Positions 1-64,000 of a stretch of 64,000 bases of DNA are shown in pieces. Both the position numbers and the translations under genes were made by a program. Source of the DNA: Fidelibacterota bacterium (GTDB taxonomy: Bacteria; Fidelibacterota; UBA8477; JABMPR01); NCBI GenBank assembly GCA_016844945.1, contig JAERTJ010000212.1, positions 1-64,000 on the forward strand, read 5' to 3'. Each line of letters begins with the position of its first letter. The first letter of the stretch is position 1. Below the pieces are notes generated by a model that saw only the letters and a list, made by a program, of their open reading frames with translations, was not told the DNA's origin and made no database searches.

Positions 1-3000
1 TCAATGACCTCTGATCCTGTAACAGGTCAGTTAGGACTTGGTGCTGAAATCGATGTGACCATCAATTTTAGTGAAAATGTGATCCTGTCAGGTGATGTTC
101 TTGTGACTACTTTTGAGACTGGTTCTTCAGATCGATCTGTCACAACACCTAGTCTGCTAAACGTTGATACCTATGAAGTCACCTATGAAGTTCAAGAAGG
201 TGATTTTACAGATAATTTACAGGTCCTTGCTCTATCTGTACAGGGTAGCGGAACCTTGCGGGATGTTGCTGGCAATGATGCTGTTCTGACAGTGAATGCC
301 GGAAACAATCTCAGCAGTGATGATATCGTTTCAGTTGACGGATCTATCCCGAATGAATTCACAGTCAGCAGTATAGTCACCTCTGGCGGTGTCGTCAGTG
401 ATGGGTACTGGAATGAATCAAATACGCAACTAATGATCAATGTTCCAATCGAAAATGATCCATCCCTGGCTGGGGGAACCATTTACATCCAGGCTCAGGT
501 GGGTGGTAATCCATTGGATACACTGGGGTCCGGTGTGACCATACCAATTTCCAACACAACCCAGACAGTAGAAATCTCTGATGTGGTTTTTGAGGATCTG
601 GACAATCTGAGTGAGGGAAGTGTTATCACCTTTAATGCCATTATAGCAGATGCTGTTGGTAATAGCAGGTTAGGGAATGCCAGTGCCACCACAATTACTG
701 TTGACAGAGTGAGTCCAGAGCTGAGCTCCTTTCTGTCAGATCCTCTCAATGACAATATGAGCGTTGGAGAGAGTGCAGATGTTTCAATTGTCTTTGATGA
801 ACCCGTTAAGCTGGTTGGCGGTAATATGATCGTAACCTTTGACACAGATGCCGAATACACAATCGCTCCTTTTGATTATTTTACAAATGATACAACAGTG
901 AACTACATAGTAGTAGATGGTGAGGAATCCGCCGATCTGAATGTGACTGAAATTAGGCTGACCTCAGGCTCATTGCGTGATGCAGCCGGTAATGACGTGG
1001 TTGCCACAGGTCTTGTCATAGACATCGGCGCGACTGACAGTTTGTCGGAGAACAGTGCCCTGGAGGTTGATGGTGTTGTACCGACAATCACCGGCATCAC
1101 ATCCGATTCGGATGATAGTGAATACTATTCTTTTGATGAGAGTCTCAGCTTCACCATTGCCTTTAGTGAACCCGTAGAATTGAGTGCGGGTAATATCATT
1201 GTCGGTCTTGAAGGTGTTGGGAATGACATAAATATCTCCAGCATAACAGATGATACCACCATTGTTGTGAGTTATACGGTGGCAGCTGGTGATGCAAGTG
1301 ATGATCTGAGTGTAACCACACCCCTTACGCTATCCGTCGCTGATTCATTCACCGATCCTGCTGGGAATAATGTGAACCTGGCAATCGTAGCTGGAAATAA
1401 TCTTAGTGCAAATTATAACTTTGTCGTTGATGGGACAGGTCCGGCTGATTTTACAGTTGGTACGGTCACCGCAACAGAGGGTAATGTAGTTGATGGCTAC
1501 TACAATAGTAGCAATACAGGCGTTCGTGTCACCGTCCCATTAGTTGCTGATCAATCGCTTCAATTTGGAGAGGTTCAGGTTCAAGCCAAAGTGGGTGAGA
1601 ATACCTTTGAAAATGTTGGTGATCCAAGTCGCATTCAATCTGTCCCTGGCAGCAAGAATATCGAGCTAAGCTCAAATGACCTTCGTGGTCTGGAGGGGTA
1701 TGATCAAGGTGGATTGATCACATTTACTGCAGTCATCACTGATAGCGTTGGCAACAGTACACTTGGAACTGCCAGTACAGATATCATTACTGTTGATACC
1801 ACGAATCCTGGAATCAGTGAGTTTACCTCAGTCCTTGCTACGGATAACTTAAGTATCGGTGAGAGTGCAGCTGTTACTATTGCCTTTGATGAACCCGTGA
1901 AACTTGAAAATGGCAACATGGTTCTGACATTTGACACTGGTACGCAATATACAATTACCTCCTACGACTATTTAACTTCTGATACCACAGTCAGCTACAG
2001 CGTTTCGGCAGATGAGGAATCCTCAGATCTTAACGTTATGTCTGTGGAATTGATAGCAGCAACCCTGCGCGATGAAGCGGGGAATGATGTGGTTGCAACA
2101 GGTACTTTCATAGACATCGGTGCGACTGATAGTCTTGCTGAGAATAGTGCCTTAACGGTCGATGGTGTTGTACCGACAATCACCGGCATCACATCCGATT
2201 CGGATGATAGTGAATACTATTCTTTTGATGAGAGTCTTAGCTTTACAATAGTTTTTAGTGAGCCCGTTGAATTGAGTTCTGGTAATATCATTGTCGGACT
2301 CGAAGGAGTGGGCAATGATATTAATATCTCCAGTATTACTGATGATACCACAATCGTTGTGAGCTATACGGTGGCAGATGCTGATGCCAGTGATGATCTG
2401 AGAGTAACCACCCCGCTGACATTATCCGATCTGAACTCATTTAAAGATCCAGCTGGAAACAATGTGAACCTTGCTATCCCTGAAGGCAGCAATCTTGATG
2501 ACAATTATACCTTTGTTGTTGATGGTACAGGTCCGGCTGATTTCACAGTTGGTACGGTGCTCGCAACAGAGGGTAATGTTGTTGATGGCTACTACAATAG
2601 TAGCAATACAGGCGTACGTGTCACCGTTCCCATCGCAACTGATCAATCTCTACAATATGGAGAGGTTCAAGTTCAGGCAAGAGTAGGTGAGAATAGCTAT
2701 GAAAATATTGGTGCCCCAAGTCGCATTCAATCGGTTCCTGGTAGTAAGAATATAGATTTAAGCCCAGCTGAGATTCGTGGCATAGCTGGCTTTGATCAGG
2801 GGGTATTGATCACATTTAATGCAGTCATATCTGATAGTGTTGGCAACAGTACCCTTGGAACAGCCAGTGAGGATATCATTACCGTTGATACAACGAGTCC
2901 TGGACTGATTGCATTCTCATCAACACCCGTTGCGGCTGACTTGGGTTTAGGAGAGAGTGCTGCGGTTAAGATTAACTTTGATGAACCCGTGAAACTGGTT

Positions 3001-6000
3001 GGTGGTAATATGCTTATAACCTTTGATACAGATAACGGCATCTTGATGGAACCTTTCGATGCTTTTTATGATAATAGAACTGCGAACTATAATGTTATAG
3101 CAGGTGAATCATCACCCGATCTCAATATTACTTCAATTGAATTGATAGCAGCTACCCTGAGAGATATAGCGGGAAATGATATAATCGCCACGGGGAACTT
3201 CCTCGATATCAGTGTGGGTGACAGTCTGGCGGAGAATAGCGCAATTACCGTGGATGGGATTATCCCGATCATTACAACCGTGACCTCAACTTCTGATGAT
3301 ACAGAATATTATAAATTGGATGAAAGTATAGAAATAACTGTGGCCTTTAGTGAGCCGGTCGTGCTTAGCGGTGGAATAGACTTGAGTCTGGTTGGAGCAA
3401 CCACGGATTGGTCGGGATACTCTGTCACAGACGACACAACCATCGTTGTAACATATCACGTAGGAGTTGGAGACGAGAGTTCTGATCTGAGTATTGGTAA
3501 TAGTCAAATTTTACTTCAGGGTGGTTCAACCTTGAAAGACCTGAATGGAAATGATGTCGACTTGAATATCCCGGCGGGTCAAAATCTTGATGACAATTAT
3601 ACCTTTGTGGTTGATGGTGTTGTACCTGATGACTTCACAGTGGGGACAGTCATTGCCTCGGACTTTAACATTGAAACTGGCTATTACAATAGCACCAACA
3701 CATCAATTGATGTAGCGGTACCCATCAACGCAGATGGATCTCTTGAAGGCGGAACCGTTCAGCTGAGAGCACGTGTATCTGTTAACAATTTTCAGGATAT
3801 TGGTGATCCCGGTATAATTACTACTCTCGATACAGACAAAATTATCCAAGTGGATTCTGCACTTGTGAATGCTCTACCCGGATTCAGTGAAAATCTTGGA
3901 ATTACCTTTAATGCTGTCATAACAGATAGTGTAGGGAATAGTACCACAGGGACTGAGAGCGCTGATATTTTGACAATCGATCATACCATCCCTGAGATCA
4001 GCCAGATTACATCCGACCCCGTGATTGATGCGCTAAGTATTGGCGAGTCAGCAGATATTATAGTTGAGTTTAGCGAAGCAGTGACTCTGGATGGTGGTAA
4101 CCTGACTCTGACCTTTGATACAGGTGCTGAAATAATCGTAACGACACTCGCCGGGTTAGATAATTTCACAGAGACATATATAGCTGCAACAGATGAAACA
4201 TCCGATGATCTTGACATCACCTCAATTGCTCTAACTGGCACATTACGTGATGCCGCTGGTAATGATGTGCTAGCTGAATTAACAGAATTGACATTACCCC
4301 CAGGCGAAACCTTGGCGGAGAATAGTGGGCTATTCATTGATGGCGACGTTCCTAGCATAGCTAGCATTAGCAGTCCCACAACAGCTGATTCCATAAAACT
4401 TGGTGAAACAATTAGCATTGATGTGGAATTTTCTGAACCCGTTACACTTTCGGGTGGCAACATTCTATTAACCCTGGAAACAGGAGATCTGGTTGCTGAC
4501 CAGGAACTTCAAATCACACCCTTCATAGAACAAACAACGGTAAGTGTTGACTATATAGTTGTGGTTGATCATGAAACACCAGATCTCACAGTGTCCGCAA
4601 TTACACTTTCGGGTGGAACACTCATTGACCCATCGGGAAACCCCGTAGACTACTCCGTGCCACTGCTTACAAATCTTGGTGACAACAACCAGATACTGGT
4701 AGATGGTATTGTACCTGACACCCTTGATACCGGAGATATTTTGACACTGGGAGATCCGGTTGTTGAAAACTACTGGAATCTCCTTAATGATAGTCTTGGG
4801 GTTACAATTCCGATTGATGGAACAGATCAATCCATGGATGGAGGAATCGCATTTCTCCAGGCTCGAATAGATACAAGACCTTTCGAAACAATTGGTGATA
4901 CCATAGATGTAGGCACAAATCCCGTAACGCTGTGGCTCGAAAGACTGGAACTTGAAAGCCTGGCAGGTTATCTCATCGGAGATAGTATTGAAGTCAGAGG
5001 TGTAATAACAGATATCGCTGGGAATAGTACAATTGCCAACAGCAGTGCCAATAAGCTCGCTATTGATATCATTGCACCAACATCAACTGAAACTGCAGAT
5101 ATTACAACCTCAGGTGGAACACGGGTAAGTGGGTACTGGAATACGACCAATTTATTCGTCGTTATTGGTACACTTCTGGAATCTGACAACTCTCTCGTTG
5201 GAGGGACGCTGCAACTTGAAGCAGATATCAATAGCGCTGGCAGTTGGGCAAACATAGGTCAGGATTCTATCATCACAACTGTTGGTGTACCACTAGAGAT
5301 AACATTGGATTATACTGATTTAACCACTTTTGGAGCCGGTGATGGGAATGAAGTAACGTTTAGAGCAGTCCTGACAGATAAAGCAGGGAATGAAACGACA
5401 GGCACAGAGGGTCCTAATTCTCTGATCATAGATATTACGGCTCCAACTGCAGTTCAAGTGGAAAACCCTGTTGCAACAGGTGATCCGATTGTCGCGAATT
5501 ATTTCAATATTAACAATACCGGGCTTGACGTAAGCATACCTATTGAAGCGGATGCTACCTTGATTGGTGGATCCATACAGTTCGCCCCGCACATCGATGG
5601 TGTTATACAGGCTACATACGGTGAAATCACGATTGTTGATTATAATCCAGTGACACAATCACCTTCTAAATCTGCTTTGGAAGAATTACCCGATTATGCT
5701 GACGATGTTGAAATAACCTTTAATGCAACTATTACTGATGTTGCTGGCAATGAGACCACTGCCTTATTCAATCCCAATCCAGTTGTGGTAGATCTAACTG
5801 CTCCAATAGCAAATGCCTTCAATATTGTGCAACCCCAGGGCGGCATTGAACAGACGGGTTATTGGAATGCTAGCAACGATACTCTGCTTATCACAGTTGT
5901 CATGGATAATGGGGATGTCACCCTCCAGAATGGTTTCATTCAAGCATCTGGAAATCTGCTACCTGGTGATGGAACTTTTGAAACATTTCCCACAGTTCAG

Positions 6001-9000
6001 GGATACCCTGCCTTGTCTGCAACCAATACGATCAAAATTCCTGCTGATGAGATTGAAAGCCTCGACGCTGGAACTGGTTTTGTGGATGGTCTGGATATAG
6101 AGCTCAGAACAATTATTACAGATGCTGCTGGAAATTCGACAACATCTCCAACCAGTACGGTCACCCTCGAGATAGATCAAACACCACCAGTTACTCCAGT
6201 TATAACAGAAACGATTATCACAGGAATAAATGTAACACAGGGCGTCTGGAACTCCGGAGCGGACTCAATATTTATCGATTTACCGATTGACTCGGATAGT
6301 GATCCAACACTGGTTGGTGGCTTCTATGAAGTTCTCATGTCTGTGGGCGCTAGTTTTGATGAAAACCCATACGAAAACGTGGGTGAAGCTCAATATGATA
6401 TTCCTGCAGAAGATACACTCAGGTTTGGGAATCTCGATATTACCGGCATTACGAATTTCGCTGATCTTGATACACTCTATACACAATTCATCATTCAGGA
6501 TAGAGCAGGTAACCAAATTACGACCCCTACATCCGATGAGCGGATATACATCGATATTGGACCACCCATTGATTTTGAATGTGGACCTTTGACGGCAGTG
6601 GGTGGTGTTGTAGTGGAAAACTCCTTTAACAATACAAATGTTGATGTATCATTAAAAGTCCCTATCGATAATGACAATGGATTGATTGGTGGTCAGGCCA
6701 TATTTTTAGTTTCATTGATAGATCTTGAGGTGGATCCATTTGCTGCATCATCATTTGAAGAAATAGACTCTGTAATTATTGATGCTGGTGTACTTGGAGA
6801 CACACTGGAAATGATATTAGACGTTACTGATCTGTCTGGTTTAACAGAATTCAGGCATAATGTGCGTATGGAAGCTACGGCAATTCTGCAGGATGCTGCC
6901 GGTAATGAGACTCAGGGAACACCACGACCAAATAACAAGCTTGATCTTGATTTTATTGGTCCTGAACTTCCAGTTCTAAACGACACAACTACTACAGGTG
7001 GTAATGTTGTTGACGGCTTCTGGAATGTGAGCAATTCTGGGATTAATATGGTTGTTGCCACCCCAACACTCTCAGATACCACACTTGAAGGCGGGTATAT
7101 ACAGATTCTCGGGCTGGTTGGATCAGAGAGCAGTTTTGAAGAAATCGGTGATCCAGTCCCCATTGTATCTAGGAATTTTACAGAAGTGACTGCCAGTATC
7201 GATTCCACCATCATTGAATATATGACTGGATTTGGTGAATTTTTACCGCTTCATCTTCGTGTGAAAATGGTCGATGGTCGTGGAAATGATACCATTGGTA
7301 TCCGCATGGATACACTGTTCTGGGTTGATCAAATTGCACCTACAATCGGTACATTTGACCCTCTGGCTACCACTCAGGATCCATTCATTAATGATGAAGA
7401 TACGTTGAAAGCCAGCTGGCAGGGTTTTGTTGATGCTCATGACCAGACGTCAATTGCCAATTATGAGTTCTCAATCGGAAATACCGCTGGATTGGATGAT
7501 TTCCTGGCATGGGATACACTATCTGGAACCCAGCTCGATACATTGATGACATACACACATGCAGATGAATATTACCTGAATGTTCGAGCAATCGATGAAG
7601 CTGGAAATGTTTCAGAAATCTTGAGCCATTCGACAATTACTGCAGACTTAATTCTACCAGAAGCAGACAGTGATATGGAACGATTCTACTTTATCGAGGA
7701 TTGGCCGGACACGCTGTCTGGTAGTTACTCCGATGATCTGTCTGGTGTTGATTCGGTGTGGTTGGGATTGAAGCGTGTTTCTGACGAATACTACTGGTCA
7801 GATGAAGAAGGGCAATGGGTTTTCAATGAAGTACTATTGGAAATGGACATTGCTGAGAATAGGTGGGAGCACCGCTTTGTGTCTGATTCTCTCGCAAATC
7901 GTGAGGAATACACCATCAATCTATTCACCCGTGACTCAGCTGGTAATTATGCACCTCCAGTCCTGGCTGAAATTGATACCTTCCAGTTTGTGATCAACAC
8001 GGCACCGCTGTTTGCAGATCGTGAAACCTATCAGGATTCAACCCTTGAGGATTCATTGTACGCAAGAATCTACGAGGTTATTGATCCAGATGTTGGATCC
8101 CTCAGCGCAGATACATTGTTCTATAGCCTGGATAGTCTGGCACCCGTTGGTGTTGACATAGATTCTCTAACTGGAGAGTTAACCTGGTTACCAGTGGATT
8201 CTGCAGTAGGTGATCATTCTTTCAAACTGTTTGTGGTTGATGCCTACGGTGAAGAAGACTCGATGGAGGTTGAGTTCAAGGTAATTGAAGTTAATGATGC
8301 ACCTGAACCAGTAACCCTGTTGCTACCAGCAGATTCAACACAAATGGTAGCCGCAGATAGCCTGTTGCTGACCTTCACATGGACCAATGCCTTTGATATA
8401 GAAGACAACGAAGTGGACTATATCGTGGGTATGAATGCCCCAGGATATGATACTACGATTACTGCATTGGATACATTCCTGACTGTTGATGTATCTGTCA
8501 TGGATTTCCCAAATGGGATGATATCATGGTTTGTGAAAGGATATGATCAGGAAGATACATCAGCCGTGTCTGACACCTTTCATGTCGCCAGTTCACCTGC
8601 CTTCGCAGAACTCAATACGGATACTGTTGAAGTCAGATTGCAGCGTTACACAAATATCGATACCACACTGATTATCAGGAACCTGGGGCTTACTGATCTA
8701 CGATGGTCCTTCGTCGATGGACCTGACTGGCTAACGCTGGATGATGAAACTGGGACTGTTGCCTTTCAGGATAGCTCAATCGTTGGTTTGAATGTTAATC
8801 CCAGCGCGTTCACTGTAGGTGAGTTCAAAAGCGCATTTCGTTTTGCCACCAATGATCCACTTCAGGATACCATTACAGTAAGTCTGGTTTTGGGTGTGTA
8901 CGACATACCAAATCCTGTTCTGGCGTTCTACAAAAATCCAGCCTATCCAGGATTTTATGAACTGATGGTGGTTGATAGCCTGGGTATGACAGATTCATTG

Positions 9001-9795
9001 ACCATCACCTATCTTGGTGAAGATTTGGAAATCACCACTATTGATACCTTCAGCTACATGGCAACCATTGAGGTTGAATCTCAAGGGTTACAAAGCTTTG
9101 AACTGGTAGCATCCAACTGGGTGGGGGATACAACCTTGACGACCTCAGTAAATGTAAGTCTTGCCCGGAGTGGCTCCCAATGGGTCGCCCGTAGTCCTGA
9201 TGACGAATTTGAAGTCGCCGGAGGTGCTTATAGTATGGAAGGAACTGCCAAGGTCGTCGTTCTGGACTCACTCCTGAGTGCTTCTGAAGATGCCAGATAC
9301 AAGGTCTTGGGTGATGGGCAAAAATTGGCTGAGCCAGTCCTCGTATCCATGCCGCTTAACCAGGGTGAAGAGGCTATCTACATTCTAAACGAAAAAGATG
9401 AATATATCGAGTTGCCGTCTCTCTCCAACGGTGAACGTGTAACCGCATGGAGTGAACGCTTTGGTGCTTACAAACTGGGACCAAGAACCATCATTGTTCC
9501 GGAGAAGAGTCAGCTATCTCAGAATTATCCCAATCCATTTAACCCCAGTACTACTATCGAATTCGATATCGGGTTTATGGATGGTCTCAATCAGGATATA
9601 GAATTCCATATCTATAACATCAGAGGCCAACAGGTTAAAACGCTTATGGATGCGCACTTGCAGCCAGGCAGCTATTCATTAACCTGGAATGGTTTGGATG
9701 ATTACGGTAAACAGGTGAGTAGTGGTATTTACCTGGCTCGTTTAATGACGGGTAAGGGATATGTGAAAACCGTCAAAATGTTGATACTCAGGTAG
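1..9795 (+). CDS. Giant secreted repeat protein with type IX sorting domain (5' end outside window)
   Basis: The frame is open to the left window edge, so at least 3,264 residues are seen and the N-terminus is missing. It is Asp/Thr/Ser-rich and made of bacterial Ig-like modules recognisable by repeated VDGxxP, GNDV, DEPVKL, FSEPVEL and GYYNSSN or GYWN motifs. From about nt 700 to 4700 three module types alternate with an exact 1092-bp (364-residue) period. From 4700 to 7300 mostly the GYWN type repeats. A cadherin-like/putative-Ig module lies near nt 8000-8300. The C-terminus, from about nt 9500, is a T9SS type A sorting domain (NYPNPFNPSTTIEF, ending KMLILR). The likely role is a cell-surface or released adhesin; the ligand cannot be told. 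Two lipoprotein genes follow directly. Confidence 0.9.
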   Translation, partial: SMTSDPVTGQLGLGAEIDVTINFSENVILSGDVLVTTFETGSSDRSVTTPSLLNVDTYEVTYEVQEGDFTDNLQVLALSVQGSGTLRDVAGNDAVLTVNAGNNLSSDDIVSVDGSIPNEFTVSSIVTSGGVVSDGYWNESNTQLMINVPIENDPSLAGGTIYIQAQVGGNPLDTLGSGVTIPISNTTQTVEISDVVFEDLDNLSEGSVITFNAIIADAVGNSRLGNASATTITVDRVSPELSSFLSDPLNDNMSVGESADVSIVFDEPVKLVGGNMIVTFDTDAEYTIAPFDYFTNDTTVNYIVVDGEESADLNVTEIRLTSGSLRDAAGNDVVATGLVIDIGATDSLSENSALEVDGVVPTITGITSDSDDSEYYSFDESLSFTIAFSEPVELSAGNIIVGLEGVGNDINISSITDDTTIVVSYTVAAGDASDDLSVTTPLTLSVADSFTDPAGNNVNLAIVAGNNLSANYNFVVDGTGPADFTVGTVTATEGNVVDGYYNSSNTGVRVTVPLVADQSLQFGEVQVQAKVGENTFENVGDPSRIQSVPGSKNIELSSNDLRGLEGYDQGGLITFTAVITDSVGNSTLGTASTDIITVDTTNPGISEFTSVLATDNLSIGESAAVTIAFDEPVKLENGNMVLTFDTGTQYTITSYDYLTSDTTVSYSVSADEESSDLNVMSVELIAATLRDEAGNDVVATGTFIDIGATDSLAENSALTVDGVVPTITGITSDSDDSEYYSFDESLSFTIVFSEPVELSSGNIIVGLEGVGNDINISSITDDTTIVVSYTVADADASDDLRVTTPLTLSDLNSFKDPAGNNVNLAIPEGSNLDDNYTFVVDGTGPADFTVGTVLATEGNVVDGYYNSSNTGVRVTVPIATDQSLQYGEVQVQARVGENSYENIGAPSRIQSVPGSKNIDLSPAEIRGIAGFDQGVLITFNAVISDSVGNSTLGTASEDIITVDTTSPGLIAFSSTPVAADLGLGESAAVKINFDEPVKLVGGNMLITFDTDNGILMEPFDAFYDNRTANYNVIAGESSPDLNITSIELIAATLRDIAGNDIIATGNFLDISVGDSLAENSAITVDGIIPIITTVTSTSDDTEYYKLDESIEITVAFSEPVVLSGGIDLSLVGATTDWSGYSVTDDTTIVVTYHVGVGDESSDLSIGNSQILLQGGSTLKDLNGNDVDLNIPAGQNLDDNYTFVVDGVVPDDFTVGTVIASDFNIETGYYNSTNTSIDVAVPINADGSLEGGTVQLRARVSVNNFQDIGDPGIITTLDTDKIIQVDSALVNALPGFSENLGITFNAVITDSVGNSTTGTESADILTIDHTIPEISQITSDPVIDALSIGESADIIVEFSEAVTLDGGNLTLTFDTGAEIIVTTLAGLDNFTETYIAATDETSDDLDITSIALTGTLRDAAGNDVLAELTELTLPPGETLAENSGLFIDGDVPSIASISSPTTADSIKLGETISIDVEFSEPVTLSGGNILLTLETGDLVADQELQITPFIEQTTVSVDYIVVVDHETPDLTVSAITLSGGTLIDPSGNPVDYSVPLLTNLGDNNQILVDGIVPDTLDTGDILTLGDPVVENYWNLLNDSLGVTIPIDGTDQSMDGGIAFLQARIDTRPFETIGDTIDVGTNPVTLWLERLELESLAGYLIGDSIEVRGVITDIAGNSTIANSSANKLAIDIIAPTSTETADITTSGGTRVSGYWNTTNLFVVIGTLLESDNSLVGGTLQLEADINSAGSWANIGQDSIITTVGVPLEITLDYTDLTTFGAGDGNEVTFRAVLTDKAGNETTGTEGPNSLIIDITAPTAVQVENPVATGDPIVANYFNINNTGLDVSIPIEADATLIGGSIQFAPHIDGVIQATYGEITIVDYNPVTQSPSKSALEELPDYADDVEITFNATITDVAGNETTALFNPNPVVVDLTAPIANAFNIVQPQGGIEQTGYWNASNDTLLITVVMDNGDVTLQNGFIQASGNLLPGDGTFETFPTVQGYPALSATNTIKIPADEIESLDAGTGFVDGLDIELRTIITDAAGNSTTSPTSTVTLEIDQTPPVTPVITETIITGINVTQGVWNSGADSIFIDLPIDSDSDPTLVGGFYEVLMSVGASFDENPYENVGEAQYDIPAEDTLRFGNLDITGITNFADLDTLYTQFIIQDRAGNQITTPTSDERIYIDIGPPIDFECGPLTAVGGVVVENSFNNTNVDVSLKVPIDNDNGLIGGQAIFLVSLIDLEVDPFAASSFEEIDSVIIDAGVLGDTLEMILDVTDLSGLTEFRHNVRMEATAILQDAAGNETQGTPRPNNKLDLDFIGPELPVLNDTTTTGGNVVDGFWNVSNSGINMVVATPTLSDTTLEGGYIQILGLVGSESSFEEIGDPVPIVSRNFTEVTASIDSTIIEYMTGFGEFLPLHLRVKMVDGRGNDTIGIRMDTLFWVDQIAPTIGTFDPLATTQDPFINDEDTLKASWQGFVDAHDQTSIANYEFSIGNTAGLDDFLAWDTLSGTQLDTLMTYTHADEYYLNVRAIDEAGNVSEILSHSTITADLILPEADSDMERFYFIEDWPDTLSGSYSDDLSGVDSVWLGLKRVSDEYYWSDEEGQWVFNEVLLEMDIAENRWEHRFVSDSLANREEYTINLFTRDSAGNYAPPVLAEIDTFQFVINTAPLFADRETYQDSTLEDSLYARIYEVIDPDVGSLSADTLFYSLDSLAPVGVDIDSLTGELTWLPVDSAVGDHSFKLFVVDAYGEEDSMEVEFKVIEVNDAPEPVTLLLPADSTQMVAADSLLLTFTWTNAFDIEDNEVDYIVGMNAPGYDTTITALDTFLTVDVSVMDFPNGMISWFVKGYDQEDTSAVSDTFHVASSPAFAELNTDTVEVRLQRYTNIDTTLIIRNLGLTDLRWSFVDGPDWLTLDDETGTVAFQDSSIVGLNVNPSAFTVGEFKSAFRFATNDPLQDTITVSLVLGVYDIPNPVLAFYKNPAYPGFYELMVVDSLGMTDSLTITYLGEDLEITTIDTFSYMATIEVESQGLQSFELVASNWVGDTTLTTSVNVSLARSGSQWVARSPDDEFEVAGGAYSMEGTAKVVVLDSLLSASEDARYKVLGDGQKLAEPVLVSMPLNQGEEAIYILNEKDEYIELPSLSNGERVTAWSERFGAYKLGPRTIIVPEKSQLSQNYPNPFNPSTTIEFDIGFMDGLNQDIEFHIYNIRGQQVKTLMDAHLQPGSYSLTWNGLDDYGKQVSSGIYLARLMTGKGYVKTVKMLILR

Positions 9796-9806
9796 GAGGT
9801 GTGAAA

Positions 9807-10400
9807 ATGAAACAGAAAACATTAATATTTGCATTGATCCTACTGACGATTTTCATGGGCTGTCGGGAACGTATGGAACCTGAAGTTGATGATTTCGTCG
9901 AGTATGGGTGGAGCCTGTATGCCGATCGAGATTTCAGAGGTGCCTATGATCAATTTCAGGAAGGACTTGATCTAGATTCGCTTTACATCGATGGATACAA
10001 TGGCGCTGGATGGTGCTTCGTTGAGTTCAATAGTCCCGACACGGCCATCAACTTCTTTAGTGAAGGTCTACAGTACATTCTGGTTGATAGTAGTCAAGTC
10101 CGCTTTGAAATGCTGGCAGGTCTGGCACTGAGCTATCATGTGACTGGCGATTATACCAGAGCCATTGCCCGTGGGTCCGAACTATACACCTACCGACCTG
10201 TCTTTCGCTTCTCACATGACTGGCGTATCGATTTTGAAGACATCGTCATCATGTTGGCGACATCTTATTATTCTCAGGGAAATTATGCTGCATCTTTAAC
10301 CTGGGTTCAGGAGTTGGATGAGGAGTTCACTGTTGATGTTACCACCAATGAAGGGCGTGCAGATCTGATTAAAAAGATTGAGACATTGCAGAATATATAG
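9807..10400 (+). CDS. TPR-like lipoprotein
   Basis: This 197-residue protein has a lipoprotein signal (hydrophobic stretch then IFMGC, Cys about residue 16), so it is probably anchored in a membrane facing the periplasm. The body has helical tetratricopeptide-like repeats (YGWSLYADRDFRGAYDQF, then DTAINFFSEGL and QGNYAASLTWV). I chose ATG 9807 because AGGAGG at 9794-9799 lies 7 nt upstream. GTG 9801 in the same frame is only one base from that site. It starts 11 bp after the giant secreted protein and probably shares its transcript, so it may help handle or assemble that protein. That role is inference. Confidence 0.8.
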   Translation: MKQKTLIFALILLTIFMGCRERMEPEVDDFVEYGWSLYADRDFRGAYDQFQEGLDLDSLYIDGYNGAGWCFVEFNSPDTAINFFSEGLQYILVDSSQVRFEMLAGLALSYHVTGDYTRAIARGSELYTYRPVFRFSHDWRIDFEDIVIMLATSYYSQGNYAASLTWVQELDEEFTVDVTTNEGRADLIKKIETLQNI

Positions 10401-10424
10401 CTATTTTGAATCAGCTATCAGAAT

Positions 10425-11033
10425 ATGACAATGATTAAGAATGGAAAAATGATGAAATCCCTGAAAATTCTTTTAACCCTTGCTATGGTTTCTCTGTTTA
10501 TCTGGAATTGTTCTTCCAATGCCGCTAATACAGAAGTGGATCAGAAATTAAAGACACTTTTCGATAAGAATGAGCAATTCCAGCAAATGGCCATCAAGAA
10601 AATTACATCTCTTGAAAAGGATGTTGCTACTCTGAAGAAGAACCAGGGGAAGCTGGGCAAACAGATTCCTGTGATCATCAAGCAGATCAAGGTACTTAAA
10701 AGAGCAGTGGATGCAGGTGGTAAAGGAATGCCTCCAGGCATGGAAGCCCAACTGGATTCTATCTTAACCAACCTGGAAGCCATGGAGCAGGAATTAGCTC
10801 TGGTTAAAACTCGTGGTCCTGTCACCACCAATGGCTATCGCGCACCTGGTACTGAGAATGGAAACGCACCACCTATACTTATCAAAGGATCTGATCAGGA
10901 ACGTATCTATCGTCAATATGGAGATCCCATTGAGCGTTACATCGTAGATGACAAGAATCAGGTCTGGTTGTATGATAATGGTGTCGCTGTATTTGATATG
11001 AATGGCAGGATTGTCTCCATCGAATTCAAATAG
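10425..11033 (+). CDS. Coiled-coil lipoprotein, function unknown
   Basis: This 202-residue protein has a lipoprotein signal (LTLAMVSLFIWNC). It is followed by a long charged, heptad-like helix rich in Lys, Glu and Gln (about residues 40-130), a short Gly/Pro linker and a compact C-terminal segment (IYRQYGDPIERYIVDD...WLYDNGVAVFDMNGRIVSIEF). That segment resembles small beta domains of envelope assembly lipoproteins, but I do not recognise the family. The first ATG has no clear ribosome site; in-frame ATGs at 10431, 10449 and 10452 are alternatives and would still keep the signal peptide. It is the last gene before a strong terminator and so likely ends the operon of the giant surface protein. 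Confidence 0.7.
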   Translation: MTMIKNGKMMKSLKILLTLAMVSLFIWNCSSNAANTEVDQKLKTLFDKNEQFQQMAIKKITSLEKDVATLKKNQGKLGKQIPVIIKQIKVLKRAVDAGGKGMPPGMEAQLDSILTNLEAMEQELALVKTRGPVTTNGYRAPGTENGNAPPILIKGSDQERIYRQYGDPIERYIVDDKNQVWLYDNGVAVFDMNGRIVSIEFK

Positions 11034-11049
11034 TTACTACCATTCTGAC

Positions 11050-11087
11050 ACCACCTAAGCTGAATCCTGAGCTTGTCGAAGGGTGGT
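11050..11087. repeat. Palindromic REP-like intergenic element
   Basis: Nested inverted repeats: ACCACC (11050-11055) pairs with GGTGGT (11082-11087), and inside it AAGCT (11057-11061) pairs with AGCTT (11070-11074). The core CCTGAGCTTGTCGAAGG resembles a short palindromic sequence common between genes in many bacteria. It sits between the lipoprotein stop and the terminator. Confidence 0.5.
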
Positions 11088-11120
11088 GGAGCCCGAAGAC
11101 ATACAACTGAATATTGACCA

Positions 11121-11148
11121 AGCCCCGCATACTCTGCGGGGCTTTTTT
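11121..11148 (+). terminator. Rho-independent terminator
   Basis: Stem AGCCCCGCA (11121-11129), loop TACTC, stem TGCGGGGCT (11135-11143), then a run of six T. It closes the operon of the giant secreted protein and its two lipoproteins and isolates it from the SOS promoter downstream. Confidence 0.92.
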
Positions 11149-11192
11149 ATGTCCCGTATGAAATCTTTTTTATGCTGATTTACATCATTTAC

Positions 11193-11221
11193 TTGCCGTA
11201 CACCTTTTGTACACCTATATT
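11193..11221 (+). promoter_or_regulatory. Sigma70-type promoter with LexA-like operator dyad in the spacer
   Basis: A -35 box TTGCCG (11193-11198) and a -10 box TATATT (11216-11221) are separated by exactly 17 bp. Inside lies the dyad GTACA-CCTTT-TGTAC (11198-11212); the heptamer GTACACC also recurs with an 11-bp period (11198, 11209). A symmetrical operator covering a spacer is the normal layout for a LexA-repressed promoter. lexA and SOS polymerases lie downstream with no other promoter visible. The binding protein is inferred. Confidence 0.65.
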
Positions 11222-11260
11222 GTATGTATGGAAAAAGCTGAATGGAAAAGTGGAGAGAAA

Positions 11261-11515
11261 ATGTATCACAACCATAAAGAAATTGGGCGTGGGGAACGAA
11301 TTACTCAGTATGCCATAGAACTTTTTGATCTTGTGGACATTACTCCTGATACAAAAAGTGAGGTGGATTTTGTTGTCACGCCTCGCCAGATGTCAATGAC
11401 TCCATCGGTTGAAGCAGGGATAAAGGCAATACGGTCAATTACCCCGCCTTTTAAGGCGGGGATAGAAAGGCTCGAAATGAAGAGGGCTTTAGCCCAACTA
11501 AGCCGGGTGTGTTAG
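11261..11515 (+). CDS. Small hypothetical protein, 3' part made of REP sequence
   Basis: This 84-codon frame starts at ATG 11261 with GGAGAG just upstream; ATG 11228 is an in-frame alternative. It is the first gene after the SOS-type promoter. About 50 N-terminal residues (MYHNHKEIGRGERITQYAIE...) look like ordinary coding sequence. From about nt 11416 the frame runs into a REP element and encodes ITPPFKAG...RALAQLSR, the same peptide the second REP copy would encode upstream of lexA. I do not recognise the N-terminal part. It is probably an SOS-controlled gene whose 3' end was replaced by a REP/RAYT insertion, so it may be a remnant. Confidence 0.35.
   Translation: MYHNHKEIGRGERITQYAIELFDLVDITPDTKSEVDFVVTPRQMSMTPSVEAGIKAIRSITPPFKAGIERLEMKRALAQLSRVC
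11416..11506. repeat. REP-type repeat, right-end form, copy 1
   Basis: Contains the 20-bp palindrome CCCCGCCTTTTAAGGCGGGG (11442-11461) and the hairpin GGGCTTTAGCCC (11484-11495). It is nearly identical to 12214-12306, about 800 bp downstream in direct orientation. It lies immediately upstream of the IS200-like transposase gene. Confidence 0.8.
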
Positions 11516-11937
11516 TGGCTTTCCTTAAGATATGGATACATATGGTCTGGACGACTAAGAACAGAACACCTGCTTTAAACCGGGTAATAAGACCTTCTGT
11601 ATTTAAACATATTCGTGAAAATGCCAGGGCAAAAAATATTTTTGTCGATTCTATTGGTGGAGGACAGGAGCATATCCATTTACTGATTTCGTTGGGGTCA
11701 AAGCAAAGTATCTCTGATGTTGTCCAGTTGCTCAAGGGTGAATCATCATTTTGGATTAACCGGGAAAAACTGGTTCTGGGGAAATTCGGCTGGCAGGACG
11801 ATTATTATGCTGTTTCTGTAAGTGATGGAGAGCTATCACGTGTACGGAAGTATATCCTCAACCAGGACGAGCACCATCGCAGAAAAACTTTTTCAGAAGA
11901 ATATCAAAATTTTATTGCTACGGGGGTAAGTGCATGA
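11515..11937 (+). CDS. REP-associated IS200-like Y1 transposase (RAYT)
   Basis: A 140-residue HUH single-strand transposase of the IS200/IS605 TnpA type. It has the HxH metal motif (H53, H55 in EHIHLLISL) and the catalytic Tyr113 in VRKYILNQDEHH, and the length is normal. I chose GTG 11515 because MAFLKIWIHMVWTTKNR is the usual N-terminus; GTG 11509 is also in frame. These enzymes nick DNA at hairpins. Here the gene is enclosed by the hairpin repeats that such an enzyme would recognise. No accessory tnpB is present. All visible catalytic residues are intact, so it may be active or only recently silenced. Confidence 0.85.
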   Translation: MAFLKIWIHMVWTTKNRTPALNRVIRPSVFKHIRENARAKNIFVDSIGGGQEHIHLLISLGSKQSISDVVQLLKGESSFWINREKLVLGKFGWQDDYYAVSVSDGELSRVRKYILNQDEHHRRKTFSEEYQNFIATGVSA

Positions 11938-11939
11938 CT

Positions 11940-12001
11940 GTTGGGCTAAAGCCCGGTTTCAGGGGCTGCGTAGATACGCCCGCCCGAAAGGACGGGGTAA
12001 G
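11940..12001. repeat. REP-type repeat, left-end form
   Basis: Starts GTTGGGCTAAAGCCC, the inverse complement of the hairpin in the right-end copies, and continues to a CCCG...CGGG hairpin ending GACGGGGTAAG. It lies directly after the transposase stop. The same arrangement recurs after lexA at 12925. Confidence 0.75.
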
Positions 12002-12106
12002 TTCTGGGGATATAATTATCCCAGTTTTGGATCAGATGCATGAAGAAGAGGGGCGCACAGCTCTGGCTTTGGTGACTCGGGTGAATAAGGTGTATGCGAG
12101 TGTAGC

Positions 12107-12172
12107 CAATTACCCCGGCATTTATGCAGGGGATAAAAGAAGCATAGATAAAGAAGGGGCTTCAGCCCATCA
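12107..12172. repeat. REP-type repeat, right-end form, variant
   Basis: AATTACCCCGGCATTTATGC followed by GGGGATAAAAGAAG and the hairpin GGGGCTTCAGCCC (12156-12168). It matches 13012-13077 downstream of lexA. About 105 bp of unrelated sequence (12002-12106) separates it from the left-end copy. Confidence 0.7.
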
Positions 12173-12213
12173 AACCGGGATAACTCCTGGACGCACAACT
12201 CCCCGACCTACAG

Positions 12214-12306
12214 TAGGGATAAAGACAATAAGCTTAATTACCCCGCCTTTTAAGGCGGGGGTAGAAGGGCTCGAAATGAAGAGGGCTTTAGCCCAACAAA
12301 GCAGGG
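12214..12306. repeat. REP-type repeat, right-end form, copy 2
   Basis: Direct repeat of 11416-11506 including the same 20-bp palindrome (12241-12260) and GGGCTTTAGCCC hairpin. Its 3' edge supplies the AGGG that serves as the lexA ribosome site. Confidence 0.8.
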
Positions 12307-12313
12307 CACAAGT

Positions 12314-12922
12314 ATGCTAACCAAAAAACAACGAGAACTCTACGAGTACATCTCACAGTTCATTCAGACACATCAAATGGCACCCACTATTTCTGAGATT
12401 CGGGAGTATTTCGGTCTGGGATCCAATTTCTCCATTCAGAAGAAACTGAATATTCTGCGCGAAAAGGGCTACATCGGTTTTGACAAAAGCAATGCTGCCC
12501 GTAATATTCGCTTAACAGGGATGGTCGGCGAAACAGTGGTTCTGGATATCCTGGGTATGGTAACTGCCGGTATCCCTATTGAAGCCATTGAAATTCCAGA
12601 GCCTGTGGAAGTCCCGGGTTATCTCCTCAAAGGCACCAATAATTTTGCCCTGCGAGTCAGGGGAGACTCTATGATGGATGCCAATATCGAGGATGGGGAT
12701 GTCATTATTGTCAAGCCCCAGCCCAAAGCAGAGAGCGGTCAGATTGTAGTCGCCACCATTAATGGAGAGGCAACTGTAAAGAAACTGGATCTGCATCCAG
12801 CTGGCGTCACCCTGCGACCTTGCAATCGCTCAGGTCAGTACAAACCTATTCATGTTGAAGAAGGTGATGAATTTGCCCTCAAGGGTGTTGTCGTAGGTCT
12901 TCTGCGGCAGTATCAGGCATAA
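12314..12922 (+). CDS. lexA: LexA repressor, S24 autoprotease
   Basis: A 202-residue SOS repressor. Residues 1-70 form a winged helix-turn-helix (TKKQRELYEYI...PTISEIREYFGL). The cleavage site is Ala85-Gly86 (MVTAGIP). The catalytic dyad is Ser119 (RVRGDSM) and Lys156 (EATVKKL), the same numbers as in Escherichia coli. It should therefore self-cleave on RecA filaments. No promoter is seen in the 8 bases between the REP element and the ATG, and AGGG at 12303-12306 is the only ribosome site. Transcription probably comes from 11193 through the RAYT region, which would make it autoregulated with imuB and dnaE2. Confidence 0.96.
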   Translation: MLTKKQRELYEYISQFIQTHQMAPTISEIREYFGLGSNFSIQKKLNILREKGYIGFDKSNAARNIRLTGMVGETVVLDILGMVTAGIPIEAIEIPEPVEVPGYLLKGTNNFALRVRGDSMMDANIEDGDVIIVKPQPKAESGQIVVATINGEATVKKLDLHPAGVTLRPCNRSGQYKPIHVEEGDEFALKGVVVGLLRQYQA

Positions 12923-12924
12923 GG

Positions 12925-13078
12925 TTTGGGCTAAAGCCCAGTCTATGGGGCGATGTTATACCCCCGCCCTGAAGGACGGGGTAAGTGTTCTTCACTAGGC
13001 TGACACTTGACAATTACCCCGGAATTTATACCGGGGGGTAAAAGAAAACGAAGAAAGAAGGGGCTTTAGCCCCAACGA
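12925..13078. repeat. Paired REP element (left plus right ends)
   Basis: Left half has GGGCTAAAGCCC (12928-12939) and the hairpin CCCCGCCCTGAAGGACGGGG. The right half has ACCCCGG...CCGGGGGGT and GGGGCTTTAGCCCC (13060-13073). The two ends face each other as in a BIME. The element starts three bases after the lexA stop. Confidence 0.75.
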
Positions 13079-13090
13079 AAAGGATCACAT

Positions 13091-13303
13091 ATGAGATACA
13101 ATTCACTTCCCAAGTCAACCCCGGCTATCCTATCTGGCCCTCGGGGAAGAACCAGAGCTGTATTGTCATCCGTATCCCATGGAGTAGCGGGGTCTTCTAT
13201 CCCTGTTTCTGTTCCTGCACCCAAGAAAAGGGCGAGAGTTGTTCGCCCCGCAGCTCCTGTGATTCACCATGCGATCGCCACTGCCAGTCGCCTGGCTGGT
13301 TAG
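13091..13303 (+). CDS. Small basic hypothetical protein
   Basis: A 70-residue frame rich in Ala, Pro, Ser and Arg (for example VPAPKKRARVVRPAAP) without a recognisable domain. AGGA at 13081-13084 is 6 nt from ATG 13091, so translation is plausible. It lies between lexA and the ImuB-like gene, where some SOS cassettes carry imuA, but it is far too short for ImuA and I see no RecA-like motif. It could be a remnant or a chance frame. Confidence 0.35.
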   Translation: MRYNSLPKSTPAILSGPRGRTRAVLSSVSHGVAGSSIPVSVPAPKKRARVVRPAAPVIHHAIATASRLAG

Positions 13304-13362
13304 CATTTCTCCGGGCTGTGCTTCTCCATATCACGCTGTATCCCACACCTGCGCCCTAGACC

Positions 13363-13443
13363 TTCGCCATTCAACCTTCAACCTTAAGACTTTCGACCTC
13401 AAGACCTTTGACTTTCGACCTTAAGACCTTTGACTTTTGACCC
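13363..13443. repeat. Degenerate short tandem repeat
   Basis: Repeated units around CTTTGACTTTCGACCTTAAGAC: the words ACCTT, CTTTCGAC and TTAAGAC alternate up to the start of the ImuB-like gene. It has no coding potential. The rest of 13304-13449 shows nothing recognisable and no clear promoter. Confidence 0.65.
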
Positions 13444-13449
13444 CCTGCT

Positions 13450-14640
13450 ATGAAAGATGTCCTACACATAGAGATCCCATCATTTCCCGCGACTGTGGAG
13501 CAGGCGGCACATAGCAGCTATCGCGGTCGTCCTGTGGCAGTGACCTCAGGTTCAGGTGGTCGTGCCATTGTATTGTCTGCTTCAGGTGAAGCCAGGCGGG
13601 AGGGGATTCACAGAGGCATGCTCCTTAGAGAAGCGCTGAAAATGGAACATCGGCTCATTGTCGTGGACTCAAACCCGGAATTATACCAGCGTGCTATGAC
13701 AGCAATCACCAATCAGGTATCCCATTATTCTCCTTATGTCGAGCCCTTACGCTATGGGCAGGTTGCCATCGATATGACGGGCACCACACGCCTACTGGGA
13801 CGCATCAAGGACAGCGCCTACCGCATGCATAGAGATATGCGTGAATCATTTCGACTTACATCCAGCATTGGCATCTCAGTGAATAAGCTGGTCTCATCTG
13901 TGGCAGCACGCTACATCCGTCAGTATGCAGAACTGTTTGATGTACTGCCAGGTAATGAACGCACCTTTCTGGATCCCCTGGAGCTCAAGATGCTACCGGG
14001 AGTGGGACATAGTACCGATCAGATTCTCCTGGATGAACTCAATCTGAAAACCATTGGTATGCTGGCTACCGTTCCCATCAACAAGCTCATCCTGGTTATT
14101 GGCAAGAATGCGCTGGCTCTGCATCAGAAGGCTTTAGGTATCGATTTAAGCCCCGTAATGCCCCCTGAGCAACGTTTGGAGATAAAAGAGGAGTATACCT
14201 TCAGTGAGGACACAAATGATGACCATTTGATTATGGGCGTTGTCTATTACCTCATTGAAAATGGCTGCAGCCGCTTGCGCCAGCAGAACAAGAAAGTGAA
14301 TAGCTTTCGCATTTTTTGCCGCTATTCAGATAGCAAGGTAGCCACACGTACAATCCGTCTGTCTCAGGCGACTCATAAAGAGTACCTCATGTTCTACCAC
14401 ACCCGGAAAATCTTCGAGCAGCTTTTTGAAAGACGTACCCGGGTCCGTTATCTCTCTATTGGTTTTGAAAACATGATTCAGGCTGCTCACCAGACCAGTC
14501 TCTTTTCCCAGGTGATTGATCCAGATGCCGCCAAACATGGAGATTTACACAACGCCATGGACAAACTCCGTTCACGACATGGTTATCCGATTATCCGATT
14601 TGGCCTGACAGAACCCGTTGGGTTAGAAGTTAGAAGTTAG
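13450..14640 (+). CDS. ImuB-like Y-family DNA polymerase homologue, active site degenerate
   Basis: This 396-residue protein keeps the Y-family order: palm/fingers to about residue 170, helix-hairpin-helix thumb (LKMLPGVG), then little-finger domain. Against DinB, the first catalytic Asp (D8) is Glu8, D10 is Pro10, and the D103-E104 pair is Asp108-Met109 (VAIDMTGTTRLLG). That is the pattern of ImuB, which does not synthesise DNA itself but bridges DnaE2 to the sliding clamp. Together with lexA upstream and a DnaE2-type gene downstream it forms an SOS mutasome. The last residues (GLEVRS) come from a TTAGAAG tandem repeat, so the original C-terminus may be lost. imuB is a reasonable name but not certain. 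Confidence 0.85.
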   Translation: MKDVLHIEIPSFPATVEQAAHSSYRGRPVAVTSGSGGRAIVLSASGEARREGIHRGMLLREALKMEHRLIVVDSNPELYQRAMTAITNQVSHYSPYVEPLRYGQVAIDMTGTTRLLGRIKDSAYRMHRDMRESFRLTSSIGISVNKLVSSVAARYIRQYAELFDVLPGNERTFLDPLELKMLPGVGHSTDQILLDELNLKTIGMLATVPINKLILVIGKNALALHQKALGIDLSPVMPPEQRLEIKEEYTFSEDTNDDHLIMGVVYYLIENGCSRLRQQNKKVNSFRIFCRYSDSKVATRTIRLSQATHKEYLMFYHTRKIFEQLFERRTRVRYLSIGFENMIQAAHQTSLFSQVIDPDAAKHGDLHNAMDKLRSRHGYPIIRFGLTEPVGLEVRS

Positions 14641-14650
14641 AAGTTAGGTG
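14623..14650. repeat. TTAGAAG tandem heptamer at the edge of the IVP insert
   Basis: Three exact copies of TTAGAAG (14623, 14630, 14637) then TTAGGTG. The array contains the imuB stop codon. An inverted match, CTAACTTC, is at 15057-15064, just beyond the four-helix-bundle gene. Confidence 0.8.
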
Positions 14651-14688
14651 ATGAAGTATGGAAGACAAGAACAAAAGGGGGCGCATGT

Positions 14689-15054
14689 ATGGCTTCTTTT
14701 AAAGAGCTAGATGTGTTTAGGCGCGCAGTTCTGATGGTGAAGTATACGTATGAGGTAACTGGAAAATTTCCAGAGAATGAAAAGTATGGTATCATTTCAC
14801 AAATGAGGCGCGCAGCAATAAGCATCCCCTCAAACATTGCAGAGGGGACTTCACGTCGTACCGTGAAAGAACGTCAACATTTTGTGGATATTGCTCTCGG
14901 CTCATTGAATGAAATCTATGCGCAGTTCATTGTAGCAGGAGAGTTACACTATCTTCCGAAGTCAGAAATCAGGCGGTTTGAAAGTGGTTATGATGCATTA
15001 CGCCCCATGTTAATCGCATATCAGAGATCTATCCAGTCTCGTCCTAACCCCTAA
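14689..15054 (+). CDS. Four-helix-bundle protein (23S rRNA intervening-sequence protein family)
   Basis: This 121-residue protein carries the family hallmark SQMRRAAISIPSNIAEG, with N-terminal FKELDVFRRAV and a helical C-terminal half. These small bundles (IVP/S23 family, related to Avd of diversity-generating retroelements) form pentamers and bind nucleic acid; their role is poorly known. The gene interrupts the otherwise compact imuB-dnaE2 pair. It is bounded by TTAGAAG repeats on the left and an inverted CTAACTTC on the right, which suggests it moved in as a small cassette. GGGGGC precedes the ATG as a possible ribosome site. Confidence 0.88.
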   Translation: MASFKELDVFRRAVLMVKYTYEVTGKFPENEKYGIISQMRRAAISIPSNIAEGTSRRTVKERQHFVDIALGSLNEIYAQFIVAGELHYLPKSEIRRFESGYDALRPMLIAYQRSIQSRPNP

Positions 15055-15076
15055 TGCCTAACTTCAAACGCCTGAC

Positions 15077-18000
15077 ATGATTCCATTAGAAGTCCATAGT
15101 TACTACTCTCTATTGCGAGGAACATTGTCACCTCGGCATCTATGCGACTTTCTTATCAAAAAGGGCTATAAACAGTTTGCTCTGGCTGATACAAACAACC
15201 TCTATGGTATAGTCTTTCTCTATCAAACCGTTCTGGAACGCGGGCTGGACATGATTGTGGGGGCTACGTTGGATGATACCCAGAAGCGGAAAGCTGTCCT
15301 GCTGGTCAAAGACGATACGGGATACTCAAATCTCTGTCAGTTGATTACCCGACGTCATGCTGAGGAGGATTTTGATCTGACTAAGGCACTGGCTGAACGG
15401 CTAGAGGGTCTGGTTATGCTAACACCCGATCGAGAGTTGCTACAACGATACCGTTCCAGGGATGTCTATGTCTCTCTGGAGTCTGGAAGCTATAGCTTGT
15501 ACCGGTGGGCGCGGGAGGAGGGACTGCCAACTGTTGCCAACATTCCGGTTTACATGGGCTCTTCGCGAGGACATCAACTCCATCGTATCATGCGGGCGAT
15601 TAACCTGAATACAAAACTGTCCCGGTTACCTGAAGAAGAGTTAATCCCTCTGGACAATTACCTCCACAGTGAGGCTGAAACCCTGGACGTATTGCCTTTT
15701 GCCCAGAATGCTCTGGATCGCACGGCGGAAGTGGCAGCCAAATGTCGGTGGCGACCCCCATTGGATAACTTCATCTTTCCTGAATCCAATGATTCTCGGG
15801 ACTATCAGGAACTTAAAAACCGTGTCTATATAGGGGTTCAGGAGCGCTATGGTACGATTACAGACCGCGTACGGGATCGTGTTGAGCACGAATTGAAAAC
15901 CGTTAGAGAAAAACACTTTTCAAACTACTTCCTGACCGTTCAGAACATTGTGCAGCAATCTCCCATAACCTGTGGGCGGGGGAGTGCCGCTGCCAGTATC
16001 GTAGCCTATGCCTTAAAGATCACCCACGTCGATCCCATTCGGCACAATCTGTTTTTTGAAAGATTTCTCTCTCCAGGTCGGAAGGATCCACCTGACATTG
16101 ATGTGGATTTCCCCTGGGACACACGCGATGAAGTACTGAACTATACCTTTGAGACCTATGGTGATGCTCATTCTGCTATGATCTGCAATCACGTGACCTT
16201 CAAGGCTCGAGCCGCCATCCGTGAAGTGGCAAAGGTATATGGTCTCACAGAAAGTGAAATTGGTATCGTCACGAAGCGGTTGTCGCATCTCTGGTATGTA
16301 AGTGACCCCTTTGAAGAACTGGCGAACAATCCATTGCTTAGCGATCTGGATCTCCAGGACCCCTGGCCAGAGATCATTCGCAACGGGTTTTATCTGGCGG
16401 GTTTCCCACACTATTTGAGTGTACACCCCGGTGGGGTAGTCTTGACCCCGAACAATATTTCAAACTACGTACCCATCCAGCGCGCACCCAAAGGGGTGCA
16501 GATCATTCAATGGGAGAAGGATCAGGCTGAGGACTATGGATTGGTTAAAATCGATCTCCTGGGGAACCGTTCCCTGGCCGTCATACGCGATATCCTGGCT
16601 GATGTGCATGAGCATTATGGCGTAGATATTCCATACTGGAAGCTTAACCCGCTGGAGGATCTCCGCACCCAGGAGCTGATCCGTACTGCGCGGACCATGG
16701 GCTGCTTTTATGTGGAGTCGCCAGCCACACGTCAACTTCTTAGCAAGATGCAGACAGGGGATTATGAAAATCTGGTGATTGCCTCCAGTATTATCCGTCC
16801 AGCAGCCAATAAGTGGATTCGAGAGTTTGTCCGACGACTCCATGGTGGCGAGTATGATCCGCTTCATCCCTTACTTGATGAAACCCTTAAAGAGACCTAT
16901 GGCATAATGGTTTACCAGGAAGATGTCACTCGGGTTGCCATGCGTTTAGCCGGTTTTAATGCGGATGAAGGCAATGAGTTGCGTAAGGTTATGTCCAAGA
17001 AACACAAGGAAGCCAAATTACGGGATTACTGTGAAAAATTTGTCACAGGAGCTCGCAAGAATGGTGTATCTGATGAGATTATCGAGACGCTGTGGGAGAT
17101 GATCATGTCATTTTCCGGCTATTCCTTTTGCAAACCTCATTCTGCATCCTATGCACTGGTGTCATTCAAGTCAGCCTATTTGAAAGCCCATTACCCCGCT
17201 GAGTTCATGGCATCGGTTATGACCAATCTGGGTGGCTATTATTCGACCTTTGGTTATTACTCTGAAGCCCGTCGCTTGGGTCTCAAAGTCTTGCTCCCTA
17301 ACATCAATGCCTCAGAAATTCGTCATACTGGTTTGAACGATTGGGTGCAGATCGGTTTTATGCAGCTCAAGGGGATCAAACGGATCGCCATGGAGTACAT
17401 CGTTGCAGAGCGTGAATCCAATGGCCGTTTCACCTCATTTGAGCGTTTTCTCAGACGGATGCCTGAATTGGATCAGTCAGATGTTCGTATCCTGATCAAA
17501 GCGGGCTGTTTTGATGGGGTGGAAGGTATGGAGGCACGTCCGAAATTGATGTGGCAGTTGTATCAGGCGCGTGCACGCCAGCAACGTCGGGATAAGCCCA
17601 GGTCTTTGTTGGATTTGAATGAGCGTGATAGCTATTACATCCCTGATACAGGTGGGTATACTGAGAAAACCATGCTTATGCATGAATCAGATGTACTGGG
17701 CTTTCTTATCTCACGACATCCATTGAGTCTCTATGCAAAGTTACTACGCAATCTGGCATATGTACGGGCTTGTGATCTTGGTAAGTATGTCGGCCAGGAA
17801 GTTCCGGTGATTGGCTGGCTCATTACCGGCAAGGTTGTGCATACGAAAAATGATGAGCCCATGGAGTTTATCAGTTTCGAAGACACCACAGCGATTTATG
17901 AAACCGTCTTTTTCCCGGAAGTGTACAGGAAATTCTGCCGCATGCTCAGCAATGCACGTCCATATCTATTACGGGGTCTAGTGGAAGAGGACTTCGGGGC

Positions 18001-18118
18001 TATCACTCTGACAGTCAAACATATAGAGTTTCTTGATAAAGTAAAAAAGCCTCGTTATATCAACCCTCTACAACCCAAAATGATCCCCTCAACCACCCAA
18101 AGACCCCATAACACATAA
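15077..18118 (+). CDS. dnaE2: DNA polymerase III alpha-type, error-prone DnaE2-like
   Basis: A 1013-residue C-family polymerase. It has an N-terminal PHP domain (starts EVHSYYSLLRGTLSPRHL), the CGRGSAAAS motif, and catalytic aspartates in PDIDVDF (D340, D342, D344) and VKIDLLG (D493). The PHP start has EVHSYYS rather than the usual HxHxxYS, so metal ligands there look reduced. A helix-hairpin-helix and an OB-fold region follow (ISFEDTTAIYETVFFPEVY). It is shorter than replicative DnaE (about 1,160). Size and position after an ImuB-like gene mark it as the translesion polymerase of the SOS mutasome. ImuB would supply clamp contact. Confidence 0.92.
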   Translation: MIPLEVHSYYSLLRGTLSPRHLCDFLIKKGYKQFALADTNNLYGIVFLYQTVLERGLDMIVGATLDDTQKRKAVLLVKDDTGYSNLCQLITRRHAEEDFDLTKALAERLEGLVMLTPDRELLQRYRSRDVYVSLESGSYSLYRWAREEGLPTVANIPVYMGSSRGHQLHRIMRAINLNTKLSRLPEEELIPLDNYLHSEAETLDVLPFAQNALDRTAEVAAKCRWRPPLDNFIFPESNDSRDYQELKNRVYIGVQERYGTITDRVRDRVEHELKTVREKHFSNYFLTVQNIVQQSPITCGRGSAAASIVAYALKITHVDPIRHNLFFERFLSPGRKDPPDIDVDFPWDTRDEVLNYTFETYGDAHSAMICNHVTFKARAAIREVAKVYGLTESEIGIVTKRLSHLWYVSDPFEELANNPLLSDLDLQDPWPEIIRNGFYLAGFPHYLSVHPGGVVLTPNNISNYVPIQRAPKGVQIIQWEKDQAEDYGLVKIDLLGNRSLAVIRDILADVHEHYGVDIPYWKLNPLEDLRTQELIRTARTMGCFYVESPATRQLLSKMQTGDYENLVIASSIIRPAANKWIREFVRRLHGGEYDPLHPLLDETLKETYGIMVYQEDVTRVAMRLAGFNADEGNELRKVMSKKHKEAKLRDYCEKFVTGARKNGVSDEIIETLWEMIMSFSGYSFCKPHSASYALVSFKSAYLKAHYPAEFMASVMTNLGGYYSTFGYYSEARRLGLKVLLPNINASEIRHTGLNDWVQIGFMQLKGIKRIAMEYIVAERESNGRFTSFERFLRRMPELDQSDVRILIKAGCFDGVEGMEARPKLMWQLYQARARQQRRDKPRSLLDLNERDSYYIPDTGGYTEKTMLMHESDVLGFLISRHPLSLYAKLLRNLAYVRACDLGKYVGQEVPVIGWLITGKVVHTKNDEPMEFISFEDTTAIYETVFFPEVYRKFCRMLSNARPYLLRGLVEEDFGAITLTVKHIEFLDKVKKPRYINPLQPKMIPSTTQRPHNT

Positions 18119-18141
18119 ACCTCATCAAGCCCATTAAATTC

Positions 18142-18270
18142 ATGATTCATTTAACCGATGAACCCATAGAACGTATAAAAATCGGAGAGATTACCACGTT
18201 GTTACACACCTTGCAAAGACACTGTGACCCACAGGACATATGCTTCGAGAACCCCGCTTTCGGGAAATAG
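18142..18270 (+). CDS. Possible 42-residue small protein
   Basis: An open frame starting MIHLTDEPIERIKIGEI and ending NPAFGK, 23 bp after dnaE2 on the same strand. There is no ribosome site and no recognised family. Its composition is protein-like, but a frame this short could be chance. The remainder of 18119-18370 is low-complexity sequence. Confidence 0.2.
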   Translation: MIHLTDEPIERIKIGEITTLLHTLQRHCDPQDICFENPAFGK

Positions 18271-18317
18271 TTTGCCACGGCGGACAGGCTGACAAGACAA
18301 GTCTGAAGCCACATAAC

Positions 18318-18376
18318 CTATCAAACCCAATAACCCAAAAACCCATTAACCCACCAAACCCATTATCACCTCAAAC
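18318..18376. repeat. Low-complexity AACCCA/CCCATTA repeat
   Basis: Imperfect iterations of AACCCA with variations (CCCAATAACCCA, CCCATTAACCCA, CCAAACCCATTA). It lies between the convergent ends of dnaE2 and comM. I see no hairpin-T terminator here. Confidence 0.6.
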
Positions 18377-19906
18377 CATCCACAACTGCCTGTCCAGTGT
18401 GCGATACTGTATTGCTTCAGATAAATGTTCAGCTCTGATGTTTTGGCTTTCGCTCAGGTCTGCAATGGTACGGGAAACTTTTAGTATCCGATCATACGCT
18501 CGTGCACTTAGTCCCAGACTGCTAATAGCAGATTTTAGGAGGACAGTGGATTCATCATCTATTCGACAAAGACTCCTGATCATTTTTGGGGGCATATCTG
18601 CGTTAGAATGAATACTGACTTCTTCGCTAAACCTTTCAATTTGCATATCTCTGGCAGTTTGAACCCTTTGTCGCACTTCTTGTGAGGATTCACCATCCTG
18701 TTTGGAAGCCAGCTCCTCGAAAGGGATAGCAGGGACCTCAATGTGTAGATCAATGCGGTCTAATAAGGGACCGGATATTTTCGCCATGTATTTTTGAATC
18801 CCAATGTTACTGCAACTACATTCATGTCGTGGATCGCTACTATAACCACAGGGGCAGGGATTCATTGCGCTAAGGAGTATAAAATTAGCCGGGTATGTGA
18901 GACTCATACTTGCCCGACTGATGGTGACTTCAGTATTCTCTAAGGGCTGTCTCAATACTTCTAGGACATTCTTTTGAAATTCAGGGAGTTCATCAAGGAA
19001 AAGCACACCATGGTGGGCGAGACTGACTTCACCCGGTCTTGGAATCCGACCACCACCAACCAAAGCAGCATCTGAAATTGTATGATGGGGAGAACGAAAG
19101 GGTCGGGTTGCAACCAACCCTTCCGTTTTTACCATACCGGCAATTGAGTGAATCTTAGTCGTCTCAAGTGCTTCATCCAGAGTCATCTGAGGTAGAATAG
19201 TTGGGAATCGTTTGGCTAGCATTGTTTTTCCTGATCCAGGTGGACCAATCATGAGGACATTATGCCCGCCTGCAGCAGCCACTTCCAATGCTCGCTTTAC
19301 ATGAGCCTGTCCTCGAACATCTGCAAGATCGACAGGGTATGTTTGGGCTTTTGCAAACAGGCGCTGCGCGTTGACCTTCATAGGCTCGATAAACTTCTCA
19401 CCATTGAGGAAGAGGATAGCCTCCAGGAGAGTATTCACAGGGATAACATCTATGTTTCCTGTTACAGCGGCTTCCCTGGCGTTTGATGCAGGCAGAATCA
19501 ATCCTTTCATCTTACTCGCATGTACCCCCACAGCTGATGGTAGCGCCCCTTTAACGGGACGCAAGGTGCCATCCAGGGATAGTTCACCCAACAGAACATA
19601 ATCTTCTAAATCTTCATGGATCACGATACCAAGCGCTGCCAGAATACCTATGGCAATAGGAAGGTCAAAGGCAGATCCCTCTTTCTTGATATCAGCAGGA
19701 GCCAGGTTGATGGTATAGGCTTTGGGAGGGAAGCGATAACCGCTATTCTTTATAGCTGCGATGACCCTTTCCTTGCTTTCACGTACTGCTAATTCAGGTA
19801 GACCAACAGTAGAGTAGCGGAAAGCGTGCCCCTCAACATTTACTTCAACCTCAACCAGATAAGGGTCGATACCTATCAATGAACTACTAAAAACTCGAGA
19901 CAGCAT
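18371..19906 (-). CDS. comM: ComM/YifB family Mg-chelatase-like AAA+ ATPase
   Basis: This 511-residue protein has the full YifB layout. It has an N-terminal Lon-protease-like fold (residues 1-170, VGLPELAVRESKERV), the AAA+ core with Walker A GPPGSGKT (221-228), Walker B-type LFLDELPEF, and a C-terminal Mg-chelatase helical domain. In naturally competent bacteria ComM is a hexameric helicase that drives branch migration during integration of incoming DNA. The comEA-like gene at 61711 fits with a DNA-uptake capacity. The CPCGYSSDPRHEC cysteine cluster typical of the family is present. It stands alone on the minus strand, 134 bp beyond the next minus gene. Confidence 0.95.
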   Translation of the reverse strand: MLSRVFSSSLIGIDPYLVEVEVNVEGHAFRYSTVGLPELAVRESKERVIAAIKNSGYRFPPKAYTINLAPADIKKEGSAFDLPIAIGILAALGIVIHEDLEDYVLLGELSLDGTLRPVKGALPSAVGVHASKMKGLILPASNAREAAVTGNIDVIPVNTLLEAILFLNGEKFIEPMKVNAQRLFAKAQTYPVDLADVRGQAHVKRALEVAAAGGHNVLMIGPPGSGKTMLAKRFPTILPQMTLDEALETTKIHSIAGMVKTEGLVATRPFRSPHHTISDAALVGGGRIPRPGEVSLAHHGVLFLDELPEFQKNVLEVLRQPLENTEVTISRASMSLTYPANFILLSAMNPCPCGYSSDPRHECSCSNIGIQKYMAKISGPLLDRIDLHIEVPAIPFEELASKQDGESSQEVRQRVQTARDMQIERFSEEVSIHSNADMPPKMIRSLCRIDDESTVLLKSAISSLGLSARAYDRILKVSRTIADLSESQNIRAEHLSEAIQYRTLDRQLWMV

Positions 19907-20039
19907 AGCAAATTCCTCTCATTAATGATGAATAGCACTTAAAGGATCAAATGATCCTCAATGTTTATTTCCTAGATGTTTTGGAGGGAGACGATCTAAC
20001 TGGTTTGCTGCAGCTTGTCTCTATGGCGTAAATCTATAG

Positions 20040-20903
20040 TTACATACAATCCTGATCAAAGGCTTGTTCAATAATGAGTTTGTTCATGTATTTCCATCGC
20101 TCTGCATCAAGTTGAGCGTTGGCAAATTTCAGGTTAAATGCTGCCATGCTTTCAAAACCATGCTTACGCGCTAAGGTTTCCAGAACAACTGGATCCTGCA
20201 GGGCAGCGGGTTGATTCTTGTTCAGGCATTCTGTCTCTACAGCCAATGCAACGATACGCAATTCATTATCAGTAAGAACAAATGCAGTCTGTGGGGTAGC
20301 CCCCAGTGGTTTGTATGCCAGAGGCGGAGCCAGCTCTGCAGCAGAATCTACACTTTTTCGGGCTTCAGCAGCAGCTATCTTGCGCTCGATTGATTTCTGC
20401 TCTAGAGCCTCATCCTTTGGGAGTCTTGATTCAGGAGCGGTCTTTTTCCCCCAGAACAATTCCAGAACGGATTTGTCCTCAGACTTGATCTTTTGGTGGG
20501 CATACTGAATGGCATTAATGAATGGATTGGATTTATTCACATCAATTTGAAAATACAGATCAATCCAGCCAATAAATTCCTCCATGGCTGCATCGCCATT
20601 GTCTTCCATAACCAATAGGTTTTGCCAGATCACAAAAAGATTATCTACTTCTTCATTAAACTGATGTGTGTTTCTAGGGGAAGTTGCAATGGTTTCATTT
20701 GCTAATTTTCTAATCTCGTAGGCACTTGATATATAAGCAAATAGAAAAGTTTGCTTCTCAGAAGGTGTGAGTGCGGACCAGTAAATACTTTGGGCAAATG
20801 CAACATGCTCTTCAGCCGTATCCAGTGTACGGGCTTCCTGTGCGAAAGCAGGAGTGAGTGTGGATAGGGCGGATACAGCAATACAAAAAAGAGTAGATCT
20901 CAT
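20040..20903 (-). CDS. Exported protein of unknown function
   Basis: This 287-residue protein begins with a Sec signal peptide (MRSTLFCIAVSALSTLTPAFA, cleavage before QEA). The mature part is helical and charged with Trp-rich patches (VIWQNLLVMED, FWGKKTAPESR) and no domain I recognise. I start it at ATG 20903 because GTGGGA lies about 6 nt upstream; the in-frame GTG at 20915 would overlap that site. It lies between ispG and comM on the same strand with gaps of about 85 and 130 bp, so co-transcription is uncertain. Confidence 0.6.
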   Translation of the reverse strand: MRSTLFCIAVSALSTLTPAFAQEARTLDTAEEHVAFAQSIYWSALTPSEKQTFLFAYISSAYEIRKLANETIATSPRNTHQFNEEVDNLFVIWQNLLVMEDNGDAAMEEFIGWIDLYFQIDVNKSNPFINAIQYAHQKIKSEDKSVLELFWGKKTAPESRLPKDEALEQKSIERKIAAAEARKSVDSAAELAPPLAYKPLGATPQTAFVLTDNELRIVALAVETECLNKNQPAALQDPVVLETLARKHGFESMAAFNLKFANAQLDAERWKYMNKLIIEQAFDQDCM

Positions 20904-20989
20904 AGAATTTCCCACTGGTTTATTAATCGTGCTGCAAATCTAAGCTTAGATTCAAATTCAGGTACAAAAAAATCTCTGTTAAGAATACT

Positions 20990-22921
20990 TCAGGATTCTG
21001 ACATGGGCTCAACCCAATAGCCCTCAGATTTGATTAACTCAATGAGGGAATCCACAGCTTCTACCTGGGGGACATGCGGTCTTACCACCATTTGTCCACG
21101 ATACAGCGAAACCTTGCCAGGACCTGTTCCAACATATCCAAAGTCAGCATCAGCCATTTCGCCAGGACCATTTACGATACAACCCATAATCCCAATCTTT
21201 ACGCCTTTTAAATGGCTCGTACGTTCTCTGATTTGAGCGGTCACTTCCTCGAGATGAAAAAGTGTTCTACCGCAGGAAGGGCAAGCAATGTATTCAGTAC
21301 GCGTCATGCGGCTTCTGCTGGCTTGCAGAATACCAAAGGCAATATCATTTAGGTCGTTCCCTGTGATGTGTTGAGACCGCAACCAGATGCCATCTGCAAG
21401 ACCATCATTAAAAATGCCACCCATTTCAGCAGCGGCTGATAGCAGATATTCATCGCGCTGAGTATGGGGGATAGATGATTGAATGATTACTGGCTGAGAT
21501 CGCTGGTGATTCATTAATTCAGCAATAAATCTTCGAATCCCCGCCATTTGATGCGAGTTGTCCGAGTGAATGATCCATATAATAGTTGGGTCATCTGGCA
21601 AAGTGGTGATATCTACATCACTTGAAACATACACATAATTCGTAGTTGGATGGTGGGTTTCAGAGTTTATAAAGACATCCAATTCATAGACTGGAAAACA
21701 TTCTGAAGGATGATTCAACATCTCCCATTTGTCTGAATCATAGAGAGTTACGATATCCGGTGAAAGTTGAAAATCCTTAGCCTTTCTTCCAAAGTATAGG
21801 ATATCTGCTCCCATATCACCTGGTTGCCAGGTCCGACTGATTAAGTCATACTGTAACCCTGCAGACTTCAAGTTAACTTCATTGATTGACTCAACATGAG
21901 AGAAATCAGCTACCACGATAGGAACTTGATCGCCCCCGGTATTTGCATTGGGTATAGATACCCTCCGTCTGTATTCAAAGGGATTGTAAGGCAACTCGGC
22001 CAAATCAGCTATCTCAGGGTGGTTGGAAAGGGAATTGATGGATTTTACAATTGATTGGGCAACCGGAATCTCTGCTTCAGGGCTCTCAGTTAATGATACC
22101 CGGATAGTATCGCCAAATCCATCCCGCAACAATGATCCGATTCCTAGGGATGATTTAATCCTGGCATCATCACCATCGCCAGCTTCAGTGACACCTAGAT
22201 GTAGGGGATAATTGAATCCCTCGATCTCCATTTGTTGCACGAGTAAGCGATACGCTTGAATCATTATCCGTGTGTTACTGGCTTTCATGGAGAGAACAAT
22301 CTCATGATAATCATGATCTGCGCATATTCTCAAGAACTCCATGGCTGATTCAACCATACCTTGTGGCGTATCCCCATAGTGGCTTAGAATTCTATCAGAT
22401 AGGGAGCCATGGTTTGACCCGATCCTCATGGCAGTACCTTCTTCACGGCATAATTTCACAAGGGGTGAAAAGCGCTCCCGAATTCTCTCAAGCTCTCCCT
22501 GGTACTCATCCTGGCTGTACTCTAGTTGCTGGAAGTTTTTACGATCAACATAATTTCCAGGGTTGACACGAACTTTCTCTACCAATTTTGCGGCTTCTTC
22601 AGCAGCACGCGGGACAAAATGAATGTCAGCAATCAAGGGAACTGAGTAACCGCGTTTCCTCAATTCGGATTTGATGACACCCAGGTTGCGCGCCTCTTTA
22701 ACGCTGGGGGCAGTAATACGGACATATTCGCACCCGGCATTCACAAGACGAATGGTTTGGTCCACAGTAGCCTGAGTATCCATAGTATCCGTGTTAGTCA
22801 TGGATTGGATTCGGATGGGATGATCTCCACCCAGGGGTACATCGCCGATATTTACGACCCGAGTTTTGTAACGTTGGTATCGGGTGAGGTGCTGGAGTTG
22901 ATCAAAATATGGGGTGTTCAT
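20990..22921 (-). CDS. ispG: 4-hydroxy-3-methylbut-2-en-1-yl diphosphate synthase, long form
   Basis: A 643-residue IspG/GcpE enzyme, the penultimate MEP-pathway step making HMBPP with a [4Fe-4S] cluster. The TIM barrel starts RIQSMTNTDTMDTQATV and has RVNPGNY. The C-terminal cluster domain has CPSCGRTLF and MGCIVNGPGEMADADFGYVG, giving three Cys plus the Glu ligand. The length (E. coli 372) reflects the central insertion domain found in Bacteroidota, Chlamydiae and plants, here roughly residues 270-530. The electron donor is not in this window. The gene faces pepP across a 196-bp divergent intergenic region. Confidence 0.96.
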   Translation of the reverse strand: MNTPYFDQLQHLTRYQRYKTRVVNIGDVPLGGDHPIRIQSMTNTDTMDTQATVDQTIRLVNAGCEYVRITAPSVKEARNLGVIKSELRKRGYSVPLIADIHFVPRAAEEAAKLVEKVRVNPGNYVDRKNFQQLEYSQDEYQGELERIRERFSPLVKLCREEGTAMRIGSNHGSLSDRILSHYGDTPQGMVESAMEFLRICADHDYHEIVLSMKASNTRIMIQAYRLLVQQMEIEGFNYPLHLGVTEAGDGDDARIKSSLGIGSLLRDGFGDTIRVSLTESPEAEIPVAQSIVKSINSLSNHPEIADLAELPYNPFEYRRRVSIPNANTGGDQVPIVVADFSHVESINEVNLKSAGLQYDLISRTWQPGDMGADILYFGRKAKDFQLSPDIVTLYDSDKWEMLNHPSECFPVYELDVFINSETHHPTTNYVYVSSDVDITTLPDDPTIIWIIHSDNSHQMAGIRRFIAELMNHQRSQPVIIQSSIPHTQRDEYLLSAAAEMGGIFNDGLADGIWLRSQHITGNDLNDIAFGILQASRSRMTRTEYIACPSCGRTLFHLEEVTAQIRERTSHLKGVKIGIMGCIVNGPGEMADADFGYVGTGPGKVSLYRGQMVVRPHVPQVEAVDSLIELIKSEGYWVEPMSES

Positions 22922-23117
22922 TTATGGAATTATTCCTTGTAATCATTATATAAATCACTTCAATCTAAAGAGTCTCGCTGTCGAAACCAATTGGAATACA
23001 AGTGTTTCGTGACTTCATCCTGACTTCTGTCCGGGTTCAATTTGAAAGAAGTTGTACCTTGTAGTCAGCAATAGATGCTTTTATTTTGCCCGTCTTATAA
23101 TAGGAGCTATTTACATT

Positions 23118-24425
23118 ATGTTTGATAAAAACGTTTACAGTGTACGTCGCAATAAATTGATCAAAGCTCTGGGTAGAGGAGTAGCCATACTCAAGGGGGC
23201 TCCTGAGCAAATTCGGACCAATGATACGGAGTACCCCTATCGCCAGGATTCAGACTTTTTCTACCTGACAGGCTACAACGAACCTGGTGCGGCTTGTATC
23301 ATTAATCCCAACGATAAAGACAATCCATTTACACTGTTTGTATTACCACAGGATCCAAAAAAGGAAGTCTGGACGGGTTGGCGATTAAGTTTTGAAGAGA
23401 CGGTAAACACCTTTGGAGCAGATCAGGCACTGGATATAGCTGAGTTTGGGAAAAAGACACTGGAAGCAATGAAAACTGCTTCCAAAGTATTTACCAATCT
23501 GAACCATGACAAAGAGCATCAACACAACATGCTGGATATGGTAGGTCAGGTGCGTAAAGAGGTCCAGCGTACAGGTGGCGGACCTGAAGGTTTGGAGTCC
23601 ATCGGCTCAATTGTGCATGGCATGCGACTTCTCAAGGATGATCACGAGTTGAAACTGATGCAAAAGGCTTCTGATATCTCTGCAGAAGCACATTCTCTGG
23701 CAATGAAAGCATGCTCGCCGGGTATGTATGAGTATCAACTCCAGGCTGTCCTGGAAAGTCATTTTGTCCATGAGGGCGGTGCAGGACCTGCATATACTTC
23801 AATTGTTGGAGCAGGGGACAATGCAACGGTTCTTCATTATATTAAAAATCGTGACCAGATCAAAGATGGTGATATGATCCTTATTGATGCAGCAGCTGAG
23901 TATGAAATGTATGCTTCGGATATAACCCGGTCTTTTCCAGCAAATGGTAAATTCTCAGATGCCCAGAAAGCAATATACTCAGTGGTCCTCAAGGCACAGA
24001 AGGCTGTCATTGAAGCTTCCAAACCAGGAGTGACATTCCAGGAACTCCACGATCTTGACCTACGTCTATTGGTTGAGGGGATGATTGATATTGGCTTGCT
24101 TTCAGGAGATGTAGATGAGGTGATTCAAAACGAAAGCTATCAACCCTACTTTATGCATAAGACTGGTCACTGGCTTGGACTTGATGTCCATGACATGGGC
24201 AATTATATGGTCGAAGGAAAATCTATTGTTTTAGAACCGGGTATGGTTTTTACTATTGAACCTGGTATTTATGTGAATTCCAAATCTGATGCCCCAGAAA
24301 AGTTTCGAGGCATTGGGATTAGGATAGAAGATGATATCTTGATTACCAAATCCGGGAACAAAAATTTGACAGAGGCTGTTCCAAAAGAGATATCTGAAAT
24401 TGAAGCCCTCATGGCATCTGAATAA
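23118..24425 (+). CDS. pepP: Xaa-Pro aminopeptidase (aminopeptidase P)
   Basis: A 435-residue M24B metallopeptidase that removes an N-terminal residue before proline. An aminopeptidase-P N-domain (RQDSDFFYLTGYNEPGA) precedes the pita-bread catalytic domain. Metal ligands are visible: Asp257, Asp268 (YASDITRSF), His351 (TGHWLGLDVHD), Glu381 (FTIEPGIYV) and Glu404 (IRIEDDI). I use ATG 23118, which has AGGAG at 23102-23106; the frame extends upstream to 23052 without ribosome site. No signal peptide, so cytoplasmic. The selenoprotein candidate starts 12 bp after its stop and may be co-transcribed. Confidence 0.94.
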   Translation: MFDKNVYSVRRNKLIKALGRGVAILKGAPEQIRTNDTEYPYRQDSDFFYLTGYNEPGAACIINPNDKDNPFTLFVLPQDPKKEVWTGWRLSFEETVNTFGADQALDIAEFGKKTLEAMKTASKVFTNLNHDKEHQHNMLDMVGQVRKEVQRTGGGPEGLESIGSIVHGMRLLKDDHELKLMQKASDISAEAHSLAMKACSPGMYEYQLQAVLESHFVHEGGAGPAYTSIVGAGDNATVLHYIKNRDQIKDGDMILIDAAAEYEMYASDITRSFPANGKFSDAQKAIYSVVLKAQKAVIEASKPGVTFQELHDLDLRLLVEGMIDIGLLSGDVDEVIQNESYQPYFMHKTGHWLGLDVHDMGNYMVEGKSIVLEPGMVFTIEPGIYVNSKSDAPEKFRGIGIRIEDDILITKSGNKNLTEAVPKEISEIEALMASE

Positions 24426-24437
24426 ACAGGATAAATA

Positions 24438-25574
24438 ATGAAATTAATTGCAAAGAAAATCGGACTCTTACTCTTCCTAGTTGTGATGACCACAATTGGC
24501 TGCCGAAGTGAAGTGACCTCGGAATACAACCCCAATGAATTTACGCTAATGGTCGCTGCCAGTAATCATGGAGAAGTCGGACCGTGTGGCTGAAAGTCTA
24601 ATCCACTTGGCGGTCTTGCCAGGAAGCATACAATTATAAAAGGATTAGAAGAATCACAAGCCACATACCTTGTAGATGCTGGGGATGCTTTTTTTAAGAG
24701 CACCTTTGTTGCAGATTCAAAACGTGACCACTTGCTCCAGGTTGCTCGGGCAATTGTAAACTCATATAATGTTATGGGATGCCAGGTCATGAATATTGGT
24801 GGAAATGACCTTGCTGCAGGTATGGAATTTATAAAGGAATTGGAGTCACAGGCTAATTTTCCATTTATTTCATCCAATATCACCGCCCTTGATTCTGAAG
24901 CTCTCTTGTTCCCAAAACATGCGATCGTTGAAACTCATGACCGGACGTTGGGCTTTGTAGGTGTCTCATCAGGAGATAGACGGTTAAAGGAATTTACCTT
25001 TCAAGATCCTATTGCGGCAGCTCAGAAAAGCATAGACGAAATCAAGGATAGGGTAGACCTGATATTTCTATTGGCGAATGTTGATGACAAAACAGAACTT
25101 AAATTGACAAAGGAAGTTGATGGGTTTGACTTTTTACTCCGATCAAAGACAGCCTCTCTGCAACGAAATCCTAAAGAAAAGGATGGCAAAGTTATCATCC
25201 GAATAGGGAAGCAAGGTAAATATGCCGGTGTTCTAAGGATCAGAAGCGTTGACGACATAAGCCCTATGAAAAATGTGAGCTCTCAATATACACGCATAAA
25301 ATTTGCCGAAAACCGTCTGAGCGCCATGAAAAAAGGACTCGACGAGGGCAAAACACTTGAAGAACACTATGCTGATGATGAGAAACGACTCAAGTTGATT
25401 GAACGTCTGAGAAATGAACATACAACTAATGTTGAACTCATAAAAAAACTTCACAACTCATACTATTTAGAAGCTATCCCACTAAATGAAAAGATTGAGG
25501 ATACACCTGAAGTTGCCGCAATTGTAAAAGACTATATGCCAGTGGATAAAAAGAAGGCTGAAAAACACAAGTAA
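24438..25574 (+). CDS. Probable selenocysteine lipoprotein related to UshA-type metallophosphatases (TGA 24591 = Sec52)
   Basis: A 378-codon frame broken only by TGA at 24591-24593. AGGA precedes ATG 24438. Residues 1-22 are a lipoprotein signal (LFLVVMTTIGC). Then come NHGEVGPCG-U-KSNPLGGLARKHT, VDAGD, and NIGGNDLAAGMEF...FPFISSNIT. This order mirrors UshA/5'-nucleotidase-like phosphatases, where a PCGC motif can follow the first metal motif and GNHEFD precedes the ...FPxLSANI segment. The TGA falls where that second Cys is expected, giving Cys50-Gly51-Sec52, and a SECIS-like hairpin follows. The metal motif reads GNDL (122-125) instead of GNHE, so a redox role is more likely than phosphatase; that is inference. 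Without Sec insertion only 51 residues would be made. selA, selB, selC and selD are not in the window. Confidence 0.85.
24594..24623 (+). promoter_or_regulatory. Bacterial SECIS-like element
   Basis: Directly after the TGA the RNA can form CTTGGC (24606-24611) paired with GCCAGG (24618-24623; one G-U pair), with apical loop GGTCTT (24612-24617). The loop begins exactly 18 nt after the UGA. In E. coli fdhF the GGUCU loop also begins 18 nt after UGA and is the SelB contact site. The distance and loop fall within the known bacterial SECIS limits. Confidence 0.8.
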
Positions 25575-25593
25575 ACAAAAGAAATATTAGATG

Positions 25594-25631
25594 AAAAAAA
25601 AAGAGGCTGATAATTTCAGCCTCTTTTTTTT
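25594..25631. terminator. Bidirectional terminator
   Basis: GAGGCTGA (25603-25610), loop TAATT, TCAGCCTC (25616-25623), flanked by nine A on the left and a T run on the right. It can end both the pepP-selenoprotein transcript and the minus-strand tRNA transcript. Confidence 0.93.
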
Positions 25632-25632
25632 G

Positions 25633-25705
25633 AGCGAGAGACCGGACTCGAACCGGCGACAACCACGTTGGCAACGTGGAGCTCTACCAACTGAGCTACT
25701 CTCGC
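25633..25705 (-). tRNA. tRNA-Gly (GCC)
   Basis: 73-nt cloverleaf on the minus strand. The acceptor is GCGAGAG/CTCTCGC, the T arm includes GGTTCGAGTCC, and the anticodon stem CCACG/CGTGG holds loop TTGCCAA with anticodon GCC (25670-25672). The discriminator is U, as expected for bacterial glycine tRNA. CCA is not encoded. Confidence 0.96.
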
Positions 25706-26025
25706 ATGAGCTGTCTGCTATCAATGATAGCTTAAAAGCGGCGTGAATATAAATCGCCTCAAGGGCGGGGCAAACATTTTTTGCCCCTATCTTCAGGTTT
25801 GTTTGATTCCAGCCAGAACACAACAATCTGTAGCGGCTACAACATATCATTTCTATATAATACTATATCAAAATATTGTGTAATTCAGAATTATACTAAT
25901 GTGATGACACTTATATAAAAGCAATATAAACAATAAGAAAGATAATGTATCATTACATTGGCATATACATTGTGAAAGAGTATGGCATGATGATTAAAAA
26001 TCAAATTGCCAAGAAGGAGACAATC
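25706..26025. other. Intergenic region upstream of tRNA-Gly and the TonB-like gene
   Basis: 320 bp without a convincing gene. A 15-bp palindrome GCTATCA-A-TGATAGC (25717-25731) lies 12 bp upstream of the tRNA on its promoter side. From 25845 the sequence is very AT-rich, with TATAAT at 25856-25861 but no good -35 box. I see no RNA gene. Confidence 0.5.
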
Positions 26026-26394
26026 ATGATCAAAACTAAACTTTCACTAGCCCTACTCATATTATTAATAGGTACCTCACAATTGATGGCTGAACCAAAA
26101 TCAAATTCGAATTGCTGTCAACCTCAACCAGTTGGTGGAATTGAAATGCTGGAGAGAAATACCTACTATCCAATGTTGGACCGTGAAGCAGGAATCGAAT
26201 CAGATGTTATTCTAAATTTTCACGTAGATGAAGTTGGAAACGTATCAGATATTACCATTATTAAAAGTGGTGGAAGCATGTTTGACAAATCTGCAATCAT
26301 GGCTGTCATGGATACAGAATGGAGTCCAGCTATGCAGAACGGATCACCTGTAGCAGTGACTTTTGAACTACCTTTTGAGTACCGTACAGATTAA
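26026..26394 (+). CDS. Exported TonB C-terminal-domain protein
   Basis: A 122-residue protein with a Sec signal peptide (KLSLALLILLIGTSQLMA) and a single TonB-type C-terminal domain (GIESDVILNFHVDEVGNVSDITIIKSGG...FDKSAIMAVMDTEWSPA). It lacks the inner-membrane anchor and Pro-rich linker of true TonB. A CC pair (SNCCQPQP) lies just after the signal. ATG 26026 is chosen because AAGGAG (26014-26019) is 6 nt upstream; the frame runs further up to 25945 without ribosome site. It is probably a periplasmic adaptor; energy transduction is unlikely without the anchor. It stands alone, ended by the palindrome at 26441. Confidence 0.8.
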   Translation: MIKTKLSLALLILLIGTSQLMAEPKSNSNCCQPQPVGGIEMLERNTYYPMLDREAGIESDVILNFHVDEVGNVSDITIIKSGGSMFDKSAIMAVMDTEWSPAMQNGSPVAVTFELPFEYRTD

Positions 26395-26440
26395 TGGAAG
26401 AATGATCGTTATTTGACAGATTGTCTGGTATACATAACAA

Positions 26441-26476
26441 AAGACAGGCAGAATGCATATGCATTCTGCCTGTCTT
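26441..26476. terminator. 36-bp perfect palindrome between convergent genes
   Basis: AAGACAGGCAGAATGCAT (26441-26458) followed by its exact reverse complement. It lies between the convergent TonB-like and XRE genes, four bases from the XRE stop. A-rich sequence flanks it on the left, but no long T run follows. Most likely a bidirectional terminator. Confidence 0.7.
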
Positions 26477-26479
26477 GGT

Positions 26480-26776
26480 TTATAGGGGTTTAATGTTTAT
26501 TTCAACATTAACCATGTTGTACTTAAGTGTTTTCAATGCATCTATGGCAGCATCAATATCCAGATTGAAATTTTCTTCAGCACCATAATTCAGTAAATAG
26601 GGTACGGAAAGATTGTAAGCAGTAGCAATTTTTGTCAGGGTGGAAAAAGTCGGGTCAGCCAGACCGCGTTCTAATTTGCTTATGTAACTTTTATCCAGAC
26701 CAGCACGTTGAGCGAGATCTTTCTGTAATATGTGATGACCTTCCCTTACTAGTTTCAATTGTTTTCCGATATTCAT
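26480..26776 (-). CDS. XRE-family transcriptional regulator
   Basis: A 98-residue protein with an N-terminal Cro/C1-type helix-turn-helix (QKDLAQRAGLDKSYISKLERGLADPTFSTL, about residues 18-47). A short C-terminal tail (DIDAAIDALKTLKYNMVNVEI) may serve for dimerisation. Targets cannot be told; it is divergent from pcm across 140 bp, so pcm or itself are candidates. Nothing suggests a toxin partner or a prophage nearby. Confidence 0.85.
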   Translation of the reverse strand: MNIGKQLKLVREGHHILQKDLAQRAGLDKSYISKLERGLADPTFSTLTKIATAYNLSVPYLLNYGAEENFNLDIDAAIDALKTLKYNMVNVEINIKPL

Positions 26777-26916
26777 AATGATATCTCCCCGCCATAAATA
26801 GCATTGAGCTTGCTGTTAATTTCTCGTAAGTAACATAAATATAACTGCTAGAGGCATGGGAATTAATGTTTTTCGATAAGTTAATGATTGAACTCAGAAT
26901 CGGATTAAATTGAGTC

Positions 26917-27594
26917 ATGTCCATTGATTGGGAAATTGGGAATTCATTAGAGCTAAGGTCAGCAATGATAGTTGATCAGCTTGAATCAAGAGGGATTCAT
27001 GACTCAAAACTATTGGGTGCATTTATGGATATACCTCGGCATTTATTTGTACCCCATGTTTCTATTGAAGTGGCTTATACTGATCAACCCTTACAGATAA
27101 AATCCGGCCAAACCATTAGTCAACCATTCATAGTAGCCCAGATGATGAGCTATCTAGATATCAAAAGTCATCATAATGTGTTGGAAATAGGGAGTGGAAG
27201 CGGGTATGCGACAGCCCTGTTGGCAAGCCTGTGCAAGCAGGTGGATGCTTATGAGGTCTACGGAAATTTAATAGAGGATTCAAGTAACAGCCTTAAACAA
27301 CTTGACATAGCAAATGTCCAGTTAAATCACAGGAGTGCCTGGGAACAAATTGATGAGGAAGCGGTTTATGATCGTATTGTTTTGTGGGCAAGTCCTCCCA
27401 AAATTCCAGAACATTTGTTTAAATGTTTGAGTAATGATGGACTGCTTGTTGCACCTGAAGGAAAGGCTGACCAATATGTATGGATATATAAGAATCATAA
27501 CGGTAATCTGACCCGATCCAGGAAGGATCCAGTACGGTTTGTACCTCTGGTGTCAGGAACCGTCAAAGAAATAGATTATAAAGCGAGGGGTTAA
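26917..27594 (+). CDS. pcm: Protein-L-isoaspartate O-methyltransferase
   Basis: A 225-residue repair enzyme that methylates isoaspartyl residues with S-adenosylmethionine. It has the family segment QTISQPFIVAQMMSYL, SAM motif I VLEIGSGSGYATALLASL, and the post-I acidic region VDAYEV. The usual D(G/A)A motif is replaced by VLWASPPKIPEHLF. Length is normal. No clear ribosome site precedes ATG 26917. The PspC gene follows after 2 bp, so the two are an operon. Confidence 0.92.
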   Translation: MSIDWEIGNSLELRSAMIVDQLESRGIHDSKLLGAFMDIPRHLFVPHVSIEVAYTDQPLQIKSGQTISQPFIVAQMMSYLDIKSHHNVLEIGSGSGYATALLASLCKQVDAYEVYGNLIEDSSNSLKQLDIANVQLNHRSAWEQIDEEAVYDRIVLWASPPKIPEHLFKCLSNDGLLVAPEGKADQYVWIYKNHNGNLTRSRKDPVRFVPLVSGTVKEIDYKARG

Positions 27595-27596
27595 CT

Positions 27597-28229
27597 ATGA
27601 ATAGACTATATAAATCAACTCAAGATAAAGTGTTTGATGGCGTCTGTGGTGGTATTGGGGAATATTTTAATATTGATCCAGTAACTGTCCGGTTGCTCTG
27701 GATTGTCCTGGTGATATTTGGTGGCACAGGAGTGTTGGCATATATAATTGCCATGCTCATCATTCCAAGGAATCCCGGTGATCTGTCTGAGGAAGAGGTA
27801 ACACCAGAGAAGGGAGAGCCGATCATCTACTCCCAACGCTTCTGGGGCGTGATTTTAGTTGTAGCTGGATTTTTGCTACTATTCGGTCTTGTTGGCCCAG
27901 TTGGGGGTATCTTCTCGGGGCTGGCATTTCTCATGGGACATATTCTCTGGCCGATTCTCATCATAGGTATGGGATTTTATCTCTACTTTGATAAAAACAA
28001 TGCAGATTCCGCAGGTCCATCTATAAAATCGGTATTCCCAGACGGTAAAATCCTGTTCAAATCAAAATCTGATCGACGAATCGCAGGTGTGTGTGGAGGT
28101 ATTGGAAAATATTTTAGTATTGATTCAAACATAATTCGCATTTTCTGGGCTATGGCTACGTTGGGATCATTTGGTCTTGGCATTCTGGCATATATCATCC
28201 TTGCAGTATTTTTGCATGAATCCGACTAG
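27597..28229 (+). CDS. Membrane protein with two PspC domains
   Basis: This 210-residue protein has an N-terminal PspC domain (LYKSTQDKVFDGVCGGIGEYFNIDPVTVRLLW) with a transmembrane helix. A middle region holds two more helices (VILVVAGFLLLFGLV and GHILWPILIIGMGFYL). A second PspC domain (FKSKSDRRIAGVCGGIGKYFSIDSNIIRIFW) completes it. PspC proteins sense envelope stress in the inner membrane. The duplicate domain suggests internal duplication. It overlaps the next gene by 14 bp. Confidence 0.9.
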   Translation: MNRLYKSTQDKVFDGVCGGIGEYFNIDPVTVRLLWIVLVIFGGTGVLAYIIAMLIIPRNPGDLSEEEVTPEKGEPIIYSQRFWGVILVVAGFLLLFGLVGPVGGIFSGLAFLMGHILWPILIIGMGFYLYFDKNNADSAGPSIKSVFPDGKILFKSKSDRRIAGVCGGIGKYFSIDSNIIRIFWAMATLGSFGLGILAYIILAVFLHESD

Positions 28230-29943
28230 TTCAACCAATTACCAGATAGGATTCAATATTCCAAAAATACATTCCGCATGTTCTAATTTGCATCAACTTC
28301 GTAGGATCCTGCTCAAGGGTCTGATGACGCTCTTAGTTGTCAATTCTATTACCGCTCAACATGTTTATGAGCGAGGGACATTCATCAGCATACCCGCTGG
28401 TAAGCATATAAACCATAGCTATTACAGTACCTGGAATGCCTATTTCGCTGTTGAGGATGGTGTCCTGGTATATGACCATCATAATGGTAACTGGCAGGAT
28501 GCAATCACTGCAAGTAATGGTCTGAGCCAATACCCTGTGCTGCTTGTATGGCAGGATGCTGGAACCCAGGATGTTTGGATGGTTACTCCTGATTATGTCT
28601 ATATCTATGACGAATTAAATGATTTTATGTCACGACAATCCTTGCCTATCGACCCACTCTTTACGGGAATATATAAGTTAGGCGTTTCAGACACCTACAT
28701 CATCGTGAGCTCTAAATCAGAGGAAAATGATCAGAGTTATTCTGCACTGTTTTATAAAAATTCGGCAACCTTTGAGCGCTGGGGACCAGATTCTACGCTG
28801 GATATCAACTGGAAAAATGTGGACTGGATAAATACTATTTCTCAAGGACTTGCCGACATTCACAATTCACTCCCGGTACAGACAGTGAGAAATGGTGGAT
28901 TTCACGCTGATGGGCGACTGCATCTCGATGGTTATCCAAACAAATCTGCCAGTCAGACTTCCTCTCTCATTGGTGACCCATTGGCTGGAGAAGCATTTCT
29001 CAGTACCTATGGTATGGGGATATTCAAACAATCCATATCTGGGGGTGACTTTGTCAATTTGCCTTACGGACTTCTTTCTCCAGATGTAATGAGCCTTGAG
29101 ATGGTAGATGATACCCTGATTGTTGGCGGTCGGGCGGGTCTCTCTTTTGTCAAGGATTATGAGTTTGGATATGATGAGGCAATTCGTGATCCAGCATTTG
29201 ACTATTCCTTTGTATCGTCAATAGAAAACACCGGCAACTCAATCATCATTGCTGGTCGAGGAGGGGTCTTTCTGGCGGATGATAAACGAGCGAGTTGGAA
29301 TAGAATAATTACCAAAAAAGATCTGGTAAGCAAGCGTATCTATTCTGTAGCCAGCGGGCTGGATGGTAACATTATGATTGCTACTGAACGCAACGCCTAT
29401 ATGTATCATGAGTCTGGTTTGTTACTCCAACGACTGTTTCCAGAAAATGTTGATTGGCCGGTTTATCACATCAACTATCAGGATCAAAGATATTACATCT
29501 CGACATATTTTGGCCTTTATGTGTTTGATGAAGCATCTCTAAGTTTCACCCATAAAGTGAATAGCTCAGGTGAACTCATTCCACCGAATTCACCCAATGG
29601 TGTTGATCCCGTCTATAAAAGTACACTATCAGGAGACAACCTGTGGGCAAGTACTCACCGGGGATTAATGAGCGTAAATCTGGTGACCGAAATAGGAAAA
29701 TTCTATTTATCGCCAGATGCACCGTTCAAGCCTAGAGGACTTTCGGTGGCAGGTGATTATGTTTGGGTAGGAACCGAGACCGGAGTTTTTAGTTTTAACG
29801 CCAATGCTTCATCCTGGCGTCATTACTCACAAAATGATGGGCTAATCAGCAATTTTGTGACTGATATAGTAGCCAGAGGAAACTATATTTGGATTGGAAC
29901 TAATCTTGGATTAACGAGGATAAAGTGGAAAAGTCTATATTAA
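28216..29943 (+). CDS. Secreted beta-propeller protein
   Basis: A protein of about 575 residues with an export signal near residues 30-50 (LLKGLMTLLVVNSITAQ). The mature part has repeated propeller blades like those of hybrid two-component sensor inputs, for example LWASTHRGLMSVN, YVWVGTETGVFSFNANASSWRHYSQNDGLISN and YIWIGTNLGLTRI. It lacks a transmembrane segment and kinase, so it is a stand-alone propeller. ATG 28216 overlaps the PspC stop; ATG 28324 would give a shorter signal peptide and is possible. It overlaps the GWxTD gene by 19 bp, which implies translational coupling. Confidence 0.75.
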   Translation: MNPTSSTNYQIGFNIPKIHSACSNLHQLRRILLKGLMTLLVVNSITAQHVYERGTFISIPAGKHINHSYYSTWNAYFAVEDGVLVYDHHNGNWQDAITASNGLSQYPVLLVWQDAGTQDVWMVTPDYVYIYDELNDFMSRQSLPIDPLFTGIYKLGVSDTYIIVSSKSEENDQSYSALFYKNSATFERWGPDSTLDINWKNVDWINTISQGLADIHNSLPVQTVRNGGFHADGRLHLDGYPNKSASQTSSLIGDPLAGEAFLSTYGMGIFKQSISGGDFVNLPYGLLSPDVMSLEMVDDTLIVGGRAGLSFVKDYEFGYDEAIRDPAFDYSFVSSIENTGNSIIIAGRGGVFLADDKRASWNRIITKKDLVSKRIYSVASGLDGNIMIATERNAYMYHESGLLLQRLFPENVDWPVYHINYQDQRYYISTYFGLYVFDEASLSFTHKVNSSGELIPPNSPNGVDPVYKSTLSGDNLWASTHRGLMSVNLVTEIGKFYLSPDAPFKPRGLSVAGDYVWVGTETGVFSFNANASSWRHYSQNDGLISNFVTDIVARGNYIWIGTNLGLTRIKWKSLY

Positions 29944-31193
29944 AACCAGCTTTAGCATCTATTCTGACAAGTTTTCTGCTTTTGTCCTGCGCTGAACAAA
30001 ATGCGCGCAATGAATATGATTTAACACTCCCTGATTTTTCATTTATTGGTCTGTCTGAACCTTTGGCTGATAAAGAAAACATAAAAGTATCAGTTCATGT
30101 AAAAATACCATATACAGAACTTCAGTTTATCCGATCTGGCGAAAAATATCTTGCTCGCTATGAGGTGGGTATCAACATATCTGACATAGACAAGGAGCGG
30201 ATTGCCGGCAAAATATGGAGCGATTCCCTCTGGCTGGATTCCTACAAGGCTACTCGGAATAACTCGAATACAGTATTGGCTGTTAAATCTTTTGTAGTGC
30301 CTGCATCTGAGCTCAAACTTAGCGTCAGAGTTACAGACCTATATACGAAGAAATCACATATCCTGACGGATGGCGTTGATCAATCTGAGATGTATGCTGG
30401 AGAGCTATCTCTTGGCAACATTATGATCATGGACAACGCCTCACCCGGTGACTCAAAATTGCTCACAGATCAGTCATTCTATGAAATTATCGATACACTA
30501 AACTTCAAGGTACGGCTCCTGGGAGAACACTACCCATTCAAACTCACCTATGACCTGATGGTGAAGGACGAAAAAAAATCCTCCAAAACCATACTCTTGG
30601 ATCATGGGGGCTCTATTGATTCATTACTGACATTTGTGGTCCCTCTTACCGACATGCATTATTCCAACTATACCCTTTTCTTTACTGCAGAAGATGTAAA
30701 AGGGAACAGGGCGAAAACAAAATCCCATTTCAGGGTACGGATACGAGGTGTGAATTTTGATGTTCAGGACCTGGACGAAGCTGTAAAACAATTGATCTAT
30801 CTCACGAGTGATCGTCAAATACGTGAGATGCTCAAAGGTACTGAGAGTGAGAAAACGACTAATTTCAAGCAGTTTTGGGCTGCTTTGGATCCAACACCTG
30901 GCACCGTTAACAATGAGCTCATGGAAGAATATTACCGACGAGTAGCCTTCTCATTGGAGGCATTCACCGTGGTGCAGGAAGGGTGGAAAACGGATCGGGG
31001 GATGATTTACATTCTCTTTGGTCCCCCAGATGATATCCAGAGGGGACCCTTCGAACTAGATCGCAAACCCTACCAGGTATGGGAATATTACAATTTGGGA
31101 AAACAGTTTGTATTTCGAGACCAGACAGGTTTCGGCGACTATCGCTTGGATCAATCCTACATGGATCAGGGAGACTGGCGTTTCCGCTATTGA
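29925..31193 (+). CDS. GWxTD-domain lipoprotein
   Basis: A 422-residue lipoprotein (signal ending FLLLSC). The N-terminal half is beta-rich. The C-terminal part carries the GWxTD signature at residues 353-357 (GWKTDRGMIYILFGPPDDI) followed by YQVWEYYNLGKQFVFRD. This domain is widespread in FCB and related phyla and of unknown biochemical role; members are often next to propellers or peptidases. Coupling with the propeller gene suggests the two work together at the envelope. Confidence 0.88.
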   Translation: MEKSILKPALASILTSFLLLSCAEQNARNEYDLTLPDFSFIGLSEPLADKENIKVSVHVKIPYTELQFIRSGEKYLARYEVGINISDIDKERIAGKIWSDSLWLDSYKATRNNSNTVLAVKSFVVPASELKLSVRVTDLYTKKSHILTDGVDQSEMYAGELSLGNIMIMDNASPGDSKLLTDQSFYEIIDTLNFKVRLLGEHYPFKLTYDLMVKDEKKSSKTILLDHGGSIDSLLTFVVPLTDMHYSNYTLFFTAEDVKGNRAKTKSHFRVRIRGVNFDVQDLDEAVKQLIYLTSDRQIREMLKGTESEKTTNFKQFWAALDPTPGTVNNELMEEYYRRVAFSLEAFTVVQEGWKTDRGMIYILFGPPDDIQRGPFELDRKPYQVWEYYNLGKQFVFRDQTGFGDYRLDQSYMDQGDWRFRY

Positions 31194-31320
31194 TTCATCT
31201 ATGGAATGAAATTCATGAGGAAGCACAAACTCATACTTTAGCTTGTTTCTCTAAACCCCTAAAATAAAGCGACTCAGCTCCATTTAGTAAGTGCTATTGG
31301 TCAAATTATTTATAGATTTT

Positions 31321-31354
31321 GCATCGTACCAAAAAGTGACTTTTTTGGTGATGC
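31321..31354. promoter_or_regulatory. Inverted repeat upstream of mreB
   Basis: GCATC...ACCAAAAAGT-G-ACTTTTTTGGT-GATGC: arms GCATC (31321) and GATGC (31350) enclose a second near-perfect pair. It is 55 bp before mreB and 128 bp after the GWxTD stop. It could be a terminator for the upstream operon or an operator of the rod-shape operon. Confidence 0.5.
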
Positions 31355-31408
31355 GCTAAAGTATTGTTTTCAAAGACCTGAGAGCACATTTCAGGCAAAA
31401 GAGGGTAG

Positions 31409-32431
31409 ATGGCCACAAAATTTTCAAATTTCCGCAACTGGATGGGCGTAGACGTCGCAGTAGATCTTGGAACCGCAAATACACTTATCTACGTCAGAGG
31501 GCAAGGCATTGTCCTCAATGAACCATCCATCGTCGCAAAATCAAAATCCACTTCAAAAGTTATTGCCGTCGGAAACGAAGCGAAGCGTATGGTCGGTAAG
31601 GTGCATCAAGAGATTGAGACCATTCGCCCCTTACGAGATGGTGTGATCGCTGATTTTGAAATGGCAGATAGTATGCTGCAGGGTTTTCTAAATAAATTGC
31701 CCATTTCCAAACTGGCACGACCTCGTATGATAATTTGTGTTCCATCAGGCATCACAGAGGTCGAAAAACGTGCAGTGAAGGAATCTGCTGAGCGTAGAAA
31801 CGCCCGTGAGGTATTCTTAATTGAGGAGCCTGTTGCAGCTGCCATAGGCATTGGGATCGATATTAGTGAGCCCGTGGGTAACATGATTGTAGATATCGGG
31901 GGTGGTACAACAGAAATTGCTATCATCGCTCTGAACGGGATTGTTACTAAGGAATCACTCAGGGTTGCCGGGGATGAAATGGATGAAGCTATCATTCAAC
32001 ATTTTAAGCGTGATCATAACCTGCTTATTGGTGAACGTACAGCTGAAAGTATTAAATGTAACGTTGGCTCTGCTCTCCAGGGAACTGATTATAAGCTTTC
32101 GGTAAAAGGCCGCAACATGATTGCTGGAATTCCAAAGACCATTGAGGTCTCTTCGTCGGAGATTCGCGATGCCTTGCGAGATACGATTGATCTGATAGTC
32201 GATGCTGTAAAAATGTGCCTGGAACGCACGCCGCCTGAGTTGAGCTCCGATCTCCTTGACCGTGGCATCATTCTCACTGGAGGTGGAGCATTATTACAGG
32301 GCTTTGACAAACGCATGCGCCTGGAGGTTGATCTGCCGGTAAATGTTGCAGAATATCCACTCCTGTCTATTGTTCAAGGCACAGGCAAGGTCCTCGATAG
32401 CATCGAAAAATTTGAGGATGTTCTTTATTGA
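31409..32431 (+). CDS. mreB: Rod-shape protein MreB
   Basis: A 340-residue bacterial actin. Phosphate-1 loop DLGTANTLIYVRG, the family stretch MIICVPSGITEVEKRAVKESAERRNAREVFLIEEPVAAAIG (split across residues 106-150), DIGGGTTEIAII and adenosine motif ILTGGGALLQGFD are all present. It polymerises at the inner membrane and directs the elongasome. First gene of mreB-mreC-mreD-mrdA-rodA. GAGGG lies just upstream of the ATG. Confidence 0.98.
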   Translation: MATKFSNFRNWMGVDVAVDLGTANTLIYVRGQGIVLNEPSIVAKSKSTSKVIAVGNEAKRMVGKVHQEIETIRPLRDGVIADFEMADSMLQGFLNKLPISKLARPRMIICVPSGITEVEKRAVKESAERRNAREVFLIEEPVAAAIGIGIDISEPVGNMIVDIGGGTTEIAIIALNGIVTKESLRVAGDEMDEAIIQHFKRDHNLLIGERTAESIKCNVGSALQGTDYKLSVKGRNMIAGIPKTIEVSSSEIRDALRDTIDLIVDAVKMCLERTPPELSSDLLDRGIILTGGGALLQGFDKRMRLEVDLPVNVAEYPLLSIVQGTGKVLDSIEKFEDVLY

Positions 32432-32460
32432 GCCATCCTGCTGCTGTGTTAGGATAATTC

Positions 32461-33252
32461 TTGGCTACTTCATCAGCTCCAATTTCAAGATATAAATCAC
32501 TGGTAAACCTGGTTGCATCAGTTGCATTATCCCTTCTCGTAATCGCCTCAAATGGTAGTCCTCCGCTTAATCAAGCGCGAGCCCTTGTCCTGGACGCTTC
32601 TGCCTATCTCTATGTTCCTATTCAATGGGTAGAGACCATTTTCACCATTGAAAAAGATTATCAGGAACTTCAACAAAGGCATATCAAAGCTCAGATCGAG
32701 ATCAACAAGTCAAAAACAATCCTGAACGAAAATCAGCGACTCAGGAATATGCTTGGCTTTAAGGATGAGAAAAGTTTTAACGTGACACCTGCAAATGTGC
32801 TCTCAGATGTGGGTAGTCACACCATGAATAGTCTGACTGTAGACCAGGGGTCATTGGATGGGGTCGCTCTGTTGGCCGGTGTTGTAGATGCTAAAGCTCA
32901 GCTAGTGGGCAAAGTTGTAGCGGTTTCACCCCACACAGCCCTGGTTCAATTGGTGAATGATAAAAACTTTCGTGTTTCGGTCCGTGAGATGCGAACACGA
33001 GATGTAGGAATTCTCAGTTATACCTTAAAAACTGGCTATATCATTCAGGATGTGCCCAAAAATGCTGAAGTTATTGCTGGGGATTCTGTAGTTACTTCAG
33101 GTTTTAGCGACATTTTCCCTGAACATATTTTTGTTGGGTGGGTATCCGATATTTCCCCTGTTATCGAAGATTATGTAAAATCTGTGAGAGTAAACCTGGC
33201 AACTGATTTTAACCGATTAGAAGAAGTGTTTATCCTTAAAAAAGATGATTGA
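32461..33252 (+). CDS. mreC: Rod-shape protein MreC
   Basis: A 263-residue protein with one N-terminal transmembrane helix (LVASVALSLLVIA), a periplasmic coiled coil (EKDYQELQQRHIKAQIEINKSK), then the two beta-barrel domains typical of MreC (SLTVDQGSLDGV, LVGKVVAVSPHTALVQLV, VVTSGFSDIFPEHIFVGWV). It starts at TTG 32461 with AGGA at 32451-32454. It links MreB to PBP2 and overlaps mreD by 8 bp. Confidence 0.95.
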   Translation: MATSSAPISRYKSLVNLVASVALSLLVIASNGSPPLNQARALVLDASAYLYVPIQWVETIFTIEKDYQELQQRHIKAQIEINKSKTILNENQRLRNMLGFKDEKSFNVTPANVLSDVGSHTMNSLTVDQGSLDGVALLAGVVDAKAQLVGKVVAVSPHTALVQLVNDKNFRVSVREMRTRDVGILSYTLKTGYIIQDVPKNAEVIAGDSVVTSGFSDIFPEHIFVGWVSDISPVIEDYVKSVRVNLATDFNRLEEVFILKKDD

Positions 33253-33721
33253 TGTTATTAAATACAGCTTAATGGGATTCCTGGTGTTCGTTTTTCAATG
33301 GATGCTCGGTGATATCTTCAGCATATATGGGATTACACCAAGTTTTCTGGTCATCTTTATTATCTATATTGGGCTCACAAAGAGTCAAGTCATAGCCATC
33401 TGGTTAGGGTTTATCCTTGGATTCATTCTGGATGCCTTAACCGGGACTGATATGATGGGGATAACCCCCTTGGCTCTGGCAATCACTGGCTATCTGGCTG
33501 GAATATTTCATGCCAGGATTGTCCGCATCCCCGTGATCGTTCAGTATCTCCTCTATACGGGTTTTCTCCTTGTATTCTTCCTGCTGACGGTCATGATATC
33601 CTTGCAGGATTCTCAATGGGCTACAGGAAACATTGTTTTCCTCATTTTGTTACCTAAGACACTCTACACCTTAGCTCTTCTTAGCGGAATATTTATAATT
33701 CTTCGTGTCGGAGCTGAATAA
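33245..33721 (+). CDS. mreD: Rod-shape protein MreD
   Basis: A 158-residue integral membrane protein with about five transmembrane helices and the MreD loop WLGFILGFILDALTGTDMMGITPLALAITGYL. Located between mreC and mrdA with overlaps on both sides (the last base of its stop is the A of the mrdA ATG). Identity rests on topology, this motif and position. Confidence 0.92.
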   Translation: MIDVIKYSLMGFLVFVFQWMLGDIFSIYGITPSFLVIFIIYIGLTKSQVIAIWLGFILGFILDALTGTDMMGITPLALAITGYLAGIFHARIVRIPVIVQYLLYTGFLLVFFLLTVMISLQDSQWATGNIVFLILLPKTLYTLALLSGIFIILRVGAE

Positions 33722-35499
33722 TGCTCCAGGGAAAGAACATCGTTGAGGGCTGGAGATCACTTCTGGTCCACGGTCTTCTCGCACTCCTTTTTCTCACCTT
33801 AATCGGTCGATACTACTATTTGATGATCGTCTTTCATGAGAAGTACGCTGAAAAGGCGACTGCCAACCATATTCGGGCTGTCCCCGTTTTGGCATCACGT
33901 GGGGTGATCTATGATCGTTTTGGTGAAATTATTGTAGACAATGCACCGAGTTATACAATTTCGGTCATACCCATCGAAGTCAAAAATAAACCTGAATCAT
34001 TAGAGCGACTTTCACAGGTCATGGAAATTTCCGTTGGAGAAATTAATCGACGCATAATTAAGAATAGACGCGGATCATTTGCCCCTGCAAAAGTTTTCAG
34101 TCGTGTACCCTTTGAAAAAATTTCCCACCTACAAGAGCATCGACTCGAGCTCATTGGTGTAACTTACAGTATTGAGCCCATCCGAAACTATGTAACGGAT
34201 ATGGATCTCACACACTCACTGGGCTACACCAGAGAAATTAATCGTGATGATCTGGATAGATTTGGGAAGGACTCTGACTACCAGCCAGGTGATCAGGTCG
34301 GGTGGAAGGGTATTGAGAAGTTCTATGAGTCCGAGCTCCATGGACAGCGTGGCTTTCGATATATAGAAGTTAACGCTCTGGGACAGGAAATCGGCGAAAT
34401 GTTAGATCGGGAACCCATCAATCCTGTTCCAGGAAACGATATATACTTGAGCATTGATTCTTATATGCAACGGTCTGTTGAGAAGGCACTGGCAGACTCT
34501 TCAGGTGCTGTTGTCATATTGAATCACAAGACAGGTGAAATTTTAGCCTATGCAAGTCGGCCTGGTTATGATCTTGAAATGCTATCTGGCAGGATATCCG
34601 CAAAGAATTGGAAAGCATTGGTTGAGGATCGGCGTAAACCTTTATATGATAGAGGTATCCAGGGATTATATCCTGCAGGATCAACATTGAAGCCGCTGGC
34701 AGCAATCTACTCCCTGGAAAATCATTCGAACGCTCTTGAAAGAACCTACACCTGCCGTGGAAGTTATCGCCTGGGGAACCGTTCCTTCGGCTGTTGGAAA
34801 AAAGTGGGTCATGGAAAAATGGATTTACACTCGGCTATTCAACAATCCTGTAACGTTTACTTCTATAATCTGATCCAGGATATTGGACTGGAAGATTGGG
34901 CACACATCGCTAGAGAGTTTGGACTCGGTGAGCAAGCTGGGATAGATATTCCTGGCGAGAACAAAGGACTGGTTCCTGATACAAAATACATGAACAGAAA
35001 ATACGGCCAGAACAATTGGACACGTGGCAATCTCTTAAATATTGTCGTTGGCCAGGGAGATGTTCTCGTTACCCCCTTGCAGTTGGCACAATTTGCCGGC
35101 ATGTTAGCCCAGCGTGGTACACAGTATAAACCCCATTTCGTTAATAAGATTATTTCCAAAAAGGGTGAAATCGTTGAGCTGAATACTCCCGAACCGGAAA
35201 ATCGAGTCAATGCTTCCAAAGAGACCTGGGACTTCGTCCAACACGCCATGTGGGATGTTGTCAACGGGAAGGATGGTACAGCGAAAGCAGCTCGCCAGAA
35301 AGACTGGGATATATATGGTAAAACCGGAACTGCCCAGAACCCCCACGGTGAGGATCATGCCTGGTTCATTGGGTTCAGTCTAGATGAAAGATATCCACTT
35401 TCATGGGCTGTTCTGTTGGAGAATGGCGGTGGCGGTGGTGGTAAAGCTGCACCACTCATAGGAAAAGTCTTACGCTCAATTGCTAAAAGGCCATCATGA
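33721..35499 (+). CDS. mrdA: Penicillin-binding protein 2, elongasome transpeptidase
   Basis: A 592-residue class B PBP. One N-terminal membrane helix, a dimerisation domain (ASRGVIYDRFGEIIVDNAPSY), then the transpeptidase with Ser321-Thr-Leu-Lys324 (PAGSTLKPLA), Ser376-Cys-Asn378 and Lys534-Thr-Gly536 (YGKTGTAQ). It cross-links peptidoglycan in lateral wall growth with RodA, whose gene overlaps its stop by 4 bp. Confidence 0.97.
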   Translation: MLQGKNIVEGWRSLLVHGLLALLFLTLIGRYYYLMIVFHEKYAEKATANHIRAVPVLASRGVIYDRFGEIIVDNAPSYTISVIPIEVKNKPESLERLSQVMEISVGEINRRIIKNRRGSFAPAKVFSRVPFEKISHLQEHRLELIGVTYSIEPIRNYVTDMDLTHSLGYTREINRDDLDRFGKDSDYQPGDQVGWKGIEKFYESELHGQRGFRYIEVNALGQEIGEMLDREPINPVPGNDIYLSIDSYMQRSVEKALADSSGAVVILNHKTGEILAYASRPGYDLEMLSGRISAKNWKALVEDRRKPLYDRGIQGLYPAGSTLKPLAAIYSLENHSNALERTYTCRGSYRLGNRSFGCWKKVGHGKMDLHSAIQQSCNVYFYNLIQDIGLEDWAHIAREFGLGEQAGIDIPGENKGLVPDTKYMNRKYGQNNWTRGNLLNIVVGQGDVLVTPLQLAQFAGMLAQRGTQYKPHFVNKIISKKGEIVELNTPEPENRVNASKETWDFVQHAMWDVVNGKDGTAKAARQKDWDIYGKTGTAQNPHGEDHAWFIGFSLDERYPLSWAVLLENGGGGGGKAAPLIGKVLRSIAKRPS

Positions 35500-36728
35500 A
35501 TCTTAGAAGCTATATAGTCATGCGATTACGGGAATTGGAGTGGAGTACACTCGTATTTGTAATTCTCCTATCTGCCAGTGGTCTCCTGGCAATTTACAGT
35601 ATCGAAGCCCAACATGAGGCCAGCTCAGAGTATTTGTTTCGCCAGAGCATATGGACTATCCTGGGTATTGGATTGTTCTTTGTCGCCTATTTTATTCCAA
35701 GAAAGGTGATTCACAATCTGACCTATCCAGCATACGGAATTGGGATAGTATTGCTCCTGGTTCCAATCGCCTTGAAAAGTGGGGGAGCCGTTAGTCGATG
35801 GATCATGATTGGAAGTGTAGGCATTCAGCCCTCAGAATTTATGAAGATCTTTCTTTTGTTGGGACTGGCAAAATATTTTGCCGACCACAAGCGTCGCCTT
35901 TCCACAGTTAAAGAGCTAATGACACCTGTTGCCATGACCGTTGGCCCTACGATTCTGGTACTCATACAGCCTGACCTGGGTACAGCCTTAGTCTATATGG
36001 GAATATTGATTGTAATAATATTTTGGGCGGGGATCAGACCCCTCTACTTCTATTTGCTGCTAGCACCAGTAATCTCAATGTTGGCTGCTTTTCAGACCCT
36101 GTCATTTTTTGTATGGATGACTTTGATTATAGTGATACTGTATTTTAGTAATTTACCGTTCTGGACGAAGGTCCTAAACTTCAGCATTAATGTGGCTCTT
36201 GGTGGATTAACGAATTTATTATGGGCCCTCCTGAAGCCCTATCAACAGCAGCGTATCTTATCACTCATAGATTCTGAATCGGATCCTCTTGGTGCAGGAT
36301 ATCAGGTCTCCCAATCTTTGACTGCTTTTGGATCTGGTGGTCCTTTTGGGAAAGGGCTGGGTCAAGGAACCCAAACTCATCTCAAATTCCTGCCAGAACA
36401 ACATACTGACTTTATCATGACGGTTATTGGTGAAGAATTTGGGTTCGTAGGTGTTCTGGTGGTAATTACTCTCTTCTACTTACTCATTGCACGTCTTATC
36501 ACTCAGGCTTATAACAGTAAGTTTCGCTTCGATAGCGTCATCCTTATTGGAATTTCAGCAATTCTGCTCTTCCATGTTTTTGTAAACCTGGGAATGATCG
36601 TTGGAATCATGCCGGTTACCGGTATTCCATTGCCTTATATCAGCTATGGTGGTTCATTTATGATAACCTCAATGATTCTAGCTGGATTGTCAGTGAACAT
36701 GTCATCCGTTAGACGCGCTGTGGGTTAG
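35496..36728 (+). CDS. rodA: Peptidoglycan glycosyltransferase RodA
   Basis: A 410-residue SEDS polymerase with about ten membrane helices. Motifs include SRWIMIGSVGIQPSEFMKIFLLLGLAKY, LIQPDLGTALVY, FGKGLGQGTQTHLKFLPEQHTDFIMTVIGEEFGF (in parts) and the C-terminal GIMPVTGIPLPYISYGGS. The conserved Asp and Glu of these motifs are intact. It ends the rod-shape operon. No terminator is visible in the 113 bp that follow. Confidence 0.97.
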   Translation: MNLRSYIVMRLRELEWSTLVFVILLSASGLLAIYSIEAQHEASSEYLFRQSIWTILGIGLFFVAYFIPRKVIHNLTYPAYGIGIVLLLVPIALKSGGAVSRWIMIGSVGIQPSEFMKIFLLLGLAKYFADHKRRLSTVKELMTPVAMTVGPTILVLIQPDLGTALVYMGILIVIIFWAGIRPLYFYLLLAPVISMLAAFQTLSFFVWMTLIIVILYFSNLPFWTKVLNFSINVALGGLTNLLWALLKPYQQQRILSLIDSESDPLGAGYQVSQSLTAFGSGGPFGKGLGQGTQTHLKFLPEQHTDFIMTVIGEEFGFVGVLVVITLFYLLIARLITQAYNSKFRFDSVILIGISAILLFHVFVNLGMIVGIMPVTGIPLPYISYGGSFMITSMILAGLSVNMSSVRRAVG

Positions 36729-36841
36729 CTTTCTTACCTTTCTTATACCCTGACATTTAGCGTTGCGAGACCTTATGCGAAGGTTAAATTTACGCCCGTA
36801 TGATTTCTTGTCTTAACTCCCAGCAGAAAGTGGCTTAAGCA

Positions 36842-38005
36842 ATGTACAAAAGACAGTTTGCACTCATTTTGGTTCTAGCTCTATTTATTGGCTGTTCTGG
36901 CTCCAAAGATCTGAAACAGGAAATAAATGAAGTAAAGCAGGATAAGCAGGGGACTGACAGCACATTGGTCGTCCTCGATGTAAGACTCAAAGAGTTTTCA
37001 CAAGAAGTGAAAGCCATGCGTGAGACTTATAACGAGAATCACATCAGCCTAGAAAATTTGTACAAATTGAATGCTGAATCGAAAAAGACCATCGATCAAT
37101 TATCTGCAGACATTGAGGGTAAACTCTCCAGCGAAAGAACGCGGACAGATTCTGTGACTACTGCGACCTCAAAAATGAATCAGGAACAAATTGATGGATT
37201 AAAAGCTGAGCAAGATGGCTTAAGAGAGTCTCTATCAGGTCTTAATTCTTCTATTCAGACCACGCAATTTCAGGTTGATAGTATATTTGCTACCATGAAT
37301 CCAGAAAAACTGGCAGTCCTGGAAGAAAACATGCTCAGTATTGTCAGTCAGTTTTCCATGTTGGATTCTTCCTTTTCAGAATTTCAACTCAATGTTGCAG
37401 ACCACATGATGACCTCTGATGAACAACTGGGAACGCTTGAACGGCATGCTAAAGTCCAGGACAGTGCTAATTACGACATTTTGTCCCAACTCGTGCTCCT
37501 GGAAAACAAAATTATTTCCCTCACGAATTCATTTAATGAACTCATGGCAATGCCAACAACGACTCCCAATGTGGTTCGGACACCAGTAAAACAGGCTCCC
37601 ATCACTCAAGCACCAGCTGCTGCAAAAATGGATTATGAAACATACAAACAGCATTATATAGATGCACTAAGCGCCTATCAAAATGGAGACTTCATGGGCG
37701 CTATCGATGATTTTGAAATACTTATACGCAATGATTCGGAACATGAATATGCAGACAACGCCCAGTATTGGGTGGGTGAATGTTATTACGCTCTGGATGA
37801 ATACTCCAAGGCCATAGAAGCATTTCGCAAAGTGAGTATTTATGGCGATGCCAATAAAGCAGATGCCGCACAGTTTAAAATTGGATACTCTTACCTTAAT
37901 AGCGGCGACAAAGCTCGCGGTTACGATGAATTAGAACGGCTTCTGGATATGTACCCTGATAGTTCCTTGCGGGATAACGTCAAGCAAATCCTCGCCTCCA
38001 GATAA
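36842..38005 (+). CDS. CpoB/YbgF-like lipoprotein with coiled coil and TPRs
   Basis: A 387-residue lipoprotein (LALFIGCSGS). Residues 25-235 are a long coiled coil, then a Thr/Pro/Ala linker. The last about 125 residues are a YbgF-type TPR domain (YIDALSAYQNGDFMGAIDDFEILIRNDSEHEYADNAQYWVGECYYALDEYSKAIEAF in parts). CpoB works with Tol-Pal and links outer-membrane constriction to PBP1B. The rod-shape operon upstream fits such a role. tol and pal genes are not in the window. Confidence 0.8.
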   Translation: MYKRQFALILVLALFIGCSGSKDLKQEINEVKQDKQGTDSTLVVLDVRLKEFSQEVKAMRETYNENHISLENLYKLNAESKKTIDQLSADIEGKLSSERTRTDSVTTATSKMNQEQIDGLKAEQDGLRESLSGLNSSIQTTQFQVDSIFATMNPEKLAVLEENMLSIVSQFSMLDSSFSEFQLNVADHMMTSDEQLGTLERHAKVQDSANYDILSQLVLLENKIISLTNSFNELMAMPTTTPNVVRTPVKQAPITQAPAAAKMDYETYKQHYIDALSAYQNGDFMGAIDDFEILIRNDSEHEYADNAQYWVGECYYALDEYSKAIEAFRKVSIYGDANKADAAQFKIGYSYLNSGDKARGYDELERLLDMYPDSSLRDNVKQILASR

Positions 38006-38029
38006 TAGGTTATATCAAAAAAGAAATTT

Positions 38030-38863
38030 ATGGCTACAAAAATTTACTATCTCTCCTCAGAGGTGTCACCATTTTCTGAGGCAACAGATCTTGCTAAAAT
38101 ATCTAATAAAGTTCCCAGTCATTTTCAGGAAAAGAAACAAGATCTGCGGATTTTTACACCACGCTATGGCTTTGTCAGTGAACGTCGATATGTCATACGC
38201 GAAGTCATTCGACTCAAGGAAATTGAAGTTGAATACAAAGGTGAGTTAGGTTTTGGAGCAGCAAAATCTGCCTTTGTCCCCTCGACTAGAGTTCAGGTAT
38301 ACTTCATGGAATATCAGCCCTATTTTGGTGGGAAAAATAAAACCCTCTACAAGGTTGCAGAAGGTCGCTATAATCAGAGAAATGCTGAGAAGTACTTCTA
38401 CTTTTCTAAAATAGCTATTGAGAACCTTACCTACCTGTACTGGCAGCCAGATTTTATCCTGTGTAATGACTGGACCACTGCCATGGTTCCTATCCTTTTT
38501 AAAACAGTGTATGCTGAAGAGGAATTCTTTGCAGAAATGAAGACAGTTCTCAATCTGGTAAATATTGAAGAAATGGGTAAAGTAGGTGCCAAGCAATATG
38601 AGATGGCAGGCTTAGAGCCTGAGGACTACGCAGGTTATGAAGACAATCTCCTGGGATTGGCTATCAAACATGCCGATGAAATTATCAGCATTTCCATTGA
38701 CGGTAAAAGCAATAAAGAACAGATTGAAAATCATGCCAATATTCAGAAAGCGCTACAGGATTCCGGTAAAAAAGTGAAATATTTCACAATATCTGATGAA
38801 AGTGATGAAGATTGGCAACAGCTCAACATGGAATTGGAAACATTCTTTGGAGTTGAGAATTAA
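38030..38863 (+). CDS. Glycogen/starch synthase N-terminal-domain protein
   Basis: A 277-residue protein aligned with only the GT5 N-domain of glycogen synthase: YYLSSEVSPFSEATDLAKISNKVPSHFQEKKQDLRIFTPRYGFV at the start, YFSKIAIENL and WQPDFILCNDWTTAMVPILFKTVY later. The usual KVGGLGDV is replaced by EATDLAKI, and the C-terminal nucleotide-sugar domain is absent. It ends cleanly at a stop and terminator, so it is not a fresh truncation. Similar short proteins exist in Bacteroidota. Catalysis alone seems impossible; a regulatory or binding role is inference. Confidence 0.8.
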   Translation: MATKIYYLSSEVSPFSEATDLAKISNKVPSHFQEKKQDLRIFTPRYGFVSERRYVIREVIRLKEIEVEYKGELGFGAAKSAFVPSTRVQVYFMEYQPYFGGKNKTLYKVAEGRYNQRNAEKYFYFSKIAIENLTYLYWQPDFILCNDWTTAMVPILFKTVYAEEEFFAEMKTVLNLVNIEEMGKVGAKQYEMAGLEPEDYAGYEDNLLGLAIKHADEIISISIDGKSNKEQIENHANIQKALQDSGKKVKYFTISDESDEDWQQLNMELETFFGVEN

Positions 38864-38901
38864 AACTCTGAAAATTGACAATGTTGACTCTAAACCATTC
38901 G

Positions 38902-38931
38902 AGTCAAGTGTTTGATCACTTGGCTTTTTTT
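38902..38931 (+). terminator. Rho-independent terminator
   Basis: Stem AGTCAAGTG (38902-38910), loop TTTGAT, stem CACTTGGCT (38917-38925), then seven T. It ends the transcript of the GT5-like gene only 13 bp before the next gene's ATG, so it may also act as an attenuator for that gene. Confidence 0.9.
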
Positions 38932-38943
38932 AAAAAGGGGCTT

Positions 38944-40068
38944 ATGAAAATCCGGATCCTTATTACAGTTGTGACTGTATTAATTTTTATATGGTCATGC
39001 GACGAACCCGTTGCCTATGACAACGGGGCTTTCGTTTACAATCCATTCTCGTTTCAGCAAGACACCATACATAGCATCGAAAGTATAGATACTGCGCGTG
39101 CTGCCATCGAATGGGGTGGTCATTTCAGAGCCTGGATAGGTGAGACCCAGAAATTTAAATCTGGAATCAGTGCAGAGTTTAATTTTTCAGGGCTCGATAC
39201 CAGCCGCGGAATCCCAGACAGTGTTCGATTTCAAATCAGGCACTTTAAAACTTATCCAGATACCGGTGGAACTTCCTTGCCATCCTCAACAGGTCTTTTC
39301 GGATATTATGAAACTACTGATCAATCCATTGATATTGTCAGTAATTCCTATGGTGATCCTATTGGGGTTGACACACTGAAAATTTCAGGTGGTGATGACT
39401 ATTGGGGCTATACACTCCCCGATGATCGTATCAGTGAAGTTGATACGGTGATTAGTCTGGGTCTATTTCCTGAGGAAGCAGGGTACTTGGCGTCAATCTA
39501 TGGGGGAGGATCAGTTTCACGTCCAGCCCTTTCATTTTATTATTCTGAACCCGATACTGCAAATCCGGACAGTATGGTTGTCTCCACACATACATTTTTA
39601 TCGGACACAACCTATATGCATATCATTGAAAAAGCAGAAGCATTCGACAGGTCACAGTTCCACTATCTGAGTCAGATGGCGAAGGATTCTTTGGTATTAA
39701 ATGTTAATGTTTCTGAGTTAATGAATAGTGGTGACACGCTCCAACATGTTATTTCATCCAGTATAATCTTTGCTGTGGATAGTGCGGCATCTGATATACA
39801 TATGCCTGATTCGACCTTCAAATTTAATATGCTTATAACCGAACCAGTCTCTAATCTTTCATTTGAGCTTGAATTGGGTGCCAATGGCATAAATCGAATC
39901 AATCAAATCAAATATATGATTCAAGCAGCTGTAGACGATGATCGTGAACAGGTTGAGTTGATTATCAATCCTACCAATCCAGGGTATAATCCCGGGTTTA
40001 TAGCTATTTCCCAGGATGCTAGCGAATCAGCACTCTCTTATAGCATCTCCAAGGCGGTGCGCCCATGA
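38944..40068 (+). CDS. Beta-rich lipoprotein of unknown function
   Basis: A 374-residue lipoprotein (ITVVTVLIFIWSCDEP) whose mature part is Asp/Ser-rich with alternating hydrophobic strands, without a domain I can name. ATG 38944 is used because AAGGGG lies just upstream; the frame is open to 38875, which would run through the terminator. It overlaps the next gene, a barrel, by ATGA (4 bp), so translation is coupled and the pair may form an outer-membrane unit. Confidence 0.65.
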   Translation: MKIRILITVVTVLIFIWSCDEPVAYDNGAFVYNPFSFQQDTIHSIESIDTARAAIEWGGHFRAWIGETQKFKSGISAEFNFSGLDTSRGIPDSVRFQIRHFKTYPDTGGTSLPSSTGLFGYYETTDQSIDIVSNSYGDPIGVDTLKISGGDDYWGYTLPDDRISEVDTVISLGLFPEEAGYLASIYGGGSVSRPALSFYYSEPDTANPDSMVVSTHTFLSDTTYMHIIEKAEAFDRSQFHYLSQMAKDSLVLNVNVSELMNSGDTLQHVISSSIIFAVDSAASDIHMPDSTFKFNMLITEPVSNLSFELELGANGINRINQIKYMIQAAVDDDREQVELIINPTNPGYNPGFIAISQDASESALSYSISKAVRP

Positions 40069-41243
40069 GAAAAGTAATTCTACTTGTTCTGGTGTTTAGT
40101 TATTCACTCATGGCTCAATCGGCTTATTATCGGTTGGGATATGGTGATATATATCCTACTACAGATCCGTCTGGAAGTAGTCTCGGGCAAGGTGTTGTTG
40201 CTCTACAAGATTCGGTAAGAATATCCCTGCAAAATCCTGCAGTTCTTGGTGATTTGAAACGGGTATACTTCGGTGCAGCATTGGGGTCAGAATTCAGGTC
40301 CGTGGATGATGTTGTTACCAACAATACCAGACTAGAACAATTATTCATGTCAATTCCTATTGGCAAAAAATTTGGTATGAATTTCGCTACACGCGCCATT
40401 TCTGATTTTAAATCAGAATATGAGATAAATACAACTGAAGGCATTTTTTCAGAAAATTCTGAGGGTGGTTTGTGGGACTACCAGATTGGTCTGGGGTATA
40501 GTTATTCACCACAAATTAAACTGGGACTGAAGCTTCACACATTTCAAGGTCTTTTACGCAGAGAGTCTATTGCACCTATTGGTGGTGAAATGGAAATGTA
40601 TGTCATCAAAGGCGATATTAGCGGCAAGAGTCTTGAGCTAGGTGCGTTGGCAAATCTTGGAGAAAAGGTATCCCTCGGTCTAACGGTAGATGTACCCTAT
40701 TCGAAACCAGTCTTAAATGGTAATGATAGTCTGGGAGGCACCTATGAATTTAATGAATTCATAGAAGAATTGAATGCCTGGCCAACAACTATAAAATTTG
40801 GAGTGGTCTATCATCACTCCGATTACACAAAATTCATCAGTGGGTTAAGGCAAGAAGTCTATAATGATGCTGGGTTTGATGATGCCCGGGTATTTGCTTT
40901 ACCTGATGGTTGGAAAACTGTCCCAGTAGCAGCATTTCAGATTGCCATGCAACGTATCCCTTCTGACAGGACCTCAAGGTCATGGTATAAGCGGGTTGGA
41001 TGGGAAACAGGCGTATCGATTAAGAATCATTACCTGGTATTAGATGATGCAAATATGATTTTCGAGTATTCGCTGCTGACTGGTCTCAACTTTGGGTTGA
41101 GAAATGGAAGAGCTCTGTTTGATTTGTCGGGAGAGTTTGGATCTCGAGGAGGGGATGAGAACCTGCCTGAGGAACTATTTGCTCGCGTGAAGTTCGGAAT
41201 CCAGATCAACGATATGTGGTTTAGAAAAGTTAAAAGAAGATGA
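40065..41243 (+). CDS. Outer-membrane beta-barrel protein, PorV/FadL-like
   Basis: A 392-residue protein with a signal peptide (LLVLVFSYSLMAQ). It has the barrel start LGYGDIYPTTDPSGSSLGQGVVALQDSVRISLQNPAVLG, analogous to the ALADDSY-WNPAGLG segment of PorV-type proteins. Alternating strands run throughout, and it ends in an aromatic-basic tail (MWFRKVKRR). It is coupled to the upstream lipoprotein. Transport of hydrophobic compounds or a role in type IX secretion are both possible. Confidence 0.7.
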   Translation: MRKVILLVLVFSYSLMAQSAYYRLGYGDIYPTTDPSGSSLGQGVVALQDSVRISLQNPAVLGDLKRVYFGAALGSEFRSVDDVVTNNTRLEQLFMSIPIGKKFGMNFATRAISDFKSEYEINTTEGIFSENSEGGLWDYQIGLGYSYSPQIKLGLKLHTFQGLLRRESIAPIGGEMEMYVIKGDISGKSLELGALANLGEKVSLGLTVDVPYSKPVLNGNDSLGGTYEFNEFIEELNAWPTTIKFGVVYHHSDYTKFISGLRQEVYNDAGFDDARVFALPDGWKTVPVAAFQIAMQRIPSDRTSRSWYKRVGWETGVSIKNHYLVLDDANMIFEYSLLTGLNFGLRNGRALFDLSGEFGSRGGDENLPEELFARVKFGIQINDMWFRKVKRR

Positions 41244-41253
41244 GGGTTTACTC

Positions 41254-42528
41254 ATGAAGTTAAAAGCTGTGTCAATTTTTGCCATGGGCATAATGTTATT
41301 TACAATGGTTTTATCGGCTTGCATGCCACCTGCAGCGACTGCGGAAGAGCTTGCCGCCATGGAAAAAGCTCGTAAAGATTCAGTACGGAAAGCCAACTCC
41401 CGGTATTGCATGAAGCATTTGAGCTTTGCGACAGAATATTATAAAAATAAAGCCTACTCTGACGCTCTCTTTAATTACCACAAGCTTTTCGAATATGAAT
41501 GTGTCGATGAAGCTATGGCCCAAAACGTGTATGTTTATATGGGCAACAGTTATCGTGAGTTAGATAATATTGACTCCGCGCTCATTATGTATGATGAGGG
41601 ACTTTCAATTATTCCTGAAAATAAATATCTATGGGAAAACAAAATATTTGCACTGAAAACTGTGGGTGATGATGATGCAGTCTTTCAGACCAAGCTAGAT
41701 ATGTATGCACAGTTCCAGGACGATGATAAGTTGGCTATTGAAATCGCTGATGAATACGTCACCATGGACATGTGCGATGAAGCTATGGTCATCGTTGATG
41801 CACTACTGGAAAAGACACCAGGAGATACCTATTTAACAGGAATTAAGCGACAGTGTATTGAATCAAGTGGTGGTGATATTCGTGGGTTTGTTGAGGGTAA
41901 ATACAACGAAAACCCAGACAACGTTTCATACGCTCAGGATTATGTAAGAGTTCTCCGTGATGCTGGAGAAAACGAGACAGCGATTACCGTACTGGAAAGA
42001 ATTTTAACAATCAAACCAGATATGACTAACCTCATGAAGGATCTGGTTGAGCTATATCGTGAGTTGGGAAGAACAAAGAATGTAATTAGCTGGTTGAAGA
42101 AATTGAATACTGCCCAACCAGAAGATGTCCGTATCTACTTTGATATGACTGAAGCATATATTGAAGATGGTCAGTTAAAATCAGCCATGAGCTGGGCAGG
42201 CAAAGCAATCAAAATGGATCCAAGTAATGGTCAGGCTTATGCCAATCGCGCGGCTGTCTATGAAGCTGTAGGTGTACAGTGTACAGGATCCGTTCCTGAC
42301 TTTGATGACAAACTTGTGTTCATGATGGCCTATGAAGATTATAAGACATCAAAATCCAAAGGTTGGGGAAAAGCGACCAATAAAATTGATTTCTTGAAAG
42401 AAGCACGCATTCCTCAAAGTGGTGACTGGTTCTTTAATAGAGATGCCTATGTTAAGGGTGGGAAGGCTAAGCCAAAAAAAGAATGCTATAAATGGTTAAA
42501 TAGAAGTGTAACAGCTCCTAAAAAATAG
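41254..42528 (+). CDS. TPR lipoprotein
   Basis: A 424-residue lipoprotein (MLFTMVLSACMPPAA) with about eight tetratricopeptide units, for example YVYMGNSYRELDNIDSALIMYDEGL and YIEDGQLKSAMSWAGKAIKMDPSNGQAYANRAAVYEA (in parts). It ends in a Lys-rich tail. Such proteins scaffold envelope complexes; partners are probably the barrel and lipoprotein genes just upstream (10 bp gap). The next gene, rpiB, is metabolic and follows without gap. Confidence 0.8.
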   Translation: MKLKAVSIFAMGIMLFTMVLSACMPPAATAEELAAMEKARKDSVRKANSRYCMKHLSFATEYYKNKAYSDALFNYHKLFEYECVDEAMAQNVYVYMGNSYRELDNIDSALIMYDEGLSIIPENKYLWENKIFALKTVGDDDAVFQTKLDMYAQFQDDDKLAIEIADEYVTMDMCDEAMVIVDALLEKTPGDTYLTGIKRQCIESSGGDIRGFVEGKYNENPDNVSYAQDYVRVLRDAGENETAITVLERILTIKPDMTNLMKDLVELYRELGRTKNVISWLKKLNTAQPEDVRIYFDMTEAYIEDGQLKSAMSWAGKAIKMDPSNGQAYANRAAVYEAVGVQCTGSVPDFDDKLVFMMAYEDYKTSKSKGWGKATNKIDFLKEARIPQSGDWFFNRDAYVKGGKAKPKKECYKWLNRSVTAPKK

Positions 42529-42542
42529 TGAATAGCCCTGTC

Positions 42543-42995
42543 ATGAGGATTGCCATTGGTTCTGATCATGCAGCCCTGGATGCTAAATCCGATGTTGTCA
42601 AGCATCTGGCTTCTAGAGGTATAGAAGTCAATGATCTGGGTACACATGATACTAACTCTTGTGACTATCCTGATTATGCCGCTCTTGTGAGCACGTCAGT
42701 TCAGCAAAAAGAGTCTGACAGGGGCATTCTCATCTGTGGTACTGGTATCGGCATGTCCATAGCCGCCAACCGCTTTAAGGGAATTCGTGCTGCACTGTGT
42801 TATACTGAAGAACTTGCTATGTTAAGTCGTCAGCACAATGATGCCAATATCCTCTGTCTGGGTGCTAGAACCCAATCTGTCAGCTATATGATACCTATCA
42901 TTGATAAGTGGTTGGATACAGCATGGGAGGGCGATAGACACGCCCGGAGAATTGAAAAGATCGAAACCAATTCGAGAGGTCAAGATGCTAAATGA
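42543..42995 (+). CDS. rpiB: Ribose-5-phosphate isomerase B
   Basis: A 150-residue RpiB/LacAB sugar isomerase for the non-oxidative pentose phosphate pathway. It has [21 protein letters not shown], and the catalytic Cys65 in [25 protein letters not shown] use ATG 42543 since [10 protein letters not shown] is the usual start; GTG 42528 is in frame and overlaps the upstream stop. No good ribosome site precedes either. It overlaps glyA by 11 bp. Confidence 0.95.
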
Positions 42996-44283
42996 ATTAA
43001 AATTAAGTGACCCATCGATTTATGCAGCCATCATGGCTGAACGTGATCGTGAGAATGGGACTCTTGAATTAATCGCTTCAGAAAACTTTGTGAGTAAATC
43101 TGTTCTTCAAGCTGCTGGTAGTGTTATGACCAACAAGTATGCTGAAGGATATCCAGGGAAACGGTATTATGGAGGATGCGAAGCAGTAGATACTGCGGAA
43201 AATCTAGCCCGTGATCGAGTAAAAGAATTGTTTGGCGCTGAATATGCCAATGTTCAACCCCATTCCGGGAGTCAGGCGAACATGTCGGTCTATTTTACCC
43301 TGGTCAAACCTGAAGATACTGTATTGGGCATGGATCTTTCACATGGTGGACATCTCACACATGGCTCCCATGTAAACTTTTCAGGTAAGTTCTACAATAT
43401 CGTTGCTTATGGTGTAAATGCCGAAACGGGCTACATCGATTATGATATGGTTCGTGATCAGGCAAAGAAGTATAACCCCAAAATGATCATTGCAGGTGGT
43501 AGCGCCTACCCCAGACACTATGATTTTAAGTTATTCAGAGAGATTGCTGATGAAGTAGGTGCCTTTCTCATGGCTGATGTTGCCCATCCAGCCGGTCTGA
43601 TTGCCGCAGGAGAACATCCAAGCCCAATGCCACATTGTCATGTGGTTACCTCCACCACACACAAAACACTTCGAGGTCCCAGGGGTGGATTGGTTATGAT
43701 GGGTAAAGATTTTGAGAATAGCTTTGGTATCGTTGCCCCCAAAAGTGGACGTACCAAAATGATGAGTGAGCTGCTTGATAGTACTGTGATGCCTGGCATT
43801 CAGGGAGGCCCCTTGATGCATGTGATAGCAGCCAAAGCTGTCGCCTTTGGTGAAGCACTTCAACCATCCTTTAAAACCTATGCCAGACAAGTCATTTCAA
43901 ATGCAAAAGCACTTGGTGAAAGCTTATCTGGATACGACTATAAATTAATCTCTGGTGGTACGGATAACCATCTGTTACTCATAGACTTGACGGATAATAA
44001 TATTAGTGGTAAAAAGGCCGAACGGGTTCTTGAAGAAGCCGGTATGACCACTAATAAAAATATGGTTCCATTTGACAAACGAAGCCCACTCATCACCAGT
44101 GGAATAAGAATTGGAACTGCAGCTCTGACTACACGGGGATTCAAAGAAGCAGAAATGAAGCTGATCGCTGGATATATTCATGAGGTGATCTCAGACCCAG
44201 ATAATGAATCGGTTATTCAAAACGTTCAATCAAAAATTTCAGAATTAGTAAAAGACTTTCCCCACTATCAGGATGTAAATTAA
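42985..44283 (+). CDS. glyA: Serine hydroxymethyltransferase
   Basis: A 432-residue PLP enzyme converting serine and tetrahydrofolate to glycine and methylene-THF. Motifs: [35 protein letters not shown], and the Schiff-base Lys227 in [18 protein letters not shown] 42985 has GAGAGGT upstream (42974-42980) and gives the normal N-terminus; an ATG at 42901 lies deep inside rpiB and is rejected. Followed by nrdR after 3 bp, a pairing seen in many bacteria. Confidence 0.98.
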
Positions 44284-44286
44284 ACC

Positions 44287-44730
44287 ATGAATTGCCCCCA
44301 ATGCCAACAGGCTGATACACGAGTAATAGACTCACGTCATACTCAAGATGGTCGGGCAATTCGTCGCAGACGAGAATGTGGGAGCTGTGCTTTTCGTTTT
44401 ACGACCTACGAATATGTCGAAACACAACCACTCCTGGTTATTAAGAGCAACCAGCGGCGTGAACCCTTTGATCGAGAAAAAATCCTTAAAAGTATTGCTA
44501 TTGCCTGTAGCAAAAGACCGATTAATTCAGCCCAGATGAATCAAACCGTTGATTCGATAATTCAGGACGTCAATACTTTCGGTTCATCAGAAGTACATGC
44601 GAAAGATGTGGGTGAACTGGTTATGAAACATCTCAAGGGGCTGGATGAAATTGCTTATGTCCGTTTTGCTAGCGTCTACAGGAAATTTGAAGATGTCAAA
44701 GAATTTAGAGCCGAATTGGATGAGATTTAG
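44287..44730 (+). CDS. nrdR: Transcriptional repressor NrdR
   Basis: A 147-residue regulator of ribonucleotide reductase genes. Zinc ribbon Cys3, Cys6, Cys31, Cys34 (CPQC...CGSC) is followed by the ATP-cone domain (VIKSNQRREPFDREKILKSI). It senses dATP/ATP and binds NrdR boxes at nrd promoters, none of which are in this window. Full length. Confidence 0.97.
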   Translation: MNCPQCQQADTRVIDSRHTQDGRAIRRRRECGSCAFRFTTYEYVETQPLLVIKSNQRREPFDREKILKSIAIACSKRPINSAQMNQTVDSIIQDVNTFGSSEVHAKDVGELVMKHLKGLDEIAYVRFASVYRKFEDVKEFRAELDEI

Positions 44731-44767
44731 ATTGGCAAATTCGATCTGATCTCATCAACAATCCATC

Positions 44768-45526
44768 ATGATCGAGATTAAAAACCTACGCAAAGCCTTT
44801 GGTGACCTCGTTGTTCTAGATGGTATCGACATAAAAGTTGAAGATGGCCAAAGTGTGGTCGTCATGGGGAAAAGCGGGCAGGGGAAAAGTGTTCTCCTCA
44901 AGCTCATCACTCGACTTCTCTATCCCGATTCAGGAAAAATATTTATAGATGGTGATGATTTGCTCAAATTGTCATCACGGCAACTCGATGCCTGTCGACT
45001 GAAATTTGGTATGTTGTTCCAATCAGCTGCACTCTTCGATAGTCTGAATATCTGCGATAATGTCGGGATTGGACTTAAGGCGTATAACCGTTTCTCAGAT
45101 GAAGAAATCGATGAAATTACTCAGGACAGCCTCCAAAGCGTGGGACTCATAGATGTTGGAGATAAATACCCATCTCAATTAAGTGGGGGTATGCGTAAAA
45201 GGGTTGGCCTGGCACGCGTTGTCGCCATGAAACCAAAATACATCCTCTATGATGAACCTACAACGGGTCTGGATCCTGTGACCAGTGCCCAGATAGCCGA
45301 ACTCATCAAAGAAATGCAGGATCATCTCAATGTGACCAGCATAATTGTGACCCATGACATACCAACAGGTTTTTTTCTAGCAGATCAAGTTGCTTTGCTA
45401 GATAAGGGGAACTTTTCCTTTGTTGGTAGCGTGGAAGAGATGAAACATTCGGAATTAGAATCCGTTCAGGACTTTATTAGCGGATATAATGAGGAAGTAG
45501 ATTTGAAACGTACGCAAGCAAGATAA
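44768..45526 (+). CDS. ABC transporter ATPase, MlaF/Ttg2A type
   Basis: A 252-residue ATPase with Walker A GKSGQGKS (34-41), signature LSGGMRKRVGLARV and Walker B ILYDEPTTGLDPVTS. The LSGGMRKR and PTTGLDP forms are typical of the Mla phospholipid-transport ATPases. The permease (mlaE) and the MCE protein (mlaD) that normally adjoin it are absent here, so it is an orphan in this location. Transport of phospholipid between the membranes is the family role. Confidence 0.88.
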   Translation: MIEIKNLRKAFGDLVVLDGIDIKVEDGQSVVVMGKSGQGKSVLLKLITRLLYPDSGKIFIDGDDLLKLSSRQLDACRLKFGMLFQSAALFDSLNICDNVGIGLKAYNRFSDEEIDEITQDSLQSVGLIDVGDKYPSQLSGGMRKRVGLARVVAMKPKYILYDEPTTGLDPVTSAQIAELIKEMQDHLNVTSIIVTHDIPTGFFLADQVALLDKGNFSFVGSVEEMKHSELESVQDFISGYNEEVDLKRTQAR

Positions 45527-45529
45527 ACA

Positions 45530-45793
45530 GTGATAGATAATCTCATTATATGTCCCATGACAAAAGCTGGATTAAACCTGGCCAATGTTTCGATTCTGGC
45601 AGAAATCAACCAACAGGTATTAGCTGGAAATGTTACGAATCAAGGCGGGGAGATTATTAGCAACAATTTCAGCGGACTTATGCTTAATCCTGTAGAGAAA
45701 ATAGCATATCCGGTGACGAAGAATATCCCACAATTATTACCTGAGTTATCTATATCAATTCAGAGGTTAAATCTTGGAAATTCCGTTGATTAG
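45530..45793 (+). CDS. Trm112-like small protein without the usual zinc cysteines
   Basis: An 87-residue protein with the Trm112/YcaR order: LIICPMTKAGLNL at the start, then GLMLNPVEKIAYPVTKNIPQLLPE, corresponding to the family GLAYPIxDGIPxLLPE. It has a single Cys where the family usually has CP-x-C. Trm112-type proteins activate methyltransferases or assist in envelope enzyme maturation. It starts at GTG 45530, 3 bp after the MlaF-type gene. Assignment is by this motif alone. Confidence 0.65.
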   Translation: MIDNLIICPMTKAGLNLANVSILAEINQQVLAGNVTNQGGEIISNNFSGLMLNPVEKIAYPVTKNIPQLLPELSISIQRLNLGNSVD

Positions 45794-45895
45794 ACTGGGG
45801 TGGAAGCATATATTCGCCCGCTTAAATGGAGGAGAACTTTAAGAAAGAATACGCTACCTGGATTTTTTATGAGAATCCGCAAAAAAAACAAATAC

Positions 45896-45917
45896 GAACC
45901 TGGGGTTCATCTTTTTT
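45896..45917 (+). terminator. Weak rho-independent terminator
   Basis: GAACC-TGG-GGTTC (45896-45908) followed by ATC and six T. It is the first of two hairpin-T structures before the PorV-like gene. Confidence 0.55.
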
Positions 45918-45926
45918 AAAGTTGAT

Positions 45927-45958
45927 ACCGAATGTTATTCATAATATTCGGTTTTTTT
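45927..45958 (+). terminator. Rho-independent terminator just upstream of the PorV-like gene
   Basis: ACCGAATGTTAT (45927-45938) pairs with ATAATATTCGGT (45941-45952, one G-U), then a run of seven T. It is 28 bp before the start of the barrel gene, so it either ends the upstream operon or acts as an attenuator. Confidence 0.8.
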
Positions 45959-45979
45959 ATGAATGAGGAGTTACACACG

Positions 45980-47281
45980 ATGAAATTAAATAAAGTTATA
46001 AATCTTGCTATTGGAAGCCTGATGCTGATGTCAGTAGCATTTTCACAGAGTGCATTGTTTCTATTGATTGCACCTGGCGCGAGAGCTGGTGGTATGGGTG
46101 AAGCCCAGGTGGCTCTGGCAGACGATTCCTATGCGACTTACTGGAATCCAGCAGGTCTGGGGTTTCAGAGAGGATATGAAGTATCAGGAATGCATGTGAA
46201 TTGGCTTCCAGGTCTGGTTGATGACATGTATTATGACTTTATCGGTGGTCGTTTCCCTGTTGATGGTTTGGGCGTATTTGGTGGAAACATCATATATCTA
46301 AACGCTGGTGAACAACAGTATACAGATGAAAATGGAAACTCATTGGGCACATTTATAACATACTTTATGTCTGCCTCCGGTAGTTATGCGACCATGCTCA
46401 GTGATCATTCCAGCATAGGCTTTAACTTCAAACTCCTGTATCAACATTTGACTGACCCTGAAGTCCAGGTGGGAGATGAAAAAACGAAGGGGACAGCTCT
46501 CAATTTTGGATTTGACGTTGGATATTTATCCAAGGGATATTTTAATAACCATCTTGACCTTGGTGGAATGATTGCCAATGTGGGACCTAAAGTAATTTTT
46601 AATGATGAAGCGCAGGCTGATCCTATGCCGACCAACCTCAAGCTTGGATTTAATCTCAAGGTATACGAATCAAAATTTAATAGACTAAATATTCTTTATG
46701 ATGTGAATAAACTTTTGGTCGGTACCTACGCCTCAATGGATTGGGATGATGACGGTATTATTGGTGGATACGATAAAGAAGGTATCCTTCAGGAGATAGA
46801 CGCAGATGGAGCAATCACTGGTGATTACAATGCAGAGGGTCAAATCGAAATCGCCCATACCGACTCATGGTGGAAAGGTATATTTACATCCTTTGTTGAT
46901 GATTGGTATCTGGGTGGCGATCGTGATATCGATCTGGATCGAATTATTGGTGGATATGATGTGGTTGGAGATACAACAGTCGCCAACCCAGATGGGCTCT
47001 ACAATATTAAAGGAGATTTGGAGGGTGGTACAGGAGATGCCCGTAGTATCACTGCAGAACTAGAATCCCTTATACACAGTTTCGGTCTCGAATACTGGTA
47101 CAATGAAATGTTTGCGATCCGTGGCGGTTATTATTATGACTCTGTTGGAAAGATCACCACACCTACAGTGGGTGCGGGATTACGCTATGGCAATTACGGA
47201 TTTGACTTTGGATACACCGTCGCAGAAGAGACACACCCTCAAAACAATACCATGAGATTCTCACTCATGTTGAAGTTTTAG
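45980..47281 (+). CDS. PorV-like outer-membrane barrel protein
   Basis: A 433-residue protein with signal peptide (NLAIGSLMLMSVAFSQ) and the PorV/PorQ hallmark IAPGARAGGMGEAQVALADDSYATYWNPAGLGF. Barrel strands run to a C-terminal aromatic end (MRFSLMLKF). A central insert is rich in Asp/Gly with DWDDDGIIGGYDKEG and DRIIGGYD repeats, which resemble calcium-binding loops. In type IX secretion PorV shuttles cargo; this window has T9SS cargo at 1-9795 and 47345-50155. ATG 45980 is chosen for GAGGAG at 45965-45970. Confidence 0.85.
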   Translation: MKLNKVINLAIGSLMLMSVAFSQSALFLLIAPGARAGGMGEAQVALADDSYATYWNPAGLGFQRGYEVSGMHVNWLPGLVDDMYYDFIGGRFPVDGLGVFGGNIIYLNAGEQQYTDENGNSLGTFITYFMSASGSYATMLSDHSSIGFNFKLLYQHLTDPEVQVGDEKTKGTALNFGFDVGYLSKGYFNNHLDLGGMIANVGPKVIFNDEAQADPMPTNLKLGFNLKVYESKFNRLNILYDVNKLLVGTYASMDWDDDGIIGGYDKEGILQEIDADGAITGDYNAEGQIEIAHTDSWWKGIFTSFVDDWYLGGDRDIDLDRIIGGYDVVGDTTVANPDGLYNIKGDLEGGTGDARSITAELESLIHSFGLEYWYNEMFAIRGGYYYDSVGKITTPTVGAGLRYGNYGFDFGYTVAEETHPQNNTMRFSLMLKF

Positions 47282-47283
47282 GT

Positions 47284-47306
47284 TCGATCAGAGCATATCT
47301 GATCGA
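47284..47306. promoter_or_regulatory. Hairpin after the PorV-like gene
   Basis: TCGATCAGA (47284-47292), loop GCATA, TCTGATCGA (47298-47306): a perfect 9-bp stem three bases after the stop codon, with no T run. It may stabilise the mRNA end or limit read-through into the M6-like gene. Confidence 0.55.
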
Positions 47307-47344
47307 CAGTCACAAAGTTTCGACCCTCAAAAGCGAGCGGGGAA

Positions 47345-50155
47345 ATTATCAATAGAATCACAGTAATCCTGTTACTGACGCTTCTGTCAGTACTACCCAT
47401 TACAGCTGATACATACCGAGTTGCCGTTATCCGTGTAGAATTTTTAGAGGATTCATCACCAGCTACCACCGGTGATGGCAGTTTTGTTCTCCATGACACC
47501 ATCGGTATCGATTGTTCGGAATGGATGCTGGATCCGCCTCCTCATGGAAAAACATATTTCAGAGATCATCTTGAGTCAGCCAGGAATTACTGGCATAAGG
47601 TGAGCGAGGGGCAGGTCGATATAGATCTTGCCAATTCAGAGGTTTATCCGCTGGAAGAATCAGCAGCATACCAATTGCCTCACGACATGCTTTATTATCA
47701 TCCCTACCTTGAAACTTATGATGAAACGGAAAAACTTTTTGAATTGAGCCGGGATGCATTAGACCTTGCAGATCCAGATGTGGATTTCAGTGATTATACG
47801 ACTATCATTCTTGCCCATGCCGGGATGGGAGGTGATTTTGCCTTCGCCCTGGATCCAACACCAGGAAATATTCCCTCTGCTTACCTCTCCGATACAGACT
47901 TTTCACAGTACGGGACACTTGAAACCGATGAAGGAAATCTATCATCGCTGCTCATTATCCCGGAATCACAAAACTTTTTGCAGTACAAGGAAACTCGAGG
48001 ACTCTTCGAAGATGCAGATGATCCTTGTTTCTACCAGGTCGGTCTAAATGGAACCATGGCGTTGCTCATGGGCTTTCATCTAGGACTGCCCCCATTATTT
48101 AACACAGAAACAGGTCGTTCTCTCGTCGGTGGGTTTGCACTCATGGATCAAGGCTCGAACAACTTCCATGGTATCGTACCAGCCTATCCAAGTCCCTACA
48201 GCAGAATCCAGGCTGGGTGGATCCAACCAGAAGAACGCTTTATCGGTGATAGTGTTGCCCTGCATGTAGATGATGTCCCGCTCAAAGTCTCCATATCAGA
48301 TACTGAATATTATCTCATCGAAAACAGGCAGCGGGATATGCGCACACCAGCTGGTATGCTTGAATGGATTGATACGCTGAGTTATGATACAGTCTCAGTG
48401 GAATTAGGTGAATCAGGTGTCGTTGTGTCTGTTGACGAACAACACGCAGGTCTGCCTGGAAATGGACTCCATATCTGGCATATCGACGAAACGGCCAGGT
48501 TCTCGGCTGACAATCCGAATGGGGGACCTGTCCAGTTAATTGACTTTGAAGAAGCCGATGGTGCTCAGGATATGGGGCATACGACTCAACTAATATTTGC
48601 AGATTATCTTGAAACGGGTTGGTGGTTTGATCCATGGTATGCAGCCAATGAAGGCTGGTTCCATCTCAATCGCAGAGAAAAGGTTGTAGGGGATAGTCTA
48701 TTGAATTTCAGTCCCACTACATACCCGTCCACTGCGTCTAATGCTGGAATAGCCAGTCATCTACGCATTGAGAATATATCCAGAAATGATTCCATCATGC
48801 GGTTCAATATTGCGTCAGATCGCTTTGTCGTGAATGATACGATCTCATCTTTTATTGGGTGGGGAGATGCCAATTCACTGTGGGCATTTAACGCAGACTC
48901 CACAGAAATATTACAAGGGATACTTCAAGGCCATCGTTTGACCATGACTCCAAACCCACTTGCTAACCCTGTATCGATCTTTGATGGCAGTGACTATTCC
49001 TTCTCGTTCAGAGATTCTTGGGTTATACCTTCATTAACGAATGGTATTCGTATACATTCCATTAACTCCGGCCACACAATAGCGTTTGATGACCTTGATT
49101 CACTTTATGAATTTGCAGCTTATCGTATGGACTATGAATTTTTTGCAAAACGCGGCTCTGAATATGTAAATGTTAGTTGGAGACCCCAATTCGCCGATAC
49201 GTCTATTACTGTTCTACAGGATGAAGCCCAGTCTAGATTTATTGCCCCTGATGGATTTGAAATAAGCTATGGTGAGCATGACTTGAAAGGTATGCCGACG
49301 GGTGTGCGTCATAGGGATTACAATCCTGAAAATCCTGTCTACGATGGAATTGACGTTATCTCATGGTCAGATGATGAGTCAAAACTTAAAATCAAACATT
49401 TGCGGGATGGCTCAGAAAGATATATTCCTGTCGAGAAACCGTTACACAGCATTCCTGTTGATGTGGATGATAATGGTATTTACGAAATAGCATTGTTCTA
49501 CCAGAATAAAATTCAAGTGATCAATCAAGCAGGAATTGCGCTTAATGGTAACCCTTTCACTGTAAATACCTTTTATGGAAACCCGCTTGTAGGACCCATG
49601 GTTGAAGGTGAGCTGGGAATCTTTTTACGTCACGAACACTCATACTCCATTCACTCTTTAACCGGGGAAGTGGTTGAGAATGGTGTACTGGAAGAAGCTT
49701 GGGTCGGTATTGAAAATACTTTGCGAGGGAAAGATGGCTCGATCTATGTTCTGTCCGGGCATCAATTACTCCATTTTAACAATCTTGAAAGTAGCCATCA
49801 ATCATACTGGACGGATCCTCAAGGTAATCCCCTGGGGGATCGAACAGTTGTCATGACCGGTATTCCAGATGAATCTTCAGTCCCAATCAAATCTGGTTCT
49901 GTCTATAACTATCCCAATCCAGTAAAAGGGAGCACCACAACAATAAGAGCCTGGCTAGGTGATGTTGACACCTGGACCATCGAAATATTCTCATTAAATG
50001 GTGCCCAGGTGGCGTTTGTTGAACTGAATGTTCAGCAAATTAATACACACAATGAATGGGTCTGGGATGCATCCGGTGTCTCTAATGGTCTATATCTCGC
50101 TCAGGTCATAGCCGATGGCAAGGCAGAGATTATCAAGATAGCAATTATCCGATGA
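47345..50155 (+). CDS. Secreted M6-like metalloprotease homologue with type IX sorting domain; zinc site lost
   Basis: The first ATG in this frame is at 47525, but the open frame extends back to 47303 and includes a clean signal peptide (NRITVILLLTLLSVLPITA, then DTYRVAVIRVEF). The start is therefore placed at ATT 47345 after GCGGGG; ATC 47348 is possible. That gives 936 residues. The M6 fold segments are recognisable (ATTGDGSF, GGFALMDQGSNNFHG, YSRIQAGW). At the zinc site the usual HEFGH before xLGLP reads LLMGF (residues 240-244), so zinc binding is lost. A jelly-roll and propeller-like region follows. The C-terminus is a T9SS domain (YNYPNPVKGSTTTIRAW...IKIAIIR). Likely a surface pseudoprotease. 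Confidence 0.8.
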   Translation: MINRITVILLLTLLSVLPITADTYRVAVIRVEFLEDSSPATTGDGSFVLHDTIGIDCSEWMLDPPPHGKTYFRDHLESARNYWHKVSEGQVDIDLANSEVYPLEESAAYQLPHDMLYYHPYLETYDETEKLFELSRDALDLADPDVDFSDYTTIILAHAGMGGDFAFALDPTPGNIPSAYLSDTDFSQYGTLETDEGNLSSLLIIPESQNFLQYKETRGLFEDADDPCFYQVGLNGTMALLMGFHLGLPPLFNTETGRSLVGGFALMDQGSNNFHGIVPAYPSPYSRIQAGWIQPEERFIGDSVALHVDDVPLKVSISDTEYYLIENRQRDMRTPAGMLEWIDTLSYDTVSVELGESGVVVSVDEQHAGLPGNGLHIWHIDETARFSADNPNGGPVQLIDFEEADGAQDMGHTTQLIFADYLETGWWFDPWYAANEGWFHLNRREKVVGDSLLNFSPTTYPSTASNAGIASHLRIENISRNDSIMRFNIASDRFVVNDTISSFIGWGDANSLWAFNADSTEILQGILQGHRLTMTPNPLANPVSIFDGSDYSFSFRDSWVIPSLTNGIRIHSINSGHTIAFDDLDSLYEFAAYRMDYEFFAKRGSEYVNVSWRPQFADTSITVLQDEAQSRFIAPDGFEISYGEHDLKGMPTGVRHRDYNPENPVYDGIDVISWSDDESKLKIKHLRDGSERYIPVEKPLHSIPVDVDDNGIYEIALFYQNKIQVINQAGIALNGNPFTVNTFYGNPLVGPMVEGELGIFLRHEHSYSIHSLTGEVVENGVLEEAWVGIENTLRGKDGSIYVLSGHQLLHFNNLESSHQSYWTDPQGNPLGDRTVVMTGIPDESSVPIKSGSVYNYPNPVKGSTTTIRAWLGDVDTWTIEIFSLNGAQVAFVELNVQQINTHNEWVWDASGVSNGLYLAQVIADGKAEIIKIAIIR

Positions 50156-53100
50156 CTAACATTATACGTGCAATAGCCATGCTCCTGTTGAGTCAGGTAC
50201 TTCTCGCGCAAGGGTTTAACCACCCTGAACTGGAGTGGAAAACTATTGAGGGTGAGTATTTCATTGTTCATTATCATCAAAATACCGAATGGACTGCGAA
50301 TGAAGCCCTTCATATTGCAGATGAAATCTACCCCGGCATCACTGAGCTCTACCAATATCAACCGGAAGAGAAGACCCATCTCATCATCCGCGATACAGAT
50401 GACTATGCAAATGGTGGGGCATACTATTTTGATAATAAAATGGAAATATGGGCTATGCCTCTGGACTATCAGCTTCGTGGCTCACACTATTGGCTCAGAG
50501 ATGTCATCACCCATGAGTTCACGCATATCGTCAGCTTGAGGGCATCACGCAAAATGCATGGGAATGTTCCTGCTGGCTATCTACAAGTCATCTCCTATGA
50601 GCCTGAACGCCGTGAGGATGTCCTGTATGGTTATCCCAATGGTATTGCCTCATACCCATTACCCTCAGTCTCTGTACCCATGTGGTGGGCTGAAGGAATT
50701 GCTCAATTTCAAAATGATACGACCCGATGGGATTGGTGGGATAGCATCAGGGATATGATTCTTCGTGATCGAATTAACCATGATAAGGTGCTGACACTCA
50801 ATGAGATGGATGGGTTTGGTAAAGTCGGAATCGGGAACGAAAGTGTATATGACCATGGCTTCTCTTTTGTAAGGTATCTATCAAGCGAATATGGGCAGGA
50901 TGTCCTCAAGCGAATTACGCAACGCATCAGCAGCCCTCTAAAATATGGTTTTTACAGAGCCCTTGAGGCTGAAACCGGTCGTTCTTCTCAGGCACTCTGG
51001 CAAGATTGGAAAGCAACGCTGGCTGCACGTCAAACCCTGTCTTTTCAATCTGATGAAGCAATTACACCCATCGATTTTGTTCAAAAGGATGGCGATGCTA
51101 ACCACTACCCAAGATTTAATGCCAGGGGTGACAAACTGGGATTTATCTCCAGTGCCGGGGAAACCTACCTTTCCAGAACGGCATTATTCATTAAGGATTC
51201 CACCGAGGAAGCTGAGAAGCTAATTCCTACGGCTGAAGGGTTTGACTGGAGTCCAGACGGTGAGTATCTGGTCTATGCCCGGAAAGATTTCTATGATGAG
51301 GGCATACCTGATCCACGCGTCGAAAGCCATACAGATCATCATTTCTCATCCTCTATGCATGCAGATGAAGTATCCACCTGTGAACGCTGTAAGTTACTTA
51401 TCAGTGGCTCACGGTTTTCTGATCTGTTTATTGCTCATCCTGATAGTCTGAAAGATGAACAACAACTCACCTTTGGTGAACGTGTGAAAAATCCAGCCTG
51501 GTCACCCATGGGTGATAAAATTGCCTTTGTGAATTTACGGGATGGTACCAACAACCTTTGTATAGCTTTTCCTGAATATCCAGACAGTGTTAAACAATTG
51601 ACCTTTTTTGACCCTGGTGTACAGGTCTATGTACCCCGATGGTCACCCGATGGCGAATCAATTATCTTTGATTACACCCGCGGTAGTAACCGGGATATTG
51701 CTGTGTATAATCTTAAGAATGCAACCATCGAACCATTAATGAGCAATGTGTGGGATGAACGGGACCCAAATTATGATACCGATTCAACTCTATTGTATAG
51801 TGATGACCGCACCGGGGTATTCAACATCTACTCTTATAATCTGAATACTGAAGAAAGCAGGCGTCTTACAAATGTGAATGGCGGGGCTTTTCAGCCTGAA
51901 CGCCAGAAGGACAAGATTTACTATTCACTCTATGAAAACCTTGGTTTCAATATTGCTATCCTTGATGATTCCCAGCTACTCCATGCCGAAACCGACCCTC
52001 TGGAAGTCTCTTTAAAACGTATCGTTGAGCCAACCTGGACACGTCATGATAAAGCCTTACCGTCCAATGAATATATTATGCAGTACGGACCCTTGTTTAT
52101 TCTACCCCGCTTACAGATTGAAATGGATCAATCAAAGAATGATGTATTGATGAAGCCGGGTTTTTATTTCTTCTCAGATGAAATACTGGCGAATTATTCA
52201 ATAATTGGTGGGGTGGGCGTCGCCCCTAATCTTGATATGGATTTGTTTCTGTCAGCCCAATACAGAGGATTTTTACCAACCCTGACCTTTGAGCTTTATC
52301 AGATGGTCAGACATACCCAGGAAGAACTCTGGTACTATGATCATGTTTGGCCAGCACAAAGCGATTTGACCTTCAGTCTGACACAGGGTGTATTATCTGC
52401 TGATATCCGTGTCCCTCCAATCCATGCACTTAAATTGGATATCTCAGCTTCTAATTATCGAACGGCAATTGGTGTGCATACAGTTGGTAGTGGCCGTCCA
52501 GCAGGTGGCATCAGCTATGATTACTATAAAGGTTGGGACTGGGGTTTGAAATGGGATGTGTCACGTATAAATATTCGTCAGGAGCGGGGTATTAATCCTT
52601 CTGGATACAAAGCCAGTATCTCACTCAGAGATAACCATCACAACTTTCTTGATCATTACGGATATGATGAATCAACAGAACGTTGGGGTAACATCTTTAG
52701 CAATTATCGTTATATGAAATTTGATGCATCGGCATTTTACGGCTATCTACTACCCTTACCGGGAAATGTTGTCCTCTCAAATACCACAGAGATCAATCTT
52801 ATCGACAATAATTATATCGATGACTTTTTCTATGCTTTTGGTGGGGGAATGCCAGGACTCAAGGGCTACCCATTTTATAGCCTAAAAGGGAGCCGGCGCT
52901 TCGTTTCAACAGCCACCATGCGTTTTCCACTGTTCAGAGATAATTATAATCGACTCGCTCATCTTACTGTGCGAGATCTATATCTAGGATTCCATGCCCA
53001 GGTAGGTGCTGTGTGGGCATCAGATCCTGCAAAGGCAAATCCTGATGATTTAACCGCACTGCTCAACCATGAACGTGATCAGATAAATCTGGTTCGAGAT

Positions 53101-53274
53101 GTGGGTATGGATTTACGATTGGCATTGAATTCCTACTATGCCTTTCCAACGGCCTTCGAATTCGGTGCATATTATGGGTTGGATGATGTTGAAGTTATTA
53201 CCAATAATAATGATGTTTTTACCTATGGTGGTGAATGGCGTTATTACTGGAAAGTATTGTTCGGGTTTGAATAA
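50152..53274 (+). CDS. Peptidase MA-like, TolB-like propeller, outer-membrane barrel fusion
   Basis: A 1040-residue exported protein (signal ends LLLSQVLLAQ). Residues 20-290 are a gluzincin-type metalloprotease with His121-Glu-Phe-Thr-His125 and Glu181 (MWWAEGIAQF) as the third ligand. Residues 310-620 are PD40/TolB propeller blades (NPAWSPMGDKIAFVN, PRWSPDGESIIF). The remainder is a BamA-type barrel ending WRYYWKVLFGFE. The zinc site is intact, unlike the M6-like neighbour, with which it overlaps by 4 bp. It probably sits in the outer membrane with the protease in the periplasm or on the surface. Confidence 0.88.
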   Translation: MTNIIRAIAMLLLSQVLLAQGFNHPELEWKTIEGEYFIVHYHQNTEWTANEALHIADEIYPGITELYQYQPEEKTHLIIRDTDDYANGGAYYFDNKMEIWAMPLDYQLRGSHYWLRDVITHEFTHIVSLRASRKMHGNVPAGYLQVISYEPERREDVLYGYPNGIASYPLPSVSVPMWWAEGIAQFQNDTTRWDWWDSIRDMILRDRINHDKVLTLNEMDGFGKVGIGNESVYDHGFSFVRYLSSEYGQDVLKRITQRISSPLKYGFYRALEAETGRSSQALWQDWKATLAARQTLSFQSDEAITPIDFVQKDGDANHYPRFNARGDKLGFISSAGETYLSRTALFIKDSTEEAEKLIPTAEGFDWSPDGEYLVYARKDFYDEGIPDPRVESHTDHHFSSSMHADEVSTCERCKLLISGSRFSDLFIAHPDSLKDEQQLTFGERVKNPAWSPMGDKIAFVNLRDGTNNLCIAFPEYPDSVKQLTFFDPGVQVYVPRWSPDGESIIFDYTRGSNRDIAVYNLKNATIEPLMSNVWDERDPNYDTDSTLLYSDDRTGVFNIYSYNLNTEESRRLTNVNGGAFQPERQKDKIYYSLYENLGFNIAILDDSQLLHAETDPLEVSLKRIVEPTWTRHDKALPSNEYIMQYGPLFILPRLQIEMDQSKNDVLMKPGFYFFSDEILANYSIIGGVGVAPNLDMDLFLSAQYRGFLPTLTFELYQMVRHTQEELWYYDHVWPAQSDLTFSLTQGVLSADIRVPPIHALKLDISASNYRTAIGVHTVGSGRPAGGISYDYYKGWDWGLKWDVSRINIRQERGINPSGYKASISLRDNHHNFLDHYGYDESTERWGNIFSNYRYMKFDASAFYGYLLPLPGNVVLSNTTEINLIDNNYIDDFFYAFGGGMPGLKGYPFYSLKGSRRFVSTATMRFPLFRDNYNRLAHLTVRDLYLGFHAQVGAVWASDPAKANPDDLTALLNHERDQINLVRDVGMDLRLALNSYYAFPTAFEFGAYYGLDDVEVITNNNDVFTYGGEWRYYWKVLFGFE

Positions 53275-54024
53275 ATGAAAAAGCACATACTAATTATAGC
53301 TGTCTTTATCCTGTCACTCTCAATCGCCTTTGGTGCTGAGAAACAGGATGCACCACCAAGACTCAACGTGAATGGAACAATGATTAAGAACTTTTTCAAA
53401 TCACTGATTTTACCCGGTTGGGGACAATGGGAAAATGGGAACAAGGTCAGAGCTATTGTTTACGCAACAGCTGAGATTGGGGCTATCTATGGTTACCAAT
53501 ACAACTATACGGAAGGCGAAGACCTGGAAAAAAACTTTAAAGACTTTGGTGATAAATACTGGGCATGGAGTCGCTGGACTCCTGAAAACGATATTGATGC
53601 AACCTGTGGAAGTAACCTACGGACACACCAGATGCCCGTTGTTAGAGATCGCCAGGGGAATCCCGTTGTGGTCGATGGATACTATGTCCCCCTAAAAGAT
53701 CACCATTTTTATGAGAATATCGGGAAATATTCTGAATTTTCATGTGGTTGGGAAGATTTCTATACAGGTGCTTATATGAATGCCTATGACGATGATGAAA
53801 CCACGCTAAGGGCTGAGTATATCAATATGCGAACCCGGTCCAATGAACTTTACAGAAATGCACAAGTTGCAGGAACACTTATCATGGTTAATCATTTGAT
53901 AAGTGCGTTTGATGCAGCACTAGGTACAGATATGACATCATTTGAAACGCCCAATATGACTGGGAAATTGTATATTAATCCGCTGAATACCATGAGTGGT
54001 ATCAGAATGGAGGTAAAATTTTGA
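53275..54024 (+). CDS. DUF5683-like membrane protein
   Basis: A 249-residue protein with signal peptide (ILIIAVFILSLSIAFG) and the FKSLILPGWGQWENGNKVRAIVYATAEIGAIYG segment (in parts) characteristic of DUF5683 and similar small outer-envelope proteins. The C-terminal half contains hydrophobic stretches (VAGTLIMVNHLISAFDAAL). Function is unknown. It is adjacent to the barrel gene (no gap) and overlaps bamD by 4 bp. Confidence 0.75.
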   Translation: MKKHILIIAVFILSLSIAFGAEKQDAPPRLNVNGTMIKNFFKSLILPGWGQWENGNKVRAIVYATAEIGAIYGYQYNYTEGEDLEKNFKDFGDKYWAWSRWTPENDIDATCGSNLRTHQMPVVRDRQGNPVVVDGYYVPLKDHHFYENIGKYSEFSCGWEDFYTGAYMNAYDDDETTLRAEYINMRTRSNELYRNAQVAGTLIMVNHLISAFDAALGTDMTSFETPNMTGKLYINPLNTMSGIRMEVKF

Positions 54025-54818
54025 TTAATCGCTCTACCAGAAAAACTACCACGCTGGCGTTAACTATTGCTATGGGAATTACGCTTCAGCATTGTGCATC
54101 AAAAAAAGAAGTCCTGGATGCAGCTGACATCGCTGAAACCTATCAACGCGGTCTGGAATATTTCGAGAAGGACAATTATATCAAGGCTGAAGAAGTATTC
54201 ACATTCATCATTTATAATGATCCAGGTGGTGCTTATGCTGATGATTCACAATTCCAGCTGGCTGAAACTTATTATGAACGTGAGGAATATTTACTGGCTA
54301 TCAGTGAGTATGATCGACTGATTCGTCGCATGAAGAATTCCAGCTATGTTGAGGATGCTTTCTGGAGGAAAACAGAAGCATACTGTGAACTGTCTCCTGA
54401 CTATAGGTTGGATAGGGATATGACCGACAAAGCGCTGAAATATCTATATGATTTTGTTGATATTTATCCAGAAAGTAAATACTTCGATGATGCGCAGCTA
54501 AGAATCATGGAGATGAGGGAGAAGTTAGCCCATAAAATGCTTGAGAGTGCCAAACTCTATGACACACTCCGAGAATATGAATCTGCTCTGTATTACTATG
54601 ACAGTCTCATTGAAGACTATGGTGATACAAAAATATACGCTTCAGCACGCCTGGGTAAGGCAGGAGCCATGGTAGCGCTTGAGAATTGGTCAGAAGCGCG
54701 TGAACTCATGAATTCAATCGCCATTGATGGAAGAGCAGATTTGTCCCAGAAGGAACTGAAAAAAATGAGACTTCTGGGTACAAAAGTTCTGGAAGCAACA
54801 GAAGCGGCTAAGCATTGA
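54021..54818 (+). CDS. bamD: Outer-membrane assembly lipoprotein BamD
   Basis: A 265-residue lipoprotein (LALTIAMGITLQHC) with TPRs in the BamD arrangement: YQRGLEYFEKDNYIKAEEVFTFIIYNDPGGAYADDSQFQLAETYYEREEYLLAISEYDRLI (in parts) and FVDIYPESKYFDDA. BamD is the essential partner of BamA for inserting barrels. TTG 54021 is the start, with GGAGG at 54009-54013. BamA is not in this window. Confidence 0.88.
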   Translation: MINRSTRKTTTLALTIAMGITLQHCASKKEVLDAADIAETYQRGLEYFEKDNYIKAEEVFTFIIYNDPGGAYADDSQFQLAETYYEREEYLLAISEYDRLIRRMKNSSYVEDAFWRKTEAYCELSPDYRLDRDMTDKALKYLYDFVDIYPESKYFDDAQLRIMEMREKLAHKMLESAKLYDTLREYESALYYYDSLIEDYGDTKIYASARLGKAGAMVALENWSEARELMNSIAIDGRADLSQKELKKMRLLGTKVLEATEAAKH

Positions 54819-54828
54819 GAATATTCTA

Positions 54829-55422
54829 TTGAAGGTATGTCTATTTGGTGGGACATTCGATCCACCACATAATGCACACTTCATCATTGCGGAGGCAATC
54901 CGTGAATCCCTGGATTTAAACAAAATTGTTTTTATCCCTGCCTACAAGCCACCCCATAAATTTGAAATAAATCCAGTTACCCCTGTTGAGCATAGGATAG
55001 CTATGCTCAAATTATGCATTGATGATATCCCTCAATTTGAGTACTCAGATATTGAGATTCAGCGTGGGGGAGTCTCTTATACCATTGACACTATCCGTGA
55101 AATGAAAAAGACACAGGGTATCAAAGCCAGAGATTTGCATTTTCTAATTGGTAGTGATAGTCTGGCTGAATTCAAGTCCTGGAAGCAATGGGAAGACATT
55201 CTCGAAGAGAGTCACGTCATTGTAGCCCGCCGACCGCGGTTTGAGAAATCTGATATAGATTCAGACCTCATCTCTCGTGTGACGTTTTTAAACCTTCCTC
55301 GTATGGAAATTTCCAGTACGGAAATCCGTGAACGATTTAATTCGGTTCGAATGACACGATTCTATGTTCCTGAGGCTGTTTCTGAATATATTCAGAAGTA
55401 TAAATTTTATGGGACAAAATAG
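54829..55422 (+). CDS. nadD: Nicotinate-nucleotide adenylyltransferase
   Basis: A 197-residue nucleotidyltransferase making NaAD from NaMN. GGTFDPPHNAHF (residues 7-18) is the nucleotide-binding HxGH-type motif with Ala in place of Gly. IPAYKPPHK, FLIGSDSLAEFKSWKQWE and ISSTEIRERF are standard. It starts at TTG 54829. The last base of its stop is the first base of the next GTG. Confidence 0.95.
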   Translation: MKVCLFGGTFDPPHNAHFIIAEAIRESLDLNKIVFIPAYKPPHKFEINPVTPVEHRIAMLKLCIDDIPQFEYSDIEIQRGGVSYTIDTIREMKKTQGIKARDLHFLIGSDSLAEFKSWKQWEDILEESHVIVARRPRFEKSDIDSDLISRVTFLNLPRMEISSTEIRERFNSVRMTRFYVPEAVSEYIQKYKFYGTK

Positions 55423-56414
55423 TGGATAGTATAATTAATGCATTAGGAATGGGGGGGAACAGCGCTGTTATCGCTTTCAGTGCTGCCATGTTATTTTTTG
55501 GTGCAGAGTGGCTGGTTAAAGGTGGTAGTCATCTCGCTCAACAGTTAGGTGTAAAACCTATAATTGTTGGTCTTTCCATTGTTGCTTTTGGTACATCCAT
55601 GCCTGAGTTTGTGGTTAGTCTTATTGCCAATGTCTGGGAGGATTCATCCACCATAGCCATTGGAAACATTATTGGTAGCAATGTAACCAACATTGGCTTA
55701 ATCCTTGGATTAAGTGGGCTGGTTTTCCCCATAACCATTCATTTCAAGCAAACTTATCGCGGTCTCTTATTCCTCCTGGCGATAAGCCTTTTGCTCTACG
55801 CATTATCCCTGGATGGGTCTATTTCACGCTTTGAAGGCTTTATCATGGTCCTCTGCTTGCTGGGATATATCCTTTACCTTTATCGTCATCCAAGTGAAAT
55901 CCCAGATGAGCATCTCAACGACGATCTGGGTAAGATGACCCAAAATATTTTGCTGGTTCTGGCAGGCAGCATCGCGCTTTCAATGGGTGCCTGGCTATTT
56001 GTCAAAAGCGCCGTATGGATAGCAGATGAATTCAATATCCCCAAGATGGTCATCGGCTTAACTATTGTGGCAGTGGGAACAAGTCTTCCCGAATTGGCAA
56101 CTTCATTGGTCGCTGCTTTTAGAAAACAAGGTGAGATATCCGTCGGTAACATCATTGGAAGCAATATCTTCAATATTTTATTTATCATGGGTGGTGTAGG
56201 ATTGATCAAGCCCCTTGATGTTCTCGAATCAAGAATCATCGATGGTGTCTCAGTTGATGTTTTCCCTCATGCCCAATACATGATTATGATGCTATTTGGC
56301 ATTGTTTTGATACCTCTGGGACTCAGACACAAAATCGGTCGATTAACTGGAACCATTCTTGTTGCTGGCTATATTGGCTTTTATGTCTATTTATTTTTTG
56401 GAAATCTTGTTTAG
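55422..56414 (+). CDS. Calcium/sodium antiporter, YrbG family
   Basis: A 330-residue CaCA exchanger with about ten membrane helices and two alpha repeats, GLSIVAFGTSMPEFVVSLIA and GLTIVAVGTSLPELATSLVAA. Each is followed by a GNIIGSN motif. The conserved glutamates that bind the ions are present in both. GTG start at 55422. Sodium-driven Ca2+ export is the family role. Confidence 0.93.
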   Translation: MDSIINALGMGGNSAVIAFSAAMLFFGAEWLVKGGSHLAQQLGVKPIIVGLSIVAFGTSMPEFVVSLIANVWEDSSTIAIGNIIGSNVTNIGLILGLSGLVFPITIHFKQTYRGLLFLLAISLLLYALSLDGSISRFEGFIMVLCLLGYILYLYRHPSEIPDEHLNDDLGKMTQNILLVLAGSIALSMGAWLFVKSAVWIADEFNIPKMVIGLTIVAVGTSLPELATSLVAAFRKQGEISVGNIIGSNIFNILFIMGGVGLIKPLDVLESRIIDGVSVDVFPHAQYMIMMLFGIVLIPLGLRHKIGRLTGTILVAGYIGFYVYLFFGNLV

Positions 56415-56427
56415 GAATCTTCCTTAA

Positions 56428-57192
56428 TTGGGTGAAAAGCAAAATATTCAAAAGATCCAACCCTACCAGCGGTTGGCTTCTTACTATGATGACCTCATGG
56501 ACTATATTGATTATGATATCTGGGTCGATGACATTATAACTCTCATGGAACCCCATAAGACGGGTGATGATTGGTTGGATATATCCTGTGGGACCGGATC
56601 AATGGCCCTAAGACTGGCTCATCTGGGCAAAAGCATGACGGCTGTTGACCTTAGCCCGGATATGATTGAAATCGCACGGTTTAAGGCCACAGAGGCTCAG
56701 GTAAGTATTGATTATGGTGTTGCCGATATGATTACTTATGCAACCGATAAACAGTATGATGTAATCATCAATCTACATGATGGTTTGAACTATCTCCTTG
56801 ATGATGATGATATTCAGCGCTTTCTCGACAATAGCTACAACTTGTTAAAGCCTGAAGGCATTCTACTTTTTGATGTTGTCACACCCCTCCTGTGTCAAAC
56901 CCATTTTCGTGGATACAGAGAAATATTTAACGATGATAAAGGTGGGTATGAACGCTATACCACCTATGATCCGGAATCACGACTCGCCGAATCCGTATTC
57001 ACCCTAAAAACTGATAAAGATGATCTGGTTGAAGTTGAATCTCATATTCAAAAGGCCTACGAGCAACAAGATGTGGAATCCTTTTGTAAGGAATCTGAAT
57101 TTCCCTGGTGGCAAGTACTTGACGATGAAACGCTTGAAGCAGGAACTGACAAATCTGAGCGCTATCTCGTTATGTTGAGGAAATCAACATGA
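56428..57192 (+). CDS. SAM-dependent class I methyltransferase
   Basis: A 254-residue enzyme with SAM motif I LDISCGTGSMALRLAHLG, acidic residue in MTAVDLSPDMIEIA, motif III YDVIINLHDGLNYLLDDDDI. It resembles small-molecule methyltransferases that have the HDGLNY loop; the substrate is unknown. TTG 56428 is the likely start after TAGGAA. It overlaps ftsE by 4 bp. Confidence 0.85.
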   Translation: MGEKQNIQKIQPYQRLASYYDDLMDYIDYDIWVDDIITLMEPHKTGDDWLDISCGTGSMALRLAHLGKSMTAVDLSPDMIEIARFKATEAQVSIDYGVADMITYATDKQYDVIINLHDGLNYLLDDDDIQRFLDNSYNLLKPEGILLFDVVTPLLCQTHFRGYREIFNDDKGGYERYTTYDPESRLAESVFTLKTDKDDLVEVESHIQKAYEQQDVESFCKESEFPWWQVLDDETLEAGTDKSERYLVMLRKST

Positions 57193-57848
57193 TTAATTTT
57201 CAAAATGTATTTTTACGATTCGACTCAGGCATATCCCTACGGGATTTAAATTTTAAGATTCAAAAACCGGAATTCGTATATCTGTTTGGTGATTCAGGCA
57301 GTGGAAAATCATCCATCATGAAACTCATCTATATGGATCTTTTTCCAAATGACGGTACCGTAGAAGTGATGGATTATAACTCAAGCGGAATCAAGCGTAG
57401 AGATATTGCACGAATCAGGCAACGCATTGGTATGGTATTTCAAGATATCAGGCTGTTGCCAGACCGTGATATCTATTCAAATATTGCTCTACCTCTTGAA
57501 CTGCAGGGCGAAAAGCATGAGGAAGTGCGTCGTAAGGTTGTTGCCCAGGCAGAGGAATTAGGAATACGGTCACGTCTCTCACACTATCCCCATGAACTGT
57601 CTGCAGGAGAGCAACAAAGAGTCGGCCTTGCCCGGGCTATGGTCATTTCTCCAGATATCCTATTGGCAGACGAACCTACAGCCCACCTCGATGATAGTTC
57701 CGCAAATGAACTCATAGATTGGATTTGGAAGATTAATGAAAAAGGAACCATAGTCCTTTTCGCCACACACAATCAGAAAATACTCAAAGCTGATCCTTCT
57801 CGAACGCTTATGGTGTTATCAGGCGAATTGGTTGGAGACCGGTCCTGA
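57189..57848 (+). CDS. ftsE: Cell-division ATPase FtsE
   Basis: A 219-residue ABC ATPase with Walker A GDSGSGKSS (34-42), signature LSAGEQQRVGLARA and Walker B ILLADEPTAHLD. Partner of FtsX in activating periplasmic wall hydrolases at the septum. The stop overlaps the ftsX start by one base. Confidence 0.95.
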   Translation: MINFQNVFLRFDSGISLRDLNFKIQKPEFVYLFGDSGSGKSSIMKLIYMDLFPNDGTVEVMDYNSSGIKRRDIARIRQRIGMVFQDIRLLPDRDIYSNIALPLELQGEKHEEVRRKVVAQAEELGIRSRLSHYPHELSAGEQQRVGLARAMVISPDILLADEPTAHLDDSSANELIDWIWKINEKGTIVLFATHNQKILKADPSRTLMVLSGELVGDRS

Positions 57849-58720
57849 TGAAGCTCAGCTATATCATACGGGAAGGAATCATAGGGATCAGACGATCGAG
57901 AATGCCTTTTATGATTTCGGTATTCTCAGTTATGATTGCACTTCTAGTTGTGGGAATAGGCGTTCTGGCTGTGGACAACGGACTCAAGTACATTGGTGAT
58001 CTACAAGCAGATTATGATCTGGAAATCTTTCTTGAGAATGAAGTCACAACTGTTGAGAAACGGGCATTGGCTGATATTGTTACCAAATATCCCGGCATAT
58101 ATCGTATGGAGTATCTGTCAAAGCAAGATGCTGCAGCACTCTACAATGCTGAGTTTGGAGAGGACGTTCTCTCGCTGTTGGATGATAATCCGTTACCCAG
58201 TTCGTTTAGAGTCTCATTTGAGGATGACTATCGAATGGCAGACTATATACAGACCTTTATTCATTCTATCAGCCTTTTAGATGGTGTGGAGGATGTGATC
58301 TTCAAGCAAGATTTGTTCAAACGGGTCCAGGGCATCATGCAGTTAATCTACACCATTGCCACAGCAGCACTTTTCCTCATCGTCCTGTCAACTGTGTTCC
58401 TGACATCAAATAATTTGAGACTCATGATTCTGGGTCGCTATGAGTTTATCGAAACCATCAGGTTGTTAGGAGCCAGTGATTTTATGGTGAAGGCTCCCTT
58501 CTTCCTTGAGGGTGGAATCCTTGGCTTCTTTGGTGCTACACTTTCAGTCCTTCTCATTGTGGCTCTCGAGACAGCTTTAAACTACTTTCAAATCATTGAC
58601 TTGCCTGTTAGAATATTGAATCACCCCGAGCTCATTCTCGGTTTATTGGTGTTTGGTGTTTGTCTATCTTCATTGGGTGTTTTAAAGGCAGTCAGAAGAA
58701 TGCTGCGTTTTGTCGCCTGA
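57848..58720 (+). CDS. ftsX: Cell-division permease FtsX
   Basis: A 290-residue protein with FtsX topology: N-terminal helix (FMISVFSVMIALLVVGIGVLAV), a periplasmic domain of about 125 residues (residues 45-170), then three C-terminal helices with RYEFIETIRLLGASDFMVKAPFFLEG. The hydrolase activated by this pair is not in the window. Confidence 0.95.
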   Translation: MKLSYIIREGIIGIRRSRMPFMISVFSVMIALLVVGIGVLAVDNGLKYIGDLQADYDLEIFLENEVTTVEKRALADIVTKYPGIYRMEYLSKQDAAALYNAEFGEDVLSLLDDNPLPSSFRVSFEDDYRMADYIQTFIHSISLLDGVEDVIFKQDLFKRVQGIMQLIYTIATAALFLIVLSTVFLTSNNLRLMILGRYEFIETIRLLGASDFMVKAPFFLEGGILGFFGATLSVLLIVALETALNYFQIIDLPVRILNHPELILGLLVFGVCLSSLGVLKAVRRMLRFVA

Positions 58721-58858
58721 CCCAAAAACCACAAAAAGAAACATTTGAGCCAATTCTCCGTTTTCAAATCGTGATTTCGTCCATGCAGGATAGGTTTGAG
58801 CTAAGCATTAATCAAGCCCTATATCCCTTATATACCAACTCTTTGCGCATTTAAAATC

Positions 58859-58887
58859 TTGTATTAACTGACCCCTAAAATTATTAT
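58859..58887 (+). promoter_or_regulatory. Candidate promoter of hrcA
   Basis: TTGTAT (58859-58864) and TATTAT (58882-58887) with a 17-bp spacer. The expected start point would lie about at hrcA ATG 58896, implying a leaderless or near-leaderless mRNA; no ribosome site precedes that ATG. No CIRCE inverted repeat is visible in 58721-58895. Confidence 0.4.
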
Positions 58888-58895
58888 GTTCGGTT

Positions 58896-59951
58896 ATGAA
58901 TTGGGTGAATAAACAAACACGTCTGGAGCTCAAGGAGCGTGAGGAAAAAGTCCTGAAATGGCTCGTCCGAGATTATGCCATAAACGGACATCCCGTCGGT
59001 TCCTCCAGGCTTGTAGCCATGGATTATTTTAAGGTGGGATCAGCAACTTTACGCCATGTCTTAAGTGACTTAGAATCAGGTGGATACCTGCTACAGCCTC
59101 ATACATCGGCTGGTCGAATACCCACTGACAAAGGGTATCGCTATTTTGTAGATCGACTTATGGAATGTGAAACCCCAGAGCAAGAGATCCTCAAAGATTA
59201 CGAATCCACCTTCGAGCATATTAGTCGTGATCTGGATCGTCTGATCAAGAATACCGCTCAATTTCTCGGTGATATGTCCCATGCGTTGGTTTTGATGTCA
59301 CGTCCTCAAGAGCGTGCAACCAGGATTAGATCTATCGCGCTGCATGAGTTAGATAGGGATTCTGTTTTACTCATCGTTCAGATGTCACTTGAGCAGGTGA
59401 AAACTATCGCCTTTGAGTTGGAAAGTACCCTATCCAGGACGGTTCTTAAGGAAGCAGAAAATATCCTCAACGACCTATTCTCAGGTCGAGATATCGAGGA
59501 TGTTCAAAATCTGGTGGATGCAGATTCTTCGGAAGTGGCTCGCAAAAACCCAATTATTGATCAGATCCTAAAGAGTTTTAATAAAGTCCTTGGCTCCAAT
59601 ACAAATACTGATTATCGAACCTATGGCACTCACCAACTCCTCCAATATCCGGAGATGGCTGATCCCGCAAAGTTGGAGTTTCTCCTGGAAGCCATTGAAA
59701 CTGATAGTCTGCAAAGATATTTACCAACCCCTCTTTATAGCGGCAAACCCAGTATTTTTATTGGCAGCGAACTTGGACAAAATATTTTTAGTAATATGTC
59801 ACTGGTCTCAATTGCCTATACAGGGAATAACTGTAATGGTGAGATTCACATATTAGGTCCAACCAGAATGGAGTATGAGCGCATCATAGGATTGGCCGAA
59901 TTTACCGCTGAAAAAATTGAAACCTTAATTAACACGAAATACATAAAGTGA
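58896..59951 (+). CDS. hrcA: Heat-inducible repressor HrcA
   Basis: A 351-residue repressor. N-terminal winged helix (LKWLVRDYAINGHPVGSSRLV, LRHVLSDLESGGYLLQPHTSAGRIPTDKGYRYFVD in parts), GAF-like middle domain, C-terminal INTKYIK. HrcA binds CIRCE at groE/dnaK operons and is stabilised by GroEL. grpE follows after 1 bp. Confidence 0.95.
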   Translation: MNWVNKQTRLELKEREEKVLKWLVRDYAINGHPVGSSRLVAMDYFKVGSATLRHVLSDLESGGYLLQPHTSAGRIPTDKGYRYFVDRLMECETPEQEILKDYESTFEHISRDLDRLIKNTAQFLGDMSHALVLMSRPQERATRIRSIALHELDRDSVLLIVQMSLEQVKTIAFELESTLSRTVLKEAENILNDLFSGRDIEDVQNLVDADSSEVARKNPIIDQILKSFNKVLGSNTNTDYRTYGTHQLLQYPEMADPAKLEFLLEAIETDSLQRYLPTPLYSGKPSIFIGSELGQNIFSNMSLVSIAYTGNNCNGEIHILGPTRMEYERIIGLAEFTAEKIETLINTKYIK

Positions 59952-59952
59952 T

Positions 59953-60540
59953 ATGACAACAAAGACTACGAGTAATGCAAAGAAAAAGACACCTGTTAAA
60001 AAGACAGCGTCAAAAATAAAAATGACAACCAAGGAAAAAGCCTTGACTCGTCAAATTGAGAAACTTGATGAAATGATTGATCACCTGGAATTAGAGCTAA
60101 GTGATCAGCAAGAACGGGTTCAAGCCGCTGAGGAGAAAATGCTCAGGGTTGTTGCTGAATATGAAAATGGCAAAAAGCGCGTCGAAAGAGAAAAAGAGCG
60201 TTCTCTCAAATTTGCCAAGGAGCGCGTTCTCATGGGACTTTTTCCAATCATCGATAATCTGGAAAGATCTGCAAAATATGAGTCTGATGAACCTGCAGAG
60301 GATGATACCCCTAAGGGTGTTCATCTCGTTTTGGATCAAATCAAGAAGTATTTAAAAGATACTGATGATGTTGAAGCTTATGATCCGATTAATGAACCTT
60401 TTGACCCGGAGTATCATGAAGCCATGGCTATGCAACCCTCAGAAGACGTGGAGTCTGGTGTTGTGATTGATGTATTCGAAAAGGGCTATAAATCTGGTGA
60501 GCGTGTATTGCGAGCTGCAAAAGTGGTCGTGAGTCAATAA
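59953..60540 (+). CDS. grpE: Nucleotide exchange factor GrpE
   Basis: A 195-residue protein with a Lys/Thr-rich N-terminus, a long dimer helix (QIEKLDEMIDHLELELSDQQERVQ), ENGKKRVEREKERSLKFA, and the beta domain (PFDPEYHEAMAMQPSED, GYKSGERVLRAAKVVVS). It releases ADP from DnaK. It lies between hrcA and dnaJ; dnaK itself is not in this cluster. Confidence 0.97.
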   Translation: MTTKTTSNAKKKTPVKKTASKIKMTTKEKALTRQIEKLDEMIDHLELELSDQQERVQAAEEKMLRVVAEYENGKKRVEREKERSLKFAKERVLMGLFPIIDNLERSAKYESDEPAEDDTPKGVHLVLDQIKKYLKDTDDVEAYDPINEPFDPEYHEAMAMQPSEDVESGVVIDVFEKGYKSGERVLRAAKVVVSQ

Positions 60541-60542
60541 TT

Positions 60543-61697
60543 ATGGCTAAGCGCGATTATTATGACGTACTGGGTCTTTCAAAAGGGGCTGATAAAGCTG
60601 ATATAAAAAAATCTTATCGCAAAATTGCTATGAAGTATCATCCGGATAAAAATCCAGGTGATACTGAAGCAGAGGCAAAGTTTAAAGAAGCAGCAGAGGC
60701 CTATTCTGTTCTCAATGATGAACAGAAGAAAGCCCATTATGATCAATTTGGCCATGCACCTGAGGGTGGTATGGGTGGGAGTCCCTTTGATGGCTTTGGT
60801 GGCGGTGGCTTTGGTGTTGACCTTTCGGATGCCCTTAGAATCTTTATGGAAGGATTTGGAGGAGGTGGAGGAGGCCTGGGTGACATCTTTGGCGGTGGTG
60901 GTGGTCGCAGTCGTGGTAGAGCCAAGGGATCAGATCTTAAAATCAAGCTCCCATTGACTCTCGAAGAAATAGCGGCTGGTGTAACCAAGAAGATGAAGGT
61001 TAAACGGTTTGAGACATGTTCTGATTGCGATGGCAGCGGGGCACGTGATCGAGGCGGGAAATCAAATTGTACAGTATGTCAGGGACGCGGTGAAGTCCAA
61101 CAGGTCTCGCGTTCAATGTTTGGACAATTTGTTAATATTCAACCCTGCTCCAATTGTGATGGAACCGGGGAGGTAATCGCTCACCCCTGTAAATCTTGTC
61201 ATGGAGATGGTAGAGTAAGAACCGAATCTGTTGTATCTGCAAAGATACCTGCCGGTGTTCATGCTGGAAATTATATGACACTCAGGGGAGAAGGCAACTC
61301 TGCACGACGAGGTGGACAACATGGTGACCTCATCGTACTCATCGATGAAAAAGAACATGATATGTTCATCCGCGATGAAGACAATATCTATCTCGAGCTG
61401 GTTTTGGATATGTCCCAGGCAGTCATGGGAACGGAACTGGAAATTCCCACGCTGACAGGTAAAGTAAATTTGAAAATCCCTGCTGGTACACAGTCTGGAA
61501 AATTATTGCGACTTCGTGGTAAAGGGATTCCTCGTATCAATAGTCATCTCGTCGGTGATCAGATGGTTAAAATTCAAATTGAAACCCCACGAAAACCCAA
61601 CAAACAAGAGCGGGAAATCTATCAAAGACTTGCAGACTATTATGGAGGTCGGAGTAAGGGTGGTAGTATCTTTAGAAAAATAAAATCCTTACTATGA
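60543..61697 (+). CDS. dnaJ: Chaperone DnaJ
   Basis: A 384-residue type I Hsp40. J domain with HPD (MKYHPDKNPGD), Gly/Phe-rich region (about residues 75-125), and four CxxCxGxG zinc repeats (CSDCDGSG, CTVCQGRG, CSNCDGTG, CKSCHGDG). The C-terminal substrate domains are full length. Confidence 0.98.
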   Translation: MAKRDYYDVLGLSKGADKADIKKSYRKIAMKYHPDKNPGDTEAEAKFKEAAEAYSVLNDEQKKAHYDQFGHAPEGGMGGSPFDGFGGGGFGVDLSDALRIFMEGFGGGGGGLGDIFGGGGGRSRGRAKGSDLKIKLPLTLEEIAAGVTKKMKVKRFETCSDCDGSGARDRGGKSNCTVCQGRGEVQQVSRSMFGQFVNIQPCSNCDGTGEVIAHPCKSCHGDGRVRTESVVSAKIPAGVHAGNYMTLRGEGNSARRGGQHGDLIVLIDEKEHDMFIRDEDNIYLELVLDMSQAVMGTELEIPTLTGKVNLKIPAGTQSGKLLRLRGKGIPRINSHLVGDQMVKIQIETPRKPNKQEREIYQRLADYYGGRSKGGSIFRKIKSLL

Positions 61698-61710
61698 TGA
61701 GGCAGGAAAC

Positions 61711-62166
61711 TTGCTAAATTTTACCCGCCAAGAACGCTTTGTAATATATTTTTTGGTGGTCACCTTGGGAATTGGGGCAATTCTGAAATTGGTCAGGGAT
61801 AAACGCCTTGAAACACAGTTAAATCCTGAGCGTTTTTACAAAGAAGAGCAAGTTTTTAAACGGATAGCTCAACAGATAAACTCAAATGAGAAACCGTTAA
61901 TTGACAACAATGATTCAGTAGGATTAATTGCTGATGAAAGTTCAGCCTCAGATCCAGCCCAATCAATGCTGGAATTGATAAACATTAATACGGCTGATGT
62001 TAACAAGCTTTCTGAATTGCCGGGTATTGGTCCTGCAATTGCAAAACGAATTAGAGCTTATACGGATCAAAATGGTCCTTTTAAGAATAAAAAAGATATC
62101 GTCCTGGTAAAGGGCATCGGTAAAAAAATATATGCCCGCATTGAGGGTTTAGTTACAACAGAGTAA
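61711..62166 (+). CDS. ComEA-like helix-hairpin-helix DNA-binding protein
   Basis: A 151-residue protein with an N-terminal membrane helix (FVIYFLVVTLGIGAILKLV), a linker, and a C-terminal ComEA-type double helix-hairpin-helix (ININTADVNKLSELPGIGPAIAKRI, KDIVLVKGIGKKIYARI). ComEA binds incoming DNA in natural competence. comM at 18371 supports that idea, though helix-hairpin-helix proteins of this size also have other roles. Start is TTG 61711 with AGGA upstream. Confidence 0.85.
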   Translation: MLNFTRQERFVIYFLVVTLGIGAILKLVRDKRLETQLNPERFYKEEQVFKRIAQQINSNEKPLIDNNDSVGLIADESSASDPAQSMLELININTADVNKLSELPGIGPAIAKRIRAYTDQNGPFKNKKDIVLVKGIGKKIYARIEGLVTTE

Positions 62167-62179
62167 TCGAGGAGGACTC

Positions 62180-64000
62180 GTGAGTAAAGATGTTTTCGCC
62201 AATCATAGAACCAATACGGTAATAATAATTGTACTGATCGCCCTTTTTGTGAGTGTGATCTACCTTCCAAAAACCATCTGGGATTATGAGGCTGAACTTC
62301 GTGACGAATCACGCTTCCGGATGAACACAGTTAGTCTGGCTGAAAAGCTTCATTATCAATTAACCAAAGCTTACACAACAGATACTGAACAATTAGTTCT
62401 GGTAGTAAATTCTGTCAGGGATAGCCTCCTTGCGGCACAGCTGGACACAAATTATAGTTACTATGGTCCTCAAAAGATCGCTCTGCCTGCCAAATCTATT
62501 CCAGTGAACTACTCAGATGAATATGTGCAACTATATAAAGAACTGCATCTATCCCTGTTTAAAAGCTTAGAACCCAACCATGCCATGGCACCAGAGTTGG
62601 TTGACGTTCTACTGGACTCTATTAAGACCTTGTTTGATGCCGGAAATTATAGCGGTGAACAATCCATGGAGATTGATAGCACCCAGCTCAGTTTTGTGGT
62701 CTCAGACAAATATGATATCCTCTACCAGAACATTAAGACCTCTATGTTCAATGCTCTGACTTCAAGTTATACAAAATATCCCAATTTCTCAAACCCATTG
62801 GTTGATGCTGTTATGGATAGTCTGGAGAAGAATCCAGAACTTTCAGGTCGTGTTGATTTCGCAGACATTTATGATGGTGAAGTTCAAGTTGACTTTATCA
62901 TTCCTATGAAATTTGAAGAAAACCTAGGGAAAACACTTGAAGCATTAAAAAAACAATTTGTTGTAGACTCCTATGATTCAGCTACTTATGGAGATACACT
63001 TCTGGATATGGCTCTTGAAGAGTTCATCATCCTGAACGATACGTTAGAATTCATGCCTGAACAACTGACGCTGATGTACATTGACCCCTATGATACGCTT
63101 GAAATGGAAGTAGAAATCCCAATCGAGGTTAAAGTTGATGATATGGCTGATGCCCTAGCAAAACGGAGAAATACACTATATCGCCAGTTAACTGGTTACC
63201 CTGAACCCAGTGATTTCATTGCTGAGCAGGTCATAGCAGTTGCTATAGATTCAATGCATTCACCCAATGCAGGTTTGGATTCACTCCACTTGAATATTGA
63301 CCTGACAGATGCCGTATTCTCTATCAATATTCGCAGTAATATTTATGACTACTTTAACAAAGTCAGTCTAGAACACGCGTACTATCAGACTTCAGTTAAT
63401 TTAACTGATCTGGATTGGGAGAAGGCTGCCATTGAAGTTGTAGAATATGTCGGTGATAAACTGATCAAAAAATCAGACTTCAAAAAATGGCAAACGGTTT
63501 CAGTTGAAGCGGACACCTTTTATGTAAACATTTTTGACAACTTCTTGCGTAAATATGATGATATGAATCTTAAGCTTGCAGAAAAACTTACCGGTGAGTT
63601 CAACAATCGTCATGAATATGCCAGAATGCTGGTCGCTGAAGCTCAACATTTGGCCAGTGTCGATACCCTTGACTGGAGTGGTTCTCAGCTCATTGAGATT
63701 CCTGCCGATACTGTCCTGATAGATGTTTTCCCAACCTACCTTTCAGAATATGACACTACTTTCACCATTGCTCGTGATACTGTTGTCCAGATTGATGATA
63801 GTACATTTAATGGTGTCTGGTATCGTGACAGAATTGGTGTCACACAGGAATTTTTACTTGATACTCTGAGTTTTCTTGTACCCACCGCAAACTCTGAATA
63901 CAAATACATTTTTGGCGGCACAGACAGTGTCAGGTCTCTTAATGTGATTGAGAAGAGTGATACTGCCAGAGTTGAGAAAGTATTCCTGGGTATGGACACC
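62180..64000 (+). CDS. Large membrane-anchored protein of unknown function (3' end outside window)
   Basis: From GTG 62180 (GGAGG at 62171-62175) the frame is open for 607 codons to the window end. Residues about 14-30 are one membrane helix (VIIIVLIALFVSVIYLPKTIW), followed by an acidic extracytoplasmic region. That region contains repeated YDSATYGDTLLD-like and VxVDDxADALAKRR segments but no domain I recognise. It is full of Asp/Leu and could be helical with beta parts. It follows the comEA-like gene by 13 bp, so they may be co-transcribed. Confidence 0.75.
   Translation, partial: MSKDVFANHRTNTVIIIVLIALFVSVIYLPKTIWDYEAELRDESRFRMNTVSLAEKLHYQLTKAYTTDTEQLVLVVNSVRDSLLAAQLDTNYSYYGPQKIALPAKSIPVNYSDEYVQLYKELHLSLFKSLEPNHAMAPELVDVLLDSIKTLFDAGNYSGEQSMEIDSTQLSFVVSDKYDILYQNIKTSMFNALTSSYTKYPNFSNPLVDAVMDSLEKNPELSGRVDFADIYDGEVQVDFIIPMKFEENLGKTLEALKKQFVVDSYDSATYGDTLLDMALEEFIILNDTLEFMPEQLTLMYIDPYDTLEMEVEIPIEVKVDDMADALAKRRNTLYRQLTGYPEPSDFIAEQVIAVAIDSMHSPNAGLDSLHLNIDLTDAVFSINIRSNIYDYFNKVSLEHAYYQTSVNLTDLDWEKAAIEVVEYVGDKLIKKSDFKKWQTVSVEADTFYVNIFDNFLRKYDDMNLKLAEKLTGEFNNRHEYARMLVAEAQHLASVDTLDWSGSQLIEIPADTVLIDVFPTYLSEYDTTFTIARDTVVQIDDSTFNGVWYRDRIGVTQEFLLDTLSFLVPTANSEYKYIFGGTDSVRSLNVIEKSDTARVEKVFLGMDT

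Follow-up and report, generated by a model that had tools for sequence, protein, structure and literature searches.

The gene that begins at position 24438 of the window (the whole 64,000-nucleotide stretch of DNA analysed) is, judged by comparison with its relatives, nearly certainly a real selenoprotein gene, and its in-frame TGA at 24591-24593 is very probably read as selenocysteine (Sec; probability roughly 0.93). According to the proposed mechanism, this codon would be translated as Sec by the bacterium's own SelA/SelB/SelC/SelD system, its decoding would be directed by a hairpin starting 12 nt after the codon, and the product would be a short UshA-like protein with a Cys50-Gly51-Sec52 pair.

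The reading frame opens with ATG and contains no in-frame stop before its TAA other than the TGA, which is codon 52 and stands in the context PCG-U-KSNPLGGLARK (Table 1). The coordinates, the frame, the single TGA and the Cys50-Gly51-X52 arrangement given in the original prediction were all confirmed. Annotation without selenoprotein handling would truncate the gene at codon 51. The window belongs to a 4.73-Mb bin of 234 contigs (90.7% complete, 6% estimated contamination). The nearest named relatives of the protein, L055 and L056, are 61% and 60% identical to it, come from bins named Candidatus Neomarinimicrobiota, and also have TGA at the matching codon. Identity to these relatives is 53–55% before the TGA and 62–63% after it; the differences by codon position are of the coding type on both sides, with values of 0.28–0.29, 0.19–0.20 and 0.58 after the TGA. 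Accordingly, the frame 3' of the TGA is coding, and the TGA is flanked on both sides by conserved coding sequence, as in bacterial selenoprotein genes.

Table 1. Positions in the window of the putative selenoprotein gene, its elements and its immediate surroundings
Feature	Position	Strand	Details
Aminopeptidase P (M24) gene, upstream neighbour	23052..24425	+	Context only
Gap to the upstream aminopeptidase P gene	24426..24437	+	12 bases; AGGA ribosome-site-like sequence, by eye
Short-form UshA-like selenoprotein gene, predicted lipoprotein	24438..25574	+	378 codons; TGA, read as Sec, at codon 52; TAA stop
Predicted signal peptide with lipobox-like TIGC (Cys22)	24438..24503	+	Cys also in the two nearest named relatives
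Cys50-Gly51-Sec52 motif	24585..24593	+	TGT GGC TGA
Bacterial SECIS-like hairpin	24606..24623	+	6-bp stem CTTGGC/GCCAGG (24606-24611/24618-24623); loop GGTCTT (24612-24617) beginning 18 nt after the TGA
Terminator-like end	25594..25631	.	A-tract, inverted repeat GAGGCTGA/TCAGCCTC, T-tract, by eye

The original prediction had named selA, selB, selC and selD as the genes to look for, and all four were found in the window's genome: the gene of tRNA-Sec (selC; 72.8 bits, identified by ARAGORN as SeC with anticodon TCA), selB (342 bits), selA (513 bits) and selD (368 bits). Contig C86 carries selB, selA and selD together. The gene selD contains an in-frame TGA of its own, in KAAG-U-AGK; by the same reasoning, it would itself be a selenoprotein gene and an internal control for UGA decoding.

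Homologues were sought by HMM search in 60 genomes of the phylum, and one short-form homologue was read from each of 51; no short-form locus was read in 9 of the 60. The codon at the Sec column is TGA in 41 of the 51 homologues and Cys (TGC or TGT) in 10, each from a different genome. Both the presence of Cys in related proteins at this place and the alternation of UGA and Cys, which the original prediction had proposed to count, are borne out by these numbers. Since the same codon is TGA in 41 homologues from different genomes, a read error at 24591, which would have undone that prediction, is not the case. Left out of the count were L055 and L056 (the same matches as L044 and L040), L057 (from another phylum), the Cys paralogues L078, L079, L082 and L083, which are more distant, and L080 (a second copy in G041, with Met at the aligned column).

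The residue at this codon follows the Sec machinery of the genome. Matches above cut-off to both selA and selC were found in 35 of the TGA genomes, to selA only in 4 and to selC only in 2. Neither gene was found in 9 of the 10 Cys genomes, while both are present in one, G042. The association of TGA or Cys with selA and selC has a Fisher p of 3e-9, computed ignoring relatedness and with a selA match below cut-off in G015, a contig-end fragment, scored as absent. A selB match over the cut-off is present in all TGA genomes except G014 (40 of 41) and, among the 10 Cys genomes, in G042 alone. Cys homologues are therefore tied to absent Sec machinery, as for other bacterial selenoproteins, with the exception of G042, which has Cys at the codon despite selA, selB and selC. 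By family label, 11 families contain TGA genes only, three Cys genes only (f5, f6 and f7), and one, f3, both. In the genomes G030 (98% complete; L063) and G054 (96% complete; L059), which have the TGA gene, selA and selB, no tRNA-Sec was detected, also not with a relaxed cut-off; its gene may have diverged or may be lacking in the assembly.

These distributions, namely the retention of TGA in 41 genomes and the presence of Cys at the codon in 9 genomes without selA and selC, also bear on the reading of the TGA as a true stop, by which the locus would be a pseudogene or would encode a 51-residue lipopeptide, with the downstream frame restarting at an internal start. A downstream start is present at 24732, but several invariant columns lie in frame between the TGA and this position, and we consider a true stop extremely improbable.

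Some individual homologues stand out. In L080, the second copy of G041, both motif residues are lost, and the sister copy L035 retains TGA. The Cys homologue L070 (G025) contains SCPTC, whose two Cys are spaced as C-x-x-C, resembling CxxU in UshA-like family 2, and retains most of the hairpin. In the window's genome itself, contig C227 encodes L078 (2336-3232, minus strand), an UshA-like paralogue of 298 aa that has NCQC where the window protein has PCGU, as well as a GGHSQH motif, and is adjoined by a TlpA-like thioredoxin named by eye; this paralogue reads as a Cys-only cousin within the same cell.

The SECIS-like hairpin of the original prediction exists and is kept across the TGA genes; the energy of the window hairpin, taken alone, is ordinary (−8.9 kcal/mol, z −0.97; 34 of 200 shuffled sequences are at least as stable), and it is by comparison across relatives only that the predicted hairpin is convincing. 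The GG-L-A-R segment that forms the hairpin is encoded in the TGA genes by GGC (41/41), GGT (39/41), GCC (36/36 cases with Ala) and AGG (34/41), compared with usages of 17%, 42%, 26% and 9% for these codons in the window ORFs. With one gene taken per family, the counts are 12/12, 11/12, 10/10 Ala cases and 7/12, respectively. In the 10 Cys genes the pattern is much weaker (GGC 5, GGT 4, GCC 2 of 5 Ala cases, AGG 2). When the codons are resampled synonymously, the observed stem length exceeds the expectation at p < 0.05 for 25 of the 41 TGA genes and for none of the Cys genes (0 of 10); p is 0.05 or higher in 16 TGA genes and 0.0475 for the window gene. A hairpin at a suitable distance and with a G-containing apical loop, as in bacterial selenoprotein genes, is thus kept beyond protein constraint across the relatives, the signal being weak in the window alone.

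Pro or Ser takes the place of Ala in L027, L035, L064 and L067, and there the folded stem shifts its pairing by one base and retains the GGUCU loop; in L073, where Ala is also replaced, the slipped stem with the GGUCU loop is only partly kept. The SECIS element of Escherichia coli fdhF has a GGUCU loop as well. Two Cys genes, L028 (G042, machinery present) and L070 (G025, machinery absent), have five of the six stem pairs and the GGUCUU loop, and their hairpins could be remnants of a Sec ancestor. In an Rfam search of 24400-25800, only tRNA-Gly reached the gathering score of its family, and no match covered the hairpin.

Insertion of Trp, Gly or Cys at the TGA, via a general change of the code or leaky decoding, is very improbable. 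Relatives do substitute Cys, so a leaky reading as Cys would still yield a useful protein. On the other hand, of 39 hand-picked long ORFs of the window, one of which is the 3' part of the selenoprotein gene, 16 end with TGA, 13 with TAA and 10 with TAG; TGA, the commonest stop, is therefore not reassigned genome-wide. The tRNA-Sec with anticodon TCA and the restriction of stems beyond synonymous expectation to TGA genes also argue against insertion of another residue and are consistent with Sec.

The lipoprotein signal of the original prediction holds for the window protein, which has the lipobox-like TIGC, and does not extend to all homologues. Among close relatives the lipobox differs (AVGC, LLGC, ILGC, VIAC and others); L026, L032 and L038, homologues from another family, have a signal peptide and no lipobox Cys, so lipoprotein status is not general. 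The terminator-like element is situated between the selenoprotein gene and a convergent tRNA-Gly on the opposite strand and was absent from the output of the pattern scan; the promoter pattern scan found 11 patterns against 7.2 expected (sd 2.9). Aminopeptidase P is encoded upstream in L055 and L092 too, and about 1 kb upstream in L097, all three belonging to the same order. Elsewhere in the window, at 20990-22921 of the minus strand, a GcpE (IspG) homologue was found that matches the Pfam model in two stretches and, with 643 aa, is longer than its 343 positions.

Within NCBIfam, the window protein scores best against NF041198, UshA-like (seleno)protein (UshA_like_PCGU). The PCG-U/C motif of this family is shared by the window protein, but the score of 213.2 bits is below the curated cut-off of 275, and the alignment covers profile positions 2–375, the C-terminal part (about 376–519) being absent from the protein (378 aa against 519 profile positions). 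Because of the score and the absent part, the protein is classed, by its sequence, as a short-form variant of an already known kind of selenoprotein. All 20 aligned members match NF041198 with E 0.001 or better, and a match over the cut-off was found in 1 of the 60 genomes searched. Profile positions 401–512 are matched elsewhere in the window's genome by another frame, of 193 aa and with four CXXCH haem motifs; the long form therefore probably includes a cytochrome c part, which is lacking in the short form. The second family, NF049981, has a likeness in the UshA-like domain (1.3e-12 over residues 36–275), but the window protein reaches only 47.7 bits against a cut-off of 140, and the motif of this family is CxxU according to the part covered of a 2026 review (PMC13188914), while that of the window protein is CxU.

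The protein is similar to SoxB (1.7e-14), UshA (2.6e-10) and solved 5'-nucleotidases (4.7e-7). A selenium-assisted metallo-hydrolase like UshA, CD73 and SoxB, in which Sec would bind the metal or act as nucleophile close to the former active site, might be supposed from these similarities of the N-terminal domain and from the position of C-G-U just before the GG-AR segment, which in the alignment corresponds to the N-terminal part of the nucleotidase domain. We consider such an enzyme unlikely. Eleven columns are invariant among the 20 members (C50, U/C52, G58, G59, R62, G82, D124, S145, F158, G175 and G260), and none of them is His; several members have Asn in place of the final Asp of the DAGD segment, and Pfam Metallophos matches 1 of the 20, weakly. 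The Asp/His/Asn metal ligands of UshA and 5'-nucleotidases, judged at the level of sequence, are not conserved in the short form, and the lack of an invariant histidine argues that there is no UshA-type metal site. Moreover, the similarity to nucleotidases stops near residue 275 of the 378, before the C-terminal half, which in UshA is nucleotide-binding and seems absent here. The AlphaFold2 prediction has a mean pLDDT of 54.5, a low confidence, and the assignment of the fold therefore follows sequence similarity. The protein looks like a metallo-hydrolase fold without its metals, the Cys-Gly-Sec pair being among its few invariant features. It would be a lipoprotein of the periplasmic side that has kept the N-terminal fold of 5'-nucleotidases and not their metal site.

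The statement of the original prediction that no selenoprotein had been described in the UshA-like family proved wrong. A UshA-like (COG0737) selenoprotein family with a CxU motif was tabulated by Zhang and Gladyshev in 2008 (PMC2398784); the values 76, 20 and 92 in its row are taken as Sec sequences, samples and Cys homologues. In the parts of this paper covered, no host phylum is given for the family, and conserved Cys-based redox motifs are ascribed to the twenty major families with the exception of SelD, FdhA and UshA-like. These selenoproteins are UshA-like, have CxU and are marine, as here, a likeness at the level of description. UshA-like selenoproteins also appear as COG0737 in a 2022 review (PMC9312934) and as NF041198, with family 2 as NF049981, in the 2026 review, both covered in part. 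Among the matches listed in literature searches on UshA-like/COG0737 selenoproteins and on selenocysteine in Marinimicrobia, the short form or its function was not found.

Genes of a rhodanese and a MauE/DoxX membrane protein adjoin the selenoprotein gene or lie within about 0.5 kb of it in 6 of 19 Sec regions (L093, L095, where the two are fused, L100, L102, L103 and L105; families f10, f11, f14 and f15) and in none of 6 Cys regions. Their names come from Pfam for L093 and L095, and for the remaining regions from tblastn matches to L093 and L105. The stretches read range from about 6 to 12 kb, apart from the window, which was read whole, and within them the pair is absent from 13 of the 19 Sec regions. 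The MauE proteins examined carry Cys-Gly-Cys. In the window's genome, the pair is unlinked to the selenoprotein gene and is located on contig C86, which also holds selA, selB and selD; there, in L113, overlapping rhodanese-like and MauE genes occupy 903-1451 and 1441-1926, the second with a CGC motif. An FMN_dh neighbour, which we take to be probably a type-2 IPP isomerase, occurs in 5 of the 19 Sec regions and in 1 of the 6 Cys regions; as a functional partner it was set aside as probably unrelated.

The Cys-x-Sec pair would serve as a redox or sulfur-handling centre, a role to which we give slightly less than even odds. In part of the phylum, its likely partners would be the rhodanese and the MauE/DoxX membrane protein carrying Cys-Gly-Cys, and this neighbourhood is no more than suggestive of a thiol or sulfur relay in the periplasm. 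In the fullest form of this proposal, a metal-less 5'-nucleotidase fold would have turned, in Neomarinimicrobiota, into a periplasmic selenocysteine protein of redox or sulfur transfer, with Cys-Gly-Sec exchanging electrons or sulfane sulfur with the rhodanese and the Cys-Gly-Cys MauE/DoxX; this we regard as doubtful, if conceivable. No literature joining selenoprotein, rhodanese and MauE was found, and a thiol relay of Cys-Gly-Sec, rhodanese and MauE, if true, has not yet been described. Rhodanese and MauE are candidate partners for a family for which no tested function was found in the literature. A selenoprotein family known since 2008 has a short form across the uncultured marine phylum Neomarinimicrobiota, in which Cys substitutes for Sec in the 9 genomes read without selA and selC.
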